Shown here piece by piece: positions 1 through 64,000 of a DNA stretch of 64,000 nucleotides. Source of the stretch: Candidatus Polarisedimenticolia bacterium (GTDB taxonomy: Bacteria; Acidobacteriota; Polarisedimenticolia; Gp22-AA2); the NCBI GenBank assembly GCA_036001465.1, contig DASYUH010000086.1, positions 1 to 64,000 on the forward strand, written 5' to 3'. Under the pieces are notes generated by a model that was not told the origin of the DNA, made no database searches, and saw only the letters and a program-made list of their open reading frames with translations. Position numbers and translations under genes: made by a program. The stretch's first letter is position 1. Each line of letters opens with the position of its first letter.

Positions 1-497
1 TCGCCCTCGACGCCGCGGCGCGCATCCTGGAGCGGCACCACGTGCGGGTCGCGCTCCTCGATTTCGGCGGCCAGGTGCTGGCCATGGGACGGCCGCGGGG
101 CTCCGCGGGCTGGCCGGTCGGCATCGCCGACCCGCTCGATCGCGACGTCCCGGTCGCGGTCATTTCCGGTTCGGACGTCTCGATCTCCACGTCCGGCAAC
201 GGGGAGCGTTCGGCCGCCGGTCCGGAGGGGCCGATCGGTCACATTCTGGATCCCGTGTCGAAGAGGTCGGCGGCCTTCCAGGGATCTGTGACCGTGGTGG
301 CGGTGGACGGCACGTCGGCCGACGCCCTCTCGACGGCGCTGTTCGTGATGGGACCGGACGAAGGGCCCCGCTGGGCGGACGGGCGTCGCATCGCGGCCTT
401 GTACCTCTGGCGCGATCCGGACGGGTCGCTCGGCCGGAGAGCGACACGCGCGTTCGACGAGAGCTTTCCCGGATGGTCCGGGTCGATCGAGCACTGA
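1..497 (+). CDS. apbE: FAD:protein FMN transferase (ApbE family), C-terminal part
   Basis: The window opens inside this gene; the frame is open from base 3 and about 164 C-terminal residues remain. ApbE enzymes act outside the cytoplasmic membrane and attach FMN from FAD to a threonine of target proteins. Family marks visible are LLDFGG, the SISTSGNGER stretch, HILDP and the metal-site region DALSTALFVMG near the end. After HILDP the usual T-G is replaced by V-S-K. The porin gene starts 65 bases further on, and a likely substrate, an FMN-binding protein with an SGAT motif, lies two genes downstream, so enzyme and substrate are neighbours. The N-terminus and any signal peptide lie outside the window. 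Confidence 0.93.
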   Translation, partial: ALDAAARILERHHVRVALLDFGGQVLAMGRPRGSAGWPVGIADPLDRDVPVAVISGSDVSISTSGNGERSAAGPEGPIGHILDPVSKRSAAFQGSVTVVAVDGTSADALSTALFVMGPDEGPRWADGRRIAALYLWRDPDGSLGRRATRAFDESFPGWSGSIEH

Positions 498-562
498 ACC
501 CCCATGGGGCCCGGCCGACGGCACGGACGGCGGCCCTTGACCGGAAGAACAAAGGAGCGATC

Positions 563-2026
563 GTGACCACGACAGTCGACACTCGAACGCGAACCACCCC
601 TCGACGTCCCCTCGGCCGTTTCATCCTGGCCGCCCTCGTCGCGCTTTCGGCTGCGGCCGCCCTGGGCTCCCGTCAGGTCCTGGCGGCCGCCGCGGCCGAG
701 AGCGCTTCCGAGACGAAAGGGGTCGAAGCCCGCCTGGCGGAGCTCGAGGCGCTGGTGGCGACGCTGCGCGCGGAGATCCAGGTCCTGCGCGATTCCATGG
801 CGGGTGCGGCGCCGGCCGGATCGCCGGCGACCCTGGCGGAGATGCAGAAGCGCATGGACGCGCTGGCGCAGGAGATCGAGCGCCTGCGCATCGGCGAGGC
901 GGCGGCGCCCGCGGCCGGAACGACGATCGCCGGCTTCGGGCCCGCGGCCGCGAAGGTCTACGGGATACGGCGCGGCGTGTCGATCGGCGGGTATGGCGAG
1001 ATGCTCTACCAGAACTTCGATCCGCGAGCCGACGACGGAACGCAATCCGGAGAAACCGACACCGCCGACCTGCTGCGCGCCGTCTTCTATTTCGGCTACA
1101 AGTTTTCCGATCATCTGCTGTTCAACTCGGAGATCGAGTTCGAGCACGCCGTGGCGGGCGACGGCGCACCGGGCGAGGCGGCCGTGGAGTTCGCCTACCT
1201 CGACTACCGTCCCCGGCGGGCCTTCGGGCTGCGGGGCGGACTGCTCCTCGTGCCCATGGGATTCATCACCGAGCTGCACGAGCCCCCCATCTTCCTCGGC
1301 GCGCGCCGTCCGGAGGTCGAGCGCGTGATCCTCCCGTCGACCTGGCGCGAGAACGGGTTCGGGGTGTATGGGGACGCGGGGCCGTTCTCCTACCGCGCCT
1401 ATCTGATCGCCAGCCTGAACGCTTCGGGGTTCACCCCCGACGAGGGGATCCGCGAGGGGCGGCAGGAGGGGGCCGAGTCGCTGGCGCGGGATACGGCGCT
1501 CGTCGTTCGAGGGGACTTCACGCCTGTGCCGGGGCTGCTGCTCGGCACATCGGCCTTCGCCGGGGACACGGGCCAGGGGGACGCGTCCATCGGCGGCGCC
1601 CGCCTGACCCTGTGGGACGCCCACGCGGAGTGGCGGACGCACGGCGTTCAGGTGCGGGGCGTCTGCGCGCGCGGACACCTCGAGGACGCCGGGGCGGTCA
1701 GCCTGTCGATCGATCCCTCGGGACTGACGGCCATAGGCAGTCGCTCGCGGGGATGGTACGGTGAGGTGGCCTGGAACGTCCTGTCCCTCCTGGGCAAGGG
1801 AGACCGCGATCTGAGTCCGTTCGTGCGGTACGAGGCGCTGGACACGCAGGCGTCCGTGGCGACCGGCTTCGCGCGGGACCCGGTGAACGACCGGACCATC
1901 ACGACGTACGGCGTCACCTGGAAGCCGATTCCGAACGTGGCGATCAAGGTCGATTTCCAGGATGCAGCCAACCGTGCCGGGACGGCGGTGGACCAGTGGA
2001 ACCTCGCGCTGGGATATCTCTTCTGA
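563..2026 (+). CDS. outer-membrane porin with N-terminal coiled coil
   Basis: I start it at the GTG at 563 because AAAGGAG sits at 551-557, five bases before; an upstream GTG in frame at 473 lies inside apbE and lacks such a site. The 487-residue product begins with basic residues and a hydrophobic signal segment (about residues 19-41), then a heptad-patterned helix (about 47-110), then a long stretch of alternating amphipathic strands ending in ALGYLF, a terminal aromatic typical of barrels inserted by BamA. This matches the build of phosphate-selective or trimeric porins with a coiled-coil stalk. The solute is unknown. Its last base overlaps the start of the FMN-binding protein, so it is probably made together with it. 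Confidence 0.82.
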   Translation: MTTTVDTRTRTTPRRPLGRFILAALVALSAAAALGSRQVLAAAAAESASETKGVEARLAELEALVATLRAEIQVLRDSMAGAAPAGSPATLAEMQKRMDALAQEIERLRIGEAAAPAAGTTIAGFGPAAAKVYGIRRGVSIGGYGEMLYQNFDPRADDGTQSGETDTADLLRAVFYFGYKFSDHLLFNSEIEFEHAVAGDGAPGEAAVEFAYLDYRPRRAFGLRGGLLLVPMGFITELHEPPIFLGARRPEVERVILPSTWRENGFGVYGDAGPFSYRAYLIASLNASGFTPDEGIREGRQEGAESLARDTALVVRGDFTPVPGLLLGTSAFAGDTGQGDASIGGARLTLWDAHAEWRTHGVQVRGVCARGHLEDAGAVSLSIDPSGLTAIGSRSRGWYGEVAWNVLSLLGKGDRDLSPFVRYEALDTQASVATGFARDPVNDRTITTYGVTWKPIPNVAIKVDFQDAANRAGTAVDQWNLALGYLF

Positions 2027-2595
2027 TGCGGAACCTCGCGGTGTGCGCCCTCCTTCTTGGTCTGGTGGCAGGCCAGGCCGAGGCCCGCGTCTACCTGACC
2101 GTGCCGAAGGCGCTGGACGCCGCCTTTCCTCCGCCGGCCAGGGTGGAGCGCCGGACCCTCTACCTGGACGAGGCACAGACCAAGCGCGCCGCGGAAGCGG
2201 CCGGGGCCCCGGTCGAAAGCCGCGTCCTGCCGTACTACGTGGGCAGCCGCGACGGCCGCGTCACCGGGTACGCCTACTTCGACACGCACCTGGTGCGGAC
2301 CCTCCCGGAGACCATCCTGATCCTCGTGGCGCCGGATGGGAAGGTGGCGCGTATCGACGTCGTGTCGTTCGACGAACCCGAGGACTACCTGCCGTCGAGT
2401 CGCTGGCTGCAGCAGTTCCCCGGCAGGCGGCTGGAGGACCTCGGAGTCCGCCAGGGGATCCGCGCCCTGAGCGGAGCGACCCTCTCGTCGCGCGCCGTCA
2501 CCCAGGCGGTCCGGCGGGTCCTGGCCCTGCACCGCCTGTTCGTGGCGCCGGGCGCCGCCACGGCGGACGGCGTCTCGGGCGAGACGCCACGGTGA
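2026..2595 (+). CDS. secreted FMN-binding domain protein
   Basis: A 189-residue protein with a signal peptide (about residues 1-20, ending AGQAEA) and an FMN_bind domain of the RnfG/NqrC type at the C-terminus. The sequence SGATLSS at residues 149-155 is the flavinylation motif, and Thr152 is the residue expected to carry covalent FMN added by ApbE. The start ATG overlaps the porin stop by one base (TGATG), and the end overlaps the next gene as GTGA. The predicted role is a periplasmic one-electron carrier receiving or giving electrons at the membrane partner encoded next. Domain and motif are clear; the redox partner is inferred from position. Confidence 0.85.
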   Translation: MRNLAVCALLLGLVAGQAEARVYLTVPKALDAAFPPPARVERRTLYLDEAQTKRAAEAAGAPVESRVLPYYVGSRDGRVTGYAYFDTHLVRTLPETILILVAPDGKVARIDVVSFDEPEDYLPSSRWLQQFPGRRLEDLGVRQGIRALSGATLSSRAVTQAVRRVLALHRLFVAPGAATADGVSGETPR

Positions 2596-3080
2596 GCCCG
2601 TTCGAGCGCACGCTCCTCCACGCCTCGACCTGGCTCGTGGCCTTGAGCGGAAGCGTCTACTTCTTCATGAAGTACGTGATGACCGGGGGCGATCCGTACA
2701 GCGTCATCCACCATCCCCTCCAGCCGCATGCGCTCTCGCTGCACGTCCTGTCGGCCCCGATCCTGGTCTTCTCCCTGGGCCTGATCGCGCGCGATCACAT
2801 CCTCGGCTACCTCCTCGAATCGCGCCAGCGCCGCGGGCGTGCCACGGGGATTCTCGCCGTGTCCCTGGCGGCCCCGATGATCGTCTCCGGCTACCTGATG
2901 CAGGTCTTGACCGATCCGGTCCCGCGCCGGATCCTGTCCATCATCCATCTGGCGGGTGGAGCCCTCTACGTCGTGCTGTTCGTGGGTCACCTCGTCGCCT
3001 CCCGGAACGGGCGACGGGGAGCCAACGGCAGCGGTGCGGGACGTCCGCGGAACCGGCGGCTCGTCCGGGCGCTGCCTTGA
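2592..3080 (+). CDS. His-rich four-helix membrane protein, DUF4405/cytochrome-b-like
   Basis: The 162-residue product starts at GTG 2592, overlapping the preceding stop by four bases. Four hydrophobic segments lie at about residues 9-30, 47-70, 85-106 and 114-137. Histidines sit in or near these helices (10, 46, 51, 69, 119, 133), as expected for a membrane b-type cytochrome binding haem through paired histidines. I recognise the general DUF4405/ferric-reductase-like form but no exact family. Following a porin and an ApbE-modified flavoprotein, it is the natural membrane electron donor or acceptor of the unit. The C-terminal tail is basic and low-complexity. Confidence 0.72.
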   Translation: MSPFERTLLHASTWLVALSGSVYFFMKYVMTGGDPYSVIHHPLQPHALSLHVLSAPILVFSLGLIARDHILGYLLESRQRRGRATGILAVSLAAPMIVSGYLMQVLTDPVPRRILSIIHLAGGALYVVLFVGHLVASRNGRRGANGSGAGRPRNRRLVRALP

Positions 3081-3104
3081 TTGTCCGGGAGGACGGGGTA
3101 TAGG
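3077..3104 (+). promoter_or_regulatory. candidate sigma70 promoter for the TPR gene
   Basis: TTGATT at 3077-3082 and TATAGG at 3099-3104 are 16 bases apart, each with four of six consensus bases. The site straddles the stop of the preceding gene, about 58 bases before the next start, so the TPR gene may have its own transcript. Confidence 0.38.
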
Positions 3105-3161
3105 ATCGTACTCCCGGCTTCAGGCGACGGGCCGGCCGGCCGGACCCCTGGAGGGCGAACC

Positions 3162-4541
3162 ATGAGATCGACGAAACGAACGCTTCTGATGCTGGCTCTC
3201 GGACTGGCTCTGGCGTCGGCCGCCGCGCCGCTCGACCCGGCGCACGCAGAGGCGATCACCCGGGTGCGCGGGACCATCAAGGACGTGAACGGCAAGCCGA
3301 TGCCCAAGATCAAGGTCTTCTTCGAGGCCGCCGACATCAAGAGGAAGATCGGCCCCGTCACAACGAACAAGGAGGGGGTGTACGTCATCGCCACTCTCGA
3401 CATCTCGGTGGCGAAGAAATGGCGTGTCATCCCCGATCTGCCCGGGTACAAGACGGTCAAGATCCACTACGAGATCTTCGATTCCGAGAAACAGGAGCGG
3501 GGAAGCGGTGACAACATCCCGGGATCCAAGCAGGAGTACCCGGAACTCTCGTTCGCGCTCGTCGGGGACCTGGGCCGGAACCTCGTCGATTTCGTGGTCG
3601 CCAAGGACTCGGAGTTCCTGGCGGCCGTCCAGGCGGAGAAGAAGGCGAGAGAGGCGGCCGCTTCGGGCGGCGCGGTCGCGGCCCCCGCGGGGACGACGTC
3701 CGCGGACCCCGCGGTGGCGGGGAGCGCGCCCGGCGCGGCCGCTGCACCCGGGGCGCCGGCCGGTCCGGCGGTCTCGGGCGAGTCGCTGACCAAGGCGAAG
3801 CAGCTCGCCGACGCGGGCCGGCACCCGGAGGCCATCGAGCTCTACAAGGCCTTCCTGACGAAGGACCCGACCGGGAATCCCGCCGTCTACTACTATCTCG
3901 GCAAGAGCCTGTTCGAGACCAAGGACGACCAGGCGGCGGAGCAGGCATTCCGCAAGGCGAGCGAGCTGAAGCCCGACATGAAGTACGCGCACTTCTTCCT
4001 CGGAAACATTCATCTCCGGGGCGACCGTTTCGTGGAAGCGGCCGCCGAGTATGAGAAGGAGACCACCCTGGCCCCCGACAACGACCGGGTGTGGTTCCAG
4101 CTGGGGCAGGCTCTGGCGCGGGCGGGGCAGGACGACAAGGCCCTCGAGGCGCTGGAAAAAGCCAGCGCCATCGATCCCTCGAAATCCGACGCCTACATGG
4201 AGATGGCCGCGATCTACGAGAAGAAGAAGGACCGCGCGAAGGCGGACGAGGCCTACCAGAAAGTCATCGCGCTCGATCCGAAGAACGCCGCGTCCTCCTT
4301 CTTCAACATCGGCGTGCATGCCTGGAACGAGAACCACGACCGCGAGGCGGCCCAGGCGTTCCGGAAGGCGATCGAAGTCGATCCCTCCTACGCGGCGGCC
4401 CATCGCGAGCTGGCGCGCACCCTCACCCGGATGCAGGACTTCGACGGCGCCGTCAAGCACTACGAGCAGTACCTGAAGCTCAGCCCCGGAGCCCCCGACG
4501 CCAAGGAAATCAAGGAGATGATCGTCGCGCTGAAGGGGTGA
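3162..4541 (+). CDS. secreted TPR protein with N-terminal carboxypeptidase-regulatory-like domain
   Basis: The start at ATG 3162 follows TGGAGGG at 3149-3155. The 459-residue protein has a signal peptide (residues 1-30, cut near AHA-EA), then a beta-sandwich of about 100 residues beginning VRGTIKDVNGKPMPKIKV, the pattern of carboxypeptidase-regulatory-like/transthyretin-fold domains. A Lys/Glu helix and a 50-residue Ala-Gly-Pro linker follow. The rest is at least six tetratricopeptide repeats (about residues 208-455) with regular A-Y-P spacing. Such proteins are periplasmic scaffolds; no enzyme site is visible. It converges on gmhA. Function is unassigned. Confidence 0.85.
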   Translation: MRSTKRTLLMLALGLALASAAAPLDPAHAEAITRVRGTIKDVNGKPMPKIKVFFEAADIKRKIGPVTTNKEGVYVIATLDISVAKKWRVIPDLPGYKTVKIHYEIFDSEKQERGSGDNIPGSKQEYPELSFALVGDLGRNLVDFVVAKDSEFLAAVQAEKKAREAAASGGAVAAPAGTTSADPAVAGSAPGAAAAPGAPAGPAVSGESLTKAKQLADAGRHPEAIELYKAFLTKDPTGNPAVYYYLGKSLFETKDDQAAEQAFRKASELKPDMKYAHFFLGNIHLRGDRFVEAAAEYEKETTLAPDNDRVWFQLGQALARAGQDDKALEALEKASAIDPSKSDAYMEMAAIYEKKKDRAKADEAYQKVIALDPKNAASSFFNIGVHAWNENHDREAAQAFRKAIEVDPSYAAAHRELARTLTRMQDFDGAVKHYEQYLKLSPGAPDAKEIKEMIVALKG

Positions 4542-4562
4542 GCGCCCCGGGCAAGGGGGCGC
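4542..4562. terminator. hairpin between convergent genes
   Basis: GCGCCCC at 4542-4548 pairs with GGGGCGC at 4556-4562. It lies just past the stop of the TPR gene and just past the 3' end of gmhA on the other strand. No T-run follows in either direction, so termination would depend on other factors. Confidence 0.4.
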
Positions 4563-4574
4563 GGAGTCCAGTCC

Positions 4575-5189
4575 TCAGGCGTGCGGGACGAACGCCTCGT
4601 CCACCAGCTCGCAGAGGACGTGGCCGACGAGGATGTGGACCTCCTGGATGCGCGCGGTCGTCCCGGAGGGGACCGAGACCAGGTGATCGCAGAGCGCCTG
4701 GAGCGGTGCCCGCCGCCCGCCCGTGAGTCCCACCGTCACCAGTCCCCTGGCCCGCGCCGTGCGCAGGCCTTCCAGAACATTGGCGGAGCTCCCGGACGTG
4801 CTGATCCCGACCGCCACGTCCCCCGGGCGGCCCAGGGCCTCGACCTGCCGCGAGAAGATCCGCGTGAAATCCTGGTCGTTCCCGATGCTGGTGAGGACGG
4901 AGGTGTCGGTGGTGAGCGCCAGGGCAGGGAGCCCCGGCCGGTCCACGACGAATCGATTGACGAACTCGGCCGCAAGGTGTTGAGCATCGGCGGCGCTGCC
5001 GCCGTTGCCGAAGAAGAGGAGCGTGCGTCCGGCGCGCAGAGCCGCGATGAACGTCTCCGCGATCCGCTCGACCACGCCGGTCCCGGTCTCGAAGAAGATC
5101 CGGGCGGCCTCGGCGTGCTCGCGATGAGCCCTCTGGATGCGTGAGGCGGCGTCCCCGCCGGAGTCCGCCCCCTGCTTCGGCCTCGTCAT
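4575..5189 (-). CDS. gmhA: phosphoheptose isomerase-type SIS-domain protein
   Basis: A 204-residue SIS-domain protein that matches GmhA (sedoheptulose 7-phosphate isomerase), the first step to ADP-heptose for lipopolysaccharide core. Typical elements are the phosphate-binding loop FFGNGGSAADAQH, the segment AAEFVNRF, ALTTDTSVLTSIGND and the second sugar-phosphate loop GISTSGSSANV. The C-terminal IQEVHILVGHVLCELV, with its catalytic His region, is also typical. The length is normal (about 190-200). The start ATG overlaps the pgeF stop by three bases (ATGA on the minus strand), so the two are co-translated. DiaA-type replication proteins share the fold, but the motifs fit GmhA better. Confidence 0.9.
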   Translation of the reverse strand: MTRPKQGADSGGDAASRIQRAHREHAEAARIFFETGTGVVERIAETFIAALRAGRTLLFFGNGGSAADAQHLAAEFVNRFVVDRPGLPALALTTDTSVLTSIGNDQDFTRIFSRQVEALGRPGDVAVGISTSGSSANVLEGLRTARARGLVTVGLTGGRRAPLQALCDHLVSVPSGTTARIQEVHILVGHVLCELVDEAFVPHA

Positions 5190-5986
5190 GTCGTGTCCTG
5201 CCGCGCGCTCTTCCAGGCGATGATGCCTGCCATGCGGCCGGCGCGGCCGCGACCGCGGCGGTAGGACTCCAGCAGGTCCGGCCGGCACATGGTGCACAGG
5301 CCGGCCGCCTGGATTCGCCCGACCGGGACACCGGCGGCCTGCGCCTGCAGCCGGTTCGCCTCCACGAGATCGACGCGTTTCCTGGCGCCCGGCAGGATGC
5401 AGGCCGCCGCATCCGGGAACGCGGCCAGGAGGGCCTCGCCCACCTCGTCCCCCACCTCGAAACAGCAGCACCCGATGCAGGGCCCGATCGCGACCCGCAG
5501 GTCCCCGGGGTCGGCTCCGAATCGCGCGCGCATGACGGCGATGGCGGCGCCGACGATCCCCTTCACCGTCCCCCGCCATCCGGCGTGCACCGCGGCCGCC
5601 GAGCGGGTCCTCTCGTCGCAGATGAGAACCGGCACGCAGTCGGCGACCCACACGGCGACCGCGAGGCCCGGCTCGGCGACGACCAGGGCATCCCCCTCGG
5701 GCGCGGGCGGCGGAGCGGTTGCGCCGGCGCGCGCCGCGGAGTACGAGCGACCGTCCACGACCGAGACATCCGAGCCGTGAACCTGCCGGAGCGACAGGAT
5801 CGGGGCGGGGCGTCCCAGAGCCTCGGCCAGCGCCTCCGGGGCGGCGGAGCCCCGGACCGTGAACAGGTGGGCGAGTCCCTCGACCTGGGAGAGGATCGGC
5901 ACCTCGATCCGGCGCGCGGGGCCGGATCCCACGAGGCTCGCCGCGTCCGTCGGACTGCGGGCTGTGGCGGCGCGGGCGATCGGCAT
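5186..5986 (-). CDS. pgeF: peptidoglycan editing factor / purine nucleoside phosphorylase-like, YfiH family
   Basis: The family (DUF152, YfiH, also called multicopper polyphenol oxidase) has purine nucleoside phosphorylase activity, and E. coli PgeF removes mis-incorporated serine from peptidoglycan precursors. Metal-site motifs are all present: QVHGSDV, VADCVPVLI, VHAGWRGTV and the IGPCIGCCCFEVG stretch. I place the start at ATG 5986 (266 residues) because a promoter-like pair ends just upstream and would put the transcript start within a few bases; ATG 5998 overlaps the -10. No Shine-Dalgarno sequence is visible for either. The gene is coupled to gmhA. Confidence 0.88.
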   Translation of the reverse strand: MPIARAATARSPTDAASLVGSGPARRIEVPILSQVEGLAHLFTVRGSAAPEALAEALGRPAPILSLRQVHGSDVSVVDGRSYSAARAGATAPPPAPEGDALVVAEPGLAVAVWVADCVPVLICDERTRSAAAVHAGWRGTVKGIVGAAIAVMRARFGADPGDLRVAIGPCIGCCCFEVGDEVGEALLAAFPDAAACILPGARKRVDLVEANRLQAQAAGVPVGRIQAAGLCTMCRPDLLESYRRGRGRAGRMAGIIAWKSARQDTT

Positions 5987-5996
5987 GGCGGATTGC

Positions 5997-6026
5997 ATAG
6001 TAGGCGAGTGGATGCTGCCTTGACAA
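5997..6026 (-). promoter_or_regulatory. candidate sigma70 promoter for pgeF-gmhA
   Basis: On the minus strand TTGTCA (6026-6021) and TACTAT (6002-5997) are separated by 18 bases. The predicted start of transcription is near 5990, only a few bases before ATG 5986, which fits the lack of a ribosome-binding site there (near-leaderless message). Confidence 0.45.
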
Positions 6027-6116
6027 GCCCGACCGCTTCGGGCAATCTTGCGGGCCGCAGCGGGGGTCAAGGACTGCCCGGGCGACCGTGCGGCCCGGAT
6101 GTGGGGCGCGGGCGAC

Positions 6117-6143
6117 GAGGGGGTGTCAACCCCTCCTTTTTTT
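6117..6143 (+). terminator. terminator-like hairpin in the yajC leader
   Basis: GAGGGGGT at 6117-6124 pairs with ACCCCTC at 6129-6135 around a GTCA loop (one bulged G), followed by seven T at 6137-6143. It has the form of an intrinsic terminator, but no plus-strand gene lies between the divergent pgeF promoter and this point. It may be an attenuator or leader element of the yajC-secDF transcript. Confidence 0.5.
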
Positions 6144-6168
6144 GTCGGACGAAGGGAGGTCTGTCAAG

Positions 6169-6498
6169 GTGCTGGTCTGGGGATTCATGGCGCCGCCGCC
6201 GGGGCAGGGTCAGACCAACGCCTGGCTGCAGATGGTCCCGCTCGTCGTCATCTTCGTCATTTTCTACTTCCTGCTGATCCGACCGGCCAGGACCAGACAG
6301 AAACAGGTTCAGAAGATGCTGGACTCGCTCAAGACCGGCGACAAGGTCGTCACCTCGGGAGGGCTCCTGGGGACGGTGGTCGGACTCGACACGGGCATCG
6401 TGCAGCTCCGGATCTCCGACAAGGTCAAGGTGGACGTCACGCGGAGCTCGATCGTAGGTCTGCAGGACCAGGAAACGTCCGCCCGGACGGAATCGTGA
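6169..6498 (+). CDS. yajC: preprotein translocase subunit YajC
   Basis: The start at GTG 6169 follows GGGAGG at 6154-6159. The 109-residue product has a short periplasmic N-terminus rich in Pro, Gly and Gln, one membrane helix (about residues 17-36, ending in LLIRPARTRQKQ, the YajC signature) and a cytoplasmic SH3-like domain with LKTGDKVVTSGGLLGTV. YajC is the small partner of SecD and SecF in the holo-translocon. The secDF genes follow in the usual order, 58 bases on. Length and layout are standard. Confidence 0.95.
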   Translation: MLVWGFMAPPPGQGQTNAWLQMVPLVVIFVIFYFLLIRPARTRQKQVQKMLDSLKTGDKVVTSGGLLGTVVGLDTGIVQLRISDKVKVDVTRSSIVGLQDQETSARTES

Positions 6499-6556
6499 GC
6501 CGGGCCCGCGAAGTGCCTTCAGGCGCGCGGCACCCGGCGCCGCGGCCGGGAGCACG

Positions 6557-8155
6557 ATGAATCTCGACATTCGCTGGCGCCTTCTCATCACCCTCGCGAT
6601 TGTGGTCGTGTCCTGCCTGGTCCTCTATCCGCCGGCCGGGAAGATCCATCTGGGCCTGGACCTGAAGGGCGGCATCCACATGGTGATGCGCGTGAAGACG
6701 GACGATGCCGTCCGGGCGGAGATCGATCTGTCGCAGGAGCGCATCCGCGCGGCCCTGGGGGAGAAGGGCCTGGCGCCGCAGCGCGTTGCACCCGACGGAA
6801 TCAACGCCCTGCTCCTGGACGGCGTCGATCCGGCGCGCACCGGAGAGGTCCGGGATCTCCTGGGGCGGCAGTTCCCGCAATTCCAGATTTCGGCTCCCGG
6901 GCCGGGCAGCCTGCGGGCCCAATTGAAGCCGGCCGATGAAGCGGGCATCCGCGATTCCGCGGTCCGGCAGGCCCTGGAGACCATCCGCACGCGCGTCGAC
7001 CGCTTCGGAGTCGCCGAGCCCACCATCCAGCGGCAGGGGACGGGGGCGCGCGCCGACCGCATCCTGGTCCAGCTTCCGGGGGTCGAGGATCCGGAGCGGG
7101 TCAAGGACCTCATCGGCTCGCCGGCCTTCCTGGAATGGAAGCTGGTGAAGGTTCCGCCCGGCGTCGTGGCGGACCAGTTCCGGCCACCGGACAATGCGGA
7201 GGCGCTGGCCAAGATGTTCGGCGGCACGCTCCCCGAAGACGTGGAGGCCCTGCCTCAGGACCTGGTCGGCCAGGACGGCAAGCCGCTCCAGGTCTTCTGG
7301 CCGGTCACGAAGAACTCGCCGATCACCGGGAATGATCTGAAGAACGCGCGCCGCGACCAGGATCGTTTCGGCGGGCCGGCGGTCAATTTCCTGCTGACGG
7401 CGGACGCCGGGAGGCGCTTCCAGGACCTGACGCGCAAGAACCAGGGGCAGCTTCTCGCCATCCTCCTGGACCGGAAGATCATCTCCGCGCCGCGCATCAA
7501 CGCCGTCATCGCGGACTCGGGGATCATCGAGGGGGGCAACTTCACGCTGGAAAGCTCCGAGGACCTGGCGCTCAAGCTGCGCTCCGGAGCGCTTCCCGCC
7601 GGCATGGAGGTCCTCGAGGAGCGCACCGTCGGACCGTCGCTCGGCGCCGACTCGGTCCGGCAAGGCATCGTCGCGTCGATCATCGGGTCGATTCTCGTCG
7701 TGCTCTTCATGCTGGTGTACTACAGGATGTCCGGCGCGAACGCGGTGTTTGCGCTGGCATGCAACGTCCTGATCCTGCTGTCGGCCATGGCCTACTTCAA
7801 ATCGACCCTGACCCTGCCCGGAATCGCCGGGATCGCGCTCACCATCGGCATGGCGGTCGACGCCAACGTGCTGGTCTTCGAGCGCATCCGCGAGGAGATG
7901 CGCAACGGGCGGACCGTGAAGGCGTCGATCGGCGCCGGGTTCGAGAAGGCGCTCACCACCATCGTCGACAGCAACCTGACGACGCTCATTCCGGCGTTCT
8001 TCCTGTACGCCAAGGGGACCGGTCCGGTGCGCGGCTTCGCCCTGACCCTGAGCGTCGGCATCCTGGCCAACCTGTTCACGGCCGTGTTCGTGTCGCGCGC
8101 CCTGTTCGATGCGCTTCTGACTCTCCGGCCGAGGATGGACCGGCTGAGCATCTGA
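6557..8155 (+). CDS. secD: protein translocase subunit SecD
   Basis: SecD (532 residues) uses the proton gradient to pull exported proteins into the periplasm with SecF. It shows one N-terminal membrane helix (about 7-24), the D1 motif LGLDLKGG near residue 32, a large periplasmic domain and five C-terminal helices. The D4/D5-type motif TIGMAVDANVLVFERI with the proton-relay Asp is present, as is the LEERTVGPSLGADSV segment before the second helix. The length is on the short side of normal. GGGAG precedes the ATG by four bases. It is followed after eight bases by secF. Confidence 0.96.
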   Translation: MNLDIRWRLLITLAIVVVSCLVLYPPAGKIHLGLDLKGGIHMVMRVKTDDAVRAEIDLSQERIRAALGEKGLAPQRVAPDGINALLLDGVDPARTGEVRDLLGRQFPQFQISAPGPGSLRAQLKPADEAGIRDSAVRQALETIRTRVDRFGVAEPTIQRQGTGARADRILVQLPGVEDPERVKDLIGSPAFLEWKLVKVPPGVVADQFRPPDNAEALAKMFGGTLPEDVEALPQDLVGQDGKPLQVFWPVTKNSPITGNDLKNARRDQDRFGGPAVNFLLTADAGRRFQDLTRKNQGQLLAILLDRKIISAPRINAVIADSGIIEGGNFTLESSEDLALKLRSGALPAGMEVLEERTVGPSLGADSVRQGIVASIIGSILVVLFMLVYYRMSGANAVFALACNVLILLSAMAYFKSTLTLPGIAGIALTIGMAVDANVLVFERIREEMRNGRTVKASIGAGFEKALTTIVDSNLTTLIPAFFLYAKGTGPVRGFALTLSVGILANLFTAVFVSRALFDALLTLRPRMDRLSI

Positions 8156-8163
8156 GGAACGGC

Positions 8164-9324
8164 ATGCTGCAGGTCTTCACGAACGCCAATTTCCGGATGA
8201 TGTACGGCACCAAGTGGTACTTCATCGCCATTTCCGCGTGCGCCATTCTCGTCTCGGCCTGGGCCATGGCGACCCACGGCTTCAACCTCGGGATCGACTT
8301 CGCCGGCGGTACGGCGGTGCAGGTCAAGTTCCTCGAGCCGCCGCGCGTCGAGGAGCTCCGGGCCGCGCTGGAGACCTCCGGCCTGGGAGACGTCAACATC
8401 CAGAAGATCGGCAATGCCGACGACAACGAGGTGCTGATCCGGGTCGAGCAGCAGCGGGGGGTGGAGGCGACGGCCGGAGGCGAGGGGGGAGAGATCAGCA
8501 CGCGCATTCTGGAGGCGCTGAAGACGCCCGACGAGCGCTCCGCGACCCAGGCGGGAAAAATCGATCTGAACATGGCGTCCCGCACGACGCTCCAGGAATG
8601 GCTCGGCACGCGCCTGCCGAACGCGGCGGAGGTCGCCGACGCCGTGGTCCGCTACCGCACGGAGCACAAGGGACTCCTGTCGTCGCCGGCGGAGATTGCC
8701 GCGATCCCTGGCGTGACGCCGGAAGCGGCCTCCCTTCTTGCCTCCCAGTCGATCGTCGGCCGTTTCGCGCTCCGGAGCGTGGAGTTCGTCGGACCGACGG
8801 CCGGCAAGGAGCTCCTGCAGAACACGGCGTGGCTGATCCTGCTGTCGATCCTGGGGATTCTGATCTACGTCTGGTTCCGCTTTCACAAGTGGATGTGGGG
8901 GGTCACGTCGGTCATCGCGCTCATGCACGACGTGTTCATCGCCGCCGGCATGATCTCCCTGACGGGGAAGGAGTTTTCCCTGACGGTGGTCGCGGCCCTC
9001 CTGACCATCCTCGGGTACTCGATCAACGACACCATCGTGGTGTTCGACCGCATCCGGGAGAACCTGCGCCTCTACCGCGAGCACGAATTCGAGGACATCG
9101 TCAACGCCTCGGTGAACCAGACGCTCAGCCGGACGATGCTCACCTCCCTCAGCCTGCTGATGGCCCTCGTGGCGCTCCTCATGTTTGGCGGCGACAAGCT
9201 CAACCCGATGTCGTTCTGCCTGCTCGTGGGGGTCGCGTTCGGCACGTATTCCTCGGTGTTCGTCGCCGCCGCCCTGCTGGTCGTCGCCTACCGCCGGTTC
9301 GGCCTTAAATACGTCAAATCCTGA
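8164..9324 (+). CDS. secF: protein translocase subunit SecF with an inserted helix-hairpin-helix domain
   Basis: The partner of SecD. ATG 8164 gives 386 residues, some 70 more than a typical SecF. The core is normal: first helix at about 17-36, the LGIDFAGGTAVQVKF motif, then helices from about residue 221, with ILGYSINDTIVVFDRIREN. The extra length is in the periplasmic domain, residues about 131-198: KIDLNMASRTTLQEWLG, then AEVADAVVRYRTEHKGLLSS and AEIAAIPGVTPEAASLL. That pattern is a double helix-hairpin-helix of the ComEA/GspK kind (I-D-L-N-x-A-S, then Y-R, then IPG). The reading frame is continuous, so the insert is not an assembly break. Confidence 0.95.
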   Translation: MLQVFTNANFRMMYGTKWYFIAISACAILVSAWAMATHGFNLGIDFAGGTAVQVKFLEPPRVEELRAALETSGLGDVNIQKIGNADDNEVLIRVEQQRGVEATAGGEGGEISTRILEALKTPDERSATQAGKIDLNMASRTTLQEWLGTRLPNAAEVADAVVRYRTEHKGLLSSPAEIAAIPGVTPEAASLLASQSIVGRFALRSVEFVGPTAGKELLQNTAWLILLSILGILIYVWFRFHKWMWGVTSVIALMHDVFIAAGMISLTGKEFSLTVVAALLTILGYSINDTIVVFDRIRENLRLYREHEFEDIVNASVNQTLSRTMLTSLSLLMALVALLMFGGDKLNPMSFCLLVGVAFGTYSSVFVAAALLVVAYRRFGLKYVKS

Positions 9325-9365
9325 GGTCCGCCCGCGGACCTGACCTGAACCGGGGCCGCGGCCCC
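9324..9365. other. two adjacent perfect hairpins after secF
   Basis: AGGTCCGC/GCGGACCT (9324-9331 and 9334-9341) and GGGGCC/GGCCCC (9352-9357 and 9360-9365) follow the secF stop directly. Neither is followed by a T-run. They could be a factor-dependent terminator or an RNA-stability element separating secDF from rel. Confidence 0.45.
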
Positions 9366-9526
9366 AGGCCCGGCCGCCCGTGTCGCAGCGGGTGGAGCGG
9401 GAAGGGTCGGCGGGCGTCTTTTTGTTATACTTCCCTATCCGTGGCGAGTGCCGCCAGTCTGCGCGAACCCCCCCGCACGACCAGGGACAACGGACGGGAA
9501 GCGGCGCTCCCGGCGCTGGGAATCCG

Positions 9527-11674
9527 ATGATTCGCTTCGAGGACATCCAGGAGAAGATCGAGGCTTACATGCCGGCGGCCGATCTCGAGCTGCTGCGCAA
9601 GGCCTACGTCTTTTCCGCCAAGGAGCACAAGGGCCAGACGCGCTCGTCCGGCGAGCCGTACCTCATTCACCCCCTGTCGGTCGCCTACATCCTCGCCGAC
9701 CTCAAGCTCGACATGACCTGTGTCGTCGCCGGCCTCCTGCACGACGTCCTCGAGGACACCCTGACGACGCGCGAGGCGGTGGAGGAGCACTTCGGCCGCG
9801 ACATCGCCCACGTGGTGGAGGGCCTGACCAAGATCGCCCGGATCAGCTTCAATTCCAAGGAGCAGCAGCAGGCCGAGAGCTTCCGCAAGATGATGCTGGC
9901 GATGGTCGACGACATCCGGGTCGTCCTGGTCAAGCTGGCCGACCGGCTGCACAACATGCGCACGCTCGAGCATCTCTCGCCGCGCCAGCAGGAGCGCATC
10001 GCGCGCGAGACACTCGACATCTACGCTCCGATCGCCAACCGCCTCGGCATGGCCAAGGTCAAGAACGAGCTGGAGGACCTGGCGCTGAAGTACCTCGATC
10101 CCGCGGGGTTCCAGAGCCTGGTGCAGGCGATGGAGGAGAAGCGCAAGCTGACCGACGAGTTCATCAGGGAGATCCAGACGACGCTCAGGTCCGAGCTCGA
10201 CAAGGCGGGGATTGCCTGCGACATCTACGGCCGGCGCAAGCACCTGCACAGCATCTACAGGAAGATCAAGCGCCAGCGGATCGAGGTGGGGGAAGTGTAC
10301 GACTACCTGGCCTTCCGGATCCTGACGGGGAGCGTCAAGGACTGTTACGGGGCCCTCGGGATCATCCACGGGATGTGGCGCCCGGTGCCGGGGCGGATCA
10401 AGGACTTCATCGCCATGCCGAAGCCGAACATGTACCAGTCCCTGCATACGTCGGTGATCAGCGACAAGGGCGTGCCGTTCGAGGTCCAGATCCGCACCCA
10501 CGAGATGCACCGGGTGGCCGAGGAGGGGATCGCGGCCCACTGGAAGTACAAGGAGGGGAAGGGGAGCAAGGAGAGCGACGCCAACATCCAGTGGCTGCGC
10601 CAGATCATGGAATGGCAGCAGGACCTCAAGGACCCGCGCGAGTTCCTCAGCATGGTCAAGGTCGACCTCTATCCCGACGAGGTCTACTGCTTCACCCCGC
10701 AGGGACAGGTCAAGTCGTTCCCGCGCGGGGCCACGCCGATCGATTTCGCCTACTCGGTGCACACCGAGGTGGGCCATCGGTGCGTCGGGGGCCGGATCAA
10801 CGGCAAGCTGGTGCCCCTGCGCACGGAGCTGAAGAACGGCGACATCGTGGAGATCCTGACCTCGCCGAACCACCATCCGAGCCAGGACTGGCTGACGATC
10901 GCGAAGACATCGCGGGCCCGCGCCAAGATCCGGCAGTGGCTCAACATCGACCGGCGCAACCGCTCGATCGACCTCGGAAAGACCGTCGCCGACCGCGAGT
11001 TCAAGAGATACCGCCTCAACCTGCGCAAGCACCAGGGGGAAGGGGGGCGCCTCAAGGCGGTGCTGCACGAGATGGCCTGCGCCAGCCTGGACGACTTCTA
11101 CGCCGCCGTGGGGTACGGCAAGCTCGCGCCCAGGACGCTCATCGAAAAGCTCGATCCGCAGGCCAAGCCGCACGAGCCCACGGAGGGCCCGATCGCGCAT
11201 GCCGTCAAGAAGGCCCTGGGCATGTCCGGGAAGAAGGTCACCGTGCGCGGCCTGGACGACGCCCTGATCTCCCTGGCGAGGTGCTGCAATCCGATCCGCG
11301 GCGAGGCCATCGTCGGCTACATCACGCGCGGCCGGGGTGTGACCGTGCACAGCGAGCGCTGCCCCAATCTCGAGAAGCTCCTGTACGATCCGGAGCGGCG
11401 CATCGAGGTCGCCTGGGAGAGCGCCGACGCCTCGCGCTTCGAGGTCCGGATCACGGTGTTCTCCGAGGACCGGCCCGGCATGCTGGCCAAGATCACGTCC
11501 GCCATCGCCGAGTCCAAATCCAACATCAAGAACGTCGAGGCGCGCACCTTCGAGGACCGACGGGGCGAAATCACCCTCATCCTCGACATCGCCGATGTGT
11601 CCCACCTCGAGGCGATTCTTGAGAGGGTCAAGGGGATCGACGGCGTGTACCACGTGGAACGGCAGGTCGCATAG
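9527..11674 (+). CDS. rel: bifunctional (p)ppGpp synthetase/hydrolase, Rel/SpoT type
   Basis: A 715-residue RSH protein starting at ATG 9527. Domains in order: HD hydrolase with His48 (LIHP), His72-Asp73 (LLHDVLEDT) and the ED pair, so hydrolysis should work. The synthetase follows with YDYLAFRIL, PGRIKDFIAMPKPNMYQSLH and QIRT, then TGS (EVYCFTPQGQVKSFPRGATPIDFAYSVHTEVG), a conserved-cysteine region (CCNPIRGEAIVGYITRGRGVTVH) and a C-terminal ACT domain. It makes and breaks the stringent-response alarmone in the cytoplasm. The start has only a weak GGGAA upstream. It is separated from secF by 202 bases with hairpins and a TATACT element (9426-9431) lacking a good -35. ridA follows after eight bases. 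Confidence 0.95.
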   Translation: MIRFEDIQEKIEAYMPAADLELLRKAYVFSAKEHKGQTRSSGEPYLIHPLSVAYILADLKLDMTCVVAGLLHDVLEDTLTTREAVEEHFGRDIAHVVEGLTKIARISFNSKEQQQAESFRKMMLAMVDDIRVVLVKLADRLHNMRTLEHLSPRQQERIARETLDIYAPIANRLGMAKVKNELEDLALKYLDPAGFQSLVQAMEEKRKLTDEFIREIQTTLRSELDKAGIACDIYGRRKHLHSIYRKIKRQRIEVGEVYDYLAFRILTGSVKDCYGALGIIHGMWRPVPGRIKDFIAMPKPNMYQSLHTSVISDKGVPFEVQIRTHEMHRVAEEGIAAHWKYKEGKGSKESDANIQWLRQIMEWQQDLKDPREFLSMVKVDLYPDEVYCFTPQGQVKSFPRGATPIDFAYSVHTEVGHRCVGGRINGKLVPLRTELKNGDIVEILTSPNHHPSQDWLTIAKTSRARAKIRQWLNIDRRNRSIDLGKTVADREFKRYRLNLRKHQGEGGRLKAVLHEMACASLDDFYAAVGYGKLAPRTLIEKLDPQAKPHEPTEGPIAHAVKKALGMSGKKVTVRGLDDALISLARCCNPIRGEAIVGYITRGRGVTVHSERCPNLEKLLYDPERRIEVAWESADASRFEVRITVFSEDRPGMLAKITSAIAESKSNIKNVEARTFEDRRGEITLILDIADVSHLEAILERVKGIDGVYHVERQVA

Positions 11675-11682
11675 GAGCGGAC

Positions 11683-12066
11683 ATGAGCATGCGGACGATC
11701 AGCACGGACAAGGCACCGAAGGCCATCGGACCGTATTCGCAGGGGATCGCGGCCTCGGGTCTCCTGTTCCTCTCAGGCCAGGTGCCGCTCGATCCGGGGA
11801 CGGGGCTCCTGGTGCAGGGGACGGTTCAGGAGGAGGTCACGCGCGTCATGGACAACCTGAAGGCGGTGCTCGAGGCGGCCGGATCGGGGCTCGACCGCGT
11901 CGTGCGGACCACCGTCTACCTGACGAGCCTGGAGGACTTCGCGGCCATGAACGAGATCTACGCCCGTTACTTCGGGGCGCACCGTCCGGCCCGCTCGACG
12001 GTCCAGGTGGCGGCCCTGCCGAAGGGGGCGCGAGTCGAGATCGACGCGATCGCCGTTTTGGCTTGA
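11683..12066 (+). CDS. ridA: RidA family enamine/imine deaminase
   Basis: A 127-residue YjgF/YER057c/UK114 protein. RidA hydrolyses reactive 2-aminoacrylate-type enamines released by PLP enzymes. The family marks are IGPYSQGI near the start, LFLSGQVPLDP, the motif RVVRTTVYLTSLEDF and the C-terminal ARSTVQVAALPKGARVEIDAIA, whose Arg binds the carboxylate of the substrate and whose Glu is the usual active-site residue. GGAG stands seven bases before the ATG. It follows rel closely and is probably on the same transcript. Confidence 0.94.
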   Translation: MSMRTISTDKAPKAIGPYSQGIAASGLLFLSGQVPLDPGTGLLVQGTVQEEVTRVMDNLKAVLEAAGSGLDRVVRTTVYLTSLEDFAAMNEIYARYFGAHRPARSTVQVAALPKGARVEIDAIAVLA

Positions 12067-12123
12067 CCCTCTCGCCGGACCCGGCTCAGGGGAGGGGCTT
12101 CGGGAGCCGGCCCAGGACGCGGA

Positions 12124-12342
12124 CTAGGGCGCGGCTTTGGCCGATCGCCCGGACGCGGCCTTCACCACGGCCCCCGAGCGCAGGCAGCGCGTGCAGACCT
12201 TCATGCGGCGCCGCGTCTTGCCGACGACGACCTTGACCTTCTGGATGTTCGGATACCATACCCGCTGCGAGACGTTGTGCGCGTGGCTGATCTGGTGCCC
12301 GTGCACGGGTCCCTTGCCGCAAACCTCACACGAACGGGCCAC
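12124..12342 (-). CDS. rpmB: 50S ribosomal protein bL28
   Basis: A 72-residue basic protein: [23 protein letters not shown] at the start (GTG start codon), then the basic core and [12 protein letters not shown]. Two CxxC pairs (CEVC, CTRC) make the zinc-binding form of bL28. AGGAGG on the minus strand at 12356-12351 gives an ideal distance to GTG 12342. The gene stands alone and converges on ridA; a CCGGCTC/GAGCCGG hairpin (12081-12110) lies between the two. Confidence 0.96.
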
Positions 12343-12365
12343 TCGGTCGTCCTCCTGAGGGGGAT

Positions 12366-12427
12366 CGGAAGGCCTGCACCTTCCGTCGGAAGCGTGGACT
12401 CTACCACAGCCCCCCCACTGCGATCAA
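12366..12427 (-). promoter_or_regulatory. rpmB leader: candidate promoter and hairpin
   Basis: On the minus strand TTGATC (12427-12422) and TAGAGT (12403-12398) are 18 bases apart. Downstream, in the leader, CGGAAGG and CCTTCCG (12366-12372 and 12379-12385) form a perfect seven-base stem around a six-base loop, just upstream of the rpmB ribosome-binding site. Ribosomal protein leaders often carry structure, but whether this one regulates cannot be told from one sequence. Confidence 0.38.
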
Positions 12428-12497
12428 ACCTCTGAAAAAGAGCCACCTGGCATCTCCACCGACAGGTGAGCCCTGCTGGCATATTTCATCCGGGTAA

Positions 12498-12515
12498 AAT
12501 GACATATGCGTCATT
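12498..12515. promoter_or_regulatory. AATGAC-N6-GTCATT inverted repeat, candidate operator
   Basis: A perfect six-base inverted repeat with a six-base spacer ends 22 bases before the candidate sigma54 element of pilM. The size and symmetry suit a dimeric regulator. No factor is identified. Confidence 0.35.
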
Positions 12516-12537
12516 CTGGTCCATCGTGGGCGTTTTT

Positions 12538-12553
12538 GGGCCCCCAACTTGCA
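12538..12553 (+). promoter_or_regulatory. candidate sigma54 (-24/-12) promoter for pilMNOPQ
   Basis: GGGCCC-CCAAC-TTGCA: GG at 12539-12540 and GC at 12551-12552 have the required 12-base offset, and TTGC is exact. The first base (G for T) and the fifth (C for A) depart from TGGCAC, so it is weaker than the pilA and minor-pilin sites in this window. The PilS-PilR pair is encoded 15 kb downstream. Confidence 0.5.
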
Positions 12554-12576
12554 AAAATGGAGTCGCGGAATATATT
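12549..12576 (+). promoter_or_regulatory. candidate sigma70 promoter for pilMNOPQ, overlapping the sigma54 element
   Basis: TTGCAA (12549-12554) and TATATT (12571-12576) are 16 bases apart. The TTGCAA is shared with the -12 half of the candidate sigma54 site, so the two polymerase forms would compete if both are used. Predicted transcript start is near 12583, leaving a leader of about 70 bases. Confidence 0.5.
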
Positions 12577-12653
12577 GAACTTTCGTGAAAAAGGAGCGCC
12601 GGGATCGGTCGGCTGCAACCTGCCGAAACGCCAGAGGTTAAAGGAGCCCCGCG

Positions 12654-13718
12654 GTGTTTTTCTCAAAGCCAAAGAATCTGGTGGGCCTGGACATCGGTTC
12701 GAGCGCCGTCAAGGTCGTGGAACTCAAGGACCTCGGCAAGGGGCGCGGGTATCAGCTACTGAACGTGGCTCTCGAGCGGCTGTCCCCCGAGGCGATCGTG
12801 GACGGAGCCATCATGGACGCCGGCCTCGTCGTCGACACGGTCCAGCGGGCTTTCACGTCGCGCAAGATCAAGGGAGGCGACGTGGCGATCGCCCTGTCCG
12901 GTCACAGCGTCATCATCAAGAAGATCTCCATCCCGGCGACCTCGGAGGAGGAGCTCGCGGAGGTCATCCCCTGGGAGGCCGAGCAGTACATCCCGTTCGA
13001 CGTCCAGGACGTCAACCTCGCGTACCAGGTCCTGAAGGGGGCCTCCGGCGGCGAGGGGAACATGGACGTGCTTCTGGTGGCGGCCAAGAAGGACAAGATC
13101 AACGACTACACCTCGGTGGTCAGCCAGGCCGGACGGAACCCGGTGGTCGTCGACGTCGACGTGTTCGCCCTGCAGAACTGCTACGAGATGAACTACGACT
13201 CGGATCCGGGGGTGGCCCGCGCCCTGGTGAACATCGGGGCCTCCACCACCAACGTCGCCATCCTCAAGGGGGCCACGTCGATCTTCTGGCGCGACATCTC
13301 GGTGGGGGGCAACCATTACAACGACGCCATCCGCAAGGAGCTGAACCTGAGCTTCGAGCAGGCCGAGGCGCTGAAGCGCGGCGAGGAGGTCGACGGCATC
13401 CCGGTCGAAAACGTCAGCCCGATCATCACCTCCGTGAACGATTTCATCGGCGCCGAGATCCAGAAGACCATCGACTTCTTCAAGAACACCACGCCCGGGG
13501 AGAACATCGAGACCCTGATCATCGCCGGCGGCTCGTCTCGCATCCTGCACCTGCGCGAGGCGCTCGCCGAGCGCTTCAGCATCGCCGTGGAGCTCCTCAA
13601 CCCCTTCAACCGCGTCCAGGTCGGCAAGGGCGTGTCCCCGGAGATGGTTGAAGAGCTCGGCTCGAGCGTGTCGATCGCCGTCGGGCTCGCCGCGCGACGT
13701 GTGGGGGACAACCGATGA
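12654..13718 (+). CDS. pilM: type IV pilus assembly protein PilM
   Basis: A 354-residue cytoplasmic actin-like ATPase-fold protein that joins PilN to the pilus base and motor region. The start is GTG 12654, seven bases after AAAGGAG. It shows the family start VGLDIGSSAVKVVELKD, the phosphate loop VNIGASTTNVAIL, DISVGGNHYNDAI and the C-terminal nucleotide-binding segment IIAGGSSRI. The end (SSVSIAVGLAARR) is the usual PilM finish. ATGA overlap with pilN. It is the first gene of a five-gene operon. Confidence 0.96.
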   Translation: MFFSKPKNLVGLDIGSSAVKVVELKDLGKGRGYQLLNVALERLSPEAIVDGAIMDAGLVVDTVQRAFTSRKIKGGDVAIALSGHSVIIKKISIPATSEEELAEVIPWEAEQYIPFDVQDVNLAYQVLKGASGGEGNMDVLLVAAKKDKINDYTSVVSQAGRNPVVVDVDVFALQNCYEMNYDSDPGVARALVNIGASTTNVAILKGATSIFWRDISVGGNHYNDAIRKELNLSFEQAEALKRGEEVDGIPVENVSPIITSVNDFIGAEIQKTIDFFKNTTPGENIETLIIAGGSSRILHLREALAERFSIAVELLNPFNRVQVGKGVSPEMVEELGSSVSIAVGLAARRVGDNR

Positions 13719-14323
13719 TCAAGATCAACCTCCTCGCCGGAACCGAGAAGGCGAAGGCCCGCGCCGTCAAGACCCCGAGGTTCGAGGGCGTGGGCTCGCT
13801 GGGCCAGAACGTCCTGATGTCCGGCGTGGTGATCCTCGCCCTGATGTTCATCGGCTGGCGCTGGTACAGCCTGGAAAGCGAGAGACGGTCCCTGCAGAGC
13901 GAGATCGTCAAGGCCCAGGCCGAGAAGGAGCGCCTGCAGGCGATCATCAAGAAGGGGGAGGAGTACAAGGCCAAGAAGGAGCTCCTGGAGCGCAAGATCA
14001 GCCTGATCACCCAGCTGAAACGCAACCAGAGCGGTCCCGTGCATCTCCTCGACGAAGTGAGCAAGCAGCTGCCCGACTTCCTCTGGCTGGACACCATGAA
14101 CGAGTCCGGACAGAGCATCACCATCTCCGGCAAGGCGACGACCTACAACGCGGTGTCGAACTTCTACAACAACCTGACGGGGTCCCGGTACTTCCAGAAC
14201 GTCGTCCTGGGAGCGATCTCCGCCATCCCCGTCGGCGTGACCTTCTCCCTCACGTGCCAGTTTCTCCCGCATCCGGACGTGCCGGTCGAGGCGAGTGTCG
14301 ACAGCCCGCCGGCAGGCGGCTAG
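13715..14323 (+). CDS. pilN: type IV pilus assembly protein PilN
   Basis: The 202-residue product begins MIKINLLAG, the short cytoplasmic motif of PilN that docks in a PilM groove. One membrane helix (about residues 31-50) is followed by a charged coiled coil (ESERRSLQSEIVKAQAEKE) and a periplasmic alpha-beta domain. It forms the inner-membrane alignment platform with PilO. Its start overlaps pilM by four bases and pilO starts nine bases after its stop. Confidence 0.95.
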   Translation: MIKINLLAGTEKAKARAVKTPRFEGVGSLGQNVLMSGVVILALMFIGWRWYSLESERRSLQSEIVKAQAEKERLQAIIKKGEEYKAKKELLERKISLITQLKRNQSGPVHLLDEVSKQLPDFLWLDTMNESGQSITISGKATTYNAVSNFYNNLTGSRYFQNVVLGAISAIPVGVTFSLTCQFLPHPDVPVEASVDSPPAGG

Positions 14324-14332
14324 AGGGCGACG

Positions 14333-14902
14333 ATGGACTTCAAGAAGCTGCCGTTCTGGGGTCAATTCGCGGTGGTCGCCGGCATGGCGATCGCCCTCGT
14401 CTCGGTGGCCTTCTGGGCCTACCCGAACTTCTCCGACATGGCCAGGAAGAACGCCGCCTACCGCAGCGAACTCGAGGCGCTGCAGACCGAGATCCGCAAG
14501 GGACAGGCGATCGAGGCGAAGCTCCCCGAGTTCGAGAAGGAGATCGAGAACCTCCAGCTCAAGCTCAACGACCTCCTGGCCATCCTGCCGACCGAGCCGG
14601 AAACGGGCGAGCTGCTCAAGTGGGTCAAGAACCTGGCCGACCAGTCCAACCTGGATCTGAGACAGTTCAACCCCGGGGCGCTGCGCACCGTGGAGTTCTA
14701 CAAGGAGTTTCCCATCCTGATGGACGTGGAAGGGGACTACCACGACCTCGGGGTCTTCTTCGATCGCATCAGCAAGTACTCGCGCATCATCAACGTCAGC
14801 GGCGTGGCGATCAACGCCGTCGGCGGCGCGACGCATTCGATCCACTCGACCTTCACCGCCACCACCTTCGTCTACGACGACAAGGGAGGAGCGACCCAGT
14901 GA
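14333..14902 (+). CDS. pilO: type IV pilus assembly protein PilO
   Basis: A 189-residue bitopic protein: short cytoplasmic start, membrane helix at about residues 12-30, a long coiled coil (SELEALQTEIRKGQ to about residue 85), then a ferredoxin-like periplasmic domain with FNPGALRTVEFYKEFPILMDVEG and YHDLGVFFDRISKYSRII, typical of PilO. It pairs with PilN and touches PilP. Its stop overlaps the pilP start as GTGA. Confidence 0.95.
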   Translation: MDFKKLPFWGQFAVVAGMAIALVSVAFWAYPNFSDMARKNAAYRSELEALQTEIRKGQAIEAKLPEFEKEIENLQLKLNDLLAILPTEPETGELLKWVKNLADQSNLDLRQFNPGALRTVEFYKEFPILMDVEGDYHDLGVFFDRISKYSRIINVSGVAINAVGGATHSIHSTFTATTFVYDDKGGATQ

Positions 14903-15453
14903 GCCGGCACCTGCTCCGTCCTGTCGCCCTGGCCCTCGGCCTGTCTCTCGTTCTCGTCACCGGCGCGCTCGCGGAGGACCCGCCCGCGGCCGCCCCCGCT
15001 CCGGAAGGAGCGTCGGCGCCGCAGGGAACCGCGGCGCCCCAGGACACCGAGACGATCAACCGGATCATGCAGGACAACGAGGCGATGCTGAGCGGCCGCG
15101 GGTTCACGTATGACCCGGCCGGCCGGCGCGATCCGTTCCGCTCCCTGGTCGACGCCATGAACGCCCTCGGCAAGGGACCCAGGCCCCGGGGCATCGCCGG
15201 GATGCTGATTTCCGAGGTCGATCTGGTCGGCATCGTCCAGAAGGGAAAATCCCACATCGCGTTCTTCAACGGCAGCGACAACAAGGGCTATTTCATGAAG
15301 GTGGGGGACACCCTTTACGACGGCAAGATCATCCGGATCGATCGCAACACCGGGACGGTCGTGTTCCGCCAGGACATCAACGATCCCCGCAGCATCAAAC
15401 CATACAGGGACGTATCGAAGAGGCTGACGACAGCGGAGGAGGGTAGCTTATGA
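14899..15453 (+). CDS. pilP: type IV pilus assembly protein PilP
   Basis: Starting at GTG 14899 (GGGAGGA at 14884-14890), the product has 184 residues. A signal peptide ends near TGALAE; unlike many PilP proteins there is no lipobox cysteine, so it may be soluble in the periplasm. After a Pro-Ala-rich stretch comes RRDPFRSL, the family motif, and a small beta domain (LVGIVQKGKSHIAFF, GDTLYDGKIIRID) that contacts the N0 domain of PilQ. It overlaps pilQ by four bases (ATGA). Confidence 0.93.
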   Translation: MSRHLLRPVALALGLSLVLVTGALAEDPPAAAPAPEGASAPQGTAAPQDTETINRIMQDNEAMLSGRGFTYDPAGRRDPFRSLVDAMNALGKGPRPRGIAGMLISEVDLVGIVQKGKSHIAFFNGSDNKGYFMKVGDTLYDGKIIRIDRNTGTVVFRQDINDPRSIKPYRDVSKRLTTAEEGSL

Positions 15454-18056
15454 GGTACGGGAAGGTCGCGATCCTGATCACGATCGCCGCGGCCGCCCTG
15501 CGATGCTCGGGCAATCCGCCCGTCAGCGAGCCGGGTCAGACGGTGCTCAACGCGCCGTCCGCGGTGGTCATCAACGCCATCGACCACCAGGAGACGCCGG
15601 CGGGCACCGAGGTTGTCCTGAGGGGCAATTATCCGTTCAGCTACACGTCCTACCAGCCGGATCCGAGGACCCTGGTCCTCGAGCTCCTCGACGTGCATGT
15701 CGAGGGGCTGGCGCAGGAGGTCCAGCTGGGGACGCCCCAGGTCGAAGGGGTGCGGGTCAGCTCCGTCGAGAGCGTCGACGGCGGCAAGATCGCCAAGTTC
15801 GAGTTCAGGAACGTCCTGGCGTCCCAGCATTCCATCCGACTCGAAGGGCACGATCTCATCGTCGACTTCCCCTCGCTCGGCGAATCGGGGAACGCCCCCG
15901 AGGCGCCGGTGGTGGCGGACGAAGGCCAGGCGGCCGGCGAGACGCCCGGGCAGGAAGGCGCGGCTCCGGCCGGAACGTCCCCCTCCGAGAACTCCGAAGG
16001 CGCGCCGCTCGAGACCGTGGGGCAGGCGCCCTCGGCCTCCTCGACCGGGACCGGCGAAGCGCAGACGCCCGCGGAATCGGGCGCCCCCGCTGTGGCAGAG
16101 GCCCCGTCCGCCGATCGTTCGAGCGCTCAGCCCGTCAAGGTGACGCGCGGCACGGCGCCGGGCGGCGCCCGCGCGAAGGCTCTCCTGGCAGTGGAGGCTC
16201 GCGGAGACGACGCCGGTCGCACCGTCGTCCTGACTGCAGACGGGGGACTGGCGCACGAGCACTTCGAGCTGAAGAACCCGCCGCGCCTCGTCCTCGATCT
16301 CGTCGGCGTGGTGGACAAGACCTCGACCAAGACGGTGGCGGTCGGGTCCGGCGGCCTGTCGCGGGTGAGGGTGGCCCAGTTCGCGACGCGGCCGAAGCCG
16401 GTCGTGCGCGTGGTCCTCGACATGACCAGACCGCAGCCCTACGCGATCGTGCCGACCGAGAACGGGCTGGTCGTCGACTTCACGGAAGAGGGCGTGCGAC
16501 ACGCCCTCGAGACCGGATCGCAGCCTCAACCGGAGCCGGCGGCGGCGGTGGCCGCCGAGACGCCGGCCGGGACGGTCGCCGGCGCGGATCAGGGGGCGGC
16601 GACGTCCTCTCCGGCCGAAGCAGGAGCCGCGTCCGAGACGGTGCCGGTCCCCGAGACCGGAGAGCCGGCCGAGGTCCCGTCCGCCGAGAAGCCGGTCAAC
16701 CCCCTGGTGGCCGCGGGCGGCGTGAAGTTCGAGCCCCGCCCGGCCGGCCAGGAAGTGGCCTTCCGGCCCACGGAGCGGGACGCGAGCGGGAACGTGATCA
16801 TTTCCCAGGGCAACCGGTTCCGCTCCCGCGCCATCTCCGACACCGGACCCAAGTACACGGGGAAGCGCATCTCGCTGAACTTCAAGGATGCGGACCTGAA
16901 GGACGTGTTCCGGCTGTTCCACGAGATCACCGGGTACAACATCGTCCTGGACCCGGCCGTCGCCGGGACCCTGACGATCGTCCTGGAGAACGTCCCGGAG
17001 GACCAGGCGCTCGACATCATCCTGAAGAACAACGGGCTGGACAAGGTGTTCGAGAACAACGTCATCCGCATCGCCACCACGCAGAAGCTGGCGTCGGAGG
17101 CGGCCGCCAGGAAGGCGCTCCTCGAAGCGCAGGAGCTCGAGGAGGAGCCGATCACCTTCACGCGCAGCCTGTCGTACGCCAAGGCCGAGCAGGTCACGCC
17201 CATCATCAAGAAGATCATGTCGAAGAGGGGCGAGGTCATCATGGATGCGCGAACCAATACGCTCATCATCAGCGATCTGCGCGACCGGCAGGACCCGATC
17301 AACCGCCTGATCGACACCCTCGACGAGCAGACGCCGCAGGTCGTGATCGAGGCGCGCATCGTCGAGACCGACCGCGAGTTCGAACGCGACCTGGGTGTCC
17401 TCTGGGGAGCTCAGAAGCGCACCACGATTCGCGGCAGGCAGACCGACCTGTCGTACGACGTGAACCTGGAATCGCCGGTCACGGCCGGCACACTGGGGAT
17501 CTCCTATGGGAGCCTGGCCCTGGACGGATTCCACCTGCAAATGACTCTCGAAGCCTTCGAGCTGAACGGCGACGTCAAGGTCCTGTCGTCTCCGCGCATC
17601 GCCACGCAGAACAACCAGAAGGCGGTGATCGAGCAGGGCGTGCAGATCCCGGTCGTCAGCACCACGGCGACCCAGATCAACGTCGAGTTCATCTCCGCCT
17701 CCCTGAAGCTGGAAGTGACCCCGCAGATCACCAAGGAGGGTACGGTCATCATGGACATCCGGGTGGACAATTCGTCTCCCGACTTCGTGAACCGCGTGGG
17801 GGATGTGCCTCCGATCATCACCGAGCGCGCCCAGACGCAGATTCTCGTCACCGACGGGGGCACGGCGGTCATCGGCGGCATCTTCAAGCTGAACGACTCG
17901 GTCACCCAGGCGAGCGTCCCGGGTCTCGGGAAGATCCCGGGTCTCGGCTGGCTGTTCAAGAACAAGTCGGTCAATCGGAAGAACACCGAGCTGCTGATCT
18001 TCATCACGCCACGGATCGCGAAGAAGGCGGAGGCGCCTCAGGAGGCCCGGCAGTGA
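15450..18056 (+). CDS. pilQ: type IV pilus secretin PilQ
   Basis: An 868-residue outer-membrane secretin. In order: a signal segment (a Cys at residue 19 lacks a proper lipobox), an AMIN domain (about 34-145), a long Ala-Glu-Pro linker, a second AMIN domain (about 245-350), another acidic linker, the N0/STN region starting near residue 470 (KRISLNFKDADLKDVFRLFHEITGYNIV), an N1 domain with PIIKKIMSKRGEVIMD and the secretin barrel with VLSSPRIATQNNQKA and GWLFKNKSVNRKNTELLIFITPRI. AMIN domains bind peptidoglycan. The gene closes the pilM operon and is followed by a strong terminator. Confidence 0.96.
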   Translation: MRYGKVAILITIAAAALRCSGNPPVSEPGQTVLNAPSAVVINAIDHQETPAGTEVVLRGNYPFSYTSYQPDPRTLVLELLDVHVEGLAQEVQLGTPQVEGVRVSSVESVDGGKIAKFEFRNVLASQHSIRLEGHDLIVDFPSLGESGNAPEAPVVADEGQAAGETPGQEGAAPAGTSPSENSEGAPLETVGQAPSASSTGTGEAQTPAESGAPAVAEAPSADRSSAQPVKVTRGTAPGGARAKALLAVEARGDDAGRTVVLTADGGLAHEHFELKNPPRLVLDLVGVVDKTSTKTVAVGSGGLSRVRVAQFATRPKPVVRVVLDMTRPQPYAIVPTENGLVVDFTEEGVRHALETGSQPQPEPAAAVAAETPAGTVAGADQGAATSSPAEAGAASETVPVPETGEPAEVPSAEKPVNPLVAAGGVKFEPRPAGQEVAFRPTERDASGNVIISQGNRFRSRAISDTGPKYTGKRISLNFKDADLKDVFRLFHEITGYNIVLDPAVAGTLTIVLENVPEDQALDIILKNNGLDKVFENNVIRIATTQKLASEAAARKALLEAQELEEEPITFTRSLSYAKAEQVTPIIKKIMSKRGEVIMDARTNTLIISDLRDRQDPINRLIDTLDEQTPQVVIEARIVETDREFERDLGVLWGAQKRTTIRGRQTDLSYDVNLESPVTAGTLGISYGSLALDGFHLQMTLEAFELNGDVKVLSSPRIATQNNQKAVIEQGVQIPVVSTTATQINVEFISASLKLEVTPQITKEGTVIMDIRVDNSSPDFVNRVGDVPPIITERAQTQILVTDGGTAVIGGIFKLNDSVTQASVPGLGKIPGLGWLFKNKSVNRKNTELLIFITPRIAKKAEAPQEARQ

Positions 18057-18137
18057 CCGGTGAGGGGGGCGTCTCCCTCTGCCTTGCGGTCCCTGTCCGA
18101 ATCGTCCCCTAGTGTGCTCTTCCGGTCCGGAATTGCA

Positions 18138-18170
18138 GCGCCCCCGCGAAGGCGGGGGCGCTTCGTTTTT
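18138..18170 (+). terminator. intrinsic terminator after pilQ
   Basis: GCGCCCCCGC (18138-18147) and GCGGGGGCGC (18152-18161) form a perfect ten-base stem with a GAAG loop, then TTCG and five T (18166-18170). It is the strongest terminator form in the window along with that after pilA. Confidence 0.92.
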
Positions 18171-18198
18171 GACAACCCTTTCCATCATTTCCTATAAT
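18169..18198 (+). promoter_or_regulatory. consensus sigma70 promoter
   Basis: TTGACA (18169-18174) and TATAAT (18193-18198) both match the consensus in all six bases, 18 bases apart. The -35 begins in the last two T of the pilQ terminator. Transcription should start near 18205, about 50 bases before the TPR gene, and probably serves the TPR-Roadblock-accBC-aroK series. Confidence 0.85.
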
Positions 18199-18254
18199 CA
18201 CTCCGACGCGGCCTCGGTGAAATGCTTACCTCAATGAAGCCAATGGCTTAAACG

Positions 18255-19334
18255 ATGGCCCGACCCGGATCCGAGCGCCATTCCTCGATCGAGTCCCTGA
18301 AGGAGAGGATCGCCCGCGATCCCCTCTCGCGGGCATTCCTGCAGCTCGCGGAGGAGTATCGCAAGGAGGGGCGCTACCAGGAGGCGGTCCGGGTCTGCCT
18401 GGAGGGGCTGGAACGGCACCCGACGTACCACACGGCCCGCATCTCCCTCGGCCGGACGCTCATGGAAGCGGGGAACCTGGTGGACGCCAAGCGCGCCTTC
18501 TCCGAGGTGCTCGACCTGCAGCCGGAAAACCACCTGGCGGGCAAGCTCCTGGCGGACGTGCAGAAGAAGACCTCCGATCGAGCCGGAGCCGCGGAGACCT
18601 ACCGCACGATCCTGCGCTACTATCCGGGAGACCGCGAGGTCCAGGTCCTCCTGGCGGAGATGCTGGGCGGGCCGATAGCCGACACGGCGCAGCCCGCACG
18701 GGTCGGGCCGGCCGCCGTGCCGCCGGCGCCGCCCCGCGCGGCCCCGGCCCCCGCCGCGGCGGTGCCCGCGGCGTCGGGACCTTCTGCCCCGGCAGTTCGT
18801 GCCCCGGCGCCACCGGCGCCGGCGACTCCCCGCCCCGCCGATCCGGCGGTCGACTTCCAGGCCGGCGACCTGGACGGAGCGGGCCTCCTGGCAGGCGGGC
18901 TGACCGAGGGTCCATCCGGTCCGTGGGGAACGCCACCTGCCGGTCGAGCGGACGCTCCCGATAGCCCCGGCGATGGCGACGACGCCTTGCACACCAATAC
19001 GCTCGCCGAGCTCTACCTGCGGCAGGGTCTCGTGGACAAGGCGGTCGAGGTCTACCGATCGATGCTGCGCGTGGATCCGGACAACCTGAAGGCGGCCCGC
19101 AGGCTGGCCGATCTCGAGTCGGCCGGCGCCGCGCCCGCGGTGTCCGCCGGTCTGCGAACGGCCCCCGCGATCGAGAGGCCGGAGCCCGTCGCGGCAAGCC
19201 GGACGAGCCCCGATCCCCCCGCGACGGCTCCGACCGGACCCGTCGCGAAGACGAAGGATCACAGGATTGACCGGCTCGAACGCTGGCTGGAGACGATGCG
19301 CTCCGGCACCGCCAGGGAGGCGAACTCTCGATGA
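18255..19334 (+). CDS. TPR protein with Pro-Ala linker
   Basis: A 359-residue cytoplasmic protein (no signal peptide). An N-terminal block of about three tetratricopeptide repeats (about 20-135: LSRAFLQLAEEYRKEGRYQEA is the first) is followed by a 90-residue Pro-Ala linker, an isolated repeat (TLAELYLRQGLVDKAVEVY, about 250-285), another disordered stretch and a C-terminal helix (HRIDRLERWLETM). No Shine-Dalgarno site is visible before the ATG. It overlaps the Roadblock gene by four bases, so the two products are made together and probably bind each other. Confidence 0.85.
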   Translation: MARPGSERHSSIESLKERIARDPLSRAFLQLAEEYRKEGRYQEAVRVCLEGLERHPTYHTARISLGRTLMEAGNLVDAKRAFSEVLDLQPENHLAGKLLADVQKKTSDRAGAAETYRTILRYYPGDREVQVLLAEMLGGPIADTAQPARVGPAAVPPAPPRAAPAPAAAVPAASGPSAPAVRAPAPPAPATPRPADPAVDFQAGDLDGAGLLAGGLTEGPSGPWGTPPAGRADAPDSPGDGDDALHTNTLAELYLRQGLVDKAVEVYRSMLRVDPDNLKAARRLADLESAGAAPAVSAGLRTAPAIERPEPVAASRTSPDPPATAPTGPVAKTKDHRIDRLERWLETMRSGTAREANSR

Positions 19335-19681
19335 AGGCGCTCCTCCTGGAACTGCTGGACCGGATTCCCGAAGCCCGCGGGGCCGCGGTGGTCGGGATGG
19401 ACGGCATCACGGTCGAGAAGGTGTCCGCGCAGCCCTCGTTCAACATCGACCTGGCGTCCGCCGAGGCCATCGCCCTGGCCAGACGGGTGCGGCCCGCCGG
19501 GGCCGGCGGCACGGACGGTCTTGAGGAGATTTCCGTGATCTGCCGATCGGGGCTGACGATTCTCCGATCCATCGGAGGCGATTACTACCTGTGCCTGGTG
19601 GTCGGCCCGGACGGAATCCCGGGGCGCGCCCGCTTCGAGGCCTGGAGGGCGGGCCGGCAGCTGGAGCACGCCGTCGCCTGA
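19331..19681 (+). CDS. Roadblock/LC7 domain protein
   Basis: A 116-residue single-domain protein. The pattern LLDRIPEARGAAVVGMDGITVEKV, a middle helix (IDLASAEAIALARRV), then strands ISVICRSGLTILRSIG and YYLCLVVGPDG is that of Roadblock/LC7 proteins such as MglB, which act as dimers on small Ras-like GTPases or as scaffolds. There is no GTPase gene in the window. ATG overlaps the TPR gene stop (ATGA). A polarity or scaffold role near pilus genes is a guess. Confidence 0.82.
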   Translation: MKALLLELLDRIPEARGAAVVGMDGITVEKVSAQPSFNIDLASAEAIALARRVRPAGAGGTDGLEEISVICRSGLTILRSIGGDYYLCLVVGPDGIPGRARFEAWRAGRQLEHAVA

Positions 19682-19826
19682 ACCGCCGCCGGGCACATCC
19701 GGAATCCGCCGCTGTCCCGGCGGGCCCCCGGCGTTCCTGGCGGCATTGAGATATGATGCAGGCATCGGGTCGCGACCCCCAGGGCCCCAGAGGCCGCCGC
19801 GGCTTCCGAGGCGGAGGAGATCCCGC

Positions 19827-20315
<489 letters not shown>

Positions 20316-20334
20316 CCGGGCGCCGCGCCACTCC

Positions 20335-21699
20335 ATGTTCAAGAAGATCCTGATCGCGAATCGCGGCGAGATCGCCCTTCGCATCATCTGGGCCTGCCGG
20401 GAGCTGGGCATCCAGACGGTGGCGGTCTACTCCACCGCGGACGCCGACTCGCTGCACGTCAAGTTCGCGGACGAGGACATCTGCATCGGACCGCCGCGCA
20501 ATGCCGACTCCTACCTCAACATCGGCGCGGTGATCGCGGCCGCGGAGATCACCGACGCGGACGCCATCCATCCCGGGTACGGCTTCCTGGCCGAGTCGGC
20601 CCACTTCGCCGAGGTGTGCGAGGCCTGCCATATCCGGTTCATCGGCCCGGGACCCAACGTGATCCGGCTGATGGGAGACAAGGCGAAGGCGCGCGAGACC
20701 ATGACGGCGGCGGGCGTGCCGATCATTCCGGGGAGCCGGGGGACGATCGCGGACGAGCAGGAGGCGTTGCCGCTGGCCGCCAAGATCGGCTACCCCGTGA
20801 TCGTCAAGGCCGCCGCCGGCGGGGGAGGCAGGGGGATGCGGCTGGTCGGCTCTCCCGAGGAGCTCGCCGCAGCGATGTCCGCCGCGCGCACCGAGGCCAA
20901 GGCGGCCTTCGGCGTCCCCGATGTGTATCTGGAGAAATACCTCAAGTCGCCGCGCCACATCGAGTTTCAGATCCTGGGCGATTCGTTCGGGAACATCGTG
21001 ACCCTGGGAGAGCGCGAATGCTCGATCCAGAGGCGTCACCAGAAAATCGTCGAGGAGGCGCCCTCGACGGTCCTGACCCCCAAGCTCCGCCGCCGCATGT
21101 CGGACGCGGCGCTCAAGGTGGCGCGCACGGTCGGCTACCAGAACGCCGGCACGGTGGAATTCCTGCTCGACGAGGAGGGACGCTTCTACTTCATCGAGAT
21201 GAACACGCGCATCCAGGTCGAGCACCCGGTCACCGAAATGGTGACCGGCATCGACCTGATCAAGGAGCAGATCAAGATCGCGGCGGGCGAATCGCTCTCC
21301 TTCCGGCAGGAGGACATCCAGACGACCGGGCACTCGATCGAATGCCGGATCAACGCGGAAGATCCCGAAACGTTCGCCCCGTCGCCCGGGAAGATCACCA
21401 CCTTCCACCTCCCCGGCGGTCCCGGAGTGCGGGTCGACACGGCGGCGCATCCCGAGTGCGCCATCTCCCCCTTCTACGACTCGATGATCGGCAAGCTGAT
21501 CACCCGCGGCAACAATCGCATGGAAGCGATCTCCCGGATGCGCCGCTCGCTCGAGGTCATGGTGGTGGAAGGCATCCGGACGAACATTCCGCTGCACCGG
21601 CGCATCATGGACGACCAGGACTTCATCCGCGGCAATCTGAACACGGGCTTCCTCGACCGGCTCCTGGAGCGCAAGGAGGAAGCCGCCGTCGCCTCCTGA
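20335..21699 (+). CDS. accC: acetyl-CoA carboxylase, biotin carboxylase subunit
   Basis: A 454-residue ATP-grasp enzyme that carboxylates biotin on AccB with bicarbonate and ATP. It has the start [16 protein letters not shown], the glycine loop [40 protein letters not shown], the metal site [20 protein letters not shown] and [13 protein letters not shown], all intact and in order. Length is normal. No clear ribosome-binding site is seen in the short accB-accC gap. Confidence 0.97.
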
Positions 21700-21719
21700 T
21701 CGGGCGGTCCGGGCAGGCC

Positions 21720-22220
21720 ATGGGTGAGCATCCGGGCACCGTGTTTCTGGTGGGTTTCATGGGTGCCGGAAAGACCACCGTCGGCAGGATCCTGGCGCGC
21801 CTCCTGGGATGGGACTTCGTGGATCTCGATGAGATCATCGTGAAGGCCGAAGGACGCGGCATCCCCGCCATCTTCGCCCAGGAGGGGGAGGCCTACTTCC
21901 GCCGCCTCGAGCGGGGGGTCCTGGCGTCCCTGCGGGGACGGACCCGCCTGGTGGTGGCCTGCGGCGGCGGGACCTATGCGAACGACGAGAGCCGGCTCCT
22001 GATCGACCGCATGGGTCGCGCCGTCTGGGTTCAGGTGCCCCTCCACCAGGCGCTCGCCCGCTGCCCCCCGGGAGATGAGCGCCCCCTCCTGCAGGACGAG
22101 TCCCAGGCGGAGGCGCTCTACCGGAGGCGGCTCCCGACCTACCGCGCCGCCGGACTGCACGTCGACGCCGACGGCCTGACCGCCGAGGAAGTCGCCGAGC
22201 GGATCGCCGGGATGCTCTGA
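21720..22220 (+). CDS. aroK: shikimate kinase
   Basis: A 166-residue kinase of the chorismate pathway (shikimate to shikimate 3-phosphate). Walker A is FMGAGKTTVGR; the shikimate contacts are the Asp in FVDLDEII, the Arg in YFRRLE and the CGGGT loop; the lid carries DERPLL and the C-terminal Arg lies in RRLPTYRA. Length is normal. It starts 21 bases after accC and overlaps the phosphoesterase start by one base (TGATG). Confidence 0.93.
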   Translation: MGEHPGTVFLVGFMGAGKTTVGRILARLLGWDFVDLDEIIVKAEGRGIPAIFAQEGEAYFRRLERGVLASLRGRTRLVVACGGGTYANDESRLLIDRMGRAVWVQVPLHQALARCPPGDERPLLQDESQAEALYRRRLPTYRAAGLHVDADGLTAEEVAERIAGML

Positions 22221-22957
22221 TGCGCTACCTGATCCTGTCCGATCTGCACAGCAACCTGGAGGCGACGCAGGCGGCCATGGCCCACGCCCTGGAGCTGGGA
22301 TACGACCGCGCGCTGGTCCTGGGAGACATCGTGGGATACGGGGCCGACCCGAATCCCGTGATCGATCGGCTGCGCGCGCTGCCGGGGCTGGTGGCGATCC
22401 GGGGCAACCACGACAAGGTGGCCGCCGGGCTCGAGGACGGGGAGGATTTCAACGACGCGGCGCGCCAGGCGGCGCACTGGACCCGGCGGGCGCTGACTCC
22501 CGCGAACCTCGCCTTCCTGAAGGCGCTCCCGCGCGGCCCCCTGGAGTTCGCGCCCGGGCGTTACCTGTGCCACGGCACGCCTCTGGACGAGGACGGGTAC
22601 CTCCTGGAGGAAGACGAGGCCCAGCGCTGCTTCGAGCGCCTGGACTTCGAGGTCTGCTTCTTCGGGCACAGCCATTACCCGGGGGCCTTCGTCCTGGACG
22701 GGCTCCGCGCCCTGAGGCGAACGGCGGGTGGCGGCGCGGTCATCGGACTCGAGCCGGGACGGCGCTATCTCGTGAATCCGGGCTCGGTGGGGCAGCCGCG
22801 GGATCGCGACACCCGATGCGGCTTCGGCATCTACGACGAGGCGCGGCGTGAGGTGACCTTTCACAGGGACGAGTATCCGGCGGCCCTGGCTCGCGAGAAG
22901 ATCCTGGCCGCCGGCTTGCCTCGCTGGCTGGGGGATCGCCTCCTCGTCGGGGCGTAA
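22220..22957 (+). CDS. metallophosphoesterase, YfcE/MJ0936-like
   Basis: A 245-residue calcineurin-like phosphoesterase. The metal-binding motifs are complete: SDLHSN (Asp8, His10), LGDIVGYGADPN, RGNHDKV, CHGTP and FFGHSHYPGAF, then VNPGSVGQPRD. The bacterial family members hydrolyse phosphodiesters or protein phosphates in vitro, with few known natural substrates. It is cotranslated with aroK. No membrane segment or signal is present, so it acts in the cytoplasm. Confidence 0.88.
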   Translation: MRYLILSDLHSNLEATQAAMAHALELGYDRALVLGDIVGYGADPNPVIDRLRALPGLVAIRGNHDKVAAGLEDGEDFNDAARQAAHWTRRALTPANLAFLKALPRGPLEFAPGRYLCHGTPLDEDGYLLEEDEAQRCFERLDFEVCFFGHSHYPGAFVLDGLRALRRTAGGGAVIGLEPGRRYLVNPGSVGQPRDRDTRCGFGIYDEARREVTFHRDEYPAALAREKILAAGLPRWLGDRLLVGA

Positions 22958-22962
22958 ACAGC

Positions 22963-23208
22963 ATGACGCTTCTTACGGCACATCGCATCTTGATCGGCTC
23001 GGCCGTCGCGTTGTTCGTCTACTATGGCCTGCGGGAGCTGGCCGGCTGGCGGGCGGCCGGAGCGGGGGGCGGTTGGATCCGCGGCACCGTGTCCCTCGCC
23101 CTGGCGGGAGGCCTGGGCCTGTATTTCCTGACGCTCCGGCAGAAACGCGGCCGGGGTGATGGGCCGGAGCGCGGCGCCGCGACCGGCACGCGTGGAGAGG
23201 GACGATGA
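22963..23208 (+). CDS. small membrane protein, two predicted helices
   Basis: An 81-residue protein I do not recognise. It has hydrophobic segments at about residues 7-24 and 40-57, separated by a glycine-rich loop, and a basic hydrophilic tail. It starts five bases after the phosphoesterase stop and overlaps the next gene by four bases (ATGA), which supports that it is a real gene. Confidence 0.6.
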   Translation: MTLLTAHRILIGSAVALFVYYGLRELAGWRAAGAGGGWIRGTVSLALAGGLGLYFLTLRQKRGRGDGPERGAATGTRGEGR

Positions 23209-23441
23209 TCAACCTGTTCGACAACGACACGGACGCCGATCTCGGCGCCATCAGCGACGAGCAGCTCGAGTTCCTGATCGAGGAGCTGGTCGAGGAGAGT
23301 CTCGACGAGTACACCTACAGCATCAACCCGGCCGCTATCGGGGCCCTCGAGGCACATGGGGGGGACCCGGCCCTCATCTCCCTGCTGCGGCGCGCCCTCG
23401 GAACTCGCTCCTCGATGGAATTGCGCTACGAGCCTGACTGA
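23205..23441 (+). CDS. small acidic protein of unknown function
   Basis: A 78-residue strongly acidic protein with no membrane segment: an Asp-rich start, a helix (ISDEQLEFLIEELVEE), YTYSINPAAIGALEAHGGDPALISLLRRAL and a short tail ending MELRYEPD. The overall look is of a small conserved helical protein seen in several phyla without a function, but I cannot name the family. It ends the operon begun at 18255; 268 bases without genes follow. Confidence 0.65.
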   Translation: MINLFDNDTDADLGAISDEQLEFLIEELVEESLDEYTYSINPAAIGALEAHGGDPALISLLRRALGTRSSMELRYEPD

Positions 23442-23709
23442 CCCTCTGCGTTGAGTCTGATGTAACAGCCCCGACACGCCCCCTGCAGCAAATTCAATCG
23501 ACTTGTGCAAAGTATTGTCAACGCACAGCTTGATTGATTCGAATCCGAGTTTCAACTTGGTATTGACGAATTGTCAAATATTCGTAGTCATATTTCCATG
23601 ATTGGCTTGACATAAATTGTTCAGGTACATAATTTGTCACCTGTACTTGAATAGGTGTGTGTTCAGGCTGGTCCGAGTGCCTGTTCAACCTGCCGCGATG
23701 GGGATCTGA
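23442..23709. promoter_or_regulatory. AT-rich pilB upstream region with repeated TTGTCA boxes
   Basis: This stretch is markedly richer in A and T than its surroundings. TTGTCA occurs at 23515-23520, 23571-23576 and 23634-23639, and its inverse-type partners TTGACG at 23563-23568 and TTGACA at 23607-23612. The second pair forms TTGAC-GAATT-GTCAA (23563-23577), an inverted repeat. No convincing -24/-12 sigma54 site was found. It is probably a multi-site regulatory region for pilBTCSR. Confidence 0.5.
23607..23633 (+). promoter_or_regulatory. candidate sigma70 promoter for pilB
   Basis: TTGACA at 23607-23612 is exact; CATAAT at 23628-23633 matches five of six, at a short 15-base spacing. Predicted start near 23640, giving a leader of about 70 bases. 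Confidence 0.5.
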
Positions 23710-25431
<1,722 letters not shown>

Positions 25432-25453
25432 GAGATCCCGGGGAGGGATGACC

Positions 25454-26584
25454 ATGGCGGTGACGCTGCACCAATTGCTGAAAACGCTGGTCGAGCAGGG
25501 AGGCACCGACCTGCACGTCACGACCAACTCGCCTCCTCAAATCCGCGTGGACGGCAAGCTGGTGCCCCTGCAGCTCCCGCCGCTCACGGCCCCCGAAACC
25601 AAGGCGCTGGCGTACAGCGTGCTCACCGACAACCAGAAGCACCGGTTCGAGGAGAACCTGGAGCTGGACTTCTCGTTCGGCGTGCGGGGCTTGGCGCGGT
25701 TCCGCGCCAACATCTTCAGCCAGCGCGGAGCGGTCGCGGCCGCCTTCCGGACGATCCCCTGGGAGGTGAAGAACTTCCAGGACCTGGGGCTGCCGGAGGT
25801 GGTGTCCGGGCTGTGCGACAAGCCGCGCGGCCTCATCCTGGTGACCGGGCCGACCGGCTCGGGCAAGTCGACGACGCTGGCGGCGATGATCGACAAGATC
25901 AACAACGAGGACAAGGGGCACATCGTCACCATCGAGGACCCGGTCGAGTACCTGCACGGCCACAAGAGCTGCATCGTCAACCAGCGCGAGCTGTTCGCGG
26001 ACACCCACTCCTTCAGCAACGCCTTGAAGTCGGTCCTGCGGCAGGACCCGGACGTGGTGCTCATCGGCGAAATGCGCGACCTCGAGACGATCGAGGCCGC
26101 GCTGCGCATCGCGGAAACGGGGCACCTGACGTTCGGCACCCTGCACACGAACTCGGCCGCGCAGACGATCAACCGCATCATCGACGTGTTCCCGGCGCAC
26201 CAGCAGTCGCAGATCCGCGCCCAGCTGTCGTTCGTGATCGAGGGGATCATGTGCCAGTCGCTCCTGCCCAAGGCCTCGGGCAAGGGGCGCTGCCTGGCGA
26301 TGGAGATCCTGGTGCCCAACTCGGCCATCCGGAACCTGATCCGCGAGGACAAGATTCACCAGATCTACTCGATGATGCAGACGGGGCAGGCCCAGTTCGG
26401 GATGCAGACCTTCAACCAGTCCCTGGCCAGCCTCTACTTCAAGAAACAGATCAGCCTGACGACGGCGCTGTCGCACAGCAGCAACCCGGACGAACTGCAG
26501 GAAATGATCAATCGCGGAGCGGGGCTCATCAGCCAGCCGACCGCGGTGAGCCAGGCGGCCGCGCGCGCCGCCACGCGCAAGTAA
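25454..26584 (+). CDS. pilT: type IV pilus retraction ATPase PilT
   Basis: PilT powers retraction. The ATG at 25448 abuts the ribosome-binding site GGGAGGG (25441-25447) with no gap, whereas the in-frame ATG at 25454 is six bases away, so I start there (376 residues). Motifs: GGTDLHVTTNSPPQIRVDGKL, Walker A GPTGSGKSTT near residue 134, TIEDPVEYLH, Walker B VVLIGEMRDLET, TFGTLHTNSAAQTINRIID and the AIRNLIRE retraction motif. The end is 20-30 residues longer than E. coli-type PilT. It follows pilB by 22 bases. Confidence 0.96.
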   Translation: MAVTLHQLLKTLVEQGGTDLHVTTNSPPQIRVDGKLVPLQLPPLTAPETKALAYSVLTDNQKHRFEENLELDFSFGVRGLARFRANIFSQRGAVAAAFRTIPWEVKNFQDLGLPEVVSGLCDKPRGLILVTGPTGSGKSTTLAAMIDKINNEDKGHIVTIEDPVEYLHGHKSCIVNQRELFADTHSFSNALKSVLRQDPDVVLIGEMRDLETIEAALRIAETGHLTFGTLHTNSAAQTINRIIDVFPAHQQSQIRAQLSFVIEGIMCQSLLPKASGKGRCLAMEILVPNSAIRNLIREDKIHQIYSMMQTGQAQFGMQTFNQSLASLYFKKQISLTTALSHSSNPDELQEMINRGAGLISQPTAVSQAAARAATRK

Positions 26585-26613
26585 GGACGCGAGCGAGCCG
26601 GAAGGGAGACCCG

Positions 26614-27816
26614 ATGCCGAACTACACCTGGAAGGGCAAGAACCGGATGGGGAAGATGCAGGAGGGGACCGTCGCCGCCGAGAACAAGGAGGCGGTCATC
26701 GCCCTGCTGCGCCGCCAGCAGGTCATGGTGTCGGCGGTCACCGAGAAGGGGAAGGAGATCGCCGTCCCCAAGTTCGGCGGCGGAGTCAGCCAGAAGGAGA
26801 TCGCCATCTTCGTCCGCCAGTTCTCGGTCATGATCGACGCCGGCCTGCCGCTGGTGCAATGCCTCGAGATCCTCGGCTCGCAGCAGAAGAACCGCACGTT
26901 CCAGAAGGTCCTGTTCCAGGTGCGCCAGGACGTGGAGTCCGGCTCGACCCTGTCCGACTCGCTGCGCAAGCACCCGAAGACCTTCAATGACCTGTTCTGC
27001 AACATGATCGCGGCCGGCGAGTCGGGCGGTATTCTCGATACGATTTTGCAGCGATTGGCGGCCTACATCGAGAAGGCGGTCAAGCTGAAGGCCGCGGTGC
27101 GCTCGGCGATGATCTACCCGGTGGCGGTCATCACGATCGCCGTCGGCGTCGTGGTGATCATCCTGTGGAAGGTCATCCCGACCTTCGCCATGCTGTTCCA
27201 GGGGCTGGGCGCCACGCTGCCCCTCCCGACGCGGATCACGATCGCCGTCAGCAACTTCCTCGGCCGCTACATGCCGATCATCGTCCTGGCGCTGGGCGCC
27301 GCGGGCTACTTCCTGAACCGCTACTACAAGACTTACAAGGGGCGCCGCCAGATCGACGCCTTCATCCTCAAGATGCCGGTGCTCGGCGAGCTCATGCGCA
27401 AGATCGCCGTGGCGCGGTTCTGCCGCACCCTCGGCACCCTGATCCAGTCCGGCGTGCCGATTCTCGAAGGACTCGAGATCACCGCCCGCACCTCGGGCAA
27501 CTCCATCGTCGAGGACGCCATCATGGCGACCCGCAAGAGCATCGAGGAGGGGAAGACGATCTCGGGGCCGCTGGAGGAGACCGGCGTCTTCCCGTCGATG
27601 GTCGTCCAGATGATCAGCGTCGGAGAGCAGACCGGCGCCCTCGACGCCATGCTTTCGAAGATCGCCGACTTCTACGAGGACGAGGTGGATGAGGCCGTCG
27701 AAAACCTGATGGCGCTCCTCGAGCCGGTGATGATCCTGTTCCTCGGGATCATGATCGGCGGCATCGTCATCTCCATGTACATGCCGATGTTCAGCCTGCT
27801 CGGCAAGATCTCCTAG
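26614..27816 (+). CDS. pilC: type IV pilus inner-membrane platform protein PilC
   Basis: A 400-residue GspF-family protein that turns ATPase motion into pilin assembly. ATG 26614 follows AAGGGAG. It has the N-terminal YTWKGKNRMGKMQEG, two copies of the GspF domain (FVRQFSVMIDAGLPLVQCLEIL and FCRTLGTLIQSGVPILEGLEIT) and three hydrophobic stretches, the last at the C-terminus (EPVMILFLGIMIGGIVISMYM). Length is normal. It follows pilT by 29 bases and precedes pilS by eight. Confidence 0.96.
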   Translation: MPNYTWKGKNRMGKMQEGTVAAENKEAVIALLRRQQVMVSAVTEKGKEIAVPKFGGGVSQKEIAIFVRQFSVMIDAGLPLVQCLEILGSQQKNRTFQKVLFQVRQDVESGSTLSDSLRKHPKTFNDLFCNMIAAGESGGILDTILQRLAAYIEKAVKLKAAVRSAMIYPVAVITIAVGVVVIILWKVIPTFAMLFQGLGATLPLPTRITIAVSNFLGRYMPIIVLALGAAGYFLNRYYKTYKGRRQIDAFILKMPVLGELMRKIAVARFCRTLGTLIQSGVPILEGLEITARTSGNSIVEDAIMATRKSIEEGKTISGPLEETGVFPSMVVQMISVGEQTGALDAMLSKIADFYEDEVDEAVENLMALLEPVMILFLGIMIGGIVISMYMPMFSLLGKIS

Positions 27817-27824
27817 GCGCATGG

Positions 27825-29507
27825 ATGGAACTGCAGCAGCGGGAGCTTCGCAGGCAGCTCGACTGGCTCATGACCTTCCGGGTCGTGATCATCACGACCC
27901 TGATGGCCTCGACCTTCGTCATCGAGCTGCTGTACCGGCCGCTCCTGTCGCTGCAGCCGTTCTACCTGCTGGCGGTCGTCACCTATGCGATGACGATCGC
28001 CTACGCCGTCCTGTCGCGCACGCTGCGCGCGGTGCGGCCCCAGGTGTACGTCCAGCTGATCGGGGACCTGTGGGTCGTGTCGGGGTTCGTCTACCTGACC
28101 GGCGGGGCGGGGAGCCCGTTCTCCTTCCTGTACCTCCTGACGATCATCATCGGCAGCCTGCTCCTGGTCCGTCGGGGCGGGTTCCTGGTGGCGGCGTGCT
28201 CGTGGCTGATGTACGCCTCGATGGTCCTCCTCATCCAGCACGGCTGGCTCCGGCGGCTCCCGACGGACGCCGGAGACGGCGAGGAGGCCATGGTGCGCCT
28301 CCTGTATTCCCTGGTGTCGCACCTGGTCTCGTTCTTCGCCGTGGCCTACCTGGCGTCGTACCTGACGGAGAACCTGCGCCGCACCGGCCACGAGCTGGAG
28401 ATGCGACGGGAAGACCTGGCGCAGCTGCGCGATTACAACGACCACATCATCGAAAGCATGAACTCCGGGCTCCTGACGACCGACTGGGAGGGAACGATCA
28501 CCTTCGCCAACCGCGGCGCGGCGGAGATCACCGGACGGGGGGCCGCGGACCTTGTCCGTCGCAACATTCTGCAGGTCCTGGGCCAGCCACCCGAGTTCCT
28601 GCAGCGGGTGCGCATAGCCCTGGAGCAGAAGCGGCGATTCCGCGTGGAGCTCGACTACGACGACACGCGCAGCCGCCGGCTGTTCCTGGGATTCACCGTC
28701 TCGACGCTGCGGGAGGGGACCGGCGTTCCTCTCGGATTGATCTTCATCTTCCAGGACCTCACCGAGATCCGCGCGCTGGAGGATGAGGTGGCGCTGAAGA
28801 AGCGCATGGCGGCGCTCGGAGAGATGGCGGCGGGCGTGGCGCACGAGCTCCGGAATCCCCTCGCCTCGATCAGCGGCTCGGTGCAGGTCCTGAAGCGCGA
28901 TCTGAAGCCGCAGGGCGAGACCGGAGAGCTGATGGACATCGTGATCAAGGAATCCAAGCGACTGGACCAGATCATCCGGGACTTCCTGCTGTTCGCCAAG
29001 CCGGGACGCTTCCACGCCGAGACCGCCGACCTGGTGGGCGTGCTGCGTGAGACGCTGAGCCTCCTGGAGAACAGCGAGGAGATGAGGCCGCACCACAGGG
29101 TGGAGACCCGGTTCCGTCCCCCGTCCATCCACCTCGCCTTCGACGTGAACCGCATGAAGCAGGTGTTCTGGAACCTGGCCAAGAACGCGCTCCGCGCCAT
29201 GCCCGAGGGCGGGGTCCTGACGGTGAGCGCCCTCGATCTGGGGGACGGCCAGGTGACGGTCAGCTTCGCCGACACCGGGATCGGCATGTCGGAGGACGAT
29301 GTCGCCAGCAACTTCCAGCCGTTCCACGGCTCGTTCCCGAGCGGCACCGGCCTGGGCCTGGCGATCGTCTACCGCATCATCGAGGAGCACGGCGGGAAGA
29401 TCCGGGTGAAGAGCCGCAAGGGGGCGGGGGCCGAGGTCGTGCTGCACATGCCGCGCGCCGCATCGGCGGTCGCCGCCCCGGAGGAGAGACAGTGGACCGC
29501 GTCCTGA
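27825..29507 (+). CDS. pilS: sensor histidine kinase PilS
   Basis: A 560-residue NtrB-type kinase. Six membrane helices fill the first 185 residues; PilS of Pseudomonas senses PilA in the membrane through such helices. A PAS domain (about 205-325) follows, then the phosphoacceptor His340 in AAGVAHELRNPLASISG, the N-box FWNLAKNALRAMPEGG and G-boxes DTGIGMS and GTGLGLAIV. The next gene is the response regulator, overlapping by 16 bases, so the pair is co-translated. Confidence 0.93.
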   Translation: MELQQRELRRQLDWLMTFRVVIITTLMASTFVIELLYRPLLSLQPFYLLAVVTYAMTIAYAVLSRTLRAVRPQVYVQLIGDLWVVSGFVYLTGGAGSPFSFLYLLTIIIGSLLLVRRGGFLVAACSWLMYASMVLLIQHGWLRRLPTDAGDGEEAMVRLLYSLVSHLVSFFAVAYLASYLTENLRRTGHELEMRREDLAQLRDYNDHIIESMNSGLLTTDWEGTITFANRGAAEITGRGAADLVRRNILQVLGQPPEFLQRVRIALEQKRRFRVELDYDDTRSRRLFLGFTVSTLREGTGVPLGLIFIFQDLTEIRALEDEVALKKRMAALGEMAAGVAHELRNPLASISGSVQVLKRDLKPQGETGELMDIVIKESKRLDQIIRDFLLFAKPGRFHAETADLVGVLRETLSLLENSEEMRPHHRVETRFRPPSIHLAFDVNRMKQVFWNLAKNALRAMPEGGVLTVSALDLGDGQVTVSFADTGIGMSEDDVASNFQPFHGSFPSGTGLGLAIVYRIIEEHGGKIRVKSRKGAGAEVVLHMPRAASAVAAPEERQWTAS

Positions 29508-30892
29508 TCGTCGACGACGAGAAGGGGATGCGCGACTTCCTCTCGATTCTCCTGAAGAAGGAGGGGTACGCCGTGGCCCAGTCCGAGTCCGCGGACAGGG
29601 CGGCGGAGCAGATCGGCAAGGGGGAATTCGACCTGATCATCAGCGACATCTCCATGCCGGGCAAGTCGGGGCTCGAGGTCCTGAAGCAGACCAAGGCCGC
29701 GAACCCGGACACGCCCGTGATCCTGATCACCGCCTATGCCTCGACCGAGAGCGCCATCGAGGCCCTGAAGCTCGGGGCCTACGACTACATCGTCAAGCCG
29801 TTCGACGTCGAGGAAATGAAGGCCGTCGTGCGCAACGCCCTGGAGAAGCGCCGGCTGGAGCACGAGAACCGGGCGCTGAAGCGGGAGCTGAAGGAAAAGC
29901 TGCGCTTCGACGAGATGGTGGGGGACGGCGCCCGGATGCGCGAGGTCTTCGATCTCATCGCCAAGATCGCCCCGACCAACAGCACCGTCCTGGTCTCGGG
30001 CGAGTCGGGAACGGGGAAGGAGCTGGTGGCCCGCGCCATCCACGCGGGAAGCCCCTGCCGGGACCGTCCCTTCGTCTCGATCAACTGCGGGGCGCTGCCG
30101 GACGAGCTCCTCGAGAGCGAGCTCTTCGGCCACACGCGCGGATCGTTCACCGGGGCGGTGGCGGCCAAGAAGGGGCTGTTCGAAGTCGCCGACGGCGGCA
30201 CCATCTTCCTGGACGAGATCGGCGACACGACCCCGGCGATGCAGATCAAGCTCCTGCGCGTTCTCCAGGAGCGCCGCATCCGGCGGGTCGGCGGCACGGA
30301 CGAGATCGAGGTCAACGTGCGCGTCCTCGCGGCGACCAACCAGGACCTCGAGCAGATGGTCAAGCAGAAGCGCTTCCGCGAGGATCTGTACTACCGCATC
30401 AACGTCATCCAGATCCGGATGCCGGCGCTCCGGGAGAAGCCGGAGGACATTCCCAAGCTGGCGCTGCACTTCCTGATCAAGTACAGCCGGATCATGGGCA
30501 AGAAGATCACGCGCATCAACGAGGACGCGATGAGCCGGCTGACCGCGCACGACTGGCCGGGGAACGTCCGCGAGCTGGAGAACGTCCTCGAAAGGGCCGT
30601 GGCGCTGGAGACCTCCGACGCCATCACCGTGGAGAGCCTGTCGCGCGACGTGAAGAGCGGCGGCCGGCCCCCCCAGGAATTCCCGCTGGCGCTCGGTGAC
30701 GGCGGCATCGACCTCGAGCGCCAGCTCGAGCGGCTGCGCGAGCACTACATGGACGAGGCGCTCCGCCGTGCCCAGGGCGTCCAGACGAAGGCGGCGGAGA
30801 TTCTCGGGATGAGCTTCCGCTCGTTCCGCTATTTCGCCAAGAAGTACCGCCTCCTGGACGGGCGCAAGGAGTCCCGGGCCGACGTGGGCTGA
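29492..30892 (+). CDS. pilR: sigma54-dependent response regulator PilR
   Basis: An NtrC-class activator of 466 residues. Receiver domain with acceptor Asp52 (LIISDISMPG) and Lys in YIVKPFD; AAA+ domain with Walker A GESGTGKE, the sigma54 contact loop GSFTGA (Ser for the usual Ala, seen in other family members), Walker B GTIFLDEIG and the arginine-finger region; a C-terminal Fis-type helix-turn-helix (TKAAEILGMSFRSFRYFAKK). GTG start at 29492 behind GGAGGAGAG, inside pilS. The pilA and minor-pilin promoters here are its likely targets. Confidence 0.95.
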   Translation: MDRVLIVDDEKGMRDFLSILLKKEGYAVAQSESADRAAEQIGKGEFDLIISDISMPGKSGLEVLKQTKAANPDTPVILITAYASTESAIEALKLGAYDYIVKPFDVEEMKAVVRNALEKRRLEHENRALKRELKEKLRFDEMVGDGARMREVFDLIAKIAPTNSTVLVSGESGTGKELVARAIHAGSPCRDRPFVSINCGALPDELLESELFGHTRGSFTGAVAAKKGLFEVADGGTIFLDEIGDTTPAMQIKLLRVLQERRIRRVGGTDEIEVNVRVLAATNQDLEQMVKQKRFREDLYYRINVIQIRMPALREKPEDIPKLALHFLIKYSRIMGKKITRINEDAMSRLTAHDWPGNVRELENVLERAVALETSDAITVESLSRDVKSGGRPPQEFPLALGDGGIDLERQLERLREHYMDEALRRAQGVQTKAAEILGMSFRSFRYFAKKYRLLDGRKESRADVG

Positions 30893-30917
30893 TTCCAGAA
30901 CCTCTGCGAGGCGACGC

Positions 30918-33335
30918 GTGCCGGCGAACCATGCGGGGAACGACCGGGCCGGGGCGCGCCTGCAGGCGGTGCTTCCGTGGACCCTCCTCGCGCTCCTCCT
31001 GCTGCTGGCGTTTCACGGCGCCCTGGGAGGACGCCTCTTCTACCTGCGCGACATCTCCCAGAACCACGCGCCGCTGCGCGCGTACGTGACCGAGCGCCTC
31101 GGCGCCGGCTCGCTCCCGCTGTGGGATCCGTATCATGGCGGAGGCACGCCGCTCCTCGCGAATCCGAACGCGCTCGTCTTCCATCCCATCACCCTGCTGT
31201 TCTTCATCCTGCCGTTCCACGTCGCCTTCACCCTGTCGATCGTCCTGCAGTTCGTCCTGCTGGCTGCGGGAGGGTACCTGCTGGGCCGGGCCGTGGGCCT
31301 GGGGCGTGAAGCCTCTGCGCTGGCCGCGGGCGTCCTGTCCCTGTCGGGTCCCGCGGCGTCTCTCGCCAGCATGCAGAACCTCCTGTCCGCGGCCGCCTGG
31401 GTGCCGCTGGCGCTCTGGGCCTTCCTGCGGGGTCTGCAGCCGGGCCGTCGCTGGCTCCTTGCGCCGGCCGCCCTGTGCGCCGCGGTCGTCCTGGTGGCGG
31501 CGGAGCCGGCCTCGCTCCTGGCGCTGGCTCTCGTCGGCGCCGTTCTCGGGACGACCTCGAGGGCCGCGGCCGGGCGGACCGCCGCTCCGCTCGCCGCGCT
31601 CGGCGCCCTCTCGCTCGTCCTGATCCTGGCGGTCTTCCTGGCCGCCGCCCAGATCCTCCCGGCCCGCGCCCTCCTGCCCCTGGCGGAACGCGGGGCGGGG
31701 TTCGGGGCGGCGGAGGGGATGAAGTGGTCGCTCGCTCCGGCGCGGCTCTTCGAGGCGGTCCTGCCGCGGCTGTTCGGCGATCCGACGCGCCTGTCGCCGG
31801 CCGCCTGGTGGGGAGGGTTCCTGTTCGAGGGGCACTATCCGTTCCTGCTGTCGCTCTACGTCGGCGCCATCCCCGCCGTCCTCGCGCTGATCGGCGCCCT
31901 GCACCGGGGCGGTGACGGCGCGCGCCGCCGGGGACTCGCGGCGGCGGCCGCGTCGGCGCTCCTGCTCGCCCTCGGAGCCCACAGCGCCCTGTACCGGGGT
32001 CTGTTTCATGCCGTTGGCCCTCTCCGGCAGGTACGCTATCCGGAGCGATTCGTGCTCGTGGCCCTCCTGGCGCTGGCGCTTCTTGCCGGATACGGCCTCG
32101 ACCGGTTGCGGTCCGGCCCTCCGTCGAGGCGCGCCGCCCTCGCGGCGGTGGCCGCGGCGACGGGGGCCTTCGCCCTGACGGCCGCGGTCGCCACGCCCCC
32201 TCTCGCCGACCGGATGCTCGCGGCCGTCGCGCAGGTCCCGGCGTTCTTTCTCGCCTCCGAGGCGGCGCCCGTGGTCCGCGGTGGCCTGCTTCGATCGGCC
32301 CTGTGGGCCTTCGCGGAGACGGCCTTCCTGGCGGCCATCGCCGTCTCCCTGCTGGGGCGCCACCGGCCCTTCCTGGCACGGGGCATCGGGTGGGTGGTGG
32401 TTCTCGTCTCGGGGGGCTCGATGATCCTCGCCGCGGCCCCCGCGCTGTCCAGCGCGGCCCCCGGCTGGCTGTCCGCCCCCTCGCCGCTGGCTGTGGTCGT
32501 CGGCCACGAGGCGTCGGCGCCGCGGCTGCACCATGCCGCGCGGCCGCCCGACCTGAGCGTCTGGGCAAAAACCGACGAGCTGATCTGGGGCTATCGGTTC
32601 GACCGCTTCGCCTACGCGCTGTACACGGGGCATCCCGAGCACGTGCCGACGGCCCTGGATGCCGCGACCGACCGGATGGACCTGAAAGACAGCGCCGACC
32701 TCGGCCGGGCCCTGGCCCGGCTCCCGTCCGCGGCGCGGGTCCGGGCGCTCGCCGCCTGTCGGGTGGGGCTCCTCCTGTCGTTCGCCCCCCCCGAGGACGG
32801 GGGACTCCTGGACGGGCCGATCCTGGAAGGATTCAGCCGGCCCCCCCTGCGCGTCTACCGGGTGCCCGGTGTGGTGCCGCGCGTGCGGTGGGTCGGACGG
32901 GCGCGGCCGCTGCCGCCCGGCCGATCGCTGGCGGACGTCCTGTCCGACACCGGCTATGATCCGAACCGTGAAGTCCTCATCGAGGGGCTCGAGGCGGCGA
33001 TCGGGGAGGAGACGCCCCGTCCGGGCGGCCCCGGCGCTGCGTCGGTCGCCTTGGAGTCGCCGGAGCGCCTGGTGCTCACCGTGTCCGCCCTGGAACCCGG
33101 TTTCGTGGTGGTCGCGGACGCCTTCGCGCCCGGGTGGCAGGCGATCCTGGACGGACGGACCGTTCCGATCCTGCGGGCCGACGGGCTGTTCCGGGCGGTG
33201 GCGGTCGCCGCGGGACGGCACGAGCTGGAGATGGTATATCGACCGGCGGAGGTCAGGGCAGGCCTGGGACTCAGCCTCGCGGCCCTCCTCGTGACGGCGC
33301 TCCTCGGAATCACCGCCGCGGCGAGGAGACTGTGA
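30918..33335 (+). CDS. YfhO-type polytopic membrane protein
   Basis: An 805-residue protein starting at GTG 30918, with about 12 membrane helices in the first 520 residues and a C-terminal extracytoplasmic beta domain. Marks of the YfhO family are FYLRDISQNHAPLR with an acidic residue after the first helix, SLPLWDPYHGGGTPLLANPN, and at the end VVVADAFAPGWQAILDG. These are GT-C-fold proteins; the characterised Bacillus YfhO glycosylates lipoteichoic acid using a lipid-linked sugar. No function is known here. It is near pilA and overlaps the next gene by four bases. Confidence 0.8.
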   Translation: MPANHAGNDRAGARLQAVLPWTLLALLLLLAFHGALGGRLFYLRDISQNHAPLRAYVTERLGAGSLPLWDPYHGGGTPLLANPNALVFHPITLLFFILPFHVAFTLSIVLQFVLLAAGGYLLGRAVGLGREASALAAGVLSLSGPAASLASMQNLLSAAAWVPLALWAFLRGLQPGRRWLLAPAALCAAVVLVAAEPASLLALALVGAVLGTTSRAAAGRTAAPLAALGALSLVLILAVFLAAAQILPARALLPLAERGAGFGAAEGMKWSLAPARLFEAVLPRLFGDPTRLSPAAWWGGFLFEGHYPFLLSLYVGAIPAVLALIGALHRGGDGARRRGLAAAAASALLLALGAHSALYRGLFHAVGPLRQVRYPERFVLVALLALALLAGYGLDRLRSGPPSRRAALAAVAAATGAFALTAAVATPPLADRMLAAVAQVPAFFLASEAAPVVRGGLLRSALWAFAETAFLAAIAVSLLGRHRPFLARGIGWVVVLVSGGSMILAAAPALSSAAPGWLSAPSPLAVVVGHEASAPRLHHAARPPDLSVWAKTDELIWGYRFDRFAYALYTGHPEHVPTALDAATDRMDLKDSADLGRALARLPSAARVRALAACRVGLLLSFAPPEDGGLLDGPILEGFSRPPLRVYRVPGVVPRVRWVGRARPLPPGRSLADVLSDTGYDPNREVLIEGLEAAIGEETPRPGGPGAASVALESPERLVLTVSALEPGFVVVADAFAPGWQAILDGRTVPILRADGLFRAVAVAAGRHELEMVYRPAEVRAGLGLSLAALLVTALLGITAAARRL

Positions 33336-35152
33336 CGGACCCCGGCACGCGCGGCGACCGGATCCTCCTCGTCCTCCTCCTGGCGCTCGTGGCGCTCGCC
33401 TCCGCGTGGAGCCCGATCCGCAACTATGACTACTGGTGGCATCTGAAGACAGGCGCCCTCATCCTCGAGACGGGACACGTCCCGCGCGCCGATCCGTTTT
33501 CCTTCACCGCGCGCGGGGAGCCGTGGGTCGACCACGAATGGCTGTTCCAGGTCGCGTCCTATCTCGGGCACCGGGAGCTGGGACCCGCCGCGCTCGTCGC
33601 GATCAAGGCTCTCCTCGTCCTGGGCCTCGCCCTCCTCATGGCGCACCACGCTCGCCGCGAGGGGCACCTGGCGGCCGGCACGGCCATCCTGACGTCAACC
33701 GCTCTTCTGGGCGCCTCCTTTCGCTTCGACGTGCGGCCCGAGCTGGTGAGTCTTCTGGCGCTGCCGCTCATCGTCTGGCTGGCGATCCGCGCGCGGGACC
33801 CCGGCCCAAATCGGCTCCTGTGGTTCGTGCCGGCAGTCGTCGTCCTCTGGTCGAACCTCCACCCCGGGGTGATCCTGGCGCCCCTGGTGCTCGCGGCCGG
33901 AAGCGCTGTGACCTTCCTGTGGGAACGCCTCGAGCTCCGGGCCGCGGGGGCGGAGCGAAGGGAGCCGCGCGGTCGCTTCGCGCCGCGGCTGGCGCTGACC
34001 GCGGCCGCCGCTGCGCTGTGCGCCGCGGCCAACCCGTACGGCTTCCGGATCTACGAAGTCCCCGTGCACCTGTCGCGCCTTCTCGCGTCGCTGCCGTCCC
34101 CCAACCTGGAGTGGGCCCGGCCACGAGTCGCCGACTTCCCGCTGTTCTACGGAGCCGCCGCCCTGACGGTGATCGTCCTGCTGGCCGCGGGGCGGCGCCT
34201 CGATCCGATTGCCGCGCCGGCGCTCGCGCTCTCGGGATTGCTGGCGGCCGCGCACCTGCGAAACATCGGGCTGTTCTTCGTCCTTCTCCCGTTCGGCCTC
34301 GCGCGCCCGGCCCGCGCCGTCTCGGATCGGCTCGCAGCGAGCGCGCCGGCACGCTGGCTGGCGTCCCTGCGGCCGGCGGCCCGGTCGTCCGGCGAGGCTC
34401 CGCCGTTGCCCGGCATCCGGCCCCGCTTCATCCTGGCCGTCCTGGTTTTTCTGACAGCCGTCCCGCTCCTCACCGTCCTGCCGCCGCAGACCGCGTGGGG
34501 GCTCGGGGTCGCTCCGGACAACGAGCCGTCCCGGGCGGTCGATTTTCTCGATCGGGAGGGGCTCGGCCGGCGCCTGTACAACGACGTCCGCTTCGGCGGC
34601 TATCTCATCTGGAGACGCTTCCCGGAACATCCCGTGTTCATCGACGGACGGAATGAGGTCTATCCGCGGCTCCTGCGGGAGGTCTTCGCCTCGCTCAACG
34701 ACTCGCGGGCCTGGCAGGCCTTCCTGGAGGGGCACGGCATCGACGCCGCCTTGGTGCGCTATTCCCCGGCACTCGAACGGGTCATGATCCCGGGAGCGAA
34801 CGGGCGCCCCGACCGAGTGCTCGAGCGCGCCTTCTCCGCAAACCATTTCCCCCGGCAGGATTGGGCGCTGGTCTACTGGGACGATGACGCGATGATCTTC
34901 GCGCGCCGTACGCCTGCGAACGACGGCGTGATCGCCCGCCTGGAGTACCGGGCGGTCCAGCCCGAGGACTGGCTGTACGTCCTGGCAGGTGTCCTGGCCC
35001 GCCGCGTCGATCCGGGCCCGATCGTGAAGGATCTGGAGCGGAAGCTCCGCGAGGAGCCGGGCTCGGTCCGCGCCCGGTTCCTGCTCGCGAAGTTCCAGGG
35101 AGTCCTGGAGACGACGAAGAACGACGCCATCGCCCCGCTTCCGGGGAGGTGA
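33332..35152 (+). CDS. polytopic membrane protein, GT-C-like, unknown function
   Basis: 606 residues from GTG 33332 (GAGGAG seven bases before). About ten membrane helices, with the short acidic-aromatic motif NYDYWWHLKTG after the first helix and PWVDHEWLFQ in the first loop, as in GT-C glycosyltransferases, where such acidic loops bind the donor. The C-terminal 150 residues are soluble, with NDVRFGGYLIWR and VFIDGRNEVYP, and end in a helical stretch like one tetratricopeptide repeat. I know similar proteins only as unassigned. It sits between a YfhO-like gene and pilA. Confidence 0.7.
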   Translation: MTDPGTRGDRILLVLLLALVALASAWSPIRNYDYWWHLKTGALILETGHVPRADPFSFTARGEPWVDHEWLFQVASYLGHRELGPAALVAIKALLVLGLALLMAHHARREGHLAAGTAILTSTALLGASFRFDVRPELVSLLALPLIVWLAIRARDPGPNRLLWFVPAVVVLWSNLHPGVILAPLVLAAGSAVTFLWERLELRAAGAERREPRGRFAPRLALTAAAAALCAAANPYGFRIYEVPVHLSRLLASLPSPNLEWARPRVADFPLFYGAAALTVIVLLAAGRRLDPIAAPALALSGLLAAAHLRNIGLFFVLLPFGLARPARAVSDRLAASAPARWLASLRPAARSSGEAPPLPGIRPRFILAVLVFLTAVPLLTVLPPQTAWGLGVAPDNEPSRAVDFLDREGLGRRLYNDVRFGGYLIWRRFPEHPVFIDGRNEVYPRLLREVFASLNDSRAWQAFLEGHGIDAALVRYSPALERVMIPGANGRPDRVLERAFSANHFPRQDWALVYWDDDAMIFARRTPANDGVIARLEYRAVQPEDWLYVLAGVLARRVDPGPIVKDLERKLREEPGSVRARFLLAKFQGVLETTKNDAIAPLPGR

Positions 35153-35177
35153 CAGACAGTGTCAGCGGGCGTCTGTC
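35151..35177. promoter_or_regulatory. cluster of four (C/G)TGTC boxes, candidate PilR sites
   Basis: GACAG at 35151-35155 and 35155-35159 (CTGTC on the minus strand), GTGTC at 35159-35163 and CTGTC at 35173-35177. Pseudomonas PilR binds repeated (C/G)TGTC upstream of pilA. The cluster lies some 150-180 bases before the predicted pilA start, suitable for an upstream activator. Confidence 0.45.
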
Positions 35178-35303
35178 CACCTGACGAATCTTGTTAATAT
35201 CGGCCGGCCGGGCCCTGCGATACGGCGTTTCGAGTTCGAAACCGGCGGAGCAACCTCACGTGATCCAGTTACTTGCAATGGCCATCCCGGCCGCGCCTCC
35301 GCG

Positions 35304-35320
35304 TGGCATCCGGCTTGCTC
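35304..35320 (+). promoter_or_regulatory. sigma54 (-24/-12) promoter of pilA
   Basis: TGGCAT-CCGGC-TTGCTC: GG at 35305-35306 and GC at 35317-35318 are offset by 12 bases, the consensus arrangement, and all conserved bases of TGGCAY-N5-TTGCW are present. Transcription should begin near 35330, about 20 bases before the pilA ATG, just enough for the AAAGGAGG ribosome-binding site at 35336-35343. Confidence 0.88.
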
Positions 35321-35350
35321 TAGGTAGGGTGCCGAAAGGAGGCAACTCGA

Positions 35351-35803
35351 ATGCGCAAGGAGAAAGGCTTCACACTGATCGAGCTCCTGATCGTTGTGGC
35401 AATCATCGGGATCATCGCGGCCATCGCGATACCGAACCTGCTGAATGCCATCGACCGGGGCAAGCAGAAGAGGACGATGGCCGATATGCGGTCGCTCGGT
35501 ACGTCGATCGAGTCCTACGCGGTAGACAACAACTTCTACCCGAAGGGCATGGCCAGCATCGCGGCGGCGGCCCTCAGCACGCACGTGTCCCCGATCTACA
35601 TCAAGACGGTGCCGTCGACCGACGGCTGGAACAACGCGTGGGACGTCGACTCGACCGCGACCGGCGCGCAGTACACGATCACGAGCCCGGCGAAGGACGG
35701 CACGCAGGGTGTGCAGACGGGCGGCCAGACCGGCGACTTCGTCTGCGACATTCTGTTCGCCAACGGCCAGTTCTTCCAGTGGCCGCAGGGTACCCAGACC
35801 TAA
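35351..35803 (+). CDS. pilA: major type IV pilin PilA
   Basis: A 150-residue prepilin: six-residue leader MRKEKG, cleavage before Phe7, Glu at +5, then the hydrophobic helix FTLIELLIVVAIIGIIAAI and a 110-residue head. The mature protein keeps only one cysteine (Cys132), so no disulfide loop. The head pattern KRTMADMRSLGTSIESYAVDNNFYP and DGWNNAWDV also resembles GspG-type pseudopilins, but a sigma54 promoter, an ideal ribosome-binding site, own terminator and pilS-pilR upstream favour the major pilin. It stands as a single-gene unit. The C-terminus is WPQGTQT. Confidence 0.9.
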   Translation: MRKEKGFTLIELLIVVAIIGIIAAIAIPNLLNAIDRGKQKRTMADMRSLGTSIESYAVDNNFYPKGMASIAAAALSTHVSPIYIKTVPSTDGWNNAWDVDSTATGAQYTITSPAKDGTQGVQTGGQTGDFVCDILFANGQFFQWPQGTQT

Positions 35804-35825
35804 AGGTCCGGGCACCGAGAATCAG

Positions 35826-35861
35826 GCGGGCGGCGCCTCCACGGGCCGCCCGCATTTTTTT
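35826..35861 (+). terminator. intrinsic terminator after pilA
   Basis: GCGGGCGGC (35826-35834) pairs with GCCGCCCGC (35845-35853), followed by A and seven T (35855-35861). It limits the transcript to pilA, as expected for a highly expressed pilin. Confidence 0.93.
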
Positions 35862-35914
35862 GCGCGCGTCCCGGGCCGCCTCGAGCCGCCGCCCGAAGGC
35901 GCGGGGAGTGACCG

Positions 35915-37582
35915 GTGCCGCCTGATCCGATCCGGCCCGCCCGCGTCCCGCTCCTCGTTGCGGCGCTCGGCTGCGCCGTCCTGGCGCTGGCCGTGCTCCT
36001 CCCCCCCGAGATCGACCCGATCGCGGGCGCCGCGTGCAAGGCGCTCCTGGCCGCAGCGATCGGCCTCCTCGCCCTGGAGGGCGGGGATCGGCCGGCGTTT
36101 CTCCCGGCCTGGACCTGGGGCCTCCTGCCGTTCGCCATCGTGGCGATCGCGACCGCGGCCTGCCGCGCGCGCGCGCTGGATGAAGCGAGCGATGCCACGG
36201 CGCTCATCCTGGCCGCCCTGATCGGCCGCAGGATGGCGACGGAGCCCCGGGCTCGTGACGCCTTCGTCGGCCTGCTGGTGACTCTCGCCTGCGTCGCCGC
36301 CCTTCGCGCGGTCATGCAGCACCACGTGATCTACCCGATCGAGGCGGGCGCCCTGCGCGCCGGAGGAGGAGAGGGATCGGCCCTGGTCCTGGCGCGTCTC
36401 GAGGCGGGCCGCCCGTCCGGGCCCTTCACGCTCCCCGCCGCCCTGGGCGGGTTCCTCGCGATGAGTCTCCCCCTGACCCTCGCCCTGATGAGGCGCGCGC
36501 CCGGGACCGTCGCACGGGCCGGCATCCTCCTGGCGGCGCTGCTCCAGGGATACGCGCTCTTTCTGACCCGATCGGTCGGGGCGCTCCTGGCGACCACGGT
36601 CTCGATCGTCCTGGCGCTCCCGTTCATCGCTCCGGGGCGCCCGGCCCGGCTGCGCGCGGGCGTGCTGGCGCTGGCGATCGCCGGCGCGGCCTTCTTCCTG
36701 TATGCGCGCCGCGGGGAGATCGGCTCGCCCGGCTCCGATCCATTCCTCCTGCGGGCGGGCAACTGGCGCGCCGCCGTGCTGATGATCCGCGATCATCCGC
36801 TGTTCGGCACCGGGCCGGGATCGTTCGGCACCTTCTACCCCCGGTACATCGAGCCCGGGATGAACGAGACGCGCTACGCGCACGATTCGTATCTTCAAGC
36901 CGTGGCCGGCTGGGGAGCGTGGGCGATCGTGCCTCTGATCCTGTTCGCCGCGGCCGTGGGGTCGCGGCTGCGCTCTGCCTGGCGCGCCGGCGGAGGAGAC
37001 CTGCCGGTGCTCGCCGCCGGGGCGGCGTTCCTGGTGCACAACCTGATCGATTTCACCGCCTTCCTGCCGGGCGTGGCGCTGCCGGCGAGCGTACTTCTCG
37101 GGGCCGGCCTGGCGACCCAGGGGGACCGAGAGCGAACGTCACGACGAGCTCCGGCCGCCCTGGCGCTCGTCCTGGCCCTGGCGCTGCCGGCCCACGCCGT
37201 CGCGGGCGCCCTGTCCCGGAATCTGCTGAAGCGAGCGCAGGAGGCGGCCTCGGACGGGGAACCGGGGACGGCCCTGGCGCTGGCGCGCCTCGCGGCGGCC
37301 CGCCGTCCGTCCGATCCGTCCCCCCCGGCATTCATCTCGGAGTGGGTCCTGGCGCACGGCATGCGAGACATGGCGCTTGGGGCCGAAGGGGAGCGCGCCG
37401 CGCTCCTGGCCGCGAGGCTCGACCCGGAATCGGCCATCCGGCACTACACCCTGTCGCTCTACCACGCGGCCGCGGAACGCCCTGCCGATGCCTATCGCGA
37501 GCTGCTGGCGGCGCATCGCCTCTACCCGCTCAAGGAGCTTTACCGCGCGGGCCTGCGTCCGTTCGAGGCTCGAAACCGATGA
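35915..37582 (+). CDS. O-antigen ligase/polymerase-like membrane protein (Wzy_C family)
   Basis: 555 residues from GTG 35915 (GGGGAG upstream). About ten to twelve membrane helices, then a soluble tail of about 130 residues with helical-repeat character. The large periplasmic loop has RAGNWRAAVLMIRDHPLFGTGPGSFGTFYPRY and AHDSYLQAVAGWG; the loop Arg and the His in AHDSYLQ are the conserved residues of WaaL/Wzy/PglL enzymes, which transfer or polymerise lipid-linked glycans. Ligase, polymerase and protein O-glycosyltransferase cannot be told apart from sequence. It overlaps the next, similar gene by four bases. Confidence 0.82.
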   Translation: MPPDPIRPARVPLLVAALGCAVLALAVLLPPEIDPIAGAACKALLAAAIGLLALEGGDRPAFLPAWTWGLLPFAIVAIATAACRARALDEASDATALILAALIGRRMATEPRARDAFVGLLVTLACVAALRAVMQHHVIYPIEAGALRAGGGEGSALVLARLEAGRPSGPFTLPAALGGFLAMSLPLTLALMRRAPGTVARAGILLAALLQGYALFLTRSVGALLATTVSIVLALPFIAPGRPARLRAGVLALAIAGAAFFLYARRGEIGSPGSDPFLLRAGNWRAAVLMIRDHPLFGTGPGSFGTFYPRYIEPGMNETRYAHDSYLQAVAGWGAWAIVPLILFAAAVGSRLRSAWRAGGGDLPVLAAGAAFLVHNLIDFTAFLPGVALPASVLLGAGLATQGDRERTSRRAPAALALVLALALPAHAVAGALSRNLLKRAQEAASDGEPGTALALARLAAARRPSDPSPPAFISEWVLAHGMRDMALGAEGERAALLAARLDPESAIRHYTLSLYHAAAERPADAYRELLAAHRLYPLKELYRAGLRPFEARNR

Positions 37583-39576
37583 TGAGGTTTTCGCTTCTTG
37601 CCGTCGGCGCGGGAATCGTCCTTCTGGCTCCGTTCCGCGAGGGGGGACGCGACCCGGCGGCGCTCTTCCTTCTGCACAGCCTCGTGCTTCTGTACGTGGC
37701 GGTGGCGTCCCCGGCCTGGATGCGATCGATCCGAATCGGTCGTCCCGATTTCACCGATCCCCTCGTTCCGGTGGCTCTTGCGATGGGCGCCGCCCTGGCC
37801 GCGGCCGGCGCCTCGGCCCTGGCCGCCGCGTACCCGTACGCTGCGGGCCTTGGGGCATGCGACTTCCTCATGCCCTGCCTGTTGCTTGCCGTCGCGGCTC
37901 TCGCCGCCACCGCCGAGGCGGACCTCAGTCGACTCCGCGCGCTGGTGGCCGTCTCCTCCGCGGCGCAGGCGCTCCTGGTTCTGGCCAGGTATCCCGGCGG
38001 CGGGGCGATGGCGGCGGGCGCGTCGTTCCTGAACCCGAGCCACCTGGCCGCCTTCCTGAACCTGGGCTTCTTCCTGAGCGCCACCGCGGCGGCGGCGCCG
38101 GTCATGCGGCCCCGCGCGCGATTCCTGTGGGCCGCGTCCGCGGCGCTCCATCTCCTGTCGATCGGCCTTCTGGAGTCGCGGGGAGCGTTCCTGGCCCTTC
38201 TCGCCGGGCTCGTGGTGTTCGCCATCCGCGAGCGCCGGCGCATGAGGCCTCGGCTGCGCGCGATCGCCTTCCTGATGATCGGGCTTCTCGGCCTGACCAT
38301 GAGCCTGGTCCTGCACCAGCGGTTCGCGCGCGCGGAGGATCCCTACCGCTATCGGCGGGTCGAGATCTGGAAGGCGGCGTGGCAGATGGTCCGGGATCGC
38401 CCGCTTCTCGGGTACGGGCCGGCGAATTTCCCGCATGTGTCACCGGCCTACAATTTCCCGATCGATGACGGCCCGGTGCGCTACGGCCGCACCTTTCACG
38501 GGGCGCACAACGCCTACCTGACTCTCGTCGCCGAAGCCGGGGCGCCCGGGGCGGCGTGCTTCGCGGCGGCCGCCGTGGCCAGTCTTCTCGCCCTGCTGAG
38601 GAGAAAAGGGAGAGCGGCCGCCATCGATCTCGACGGCAGCCTGAGCGGCGTCGGCCTCGCGATCCTGGCGCTCCTCGTCCACGCCACCGTGGAGGACCTG
38701 CAGGAGCGCCCGGCCCTGACGATCCTTCCGGCCTTGCTCGCCGGCACGGCCCTGGGTGTCCTGCGCCGATCCCCCGCCGTGCTGTCCTGGAGTCCGGCGC
38801 GTCCCGCCCGTCTTCTGATCGCCGCCGGCCTCGCCTACCTGTTCCTGCTGGCGGTTCTCCTGCCGTTCCTGGCGGACCGGGAGGCGCGGATCGCCCACGT
38901 ACTCGGCCGCGAAGGCTTGCGCCACATGCAGCGCGCCGCCGCCCTGGTGCCGTTCCAGCCGGAGTACCACCACGACCTCGCCATGGCCCTCCTGAACTCC
39001 GAGCCGCTCTCGCCCGATTCCCTGGCGGGGGCCCAGAGCGAGCTCCTCGATGCGGAACGGCTCAAGCCGATCGACTACCGCTTCCCCCTTCTGCGCGCGC
39101 GCCTCGAGGCCCGTCTGGTCCCCCGGCTGTACGCGGACCCCGCCGCCGGCGCGCGCGCCGTCGAGCTTTACGACCGGGCCACCCGCCTGGCCCCCCTCGA
39201 CCCCCGCCCCCGGATCGAACTGGCTGCGCACCTCGTCGAACTGGGGAAACGCGATCAGGCTCTTCTGATTATTCGCGAGGCGCTGGGTCTCGAGCCGGGG
39301 TTCGTGCGCGCCCGCATCCTGGAGGCGTCCATTCTTCTGGACATGGGCCGGCGTGACGAAGCGCGGGCCTCCCTGGCCGCAGCCGGAACGACGGTCTCGA
39401 GCCTGCCGGCCCAGGTCCAGGACAGCGGTTACGCCCGTGAAATCCTCGCCGATTCGCGATCCGAAAGGGAGCGGCTGGAGGTGCGCCTGAGCGGGTCAGT
39501 CGGGGACCCGGACCCACGGTCCCCGGGAGACTTTCGAGTCCCGGATCGGGCTCCTCCGACGCCATCCGGGAGGTGA
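37579..39576 (+). CDS. second O-antigen ligase-like protein with TPR-like tail
   Basis: 665 residues from ATG 37579 (ATGA overlap; a second ATG is next in frame). Twelve or so membrane helices; the loop motifs are RRVEIWKAAWQMVRDRPLLGYGPANFPHV and FHGAHNAYLTLVAEAG, matching Wzy_C/WaaL. The last 200 residues form tetratricopeptide-like repeats (VELYDRATRLAPLDPRPRIEL, LIIREALGLEPGFVRARIL). It is not close enough to the preceding gene to be a recent copy. Two such enzymes in tandem right after pilA suggest pilin or capsule glycan transfer. Confidence 0.82.
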   Translation: MMRFSLLAVGAGIVLLAPFREGGRDPAALFLLHSLVLLYVAVASPAWMRSIRIGRPDFTDPLVPVALAMGAALAAAGASALAAAYPYAAGLGACDFLMPCLLLAVAALAATAEADLSRLRALVAVSSAAQALLVLARYPGGGAMAAGASFLNPSHLAAFLNLGFFLSATAAAAPVMRPRARFLWAASAALHLLSIGLLESRGAFLALLAGLVVFAIRERRRMRPRLRAIAFLMIGLLGLTMSLVLHQRFARAEDPYRYRRVEIWKAAWQMVRDRPLLGYGPANFPHVSPAYNFPIDDGPVRYGRTFHGAHNAYLTLVAEAGAPGAACFAAAAVASLLALLRRKGRAAAIDLDGSLSGVGLAILALLVHATVEDLQERPALTILPALLAGTALGVLRRSPAVLSWSPARPARLLIAAGLAYLFLLAVLLPFLADREARIAHVLGREGLRHMQRAAALVPFQPEYHHDLAMALLNSEPLSPDSLAGAQSELLDAERLKPIDYRFPLLRARLEARLVPRLYADPAAGARAVELYDRATRLAPLDPRPRIELAAHLVELGKRDQALLIIREALGLEPGFVRARILEASILLDMGRRDEARASLAAAGTTVSSLPAQVQDSGYAREILADSRSERERLEVRLSGSVGDPDPRSPGDFRVPDRAPPTPSGR

Positions 39577-39597
39577 TCGATGCCCGGCGTCAAAATG

Positions 39598-39626
39598 TGG
39601 ACAAGCCCCCGCCCGGGAACTATATT
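39598..39626 (+). promoter_or_regulatory. candidate sigma70 promoter of the polysaccharide operon
   Basis: TGGACA (39598-39603) and TATATT (39621-39626) lie 17 bases apart, each five of six consensus. Predicted start near 39633, about 40 bases before the first asparagine-synthase gene. It lies in the only gap before a 17-kb series of coupled genes. Confidence 0.65.
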
Positions 39627-39673
39627 GCCTCTTCGCAAGTCCTTCATTGTGTGAGAGATGACGGGGTCACGCG

Positions 39674-41617
39674 GTGTGCGGCATCTGCGGTGTCATTGAG
39701 TTCGGACCAGGGGAGCGAGCGGTCGAAGAAAAGACCCTCATCCGGATGCGCGACACCATGACGCACCGCGGCCCGGACGACGCGGGGATCTACCTGTCCC
39801 CCGACCGCCGGGTGGGGCTGGGACACCGGCGGCTGTCCATCATCGATCTGTCTCCCGCCGGCCGCCAGCCGATGACGAACGAGGACGGGACGATCTGGAT
39901 CACCTTCAACGGCGAGATCTACAACCACGCGCGGCTGCGCCCCGGCCTCGAGGCCAGGGGGCACGTGTATCGATCGCGCACCGACACCGAAACGCTCCTG
40001 CACCTGTACGAGGAGGAGGGCCCCGATTTCGTCCGCAAGCTGGAGGGGATGTTCGCCCTCGCCATCTGGGACGACCGCCGCAAGGAGCTCCTCCTGGCGC
40101 GCGACCGGATCGGCGTCAAGCCGCTGTACTACGCGGTCCTGCCGGGGACCGTCCTGTTCGCCTCGGAGATCAAGGCCATCCTGGAGCACCCGAGGATGTC
40201 GCGGCGGATCGACCTGGCCGCCTTCTATCACTACCTGACGTTCATCGCCTCGCCCGCCCCGCGGACCCTGTTCCAGGGGGTCCACAAGATGCCGCCCTCG
40301 ACCCGCGTGATCATCGACAGCCGGGGGACCATCCGTTCGGAGACCTGGTGGGATCCGATGGACGCCCCGCCCGAGGAGGGGGCGCGGTACGAGGACGAGG
40401 ACTTCTGCGTCGCCCGCGTCCGCGACCTGCTGACGCAATCGATCGAAAAGCGGATGATGGCGGACGTGCCGTTCGGCGTGTTCCTCTCGGGCGGGCTCGA
40501 CTCCTCCGCCAACGTGGCGCTCATGGCGCGCATCATGGACCGGCCCGTGCGCACCTTTTCCGTGGGCTTCAGAGACCACCCGGAGCACAACGAGTTCACC
40601 TACGCCCGCAAGGTGGCCCAGCTGTTCAAGACCGACCATCACGAGGTGGAGATCGGCTGGCGCGACCTTCTCGACTTCATGCCCGAGCTGGTGTTCCACC
40701 AGGACGAGCCGATCGCCGACTGGGTGTGCGTGCCCCTGCACTACGTGGCGCGCCTTGCGAGGCGGAGCGGCACGATCGTCGTCCAGGTCGGGGAGGGCAG
40801 CGACGAGCAGTTCTTCGGCTACGATCACTACCTGCGCATGTACAGGAACCAGGCGCGCTTCGTGAAGCCCCTGATGGGGCTGCCGCGGGTGCTGCGCGCC
40901 CTGACCTACCATGCGGCGCGCGGCCTCGCATTCCTCCTGCGCCGGGGAGGCGAGCGGCTCGATCTCCTGCGCTCCGTGGCGCTCGACGAGACCTTCTTCT
41001 GGGGCGGCGCGATCGCCTGGCGCGAGGCCGAAAAGAGGCGCCTGCTGTCCGACGAGGTGCTCCGCCGGATCGACGGGTTGAGCTCGCACGACGTCGTCCT
41101 CGGGATCGACCGGACGGCGCGCAGCCGCATCAAGGACAGCGACTTCGGAAAGAGGATGATCTACCTGGAGCTCAAGAACCGGCTGGCGGAGCTCCTGCTC
41201 ATGCGCGTGGACAAGATCACCATGGCGTCGTCGATCGAGGCGCGCGTGCCCTTCCTGGATCATGCGCTCGTCGAGTTCACCATGCGCGTGCCCACGGATC
41301 TCAAGATCCGGCAGGGCCAGTCCAAGTACATTCTGAAAAAGGCGATGGCCGGGATCCTTCCCGACGAAATCATCCATCGTCCCAAGCAGGGATTCGGGGC
41401 GCCGATCAAGGAGTGGCTGCGCGGCGACCTGTACGCCCCCGCCTTCTCCGGGGTCATGAACTCGCGCCTGCGAAGCGAGAACCTCCTCGATTACGACCAT
41501 GTCGAGCGCCTGTTCCAGGCGCATCGGAGCGGGGCGCGCGACCACAGCTGGCACCTGTGGACGCTGTACAACCTGAGCGGCTGGTACGATCACTGGATCG
41601 CCCGGGAGGCCGCCTGA
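39674..41617 (+). CDS. asparagine synthase (glutamine-hydrolysing)-type amidotransferase, copy 1
   Basis: 647 residues, GTG start so that Cys2 (MCGICG) becomes the N-terminal nucleophile of the glutaminase domain. Further marks are HRGPDDAG, FNGEIYNH, the PP-loop FLSGGLDSSANV of the synthase domain, VGEGSDEQFFGYD and RVPFLDHALVEF. In polysaccharide loci such enzymes are thought to amidate sugar acids rather than make asparagine. It opens the operon; the next gene starts one base after its stop. A related gene lies at 53599. Confidence 0.93.
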   Translation: MCGICGVIEFGPGERAVEEKTLIRMRDTMTHRGPDDAGIYLSPDRRVGLGHRRLSIIDLSPAGRQPMTNEDGTIWITFNGEIYNHARLRPGLEARGHVYRSRTDTETLLHLYEEEGPDFVRKLEGMFALAIWDDRRKELLLARDRIGVKPLYYAVLPGTVLFASEIKAILEHPRMSRRIDLAAFYHYLTFIASPAPRTLFQGVHKMPPSTRVIIDSRGTIRSETWWDPMDAPPEEGARYEDEDFCVARVRDLLTQSIEKRMMADVPFGVFLSGGLDSSANVALMARIMDRPVRTFSVGFRDHPEHNEFTYARKVAQLFKTDHHEVEIGWRDLLDFMPELVFHQDEPIADWVCVPLHYVARLARRSGTIVVQVGEGSDEQFFGYDHYLRMYRNQARFVKPLMGLPRVLRALTYHAARGLAFLLRRGGERLDLLRSVALDETFFWGGAIAWREAEKRRLLSDEVLRRIDGLSSHDVVLGIDRTARSRIKDSDFGKRMIYLELKNRLAELLLMRVDKITMASSIEARVPFLDHALVEFTMRVPTDLKIRQGQSKYILKKAMAGILPDEIIHRPKQGFGAPIKEWLRGDLYAPAFSGVMNSRLRSENLLDYDHVERLFQAHRSGARDHSWHLWTLYNLSGWYDHWIAREAA

Positions 41618-41618
41618 G

Positions 41619-43304
41619 ATGACCGGCGCGGCCGTCCGTCTGCGAGACGCGATCCCCGGGGAAGAGAGGGGTGCTCCCGAGCCTGCGGCCGCGGTCGTCT
41701 TCCTGGCACGGGATCGGGCGGAGGCGGGGAGGCTTCTGCCGCGCCTGCTCCCGGGCCGTGCCGTCCTGGAGGTGCGACGCGAGAACCTCGCGGGGGCCGG
41801 ACCGTGGGGCGCCGCCGCGATGCTCCGGTCCCTGCCGTGCGCCGAGGTGGTCTTTCTGATCGACGACCTCGACGCCCACGAAAGGCTCTGGCGCATCCAG
41901 GCTCTCGGTGCCGCGGCCGCGGGGAGGCCGACCTCCATTCTCGACCTGCAGGGACGGCGCCTGCGTCTGTCGCCCGGGCGGTTTCTCGGACGCGACCTGC
42001 CGTTTCTCGTCGCGGGACTGGCGGCGTCGGCGGGGGCCCTCCTGAGGACGGCGGCGCGCGTCCGCCGCCTGGCCCTTGTGGCACGCCATCGTCCGAAGCC
42101 CGCGACCGGGCGCCGCGTGGTCTACCTGCGCACCGACTTCTGGTCCGGCATCCGGGCGGGCGGATCGGTCGGGCACACCGCCGGGGTCGCCGCGGGGCTC
42201 GCGGCCGCCGGGTGCGAGGTCGGCTTCATCGCCTCGGGGCGTCCCGGGGCGATCGGGATCTGCCGGCACGAGGTGCGCGTGGTCGCTCCGAAGCGCCTGT
42301 ACAACGTCGGCCGCGAGGTCGCGGCGCTGGCGCACTCGTTTCACTTCGAGAAGCACGCCGCCCGCCTCCTCGCGGAGAATCCGCCCGGCTTCCTGTACCA
42401 GCGCTTCGATCCGGCCAATCACGCCGGGGTCGCCCTGGCGCGCCGCCTGGATATTCCCCTGGTGCTCGAATACAACGGCTCCGAAGTCTGGATCGCCGAT
42501 CACTGGGGACGGCCGCTCGGACAGCGGGCGCTGTACGAGAGGATCGAGGCGATCAACCTGCGCCATGCCGACCTGGTGTCGGTGGTCTCCGGGGCGCTCC
42601 GGGACGACGTCGTGGCGCGCGGCGTCGAGCCCGGGCGGGTCGTGGTGCTGCCGAACGCCGTCGATCCCGAGCGCTACCATCCCGGCCTCGACGCCACCGA
42701 GGTCCGGACGCGGCTGGGCCTGAGCGGATCCTGCGTCTGTGGGTTCATCGGCACGTTCGGCGTCTGGCACGGGGCCAGCGTGATGGCGAGGGCGGCGTCG
42801 CGCGTCCTCGCCGCGCGGCCGCAGGCGCGCTTCCTGTTCGTGGGCGACGGCGCGGAGCGGGGCGCCGCGGAAGCGATCCTGGCGGAGGCTGGCGTCCTGG
42901 ATCGCGCCCGGTTTACCGGGCTCGTCGCGCAGGAGCACGGGCCTGGTCACCTGGCGGCCATGGACATCCTGGTGGCGCCGCACGTCGCGAACGCGGATGG
43001 CAGCCGGTTCTTCGGATCACCGACCAAGCTCTTCGAATACATGGCGATGGGGCGCGCCATCGTGGCCAGCCGGCTGGAGCAGATCGGCGAGGTGCTCGAG
43101 GACGGGCGGACCGCGCTCCTGGTGCCGCCGGGGGACGAGGCGGCGCTCGCCGCCGCGATCCTGCGGCTCGTCGACCGTCCCGATGAAAGAGACCGGCTCG
43201 GCCGGGCCGCGCGCGCCGCCGCGGAGAAGCGCCACACCTGGGAGTCGCGCGCCCAGGGGCTTCTGTCACGCCTGCGCGACATGGGGCTTCTGCGATGGAG
43301 CTGA
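41619..43304 (+). CDS. GT4 glycosyltransferase with extra N-terminal domain
   Basis: 561 residues, about 170 more than its relatives. Residues 165-555 are a GT-B glycosyltransferase of family 4: RAGGSVGHTAGVAAGL at the acceptor side, VVVLPNAVDPERYHP, GTFGVWHGASVM, and FFGSPTKLFEYMAMGRAIVAS, where the usual EGFG is replaced. The first 165 residues look like a small Rossmann-type domain (AVVFLARDRAEAGRLL, VVFLIDDLDAHERLWRI) plus a basic linker, which I cannot assign. Overlaps the heparinase-like gene by ten bases. Confidence 0.85.
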   Translation: MTGAAVRLRDAIPGEERGAPEPAAAVVFLARDRAEAGRLLPRLLPGRAVLEVRRENLAGAGPWGAAAMLRSLPCAEVVFLIDDLDAHERLWRIQALGAAAAGRPTSILDLQGRRLRLSPGRFLGRDLPFLVAGLAASAGALLRTAARVRRLALVARHRPKPATGRRVVYLRTDFWSGIRAGGSVGHTAGVAAGLAAAGCEVGFIASGRPGAIGICRHEVRVVAPKRLYNVGREVAALAHSFHFEKHAARLLAENPPGFLYQRFDPANHAGVALARRLDIPLVLEYNGSEVWIADHWGRPLGQRALYERIEAINLRHADLVSVVSGALRDDVVARGVEPGRVVVLPNAVDPERYHPGLDATEVRTRLGLSGSCVCGFIGTFGVWHGASVMARAASRVLAARPQARFLFVGDGAERGAAEAILAEAGVLDRARFTGLVAQEHGPGHLAAMDILVAPHVANADGSRFFGSPTKLFEYMAMGRAIVASRLEQIGEVLEDGRTALLVPPGDEAALAAAILRLVDRPDERDRLGRAARAAAEKRHTWESRAQGLLSRLRDMGLLRWS

Positions 43305-45373
43305 GCCGGGCGCTCCAGCTGCCGATCGGCGCGGCGCGCGATTTGAAGAGGCGCGTCGGACGGGCGGTGCGCCGCCTGCAGGACGGCGCGCGCCTGGCGC
43401 TGCCGTCCGAGAACGCCTTCCTCGGCGACCTCGGGGGGCGCTTCGGCACGTTCGAGGAGTTCCTGGCGGCCGCCGGGCACGATGCCTCGAGCCGCCTGCT
43501 CCTCGGCGACCTGCGGCGCGAATTCGCCGCGACGTACTTCGCCACGCGCCACCCGGAGAGACGGGCGCGCGTCATCGCCCGGGCCGACCGGGTCCTGGCG
43601 CACCGTTTCGATCTCCTTGGCTCGGGAGACCGGGACCTGGGACCCCGGATCCCCTGGCACGCCGATTTCAAGGCGGGGCATCACTGGGAGCCCGGCGCCC
43701 ATTTCGAGGACCTGCGCGCCCGCCTCGAAGGGGATTTCGGGAGGGGTTTCGACGTGAAGGTCCCCTGGGAGCTCTCCCGCTTCCAGCACCTGCCGGCGCT
43801 CGGGCAGGCCCTGTGGCTGACCGGGGATGGGCGATATTACGCGGAGTTCCGCGCCCAGGTCCTCGACTGGATTGCGGGGAATCGCCCGGGGCGCGGCGTG
43901 AACTGGACGTGCGCCATGGACGTCGCCATCCGGGCGGTCAACTGGATCTGGGCGTACGCCCTGTTCCGGCCGGAGATCCTGGCGGATCGTCCGCTCGCGT
44001 CCCTGCTGTTCCGCTCGCTGTTCGTGCACGGACGGTTCATCGTCCTGAACCTCGAGGCCGGTGCGGGACCGAGCGGCAACCACTATTTCGCCGATCTCGT
44101 GGGGCTGCTGTTCCTGGGGCTCCTGTTCCGGGGCGCTCCGGAGGCCGACTCCTGGAGGGGCCTGGCGATCACCGAGATCGCCCGCGAAAACGAGCGGCAG
44201 ACCGGCCCGGACGGAGTGGACTACGAAGCCTCGACCTCCTACCACCGCCTGATGACCGAGATGGCCCTGACGTCCCTGCTGCTCCTGGAACGGGCCGGCT
44301 TCCGCCTGCCGGCCCTCCGGCACCGCGTGCACGCCATGGTCGGCTACGTCGCGCACTACACCAAGCCGGACGGCCTGGCGCCGCAGGTGGGGGACAACGA
44401 CGACGGACGCCTGCAGATCCTCGGCGACTACGACGCCGATCGGCGCGATCACCGGCACCTGCTGGCGCTCGGCGGGTGTGCCTTCGACGACGGCGCCCTC
44501 TTCGCCCTGGCTGGGGGACGCTGGGAGGAAGCGTTCTGGTTCTTCGGAGAGGATTGCGCCCGGCGGCTGGAGTCGCCGGCGGCGCCCCGGGTCAGCGTGA
44601 CCGGAAGGCACTTCAAGGAGGGCGGCGCCGTCCTTCTCCGGCACGACGACCTGTACGCCTTCTTCGAGACGGGCCCGGTGGGCCTGGGAGGGCTCGGGAC
44701 GCACGCCCACAACGATACGCTGGCGGTGGAGATCCAGGCGCTGGGGGAGGACCTGCTCGTCGATCCGGGGACCGGGGGCTACACGCCGGACCTGCCGCTC
44801 AGGGACCGCTTCCGGTCGACTGCGGCCCATAATACGGTGCGGGTCGACGGCGAGGAGATCAACCCGCTCCCCGGGAGGCCGTTCGAGCTGCCGGGGATCG
44901 ATCGCCCCGAGGTCGTGCGCTTCGAGTCGCGCACCGGATTCGACCTGGCCGAGGCGCTGCACCACGGATACGCCCGCCTTCCCGATCCCGTCGTGCATCG
45001 CCGCATCGTCCTTCTGAACAAGAGGACGCGTCGCTTCGTGATCGAGGATCGACTCGAGGGCCGGGGCCGGCATCGCATCGAATGGTTCTTCCACCTGGGA
45101 CCGCGCTGCGTGCTGGCCGATCGGGATCTCGGCTGCCCGTCGCGTTTCCGGAGCGGCGGGGTCGAGTTCGGTCTCCTGCCGGTGTCCCTGCCGGAAGGGG
45201 CCCGGGGCTACCTGGAGGACGATCTGTTCTCGCCGGGGTACGGCCGGGTCGAGCGCGCGCGCGTCGTGCGCTACGAGTGGACCGGCGATCTGCCGGCCAT
45301 CGCACGCTTCGCCATCGAGCCCGGAGCCCCTTCCGGGGGGCCCGCCCGGACGCTTCGGGAGGAGTGGCCGTGA
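43295..45373 (+). CDS. heparinase II/III family protein
   Basis: 692 residues. An N-terminal alpha-alpha toroid (about 90-400) with IPWHADFKAGHHWEPGAHF, VKVPWELSRFQHLPALG and SGNHYFADLVGLLFLG, then a C-terminal beta domain with the family motif LGTHAHNDTLAVEIQA and DPGTGGYTPDLPLRDRFRSTAAHNTV. Such enzymes cleave uronic-acid polysaccharides by elimination; in polysaccharide biosynthesis loci they may trim or edit the polymer. No signal peptide is evident at the chosen start. GTGA overlap with the next gene. Confidence 0.9.
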   Translation: MELSRALQLPIGAARDLKRRVGRAVRRLQDGARLALPSENAFLGDLGGRFGTFEEFLAAAGHDASSRLLLGDLRREFAATYFATRHPERRARVIARADRVLAHRFDLLGSGDRDLGPRIPWHADFKAGHHWEPGAHFEDLRARLEGDFGRGFDVKVPWELSRFQHLPALGQALWLTGDGRYYAEFRAQVLDWIAGNRPGRGVNWTCAMDVAIRAVNWIWAYALFRPEILADRPLASLLFRSLFVHGRFIVLNLEAGAGPSGNHYFADLVGLLFLGLLFRGAPEADSWRGLAITEIARENERQTGPDGVDYEASTSYHRLMTEMALTSLLLLERAGFRLPALRHRVHAMVGYVAHYTKPDGLAPQVGDNDDGRLQILGDYDADRRDHRHLLALGGCAFDDGALFALAGGRWEEAFWFFGEDCARRLESPAAPRVSVTGRHFKEGGAVLLRHDDLYAFFETGPVGLGGLGTHAHNDTLAVEIQALGEDLLVDPGTGGYTPDLPLRDRFRSTAAHNTVRVDGEEINPLPGRPFELPGIDRPEVVRFESRTGFDLAEALHHGYARLPDPVVHRRIVLLNKRTRRFVIEDRLEGRGRHRIEWFFHLGPRCVLADRDLGCPSRFRSGGVEFGLLPVSLPEGARGYLEDDLFSPGYGRVERARVVRYEWTGDLPAIARFAIEPGAPSGGPARTLREEWP

Positions 45374-47592
45374 AGCAGGTGCTCCTCAAAGAGGGAAGGG
45401 CGGTGCTGGAGGAGGTTCCCGCGCCCCAGGCCGGTCCGGGGCGGGTGCTGGTGCGCACGCTGTACTCCGTGCTCAGCGCCGGCACGGAGCGCGCCGCGCT
45501 CCACGCCGGCGAGGCGGCCTCGATCCTGAACCGGATCGCCGACCCGTCGGCGCTCCGCAAGGCGCTCGATGTGCTGGCGGCCGAGGGGCCCGGCGCCATC
45601 CTGGATCGGATCCGGAGCGCCCGGGAGCCGCACGCCGTGGCGCCCGGCTACGCCGCCAGCGGACGGGTGCAGGCGGCGGGCCCGGGCGTCCTCGACCTTC
45701 CGCCCGGCACGGCGGTCGCCTGCGCCGGCGCCGGGCACGCCTCCCATGCCGAGTGGATCGCCGTGCCGCGCATGCTCGCCGTGCCGGTGCCCGAAGGCGT
45801 GCCGCTCGACGAGGCCGCCTTCGCCACCCTCGGGTCGATCGCCCTGCAGGGCGTGCGGCGGTCGGGGATCCAGGTCGGCGAATGCGCGGTCGTCCTGGGA
45901 CTCGGGCTGATTGGAACGCTCGCCGGCCAGGTCCTGCGCGCCGCGGGCGCGCGCGTGCTCGGCTTCGATCCCGATCCCGGCCGGGCCGCTCTCGGCCGCG
46001 CCCTCGGCCTCGAGGCCCACGACTTCGGCGCGCGCGATCCGCGCGAGGAGGTTCCGCGGGCGACGGGGGGCCTCCTGGCGGACGCGGTCGTGGTCTGCGC
46101 GGCGGCGCGGGGCCCGGAGGTGGCCAACCTGGCGATGCGGCTGTGCCGCAAGAAGGGGCGCGTCGTCATCGTGGGGGACGTCGGGATGGATCTCGACCGG
46201 GCGCTGATGTACGACAAGGAGCTGGATGTGGTGATCAGCACATCCTACGGTCCGGGGAGGTACGACCCCTCCTACGAGGAGCAGGGGATCGACTATCCGG
46301 CTCCGTACGTGCGCTGGACGCTCAACCGCAACATGGCGGCCTTTCTCGATCTCCTGCGCGACGGCCGGGTGCGCGTGCGCCCCCTGATCGATCGCGTTTT
46401 TCCCCTCGCCGAAGCGGCGGCGGCGTATGAGGCCATCGATCGGGACACGCCGGGGGAGAGGCCGGTTGGCGTCCTCCTGCGCTATCCCGCGCCTCCGGAG
46501 GCCGGGACGGAGGACGGAGGGGGCTCGATCGCCCCGCGCGCGGCGACGGCGGACACCCGGGATGCCACGCCCGGCGAGCGGCCGGGCGGCGTCGCGCCGG
46601 CGCCTTCGGCGCTCGATCGCCTGGTCACGGCGCGCCCCATCGGCGTCGGGGTCGTCGGAGCCGGGGAGTTCGTCAAGGCCGTCCACCTGCCGCTCCTGCG
46701 TCGCGACCGGGCGTTCCGTCTGCGCGGCGTGGCCACCGCCTCGCCGCTCAACGCGCGGGAGACCGCGCGCCGATTCCACCTCGATCTGGCCACCACCGAC
46801 GTCCAGGACCTGCTGCGCGAGGACTCGATCGACCTGCTGCTGATCGGGACGCGACACGATCTGCACGCCCCGCAGGCCCTGCAGGCGCTGCGCGCAGGCC
46901 GGCACGTCCTGGTCGAGAAGCCGCTCTGCCTGGAGGAATCCGAGGTGACGCCGCTTCTCGACGAGGCGCGCCGGGCGCGGCGGCTCCTGGCCGTCGGGTT
47001 CAACCGGCGCTACAGCCCGCTGGCGCGCCGGGCGCGCGAGGTCCTGGGGCGGCTCACGGGGCCCGGGCTCCTGGTCTACCGCGTGAACGCCGGGTACCTG
47101 CCGGCCTCGCACTGGCAGCAGGACCCCGTCCGGGGCGGCGGGCGGATTCTGGGCGAGTGCTGCCATTTTCTCGATCTGATGCTGTACCTGGCGGGGCCCG
47201 ACGTCCTGGCGGCGCGGGCCACGGCGGTGCCGTCGGACGGGGTCGGCGTGGTGAACGGCGATTCGTTCGCCGCGACCCTGGATCTCCGCGGTGGATCGCG
47301 CGCCGTTCTCGTCTACAGCGGCCTGGGCGACCCGGGACTGCCGAAAGAGAGACTGGAGATCTTCAAGGGCGGGGCGGCCATCGTCCTGGATGATTTCATC
47401 CGCCTCACCGTGCACGGTGGCGCCGGCGGATCGCTCGACCTGGGGAGGCAGGACAAGGGTTTCGAAGGGCAGTGGGAGGAGATCGGGCGGGCGCTGCGCG
47501 GCGAGCCGCACGGGGTGATCGCGCTCCACGAGATCGAGGCGACGATGCGCGCCACCTTCGCCGTGGCGCGGGCGGTGCGGGGGGAGCGATGA
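45370..47592 (+). CDS. two-domain oxidoreductase: zinc-type alcohol dehydrogenase fused to Gfo/Idh/MocA
   Basis: 740 residues from GTG 45370. Residues 1-345 are a medium-chain dehydrogenase (YSVLSAGTERAAL, PGYAASGRVQAAG, the coenzyme loop VLGLGLIGTLAGQVLRAAG). A 50-residue linker leads to a Gfo/Idh/MocA dehydrogenase (about 405-740) with VGVVGAGEFVKAVHLPLL, the catalytic EKPLCLEE and GFNRRYSPLARRAR. The fusion is a known polysaccharide-locus type; the two halves may oxidise and reduce a nucleotide sugar in turn. It is coupled on both sides (GTGA, ATGA). Confidence 0.88.
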   Translation: MKQVLLKEGRAVLEEVPAPQAGPGRVLVRTLYSVLSAGTERAALHAGEAASILNRIADPSALRKALDVLAAEGPGAILDRIRSAREPHAVAPGYAASGRVQAAGPGVLDLPPGTAVACAGAGHASHAEWIAVPRMLAVPVPEGVPLDEAAFATLGSIALQGVRRSGIQVGECAVVLGLGLIGTLAGQVLRAAGARVLGFDPDPGRAALGRALGLEAHDFGARDPREEVPRATGGLLADAVVVCAAARGPEVANLAMRLCRKKGRVVIVGDVGMDLDRALMYDKELDVVISTSYGPGRYDPSYEEQGIDYPAPYVRWTLNRNMAAFLDLLRDGRVRVRPLIDRVFPLAEAAAAYEAIDRDTPGERPVGVLLRYPAPPEAGTEDGGGSIAPRAATADTRDATPGERPGGVAPAPSALDRLVTARPIGVGVVGAGEFVKAVHLPLLRRDRAFRLRGVATASPLNARETARRFHLDLATTDVQDLLREDSIDLLLIGTRHDLHAPQALQALRAGRHVLVEKPLCLEESEVTPLLDEARRARRLLAVGFNRRYSPLARRAREVLGRLTGPGLLVYRVNAGYLPASHWQQDPVRGGGRILGECCHFLDLMLYLAGPDVLAARATAVPSDGVGVVNGDSFAATLDLRGGSRAVLVYSGLGDPGLPKERLEIFKGGAAIVLDDFIRLTVHGGAGGSLDLGRQDKGFEGQWEEIGRALRGEPHGVIALHEIEATMRATFAVARAVRGER

Positions 47593-48776
47593 ACATCCTC
47601 ATGTGGGAGTCGTTCGCGCCCGGGGGCCCGATCAAGGTCGGAGGGCACCACTATGCCGAGCGCTTCCTGGCCGCAGGCTCGCGGGTCGTCTGGTGCGCCG
47701 GCCCGCTCTCGCCCGTCAATCTCGTCAAGTCGAACGCCGAGACCCGGGCGCGGTTCCAGCTGTGGCGGCGCGGTGGCACGTGGCTCCATGACGACCGGAT
47801 GTTCGCCTACGCCCCCATGACTCTCCTGCCGTACCGCCCCTACCCGCTGTTCGATCGGCCCATCATGCAGCGCCTCACGCTCCGCGCCACGCTGCCGCGC
47901 TTCAGGGACGTCCTGGCGCGGGCCGGGTTCGACCGGTTCGACATCCTGTGGATGTCGACGGGCAGCCCGTTCCTCGCCCTCCTGGACGAGGTGCCGCACG
48001 ATCTCTCGATCTATCGCATGAGCGACGAGACGACCGCCTTCCCCGACACGCCGAAGAGCTTCGCGGCGCTGGAGGCGGAAGTGTGCCGACGCGCCGGCCT
48101 GGTCCTGGCGACCGCCCGGACGCTCGAGGCGCGCGCCCGCGGGCTGGGAGCACGCCGGGTGCTGCATCTGCCGAATGCGTGCGATCCGGCCCCGTTCGAA
48201 TCGTCCGACGCGCCCGAGCCTGAGGACCTGGGCGGGACGCCGCGGCCGCGCGCTCTCTACGTCGGGGCGCTCGATCACTGGTTCGACGCGGGGCTCGTGG
48301 CGCGGGTGGCGCGGCTGCTGCCCGCCTGGGGTTTCGTGCTCCTGGGACCGGCGCGGGCCGATCTCCGGATCCTGCGGGACCTGCCGAACGTCCGCGTCCT
48401 GGGGCCGCGACCCTACGGCGATCTGCCGGCCTACATGGGCGCGGCCGACGCCGGGATCGTGCCCTTTCAACTCAGCCCCCTCACGCACGCCATCCATCCT
48501 CTGAAGGTGTACGAGTATTGCGCCGCCGGCCTGCCGGTGGTGGCGACTCCGATGCGCGAGACCGCCGCCATGGGGGCGCCGATCGAGGTGGCCGCGACCC
48601 CGCAGGAGTTCGCCGCCGCGCTCGAACGGACAAGGCTCGAGGGGGGGAGCCGGAGGATGGAGCGACGAGACTTCGCGCGGCGCCACACGTGGGACCGGCG
48701 CTTCGCGTCTCTGCAGACGGAGATCGCGGCCGCCTCCGGCCGGCCGCTCCTCGCGGCGGCGGGAGTCCGGCGATGA
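47589..48776 (+). CDS. GT4-type glycosyltransferase
   Basis: 395 residues, no membrane segment. A GT-B fold protein: MNILMWESFAPGGPIKVGGHHYAERF at the start, VLHLPNACDPAPFE in the linker, ALYVGALDHWFD starting the donor half and HPLKVYEYCAAGLPVVATPM as the sugar-nucleotide site, in which a YEY replaces the usual EGFG. This resembles TuaH-like transferases. It overlaps neighbours by four bases at both ends. Confidence 0.86.
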   Translation: MNILMWESFAPGGPIKVGGHHYAERFLAAGSRVVWCAGPLSPVNLVKSNAETRARFQLWRRGGTWLHDDRMFAYAPMTLLPYRPYPLFDRPIMQRLTLRATLPRFRDVLARAGFDRFDILWMSTGSPFLALLDEVPHDLSIYRMSDETTAFPDTPKSFAALEAEVCRRAGLVLATARTLEARARGLGARRVLHLPNACDPAPFESSDAPEPEDLGGTPRPRALYVGALDHWFDAGLVARVARLLPAWGFVLLGPARADLRILRDLPNVRVLGPRPYGDLPAYMGAADAGIVPFQLSPLTHAIHPLKVYEYCAAGLPVVATPMRETAAMGAPIEVAATPQEFAAALERTRLEGGSRRMERRDFARRHTWDRRFASLQTEIAAASGRPLLAAAGVRR

Positions 48777-49954
48777 CGCTGGCGGCGAGACGGGAACGCG
48801 CCGACCTCGAGCCGGCCCCGGCCGGCGCGAGGGTGAGGGTCCTGCACGTCCTCTCGACGCTTCTCCCGGGCGGGTCGGAGATCTCCGTCCTGCGCCTCCT
48901 GGCCGCGCTCGACAGGCGCCGCTACGATTTCCGGGTGGCGTTCCTGAGAGGGGAGCCGCTCCTGGCCCCGGACTTCGAGGCGATCGAAGCGCCCGTGGTG
49001 CCGATGGGGCCGTGCGCCGGCTTCGATCCGCTCTGCTGCCTCCGCCTGCGACGCTACGTGGCGCGCGAGCGGATCCAGCTGGTGCACACCCACATGGACG
49101 TGGCCGACTTCCATGGGGCGCTCGCGGCGCGGCTCGGAGGGGCCCGGGCGGTGGTCTCGACCAAGCACGCTCCCGACGAGTTTCGCACCCGGCGCACCTG
49201 GAAGCGCGGCCCGTTTCTTCTCCTCGAGAGGCTGGCGTACGCGATGGACGACGCCGTGATCGTCGTGTCGGAGGGGCTGGCCTCCTTCCTGGAGTCGTGC
49301 GAGCGCCTGCCGCGGCGGAAGATGACGATCATCGGGCATGGTGTGGCGGCCCCCGTGGCCCCGGTGCCGCGCGCCGAGGCGCGCCGGGCCCTCGGCCTGC
49401 GCCCTCTCGATCCCCTCCTGGGGGCCGTGGGGCGGCTGTCGCCCGAGAAAGGGCACGCGCACCTCCTGCGGGCCCTTCCCGCCATCCTCCGGGCGCTGCC
49501 GGGCGCCGGCCTGGTCCTGGCGGGCGAGGGGGGACAGCGCCGCGCGCTCGAGGAGGAGGCCAGGCTCCTGGGAGTGGGAGACCGGGTGCAGTTTCTCGGG
49601 CAGAGGCGGGACGTCGCACGGGTCCTGGCGGCCCTGGACCTTTTCGTGCAGCCCTCCCTCTACGAAGGGTTCGGATTGAGCCTGCTCGAGGCGATGGCGG
49701 CGGGGCTTCCCGTCGTCGCCAGCCGGGTGGGGGGAATCCCGGAGATCGTGGACGACGGCGAGTCCGGCGTCCTGGTTCCTCCCGGCGATCCCGATGCGCT
49801 GGCCGCCGCTTCGATCGCGATCCTGCTCGATCCCGCCGCGGCCCGCCGGCTGGGAGAGACGGCGGCGCTCCGGGCGGCGGAGCGACACTCGATCGAGTCC
49901 GAGGCGGCCCGGGTGGATGCCCTCTACGCCCGTGTCCTGGGGAGGGCGCGATGA
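48773..49954 (+). CDS. GT4 glycosyltransferase
   Basis: 393 residues. It has the family-4 acceptor-side start RVLHVLSTLLPGGSEISVLRLL, IQLVHTHMDVADFHGALAAR, the donor motif GAVGRLSPEKGHAHLLRA and YEGFGLSLLEAMAAGLPVVAS with the E-x7-E pair. Closest in form to the next gene and to the one at 55503. Cytoplasmic; it likely adds one sugar to the lipid-linked repeat unit. Overlaps as ATGA at both ends. Confidence 0.92.
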   Translation: MTLAARRERADLEPAPAGARVRVLHVLSTLLPGGSEISVLRLLAALDRRRYDFRVAFLRGEPLLAPDFEAIEAPVVPMGPCAGFDPLCCLRLRRYVARERIQLVHTHMDVADFHGALAARLGGARAVVSTKHAPDEFRTRRTWKRGPFLLLERLAYAMDDAVIVVSEGLASFLESCERLPRRKMTIIGHGVAAPVAPVPRAEARRALGLRPLDPLLGAVGRLSPEKGHAHLLRALPAILRALPGAGLVLAGEGGQRRALEEEARLLGVGDRVQFLGQRRDVARVLAALDLFVQPSLYEGFGLSLLEAMAAGLPVVASRVGGIPEIVDDGESGVLVPPGDPDALAAASIAILLDPAAARRLGETAALRAAERHSIESEAARVDALYARVLGRAR

Positions 49955-51201
49955 TCTCCGCCCGGACGCAACCGTCGCCGCCGCCGGAGCGCGAGGAGAG
50001 CTCCGCCCCGCGCGCGGATCCGGCGCCAGGGGGCGGCCGGCCCCGCCTGCTGATCCTGACGGTCGGATTCGGTATCGGAGGCGCGGAGCAGCTCATCCTG
50101 ACGACCGCACCCAGGCTGCAGCGCGAGGGCTTCGAGGTCACGATCGTCGGTCTCAAGGGCTGGGGGCTCCTGGGGGACGAGCTCGAGGCGTGCGGTGTGC
50201 GCGCCGTGGCCCTGGGAGGGCGGGGAGCGTGGGATCTGCGCGCCTTCGGGCGGCTCCTGTCGATCCTCAGGCGCGACCGGATCCAGATCCTGCAGGGGCA
50301 CATGTTCCGCGCCAACGTCGCCGCGCGGATCCTGGGGCGCCTCGCTTCCGTGCCCGTGGTGGTCACGGCCCACCACGACACCGACGTCTGGATGCGCTTC
50401 TACCACCGCCTCATCGAGCGGCTCACGGCCCCCCTGTCGGACTCGGTCACGGCCTGCTCGGAGGCGGTGCGGCACCACGCGCTGAATGTCCTCGGCCTGC
50501 CTGCCGGGCTGGTGCGCACCCTGCCAAACGGCATCGAGCTCCCGGACGAGTCTCGTGAACCCCGGACGCGCGAGCGGATTCGCAGGGAGCTCGGGGCCTC
50601 GCCGGACGATCTGCTGATCGGGTCCCTTGGCCGCCTGGTCGAGCCGAAGAAGGGACTGGCGGTCTTCCTCGCGGCGGCGCGCCTTCTGGCGCGGGACTTT
50701 CCGCGCCTCCGGTTCGCCGTCGTCGGCGAGGGCCCGGCGCGCGGCTCCCTCGAGGCGCGCGCGGCGCGCGAGGGCGTCAGCCACTGCACCACCTTCGCCG
50801 GACCCCGGCGCGACGTTCCGGACGTGATGCGCGCCTTCGACCTGTTCGTGCAGCCCTCGCTGTGGGAGGGATTCGGGCTGACGGCCGTCGAAGCGATGGC
50901 CGTGGGCACCCCGGTCGTGGCCAGCCGCGTCGGCGGTGTTGTGGAGGTCGTGGTGGACGGGGAGACCGGGGTCCTCGTGCCGCCCGGTGATGCCCCGGCC
51001 CTGGCCGCCGCGTGCGGGCTTCTCTTGAGAAACCGCGGCCTGGCGGAGCGCCTGGCCCGCACCGGCTGCGCGCGGGCGCGCGAGCGATTCGGGATCGAGA
51101 GAATGGTGCGGGAGCTCCAGGAGCATTATCGTGATCTCCTCGATCGCAGCCGTGGCCAGGCCGCACCGGCCGCGGCCGGCGGCCGGCGGAGCGGGAGTTG
51201 A
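49951..51201 (+). CDS. GT4 glycosyltransferase
   Basis: 416 residues, beginning with a Pro-Arg-rich stretch of 30 residues before the first strand (RLLILTVGFGIGGAEQLILT). Further marks: LQGHMFRANVAARILG, TLPNGIELPDES, GSLGRLVEPKKGLAVF and WEGFGLTAVEAMAVGTPVVAS. A normal family-4 transferase. Its stop overlaps the TTG start of the initiating transferase gene. Confidence 0.92.
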   Translation: MISARTQPSPPPEREESSAPRADPAPGGGRPRLLILTVGFGIGGAEQLILTTAPRLQREGFEVTIVGLKGWGLLGDELEACGVRAVALGGRGAWDLRAFGRLLSILRRDRIQILQGHMFRANVAARILGRLASVPVVVTAHHDTDVWMRFYHRLIERLTAPLSDSVTACSEAVRHHALNVLGLPAGLVRTLPNGIELPDESREPRTRERIRRELGASPDDLLIGSLGRLVEPKKGLAVFLAAARLLARDFPRLRFAVVGEGPARGSLEARAAREGVSHCTTFAGPRRDVPDVMRAFDLFVQPSLWEGFGLTAVEAMAVGTPVVASRVGGVVEVVVDGETGVLVPPGDAPALAAACGLLLRNRGLAERLARTGCARARERFGIERMVRELQEHYRDLLDRSRGQAAPAAAGGRRSGS

Positions 51202-52208
51202 GCGGGTGGCTGCTGCAATGCGCCCTGGCCTTCGGGCTGGCCCTGGTGATCAGCCTGTACACCACTCCCCTCATGCGCACGGCTGCGCTGCGCTTCGGGA
51301 TCGTCGATCGGCCCGACGGCCGTCTGAAGAATCAGGCGGAGCCGGTGCCGTACCTCGGCGGTCTGGCGATCTACCTGTCGTTCCTCCTGGCTCTGACCGC
51401 GACCCGGCGCTTCGACTCGACCGAGGTGCTGGGGATGCTCCTGGGCGGGGCGATCGCCGTGATCCTCGGCCTCATCGACGATCTGGGAGTGCTGTCCCCG
51501 GGGATCAAGCTGGCGGGCCAGGTGGTGGCCGTCCTGACTCTGATCAACGCCTCCGTGTACATCAAGCTCGGATTCCTGCCCCCCCCCGTGGCGATCGTCC
51601 TGTCCTTCCTGTGGCTGCTCGGGATCATCAACGCCTTCAACCTGATCGACGTCATGGACGGCCTGGCGGCGGGTGTCGCCGCCGCGGCGTCCTTCATCCT
51701 GTTTCTGATCGCGGCGGTCAACGGGCGGCAGGCGTACGCCATTCTTCTCGCCGCCCTGTGCGGGTCGCTGGTCGGGTTCCTGCGCTACAACGTCCCGCCG
51801 GCCCGGATCTACATGGGGGACACGGGCAGCATGTTCATCGGGCTGATGCTGGGGGCGCTGGCCATGAACAACTCGTACACGCGGCAGAACCTGGTGGCCT
51901 CGGTCGCCCCCGTCGTCATTCTGGGCGTGCCGATCTTCGACATGCTCTTCGTGATGTACGTGCGGTACCGCCGCGGCCTGCCGGTTTTTCTCGGCAGCCC
52001 GGACCACTTTGCCCTGCGGCTGCGCAAGTGGCGGCTGACGACCGTGGAGACCGTCCGGGCCTCCTGGGCGGCGACCGTGGTGCTCGGCGGACTGGCGATC
52101 GCCATGATGCTGGCGGGGGGGCCGGTCGCCCTGGGCATCCTGGCCGGCATCGCCCTGGCTTCGATCGTCCTGGCGCTGTGTCTCCGGCGCATCGACATGT
52201 CCTTATGA
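51198..52208 (+). CDS. undecaprenyl-phosphate sugar-1-phosphate transferase, WecA/TagO/MraY family
   Basis: 336 residues, about ten membrane helices. It transfers a HexNAc-1-phosphate to the lipid carrier, the starting step of repeat-unit assembly. Motifs are VPYLGGLAIYL, IDDLGVLSPGIKL, the catalytic NAFNLIDVMDGLAAG and YMGDTGSMFIG. At the C-terminal loop, where WecA and TagO have a His-x-His-His, this protein has SPDHFALRLR. The start is TTG 51198 (TTGA overlap with the preceding stop). It lies in the middle of the operon, not at its head. Confidence 0.9.
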   Translation: MSGWLLQCALAFGLALVISLYTTPLMRTAALRFGIVDRPDGRLKNQAEPVPYLGGLAIYLSFLLALTATRRFDSTEVLGMLLGGAIAVILGLIDDLGVLSPGIKLAGQVVAVLTLINASVYIKLGFLPPPVAIVLSFLWLLGIINAFNLIDVMDGLAAGVAAAASFILFLIAAVNGRQAYAILLAALCGSLVGFLRYNVPPARIYMGDTGSMFIGLMLGALAMNNSYTRQNLVASVAPVVILGVPIFDMLFVMYVRYRRGLPVFLGSPDHFALRLRKWRLTTVETVRASWAATVVLGGLAIAMMLAGGPVALGILAGIALASIVLALCLRRIDMSL

Positions 52209-52239
52209 CGGGCGCTTCCGTGCGACCGGAGGTCAACGG

Positions 52240-53586
52240 ATGAGCGACTCCTGTCCGGTGGTGATTCTGGGAGCGGGCCTCACCGGCCTGTCGGCCGCCT
52301 ACCACCTGCGCACGCCGAGCGTCGTGCTCGAACGGGAGCGTGAGGTCGGCGGTCTGGCGCGCACCCACAGCGAGAACGGCTTCACCTTCGACTGCACCGG
52401 GCACCTGCTCCACCTGCGCGACCCCCGGGTGCAATCGCTGGTGGATGCCATCCTGCCGGGCGCCTTTGCGCGTCACGAGCGCCGGGCGATGATCTATTCC
52501 AACAAGGTGTTCACCCCCTACCCGTTCCAGGCCAACCTCCACGGCCTGCCGCCGGAGGTCGTGCAGGAGTGCGTCGGCGGATTCGTCGAGGCCCTGGTGC
52601 GTCGGGCGGCGGAGGGGGAGCCGGACATGACGCAGCTGACATTCAGGGAGTGGGCCTCGCGCACGTTCGGCGCGGGCATCGCCCGGCACTTCATGGTGCC
52701 GTACAACACCAAGCTGTGGCGCACGGACCTCGACGAGATCGAGTGCGGCTGGGTCTCGTGGTCGATCCCCCGCCCGGCGCTCAAGGAGGTCCTCGACGGG
52801 GCGTTCGGCGCGACCGTGCGCGGCCTCGGATACAACCCGGTCTTTCTCTATCCCCGGCGGGGAGGCATCAGCGCCCTGCCCGAGGCGCTGGCGCGGCGCG
52901 GCACGGAGGTGCGCCTCAACGAGACGGTCGAAGCGGTGGACGCGCGCGCCCGCGTCGTGCGACTCGCCGGCGGCCGCGAGGTGCGGTACGAGGCCCTGGT
53001 GTCGACCCTGCCTCTCGACCATCTTCTCAGGATCACGCGCGGCCTCGACGGCGGGCTGCCCGAGGTCGGCGCCCGGCTGCGCGCCGTGCGGGTCCTCAAC
53101 ATCAGCCTGGGCGTGGACCGCGATCCGATCTCCGGGGCGCACTGGATCTACTTCCCGGAGCCGGAGTTCTCCTTCTATCGCGTGGGCTTCCCCGCGAACC
53201 TGTCCCCCTCGCTGGCACCGCGCGGCTGCTCGTCCCTGTACGTCGAGCGATCGCTCCTGCGCGACGAGCCGTTCGAGGAGGACGAGGTCGTCGGGGCGGC
53301 GGTCGACGATCTGCGGCGCGCCGGGATCCTGTGGAAAGGGGACCGGGTCGTGTACCGCCGTGTCCAGGTCCTCGATCCGGCGTACGTCATCTACGACCGC
53401 TTCCGCGCGGGCAGCCTGCCGAGGGTGCACGAGACGCTGCAGGCCGCCGGCATCCATTCCGCGGGTCGGTTCGGATCGTGGGAATACTCTTCGATGGAAG
53501 GGGCGATCCAGGCCGGCATGGAGCTCGCAGGGCGGCTGGACGCAGCGCTCGGAGGGGGCCGGCGCGCCCGCCGGGCGTGCCCGTGA
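52240..53586 (+). CDS. FAD-dependent oxidoreductase, UDP-galactopyranose mutase/protoporphyrinogen oxidase-like
   Basis: 448 residues. The N-terminal FAD fold PVVILGAGLTGLSAAYHL is followed by EREREVGGLARTH, GHLLHLRDPRVQ and VFTPYPFQANLHGLP, then MVPYNTKLWRTDLDEI, which recalls UDP-galactopyranose mutases; the C-terminal FAD contact is GSWEYSSMEGAIQAG. It may isomerise or oxidise a nucleotide sugar. It starts 31 bases after the previous gene, one of the few true gaps in the operon. Confidence 0.82.
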   Translation: MSDSCPVVILGAGLTGLSAAYHLRTPSVVLEREREVGGLARTHSENGFTFDCTGHLLHLRDPRVQSLVDAILPGAFARHERRAMIYSNKVFTPYPFQANLHGLPPEVVQECVGGFVEALVRRAAEGEPDMTQLTFREWASRTFGAGIARHFMVPYNTKLWRTDLDEIECGWVSWSIPRPALKEVLDGAFGATVRGLGYNPVFLYPRRGGISALPEALARRGTEVRLNETVEAVDARARVVRLAGGREVRYEALVSTLPLDHLLRITRGLDGGLPEVGARLRAVRVLNISLGVDRDPISGAHWIYFPEPEFSFYRVGFPANLSPSLAPRGCSSLYVERSLLRDEPFEEDEVVGAAVDDLRRAGILWKGDRVVYRRVQVLDPAYVIYDRFRAGSLPRVHETLQAAGIHSAGRFGSWEYSSMEGAIQAGMELAGRLDAALGGGRRARRACP

Positions 53587-53598
53587 GGGGAGACTGAC

Positions 53599-55506
53599 AT
53601 GTGCGGGCTGGCCGGCATCGCGTACCGGGATACACGCCGCCCCGACGAGGCGGCGCTCCGCGCCATGGCCGACGCCGTGGCGCACCGCGGCCCCGACGAC
53701 GCGGGGGAGCACATCGGTCCGGGCATCGGCCTGGCCAGCCGCCGTCTGGCGATCCTTGATTTGTCTCCGGCGGGGCACCTGCCGATGGCCAGCCCCGACG
53801 GACAGGTGGTCCTGTCGTGGAACGGCGAGATCTACAACCACGTCGAGCTGCGGGAGGAGCTGAAGCGGCACGGAGTCCGGTTCCGCTCGACCGGGGACAC
53901 CGAGGTCCTCCTCCAGCTCTACCTGGCGCACGGCCCCGATTTCCTGCGCCGGCTGGCCGGCATGTTCGCCATCGCCCTATGGGACGAGCGCCGGCGCACG
54001 CTGCTTCTGGCCCGGGACAGGCTGGGCGTCAAGCCGCTGGTGTACCGGCTCGAGGACGGCGGCATCCGTTTCGCGTCCGAGATCGGAGGTCTTCTCGCCG
54101 AGCCGGGCTTCCATCCCGACCTCGATCCGCGGGCGATCCACCACGCCCTGGCGCTGCGCTTCATTCCGCACCCGGGAACCGCCTACACCTCGATCCGGCA
54201 ACTGCCGCCGGCGCACGTCCTGTTCTACGACAGCGGCCGGATCCGCCTGGAGCCGTACTGGTCCCTGCCGCAGAACGCCGGACCTCCGCGCGGGCGGCCG
54301 GTGGAGTGGGAGGAGCGCTATCGGCTCCTGATGGACGACGCGGTCAAGATCCGACTGCGCAGCGACGTGCCGGTGGCGCTCCTGCTGTCGGGCGGGCTCG
54401 ACTCGACCGCCGTGGCCTACCACATCCGGCGGAACCACGCCGGGGCCTTCGGGGCCTTCACCCTCGGCTTCACGGAGACCGATTATGACGAGCGGCCGCG
54501 GGCGCGCGCCACGGCCGCCTATTTCGGCATCCGCCTGGAGGAAATGACCGTCCAGGAGCCGGTGATCGACACGCTCGGGGCCATCGTGAGGCACCTGAAA
54601 ACTCCTTTTGCCGACCCGTCGATCGTGCCTTCCTGGCACCTGGCGCGCGCGGTGTCCCGGCACGTCAAGGTGGCGCTGGGAGGGGACGGGGGGGACGAGA
54701 ATTTCGCGGGATATGACCGCTACCGGGCGCACTGGCTCGCCGACCGGATGGGATGGCTCCCCGGCGTGGTGTCGCGCACGCCGTTCCACGCCCTCCTCGA
54801 GGCGCTGTCGTCCGAGAAGACCAGGCACAACCTCTCCGGGCGGCTGCGACGCTTCTTCGACGGATGGGAGCTGCCGGCGCGCGAGCGGAATGCCCTGTGG
54901 ATGGCGAACCCCGGGGCGCGCCGAATCGCGCGACTGTACCGGCCCGAGTTTGCCGCGCGTGTCGCCGGAATCGACCCCACCCGCGCCCTCGGCATGATTC
55001 CCAACGACTGGGGATCGGAGAGCCTGATCGATCGCCTCCTGCGGGCCGATCTCCTCCATTACCTGCCCGACGACCTCCTGTTCAAGGCGGACATCACCTC
55101 GATGGCCTTCGGCCTGGAGCTCCGGAGCCCGTTTCTCGATCACCGCGTGGTGGAATTCGCCGCCTCCCTGCCGTCCGCCCTCAAGATCGGCGCGCGGGGC
55201 GGGAAGCGGTTCCTGCGCAGGGTGTACCGGGGCCACATTCCCGAGAGCGTCCGCCGGTCGCGCAAGAAGGGGTTCGGGATGCCGATCGATCACTGGTTCC
55301 GATCCGATCTTCATGGTGTGGCGCATGACCTTCTGCTGGGACCGGGTGCCCTGTCGCGCGACTATCTCAACTCCGACTCGGTGGCGGCGGTCCTCAAGAT
55401 CCACCGCCTCGGCCAGAGGAATTATGACGAGATGATCTGGACGCTCCTGGTCCTGGAGCTGTGGCTGCAGTCCCGGCGCGCGTCGCCGGCGAGAGAGGCG
55501 GCATGA
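53599..55506 (+). CDS. asparagine synthase-type amidotransferase, copy 2
   Basis: 635 residues; Cys2 (MCGLAG) nucleophile, HRGPDDAG, WNGEIYNHVELR, PP-loop LLLSGGLDSTAV, ALGGDGGDENFAGYDRY and LRSPFLDHRVVEFAA. It is the same kind of enzyme as that at 39674 but clearly diverged (different first motif, shorter), so it is not a recent copy. The two genes bracket the operon. Its stop overlaps the final glycosyltransferase (ATGA). Confidence 0.93.
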   Translation: MCGLAGIAYRDTRRPDEAALRAMADAVAHRGPDDAGEHIGPGIGLASRRLAILDLSPAGHLPMASPDGQVVLSWNGEIYNHVELREELKRHGVRFRSTGDTEVLLQLYLAHGPDFLRRLAGMFAIALWDERRRTLLLARDRLGVKPLVYRLEDGGIRFASEIGGLLAEPGFHPDLDPRAIHHALALRFIPHPGTAYTSIRQLPPAHVLFYDSGRIRLEPYWSLPQNAGPPRGRPVEWEERYRLLMDDAVKIRLRSDVPVALLLSGGLDSTAVAYHIRRNHAGAFGAFTLGFTETDYDERPRARATAAYFGIRLEEMTVQEPVIDTLGAIVRHLKTPFADPSIVPSWHLARAVSRHVKVALGGDGGDENFAGYDRYRAHWLADRMGWLPGVVSRTPFHALLEALSSEKTRHNLSGRLRRFFDGWELPARERNALWMANPGARRIARLYRPEFAARVAGIDPTRALGMIPNDWGSESLIDRLLRADLLHYLPDDLLFKADITSMAFGLELRSPFLDHRVVEFAASLPSALKIGARGGKRFLRRVYRGHIPESVRRSRKKGFGMPIDHWFRSDLHGVAHDLLLGPGALSRDYLNSDSVAAVLKIHRLGQRNYDEMIWTLLVLELWLQSRRASPAREAA

Positions 55507-56756
55507 CGGAGCGGGGGGTGCGCGTCTGCCACGTGATCACCCGGCTGGAGCTCGGCGGGGCGCAGGACAACACCCTGTATACCGTGTCCCACCTGGGAGC
55601 GCCGTTCGTGCCGAGCCTCCTCTGCGGTCCGGGCGGCATCCTGGACGAAGAGGCCTCGCGCCTGGGGGTGCCGGTCCGGTTCGTCCCTTCCCTGCAGCGC
55701 CCCATCAGGCCGCACCGGGACCTGGCGGCGCTGGTTCACCTCCATCGGCTCTTCCGGGAGATGCGACCCGACATCGTGCACACGCACTCGTCGAAGGCGG
55801 GGGTCGTCGGACGGCTGGCGGCGCGCCTGGCCGGCGTGCCGCACGTCGTGCACACGATCCATGGGTTCGGATTCCACGCCGGGCAGCCGTGGCCGATCCG
55901 CCGTGCCCTGGTCGGCGCCGAGCGGCTGGCGGCGCGCGCGACGTCGCACTTCATCGCCGTGTCGCGCGCCAACCTCGAGACGGGGATCGCCCTCGGGCTC
56001 TTCGCGCGCGATCGCGTCACCCTGATCCGGAGCGGGGTCCACCTCGAGGCGTTCGAAGAGGCGACCCGCGGCGGCGCGCGACGCGAGGCGCGTGACGCCC
56101 TGCGCCGGCAGCTCGGGGTGGCGCCCGATGCGCCCCTGATCGGGATGATCGCCTGCCTGAAGCCCCAGAAGTCGCCCCGGACGTTCGTCGAGGTCGCGGC
56201 CCGCGTGGTCCGGCAGGCGCCCCGGGCGGTCTTCGTCCTGGCCGGCGACGGCGAGCTGCGCCGGGAACTCGAACGACGCATCCGCGATTTGAATCTCTCC
56301 GCCGGCGTGCGCCTCCTCGGCTGGCGGCGGGACGTCCCGCGGCTGATGGCGGGGCTCGACGTGCTCCTGCACACCTCCCTCTGGGAGGGGCTGCCGCGCG
56401 TCCTGCCGGAGGCGATCGCGGCCTCCGTGCCGATCGTCGCGACCGGTGTCGACGGGACGCGCGACATCCTGCGGGACGGCGAAACCGGGATCGTCTGCGC
56501 GCCGCTCGACGCCGAGGGAATGGCGTCCGGCGTCCTCCGTCTTCTCGACGATCGGCACCTCGCATCCGCCCTCGCCCGGAGGGCCCGGGCCGTCCTGCCG
56601 GAGTTCGACATGGACGGCATGGTGCGGGCTCAGGAGCGGCTGTACCTGGAGATCACCCGCAATCGGAGGAACGTGTCCGGCGGCCGTTCCAGCATTACTA
56701 ATAATGATGCCCCGATCGCCCGCCCCGGAGGCGGGAACCTCGCCGCGGCATCCTGA
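55503..56756 (+). CDS. GT4 glycosyltransferase
   Basis: 417 residues. Motifs: VCHVITRLELGGAQDNTLYT, PDIVHTHSSKAGVVGRLAARL, VVHTIHGFGFHAGQP, LIRSGVHLEAF, GMIACLKPQKSPRTF and WEGLPRVLPEAIAASVPIVAT. This acceptor-side pattern is common to EPS-type transferases (WcaL/EpsD-like). The last 25 residues are hydrophilic and irregular. It ends the operon; a short hairpin and a promoter follow. Confidence 0.92.
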   Translation: MTERGVRVCHVITRLELGGAQDNTLYTVSHLGAPFVPSLLCGPGGILDEEASRLGVPVRFVPSLQRPIRPHRDLAALVHLHRLFREMRPDIVHTHSSKAGVVGRLAARLAGVPHVVHTIHGFGFHAGQPWPIRRALVGAERLAARATSHFIAVSRANLETGIALGLFARDRVTLIRSGVHLEAFEEATRGGARREARDALRRQLGVAPDAPLIGMIACLKPQKSPRTFVEVAARVVRQAPRAVFVLAGDGELRRELERRIRDLNLSAGVRLLGWRRDVPRLMAGLDVLLHTSLWEGLPRVLPEAIAASVPIVATGVDGTRDILRDGETGIVCAPLDAEGMASGVLRLLDDRHLASALARRARAVLPEFDMDGMVRAQERLYLEITRNRRNVSGGRSSITNNDAPIARPGGGNLAAAS

Positions 56757-56766
56757 TTCGTTCGTA

Positions 56767-56814
56767 ACCCCTTGAGGGGTAACGTCTTGAAATGATGGGC
56801 AGGAAGACTATATT
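56767..56814 (+). promoter_or_regulatory. hairpin and candidate sigma70 promoter before the ABC transporter
   Basis: ACCCC/GGGGT (56767-56771 and 56776-56780) is a small stem flanked by two GTAAC copies. TTGAAA (56787-56792) and TATATT (56809-56814), 16 bases apart, follow. The predicted transcript start, near 56821, is about three bases before the ATG at 56824, and no ribosome-binding site is seen, so the first message may be leaderless. Confidence 0.6.
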
Positions 56815-56823
56815 GGCGGTGTC

Positions 56824-57774
56824 ATGCCGGTCCTCGAGCTGAGAGACGTTCACAAGAGCTACCGCTCGCACCTGTCGATCCGGAAGCACTGGGTCCTCCG
56901 CGGACTTTCCCTGTCGATCGAGCCGGGGGAAATCTTCGGGTTCATCGGCACGAACGGCGCCGGCAAGACGACCACCATCAAGCTCGCCCTCGGGTTGATC
57001 TTTCCGGATTCCGGAAGCGTCGGGCTGTTCGGCGAGGAGGGGGTGCCGGCGGAGGCGCGACGACGGGTCGGGTTCCTTCCAGAGAACCCGTACTTCTACG
57101 ACTACCTGACCGGGGAGGAGTTCCTCGATTTTCACGCGCGGCTGTTCGGCATCGACGCGCCGACGCGGCGCGGGCGGGTCCGCGAGCTCCTGGGCCGGGT
57201 CGGACTTGCCAACCGCGGCGATCGCCAGCTGCGGCACTACTCCAAAGGGATGCTGCAGCGTATCGGTCTGGCGCAGGCCCTGATCAACGACCCCGAGCTG
57301 GTGATCCTGGACGAGCCGATGTCCGGGCTCGACCCGATCGGCCGACGCGAGGTCCGCGACATCATCCTGGAGCTGAAGGGGCGCGGCCGCACCGTGTTCT
57401 TCTCGACGCACATCCTGTCCGACACGGAGATGATCTGCGACCGGGTGGGGCTCCTGGTGCGCGGATCGCTGAAGGCGGTGGGGCGCATCGACGACCTGGT
57501 CTCGCGCGACATCCCGTACTGGGAGGTGGCGCTCCAGGGCGTGAAGAACGGCAACCTCCCCTGCGGACAGGTGGTGTCGCGCCGGGACGATCGCCTGCTG
57601 GTGCGGGTGGAGTCGCCGGCCGATATGCACCGGATTCTCGCGACGCTCAACGGGGGGGGCGCCCAGTTGGTCTCCGTGACCCCGGGCCGGCAGTCGCTCG
57701 AGGACCTGTTCATCCGCGAGGCCCGCGCCTCGGCCGCCGGCGCGGCCGAGACGCCGGAACGCCATGCTCGCTAG
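56824..57774 (+). CDS. ABC transporter ATP-binding protein, PilH-like by context
   Basis: A 316-residue ATPase. Walker A is GTNGAGKTTT, the Q-loop lies in GFLPENPYFY, the signature is YSKGMLQRIGLAQ, Walker B LVILDEPMSGLDP, and the switch His is in FFSTHIL; a C-terminal regulatory extension follows residue 220. In Myxococcus the pil locus carries pilG, pilH (ABC ATPase) and pilI before pilD, and here ATPase, permease and a third gene precede pilD in the same way. The family alone would say only drug- or lipid-exporter type. It overlaps the permease gene by 11 bases. Confidence 0.88.
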   Translation: MPVLELRDVHKSYRSHLSIRKHWVLRGLSLSIEPGEIFGFIGTNGAGKTTTIKLALGLIFPDSGSVGLFGEEGVPAEARRRVGFLPENPYFYDYLTGEEFLDFHARLFGIDAPTRRGRVRELLGRVGLANRGDRQLRHYSKGMLQRIGLAQALINDPELVILDEPMSGLDPIGRREVRDIILELKGRGRTVFFSTHILSDTEMICDRVGLLVRGSLKAVGRIDDLVSRDIPYWEVALQGVKNGNLPCGQVVSRRDDRLLVRVESPADMHRILATLNGGGAQLVSVTPGRQSLEDLFIREARASAAGAAETPERHAR

Positions 57775-58531
57775 GATCAACGCCATCGCGCTGAACACGT
57801 TCCGCGAGGCGATCCGCCACCGCATCCTCTACCTGCTCCTCATCTTCGCGGTCGCGATGATCTCGTTCGCGCAGATCCTGTCGCTCGTGACCGTGGGCAG
57901 CGAGGAGAAGATCATCAGGGATTTCGGGCTGGCCACGATCGACATCTTCGGCGTCCTGACCGCGGTCTTCATCGGCATCGGGCTGGTGAGCCGCGAGATC
58001 GAGAGGCGCACCGTCTACACGCTCCTGGCCAAGCCCCTGCACCGCTTCGAGTTCATCCTCGGCAAATTCGCCGGACTGGCGCTGTCGCTCCTGGTCAACA
58101 CGGCGGTCATGACCGCGTGGTTTTTTCTCGTCCTCCTGTTCAAGGGGGCGTTCAATGGATGGCTGGCCGTCGCGGTGCTCCTCCTCTACTGCCAGTTCCT
58201 GCTGATCACCGCGATCGCCGTTCTGTTCTCCTGCCTGTCGACCCCGATCCTGGCGAGTGTCATGACGCTGGCGCTCTATGTCATCGGCCACCTCCTGTGG
58301 AGCCTCGACCTGCTCGCCGTCCGCCTGACGACGGCCTGGGGAAAGGCGCTCTGCCGGACGCTCTACTACCTCCTGCCGAACCTGGGGACTTTCGACATCA
58401 AGGGCGAGGTGGTCCACGGCCTGCCGATCGACGGCGCGCGCATCCTCTGGGCGGCGGCTTACATGGCGCTGTACGGATCCGCGATCCTGGGGACCGCCTG
58501 TGCCCTGTTCGAGCGCAAGGAGCTCCAATAG
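57764..58531 (+). CDS. ABC-2 type transporter permease, PilI-like by context
   Basis: 255 residues, six hydrophobic segments (about 18-38, 55-75, 105-130, 140-165, 170-190, 230-248). The motif LVSREIERRTVYTLLAKPLHRFEFILGKF in the loop after the second helix is typical of ABC-2 permeases. It overlaps the ATPase gene by 11 bases and the following gene by one base. The substrate is unknown. Confidence 0.86.
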   Translation: MLARINAIALNTFREAIRHRILYLLLIFAVAMISFAQILSLVTVGSEEKIIRDFGLATIDIFGVLTAVFIGIGLVSREIERRTVYTLLAKPLHRFEFILGKFAGLALSLLVNTAVMTAWFFLVLLFKGAFNGWLAVAVLLLYCQFLLITAIAVLFSCLSTPILASVMTLALYVIGHLLWSLDLLAVRLTTAWGKALCRTLYYLLPNLGTFDIKGEVVHGLPIDGARILWAAAYMALYGSAILGTACALFERKELQ

Positions 58532-59394
58532 TGACGGCCCGGGCGCTGGCGCTGAACCGCCGCCGGAGCATGGTGCTGTGCGCCCTCACCGGCCTGCTCC
58601 TGGCCATCCTGGTCCAGGGGCGGATCGAAGCGTCGAAGCCTGCAGGCGCCGTGCACCCGCTCCTGTACCTGCCCTCGGGGAAGTACCTCAAGGCGGTCTC
58701 GCTCGGGTTCGACGGGCTCGTGGCCGACATGGTCTACCTGTGGTCGATCCAGTACTACGGCAACTACGACATCAAGGATCGCTACACCTACCTGGAGCAC
58801 ATCTACGGCCAGGTGATCACGGAGCTCGACCCGCACTACCTGGATCCCTACCTGGTGGGAGCGCTGATCATGTCCGCGGAGGCGCGCCAGCCGGAGATGG
58901 CGCTGCGGCTCCTGGACAAGGGCGTGAACAACAACCCCGACCAGTGGATCGTGGCGTTCGAGGCGGGCTTCCTGTGCTACAACGACCTGCACGACTACCG
59001 GCGCGCGGCGTCCTATTTCAAGAGGGCCATCGAAGTCCCGGGGGTTCATCCTCTGGTCCGGCGTCTGTACGCCGAAATGTACAACCGGGCCGGTGACAAG
59101 CGGACATCGCTCCGGGAATGGTCGGAGATCTACGAGACGTCCGACGATCCCTACGTGCGCAACGTCGCCTGGAACCACGTCCACGACCTCAAGGTGGACG
59201 TCGACCTCGCTGACCTGAAGGACGCCGTGTCGCGGTTCGGGGACAGGGCGGGACGCCCGCCGGTCCGGTTGCGGGAGCTCGTGACCGCGGGCATCGTGGG
59301 GGCCCTGCCTCTCGATCCCGAGGCGCGGGACTACCTTTACGATTCGCGGACGGGCGATGTCCGCTACCGGGGCAGCCTGGTCCTGGGGCGCTAG
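58531..59394 (+). CDS. membrane-anchored TPR-like protein, PilG-like by position
   Basis: 287 residues from GTG 58531 (TAGTG overlap). A single hydrophobic segment near residues 14-28 is a signal anchor or signal peptide. Then HPLLYLPSGKYLKAVSLGFDGLVADMVYLWSIQYYG, followed by helical repeats (YTYLEHIYGQVITELDPHYLDPYL, RAASYFKRAIEVPGVHPLVRRLY). I do not recognise a named family. As third member after an ATPase and permease, directly before pilD, it occupies a place like that of pilG in Myxococcus, but homology is not shown. Confidence 0.7.
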   Translation: MTARALALNRRRSMVLCALTGLLLAILVQGRIEASKPAGAVHPLLYLPSGKYLKAVSLGFDGLVADMVYLWSIQYYGNYDIKDRYTYLEHIYGQVITELDPHYLDPYLVGALIMSAEARQPEMALRLLDKGVNNNPDQWIVAFEAGFLCYNDLHDYRRAASYFKRAIEVPGVHPLVRRLYAEMYNRAGDKRTSLREWSEIYETSDDPYVRNVAWNHVHDLKVDVDLADLKDAVSRFGDRAGRPPVRLRELVTAGIVGALPLDPEARDYLYDSRTGDVRYRGSLVLGR

Positions 59395-59400
59395 GAGCCC

Positions 59401-59434
59401 GTCCGGGTCGGGGGGCGGCTCCCCGTTCCCGGAC
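59401..59434 (+). other. hairpin between the TPR gene and pilD
   Basis: GTCCGGG (59401-59407) pairs with CCCGGAC (59428-59434), with a further G-run/C-run pairing inside. No T-run follows. It may slow or partly end transcription before pilD. Confidence 0.4.
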
Positions 59435-59466
59435 GCCGCGCGTTGAGTGGGAGAGGACCCGAGCCG

Positions 59467-60282
59467 ATGCCGTCGTTCGTCCTGTGGTTCCTGGTCGCCG
59501 GAACGGGCGCCTGCATCGGCTCGTTCCTGAACGTCTGCATCCACCGCCTGCCCCGGCGCGTCTCGATCGTCAGGCCGCGGTCGGCGTGCCCGGGCTGCGG
59601 CCGGCTGATCGCCTGGCATGACAACATCCCCGTCCTGTCGTTCCTGATCCTCGGAGGGCGCTGCCGCCGCTGCCGGGCCGCGATCCCGCTGCGCTATCCC
59701 CTGGTCGAGGCGGCGACCTGCCTGCTGTTCGTCCTTCTCTTCATGAAACGCGGCCCCACCGTCGGTTTCGCCGTTCAGGCGCTGTTCATCGCCGCGCTCA
59801 CGGCGCTCATCGTCATCGATGCGCTGCACCAGATCCTGCCGGACGCCATCACCCTGCCGGGCATCGCCCTCGGGCTCCTGACGAGCCCCCTGCGCGACGG
59901 CGGCAGCCGCGCGGTGGTCGACGCCCTCGCCGGCGCGGCGCTCGGGTTCCTGCTGCCGTGGTCGATCAACGAAGCCTATCGGCTGTGGCAGGCGCTGCGC
60001 GGAGTGCCGCGGGACCGTCGGGAGGACGGGATCGGGCAGGGGGACTTCAAGCTCCTGGCGATGATCGGCGCGTTCCTGGGAATCAAGCTCCTGCTGTTCA
60101 CGCTCTTCGTGGGGGCCGTCTCGGGGGCCATTTTCGGAGTGCTGATGATGTGGCGGCGCGGCTACGGCTGGAAGTCGAAGCTGCCCTACGGCGTCTTTCT
60201 CGGCGGAGCCGCGATCCTGGGCGTGTTCGTGGGCGACTCCTGGGTGCGTCTCTACCTGGATTTCGCCGGGGTGGGCCGGTGA
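59467..60282 (+). CDS. pilD: prepilin peptidase and N-methyltransferase PilD
   Basis: A 271-residue membrane enzyme that cuts prepilin leaders and methylates the new N-terminus. ATG 59467 follows GGAGAGGA; an upstream in-frame start at 59443 is less well placed. Motifs: GSFLNVCIHRLP, two cysteine pairs CPGC and CRRC (zinc-type methylase domain), the catalytic Asp in VIDALHQILPD and GQGDFKLLA. Eight membrane segments. It would process PilA and the minor pilins of this window. Overlaps the kinase gene as GTGA. Confidence 0.96.
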   Translation: MPSFVLWFLVAGTGACIGSFLNVCIHRLPRRVSIVRPRSACPGCGRLIAWHDNIPVLSFLILGGRCRRCRAAIPLRYPLVEAATCLLFVLLFMKRGPTVGFAVQALFIAALTALIVIDALHQILPDAITLPGIALGLLTSPLRDGGSRAVVDALAGAALGFLLPWSINEAYRLWQALRGVPRDRREDGIGQGDFKLLAMIGAFLGIKLLLFTLFVGAVSGAIFGVLMMWRRGYGWKSKLPYGVFLGGAAILGVFVGDSWVRLYLDFAGVGR

Positions 60283-62234
60283 AGCGGTCGCTCCTGCGCA
60301 GCTACGAGGGGCAGATCAAGGTCTTCCTCGTCCTGCTGGTGCTCTTCCTGGCGGTCGCCATCTTTCTCAATTTCCACCTGCTGGTCAAGGCTCGCGACGC
60401 CATCCAGCGGGAGGTCGGAACGCGCGTGGCTCTCCAGGCCGACCTGGTGCGCGCCGAGCTGGAGCGCGATCAGATGCTGCGCGGACTGCGCGCCGCTCCG
60501 GGTACGGCGCCCTACATCCCGCCCACGTTCCTCAACCTGATGGCGCGGCAGAAGGGGATGCTGCAGATCGAGATCCTGACCCTCGATGGGACGGTGCTGT
60601 CCTCCTCCGACCCGGAGCGCATCGGCGGGCGGGACGGCCGCCTCGCGGAGGACACCGTCGCGTCCCGCCGGCTCGCCGCGGGCGGGAGCGTCATCGCCCC
60701 CCTGGATCGCGTGCGGAATTCGAGCTACGCCACCCTGGCCGCCTATCGCCCCATCCAGGACAAGAGCCGGACCACCGTCGCCGTCATCCGGCTCGTCACC
60801 GAGGTGCCGGCCCTGGGCACGGTCGACTTCAACCTGACCCTGATCGCGGCGTTCCAGGCCGCCGGCCTCGTGTTCATCCTGGTGCTCGTGATTCTGTTCG
60901 CCCGGTGGCTGCTGCAGCCGTACCGTCGGCTGCTCTCGGCCGCCGGCCAGGCGCCCGGGCAGATGCCCGGGCTGGCGGCGGCCGCAGGGCGTGACGAGAC
61001 GGACGACCTGGTGCAGGCCTTCCAGGGGGTGCTCGACAAGCTGCGGGACCAGGAGCAGGAGGTCCTGCGGCTGAGAGGCTCCGGCGCGCAGGAGTCGCCG
61101 CAGGCGCTGGCCTCCGAGCAGCTCGTGGGCGGCATGTCGAGCGCCGTCCTGGTGTTCGATCGCGAGGGCCGGCTGGCCGTCCTCAATCCCGCGGCGGAGC
61201 GCCTCCTGGGGATGGATCGGGGCACGTCGGTCGGGCGCAAGTACGGCGATCTCCTCGGCCGCTCGGAGCGCCTGGTCGATCTCATCGCCCGCTGCCTGAA
61301 GACCGGGGAGAGCCTGTCGCGCGAGGTCGTGCCGCTTCTCGATCCGGCCGGCAAGGTGACGCACCTGGGGGTGATGGTCTCGCCGGTGCGGCCGGGGGCC
61401 GACAACGCGCCGCCCGGCCGGCCCGCCGAGGGGGCGCTCTGCCTTCTGGCCGACCTCACGGAGATCAAGGCGCTGCGCGAGAAGGTCGGCCTGAAGGAGA
61501 ACCTCGCGGTCCTCGGGGAGATGTCGGCGGGGATCGCGCACGAGTTCAGAAACGCCCTGGCCACGATCCACGGGCTGGCCCGGCTGATCGTCAAGGCCAA
61601 CGGCAACGGGGGGGGCGCCACGGCGCCGCGCGAGCACGCGGAGACGATCCTGCGGGAGGTGGAGGGGATCGAGCGCATCGTGACCGATTTCCTGCGCTAC
61701 GCCCGCCCGGCCGCGCTCGACCTCTCGGACGTCGACCTCAAGGAGATCGTGGACAACCTGGCGCGCGAATCCCGGGAGGAGGCGGCCCCCGCCGGCGTGA
61801 CGGTCGAGGTCCAGGGGACCTTCCCGCGGATTGTCGCGGACGAGGCCCTGGTCCGGCAGGCCATCCGCAATCTCCTGATGAACGCCATCGAGTCGTTCCC
61901 CCGGGTTCCGCCGGACGCCGTCCCCCCCGGCCCGGGAGCGCCGGCACGCCGGGTCGTGCTGCGCGGCGAGGCCAGGGAGGGACCGGAGGGGGGGATCCGC
62001 CTGGTGGTCGAGGACAACGGCTCCGGGATCACGACGGACGACCTGCCGCGGATCTTCACCCCGTTCTTCACCACCAAGGAGCGGGGCACCGGGCTCGGCC
62101 TGGCGCTGGTGCAGAAGACGGCGGCGGTCCATGACGGCCAGGTCGAGGTCCGGAGCGAGCCCGGACGGGGCGCGAGCTTCGCGCTCGTCCTCCCGGCCCG
62201 GCCCGGCGCTCCCGCGACCGTCCCGACCCTCTGA
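60279..62234 (+). CDS. membrane sensor histidine kinase, NtrB/PilS-like, without own regulator
   Basis: 651 residues from GTG 60279. First membrane helix about 14-35, a periplasmic sensor of about 150 residues, second helix about 186-208, a HAMP-like stretch, a PAS domain (about 285-400), HisKA with His421 in SAGIAHEFRNALATIHG, N-box NLLMNAIESFP and G-boxes DNGSGIT and GTGLGLALV. The H-box resembles NtrB/ZraS-type partners of sigma54 activators. No response regulator lies beside it, so it may feed PilR. It is coupled to pilD and followed by a sigma54 promoter. Confidence 0.9.
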   Translation: MKRSLLRSYEGQIKVFLVLLVLFLAVAIFLNFHLLVKARDAIQREVGTRVALQADLVRAELERDQMLRGLRAAPGTAPYIPPTFLNLMARQKGMLQIEILTLDGTVLSSSDPERIGGRDGRLAEDTVASRRLAAGGSVIAPLDRVRNSSYATLAAYRPIQDKSRTTVAVIRLVTEVPALGTVDFNLTLIAAFQAAGLVFILVLVILFARWLLQPYRRLLSAAGQAPGQMPGLAAAAGRDETDDLVQAFQGVLDKLRDQEQEVLRLRGSGAQESPQALASEQLVGGMSSAVLVFDREGRLAVLNPAAERLLGMDRGTSVGRKYGDLLGRSERLVDLIARCLKTGESLSREVVPLLDPAGKVTHLGVMVSPVRPGADNAPPGRPAEGALCLLADLTEIKALREKVGLKENLAVLGEMSAGIAHEFRNALATIHGLARLIVKANGNGGGATAPREHAETILREVEGIERIVTDFLRYARPAALDLSDVDLKEIVDNLARESREEAAPAGVTVEVQGTFPRIVADEALVRQAIRNLLMNAIESFPRVPPDAVPPGPGAPARRVVLRGEAREGPEGGIRLVVEDNGSGITTDDLPRIFTPFFTTKERGTGLGLALVQKTAAVHDGQVEVRSEPGRGASFALVLPARPGAPATVPTL

Positions 62235-62245
62235 GGCCTGCGACT

Positions 62246-62289
62246 GTTACGTCCTGTAACACCTCGGACCCCGGTCACGAATCCGTAAC
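62246..62289. promoter_or_regulatory. GTTAC/GTAAC inverted repeat plus third copy
   Basis: GTTAC (62246-62250) and GTAAC (62256-62260) form an inverted repeat with a five-base spacer; a further GTAAC is at 62285-62289. They lie 100-145 bases before the predicted start of the minor-pilin transcript, a usual place for sigma54 activator sites. They differ from the boxes upstream of pilA. Confidence 0.4.
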
Positions 62290-62367
62290 CGCTCAGGACG
62301 GCGGCCGAACCGACCCAACTCCTGCTCGTGCCGCAGTTGACGCGTCTCCGTCGGCGCCAGCACGCCC

Positions 62368-62384
62368 TGGCACATCGGTTGCTC
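62368..62384 (+). promoter_or_regulatory. sigma54 (-24/-12) promoter of the minor pilin operon
   Basis: TGGCAC-ATCGG-TTGCTC is an exact consensus match: GG at 62369-62370 and GC at 62381-62382, offset 12. The predicted start is near 62394, about 80 bases before the first gene. The 238-base gap from 62235 to 62472 otherwise holds only the GTTAC repeats. Confidence 0.9.
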
Positions 62385-62472
62385 GTTGCCACTGTGCCCG
62401 GGCGTTCTGGCAGGTGAGAGCGACCCGGGGCGCGGCGAGACGAAACGAATGGTTCTCGCAGGAGAGACCGAG

Positions 62473-62970
62473 ATGGATCGCAGGCGCACCGGACCGGACC
62501 AGACAGGACGTGGACAGCGGGGCTACTCGCTTCCCGAGCTCCTGATCGTCATCGCCATCATGGCGCTCTTCATTCTCTTCGCGGGCCCGGCCATGGCCGA
62601 GGCGTACAAGGCCTACAAGGTGCGCGCCGTCGCCAACGGCCTCGCGACCGACATCCGGGCGCAGCGCTACAACGCGGTGTCCAACCGGCAGCCGCGCACC
62701 TTGACGGTCAACAACCAGGCCCATGCCACGGCGCCGAACCAATACTCCTACGCGACCTACAAGGGGGACACGATCACGGTCCGCATGGACGGCGTGAACG
62801 TCGAGACGGCCAGCGCCGCCTCGATCACCTTCAACATCAACGGATCGACCGGCTCGGCCGGAAACACGACGTTCCGGGTGAGCGCGATGATCAACAGCTC
62901 GCGCAACGATCGCTACACGATCACCGTGACCCCGACCGGCACGGTGTCGACGGCCTACAGCACCTTCTAG
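62473..62970 (+). CDS. minor pilin, FimT/GspH-like
   Basis: 165 residues starting at ATG 62473 behind GGAGA; an in-frame ATG at 62449 has no such site. A basic 17-residue leader ends RGQRG, cleaved before Tyr, with Glu at +5 (YSLPELLIVIAIMALFILFAG). The Pro at +4 is unusual for a pilin. The head begins IRAQRYNAVSNRQPRTLTV, the FimT/GspH pattern. It is the first of three minor pilin genes; such proteins prime assembly at the pilus tip. Confidence 0.87.
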   Translation: MDRRRTGPDQTGRGQRGYSLPELLIVIAIMALFILFAGPAMAEAYKAYKVRAVANGLATDIRAQRYNAVSNRQPRTLTVNNQAHATAPNQYSYATYKGDTITVRMDGVNVETASAASITFNINGSTGSAGNTTFRVSAMINSSRNDRYTITVTPTGTVSTAYSTF

Positions 62971-62986
62971 GCGCGGGGAGACGGAC

Positions 62987-63466
62987 ATGAACGGGACGGC
63001 ACGGGTCATCGGACGCGGCAGGAGCGAGGGGGGCTTCAGCCTGATCGAGGTGGTCATCGCCATCGGCGTCCTGGCGGGAGTGCTCCTGTCCATCTGTTCG
63101 ATGTTCATCATGGGCGGCCGCCAGGTCAAAACGGGCAAGACGGTGACCGAGGCGACCGCGATCTGCCACGCCATCATGGAATCGTTCGACAGCCTGTCGT
63201 TCACCGCCCTGTACACGACGTTCGGGGCGGCGGCGACCGACACCACGATGACGGTGACCAGCACGACGACCGGGAGCGCCATCCAGCCCTGGCAGACCGA
63301 GATCGCCAGGAAGCTCAACAACGGCGTGGCCACGCTGACGATCATCCCGCGCGGCCCGGGAACACCGAATTTCGGGCAGGCCACCGGCATCCGGATGACG
63401 GTCACCGTGACCTGGACCGAGCTGGCCCGGCCGCAATCGGTGTCGTTGTCGACGGTGAGGTTCTAA
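62987..63466 (+). CDS. minor pilin, PilV-like
   Basis: 159 residues, leader ending RSEGG, then FSLIEVVIAIGVLAGVLLSICSMF with Glu at +5. The head includes TVTEATAICHAIMESFDSL, which is typical of PilV/GspI-like minor pilins, and a Thr-rich region. It starts 16 bases after the previous gene and ends two bases before the next. Confidence 0.85.
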   Translation: MNGTARVIGRGRSEGGFSLIEVVIAIGVLAGVLLSICSMFIMGGRQVKTGKTVTEATAICHAIMESFDSLSFTALYTTFGAAATDTTMTVTSTTTGSAIQPWQTEIARKLNNGVATLTIIPRGPGTPNFGQATGIRMTVTVTWTELARPQSVSLSTVRF

Positions 63467-63468
63467 AC

Positions 63469-64000
63469 ATGCGCAGGGAGGAGAAAGGCCGGCCGCCCGG
63501 ACCGGGCGGCGGAATGGAGGACAGCGTGTTCAGCCACGGAACGACCGAGGAACGGAACGGCAGGGGATTCAGCCTGATCGAGATGATGGTGGCGTCCGCC
63601 ATCTTCGCGATCGCCGCCGCGGTGGCCTTCATTCTGTACAGCGCCGCCCAGAAGTCGTACAAGTCGGGCGAGAACTTCACCGACCAGCAGCAGTCGACGC
63701 GCGTGGCCTTCGACCGCATGATCTCGGACATCCGGCTGGCCGGGTTCAACACCAACCCGGACGGGGACAGCACCCGGATCGACGAGCAGGTGGAGGGGGC
63801 CTGGGACACCGCCGTGACCGTGCGCGGCGACTTCGACTTCGAGGACCCGGCCGCCAGCGTCACCCCCGAGGCCGCCCTGCCCGGCGCCGCCTACAGCATC
63901 GTGTCGACCGGCAACGACGAGATCGTCACCTACGTTCTGGCCAAGCCCGGCCCGGTCGGCGCGGAGACGCTCACGTTCCGCCTCGATCCGGACAAGCCGC
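63469..64000 (+). CDS. minor pilin, PilW-like, 5' part
   Basis: The frame starts at ATG 63469 and is open to the end of the window (177 codons seen). A long leader of about 33 residues ends RNGRG, then FSLIEMMVASAIFAIAAAVAFILY, with Glu at +5. The head has QQQSTRVAFDRMISDIRLAGFNT, the PilW signature (R-x-x-x-D-R-x-I-x-D-I-R-x-A-G-F). A shorter start at ATG 63514 is possible. pilX- and pilY1-type genes would be expected downstream. Confidence 0.87.
   Translation, partial: MRREEKGRPPGPGGGMEDSVFSHGTTEERNGRGFSLIEMMVASAIFAIAAAVAFILYSAAQKSYKSGENFTDQQQSTRVAFDRMISDIRLAGFNTNPDGDSTRIDEQVEGAWDTAVTVRGDFDFEDPAASVTPEAALPGAAYSIVSTGNDEIVTYVLAKPGPVGAETLTFRLDPDKP

Follow-up and report, generated by a model that had tools for sequence, protein, structure and literature searches.

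A conserved unit of porin, flavoprotein and putative cytochrome, apparently under Fur control and proposed to act in iron acquisition, in an uncultured Acidobacteriota lineage

Several electron-transfer systems that depend on flavinylation have been described (MsrQ-like, PepSY-like and DUF4405; PMC8238504, PMC11334425), in which apbE is clustered with genes for a secreted flavinylated protein and a histidine-containing membrane cytochrome. Links are known from flavinylation both to iron assimilation, P19/FTR1 clusters included (PMC8238504), and to small membrane cytochromes (PMC11334425), and several of these systems are tied to iron reduction or assimilation. On the outer-membrane side, E. 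coli OmpC and OmpF carry Fe2+, with FeoB (PMC7315122), and Fur-boxed hypothetical porins with weak similarity to PF07396 (psp of Geobacter and Desulfuromonas) have been proposed to serve ferrous iron in delta-proteobacteria, in a paper that makes no mention of apbE (PMC545781).

The locus described here shares with the known flavinylation systems the clustering of apbE, secreted flavoprotein and putative cytochrome, as well as the proposed tie to iron. It differs from them in that its membrane protein cannot be assigned with confidence to DUF4405, PepSY or MsrQ, and in having a dedicated outer-membrane porin as a constant partner; the word porin is absent from the main text of PMC8238504 and PMC11334425. 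As in P19/FTR1 iron assimilation (PMC8238504), an FMN-binding protein occurs together with an FTR1 permease. Here, however, the FTR1–FtrD gene forms a separate operon that has only a regulatory box in common with the unit, a porin is present, and no P19 gene was noted at the unit's loci. Because no paper found in the open-access literature describes a unit that combines a porin with a covalent-flavin protein and a cytochrome, we count this combination as new; flavinylation-linked iron assimilation, flavinylation-linked cytochromes and Fur-boxed porins are already known.

Four adjacent genes and their products

The window, a stretch of 64,000 nucleotides from the 4.58-Mb genome of a soil bacterium in 114 contigs, starts at base 1 of its contig (C86). 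A sequence-only reading had placed four adjacent genes at its left end, for ApbE, a porin, an FMN-binding protein and a membrane protein, and had taken the last three to be translationally coupled. All four genes lie where that reading put them, in the order apbE, porin, FMN-binding protein and membrane protein, and the coupling is borne out by the junctions: the porin and FMN genes overlap by 1 nt (TGATG) and the FMN and membrane protein genes by 4 nt (GTGA), the latter overlap being kept in 59 of the 63 pairs scored in relatives. An Rfam search of the window gave no match. The gene that adjoins the unit on its downstream side (3081–4541, likely start ATG 3163) encodes a TPR protein with a carboxypeptidase-regulatory-like N-terminus; it was considered as a further member and rejected, as it is recognizable in nearer relatives only.

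The first gene (3–497, plus strand) encodes the C-terminal part of ApbE, the FAD:protein FMN transferase (PF02424, E = 5e-29), its 5' end being missing because the contig begins at the first base of the window. The third (2026–2595, plus strand) encodes a periplasmic, RnfG-like FMN-binding protein with a signal peptide (PF04205, 2.3e-7). Each of these proteins is present in a single copy in the genome. Direct translation confirms the previously noted SGAT flavinylation motif at residues 149–152 (2470–2481, plus strand), of which Thr152 is the predicted site of covalent FMN attachment. G150 and A151 are invariant among 30 relatives, and the family profile matches the solved RnfG structure 9eri_G (E = 2.4e-9) with the SGAT region aligned. 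RnfG has the same FMN_bind domain and a matching motif, but it is a subunit of the Rnf complex, whereas the protein of this unit is a free secreted one. The locus thus holds both marks of an ApbE-flavinylated FMN_bind system, namely ApbE and an FMN_bind protein with [S/T]GA[S/T]. At two loci in relatives (L082:10361–11059 and L098:6643–7326), a gene of the RibD_C type (riboflavin-synthesis reductase) overlaps the cytochrome gene at its end, which may tie the supply of flavin to the unit.

The fourth gene (2592–3080, plus strand) encodes a four-helix membrane protein (AlphaFold2 pLDDT 89) that we predict to be a di-heme cytochrome b of b561/DUF4405-like type. Its invariant histidines fall on helix 2 (H51, H69) and helix 4 (H119, H133), H41 is near-invariant, and by the positive-inside rule H51 and H119 would face the periplasm. 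A small helical bundle with conserved candidate heme-ligand histidines is expected of DUF4405/b561-like flavinylation cytochromes, and it is found here. Among 28 relatives, 12 match Ni_hydr_CYTB (prokaryotic cytochrome b561; best 6.9e-7, mostly weak) and four match DUF4405 (PF14358; best 0.041, below the gathering score); the window protein itself gave no match to PF14358. Foldseek searches with the model returned HyaC and cytochrome b6f without significance, and a search of solved structures by sequence found nothing. The prediction that this protein binds heme is drawn from the histidine pattern and the weak profile matches.

The second gene (563–2026, plus strand; GTG start after AAAGGAG) encodes the porin. 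Consistent with its earlier description as a coiled-coil porin, the AlphaFold2 model (pLDDT 86.8) shows a signal and coiled-coil N-terminus of two helices followed by a 16-strand beta barrel, and the protein ends in Phe. Foldseek aligned the model with OmpU, OmpC, OprP and OprO (E about 1e-12 to 1e-11); coiled coils were the sole matches when solved structures were searched by sequence. No porin family in Pfam matched the window protein above the cut-off, PF07396 (Porin_O_P) included, and weak matches to that family were seen in 6 of 30 members of the porin family (best 1.5e-5). The phosphate porins OprP and OprO resemble it in the 16-strand barrel and in weak family similarity, but they differ from it in genetic context.

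Conservation of the unit and the affiliation of its porin

Of 60 related genomes, 34 encode the FMN protein, and a search of the phylum with the porin profile identified 106 of 297 genomes. The sequence-only reading had suggested looking for the same gene order elsewhere. At nearly all relative loci that were fetched, the order porin–FMN–membrane protein is retained, often with apbE in front; this recurrence throughout the relatives indicates that the arrangement is not due to chance. We also ran the porin profile, on its own, against 84,980 species genomes; this gave at least 565 relatives, of which the best 80 were kept. These loci span Acidobacteria, Gemmatimonadetes, Elusimicrobia, Nitrospiria and Proteobacteria, and also include Bdellovibrionaceae, Caldithrix, Bacteroidia and Schekmanbacteria. 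An FMN-binding gene lies beside the porin in all 80 of these best matches, and in 77 the porin overlaps the FMN frame or lies within 150 nt of it. The same four-helix membrane protein is encoded at 64 of the 80 loci and apbE at 58, sometimes after the unit; several of the missing apbE and membrane protein genes are accounted for by contig ends.

In 13 of the 80 loci, the cytochrome's slot in the operon is occupied by an unrelated small membrane protein (L126:4509–5021, L127:1964–2476, L069:9796–10305 and ten further loci) with invariant histidines H73, H75 and H88 and no Pfam family. No homology between the two types of membrane protein was detected (hhalign probability 0.1), and the replacement is possibly a new cytochrome family. 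At another locus (L200, contig 2 of genome G133), two tandem porins in one operon both match the flavin-linked profile.

A finding that the porin is a general phosphate porin, occurring in relatives without the flavin genes, had been named as one that would count against the earlier reading. Porins without flavin genes do exist: among the lower-scoring members that were fetched, 19 loci (L173, L175–L188, L191, L192, L204 and L205) have no flavin gene nearby, and their porins share most of the conserved Glu and His residues. In a quick maximum-likelihood tree, however, all 85 FMN-linked porins fall on one side of a branch with SH-aLRT support of 99, so that the flavin-free porins form a separate sister branch rather than orthologs. 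Four divergent porins that adjoin FMN genes lie outside the FMN-linked clade. Taken together, the tree and the flavin-free sister loci indicate that the porin superfamily is broader, but that its FMN-linked clade goes with the flavin unit. The covalent-flavin electron-transfer unit proposed earlier is thus supported, with a cytochrome-b-like partner and with the porin belonging to it. We had considered the conserved Glu and His residues of the barrel as a metal site specific to the FMN-linked clade and rejected this, since most are common to the sister porins; H354 is the only His/Glu position largely specific to the clade.

Iron genes and a Fur-box-like palindrome

A gene of the Fur family often lies ahead of the unit. 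Among 96 upstream neighbor genes, the commonest families are FeoB_N and FUR (eight each), with Fe_dep_repr_C (four) and FeoA (three) also recurring. Four loci (L065, L070, L110 and L122) have the order fur, a small feoA-like gene, feoB, apbE, porin, FMN, cytochrome, and in Caldithrix (L127) the unit comes before a DtxR-like gene, feoA and feoB. FeoB is also encoded at L068, L069 and L124, ferritin at L129 and a ZIP protein at L126. By a rough estimate, FeoB would be within reach by chance at about 0.2 loci out of 80.

In relatives, a Fur-box-like palindrome, TTGAGA-N5-TCTCAA, lies upstream of the unit. Matches of at least 10/12 were seen in 44 of 101 promoters and in 22 of 5178 control windows. 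A Fisher test on this contrast is only indicative, as some genomes contribute twice, related sequences are included and the consensus was chosen after the promoters had been viewed. Stronger evidence for regulation comes from the restriction of sites and from a scan of near genomes. The 80 loci (1.12 Mb) contain 30 palindromes that score 11/12 or better, every one of them upstream of the unit or of its linked fur gene, and upstream of the 19 sister porins a single palindrome reaches 10. In eight near genomes, the family version of the box occurs in 13 places, seven at the operon of the unit and four ahead of a Fur gene that has an FTR1 permease gene behind it, the window's own genome being among these four; reversed-pattern controls gave none. 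About half of the promoters have no good box within 250 nt, and some of these have one before the linked fur gene. The palindrome is thus found at the promoter, as for members of a Fur regulon, both in relatives and in genomes of the same genus. Since the window's own promoter lies beyond the contig end, its box is inferred from the same-genus genomes. These patterns suggest that the unit is under Fur control and apparently repressed by iron.

The window's own genome carries the family box, with one mismatch, upstream of fur and FTR1/FtrD. In this region (L226:1777–6160, contig C46), the genes behind the box are fur, a fusion of FTR1 with an FtrD-like domain, and two permease genes of FtsX/MacB type; the fur and FTR1/FtrD assignments were confirmed with Pfam. 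The Fur protein is closest to solved Fur proteins and also matches Zur and PerR structures. FTR1 is present once, family searches show Nramp and ZIP to be absent, and no recognizable FeoB is found among the matches to PF02421 (FeoB_N), which we tentatively read, from frame length and tandem matches, as other GTPases of Der/MnmE type. Given the common box and this inventory of iron genes, the flavin unit and FTR1 are likely partners.

A proposed route for iron and the alternatives

We think it probable that the unit is a Fur-controlled assimilatory ferric reductase with its own pore. Under iron limitation, Fur would leave the promoter and the unit would be expressed. The 16-strand porin would admit Fe2+ or small Fe3+ complexes across the outer membrane independently of TonB. 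ApbE would couple FMN to Thr152 of the secreted protein, to which the four-helix di-heme cytochrome would hand electrons, probably from quinol, and in the periplasm the flavoprotein would then reduce Fe(III) or maintain iron in the Fe(II) state. Import across the inner membrane would fall to a permease, FTR1 in this genome and FeoB in many relatives. What we computed is which genes are present and in what order, their conservation together, the SGAT motif, the arrangement of helices and histidines, the palindrome, and the links to Fur, Feo and FTR1; from these we infer the covalent flavin, the heme, the direction of electron flow, the porin substrate and the binding of Fur.

A bolder version, which we regard as rather unlikely, has the flavoprotein docked on the porin of its unit and reducing iron at the pore or inside it, with the conserved Glu and His residues of the barrel as an iron-binding lining; this would provide TonB-independent uptake in many phyla. 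Were it true, reduction would drive selective uptake of iron across the outer membrane; the usual view is that unchelated iron enters there through general porins.

Electrons might instead flow the other way, from Fe(II) oxidation or the FtrD domain through flavoprotein and cytochrome to quinone, with FTR1 importing Fe(III). Yeast FTR1 is paired with a ferroxidase, FTR1 of P19/FtrD systems likewise acts together with iron oxidation, and in the genome analyzed here FTR1 is joined to an FtrD-like domain while no recognizable FeoB is found. In many relatives, however, the unit is paired with FeoB, a ferrous transporter, and we judge the reverse direction unlikely.

The sequence-only reading had proposed that electrons or a small redox substrate cross the outer membrane through the porin. 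Other bacteria do use flavinylated proteins for extracellular electron transfer (PMC8238504), and the linkage between porin and flavin gene is obligate. Yet the model is an ordinary 16-strand barrel, no multiheme cytochrome is found among the 25 most frequent neighbor families, and the promoter and neighbors are typical of iron uptake. That proposal is therefore not supported, and passage of electrons or of a shuttle appears distinctly improbable.

The boxes and sequences of the Fur family overlap, and the regulator matches Zur and PerR structures as well, so it could be PerR, Zur or Mur, with the unit serving peroxide defense, zinc or manganese. We consider this very unlikely: its best matches are Fur proteins, the neighboring FeoA/FeoB, FTR1 and ferritin genes are iron genes, and the box is close to those of delta-proteobacterial and E. 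coli Fur (PMC545781). That a general phosphate-type porin is a chance neighbor of flavin genes, as the weak Porin_O_P similarity, the OprP/OprO fold matches and the flavin-free sister porins might suggest, is scarcely credible given a single FMN-linked clade, linkage at 80 of 80 loci (77 overlapping or within 150 nt) and the near absence of the palindrome upstream of the sister porins.

The reading as a Fur-controlled ferric reductase and pore gives a testable function to an uncharacterized flavinylation system found in hundreds of genomes. If it is correct, a dedicated iron pore, encoded alongside a periplasmic reductase and apparently controlled by Fur, would provide a siderophore-free route to iron for uncultured Acidobacteria, Gemmatimonadota and others.
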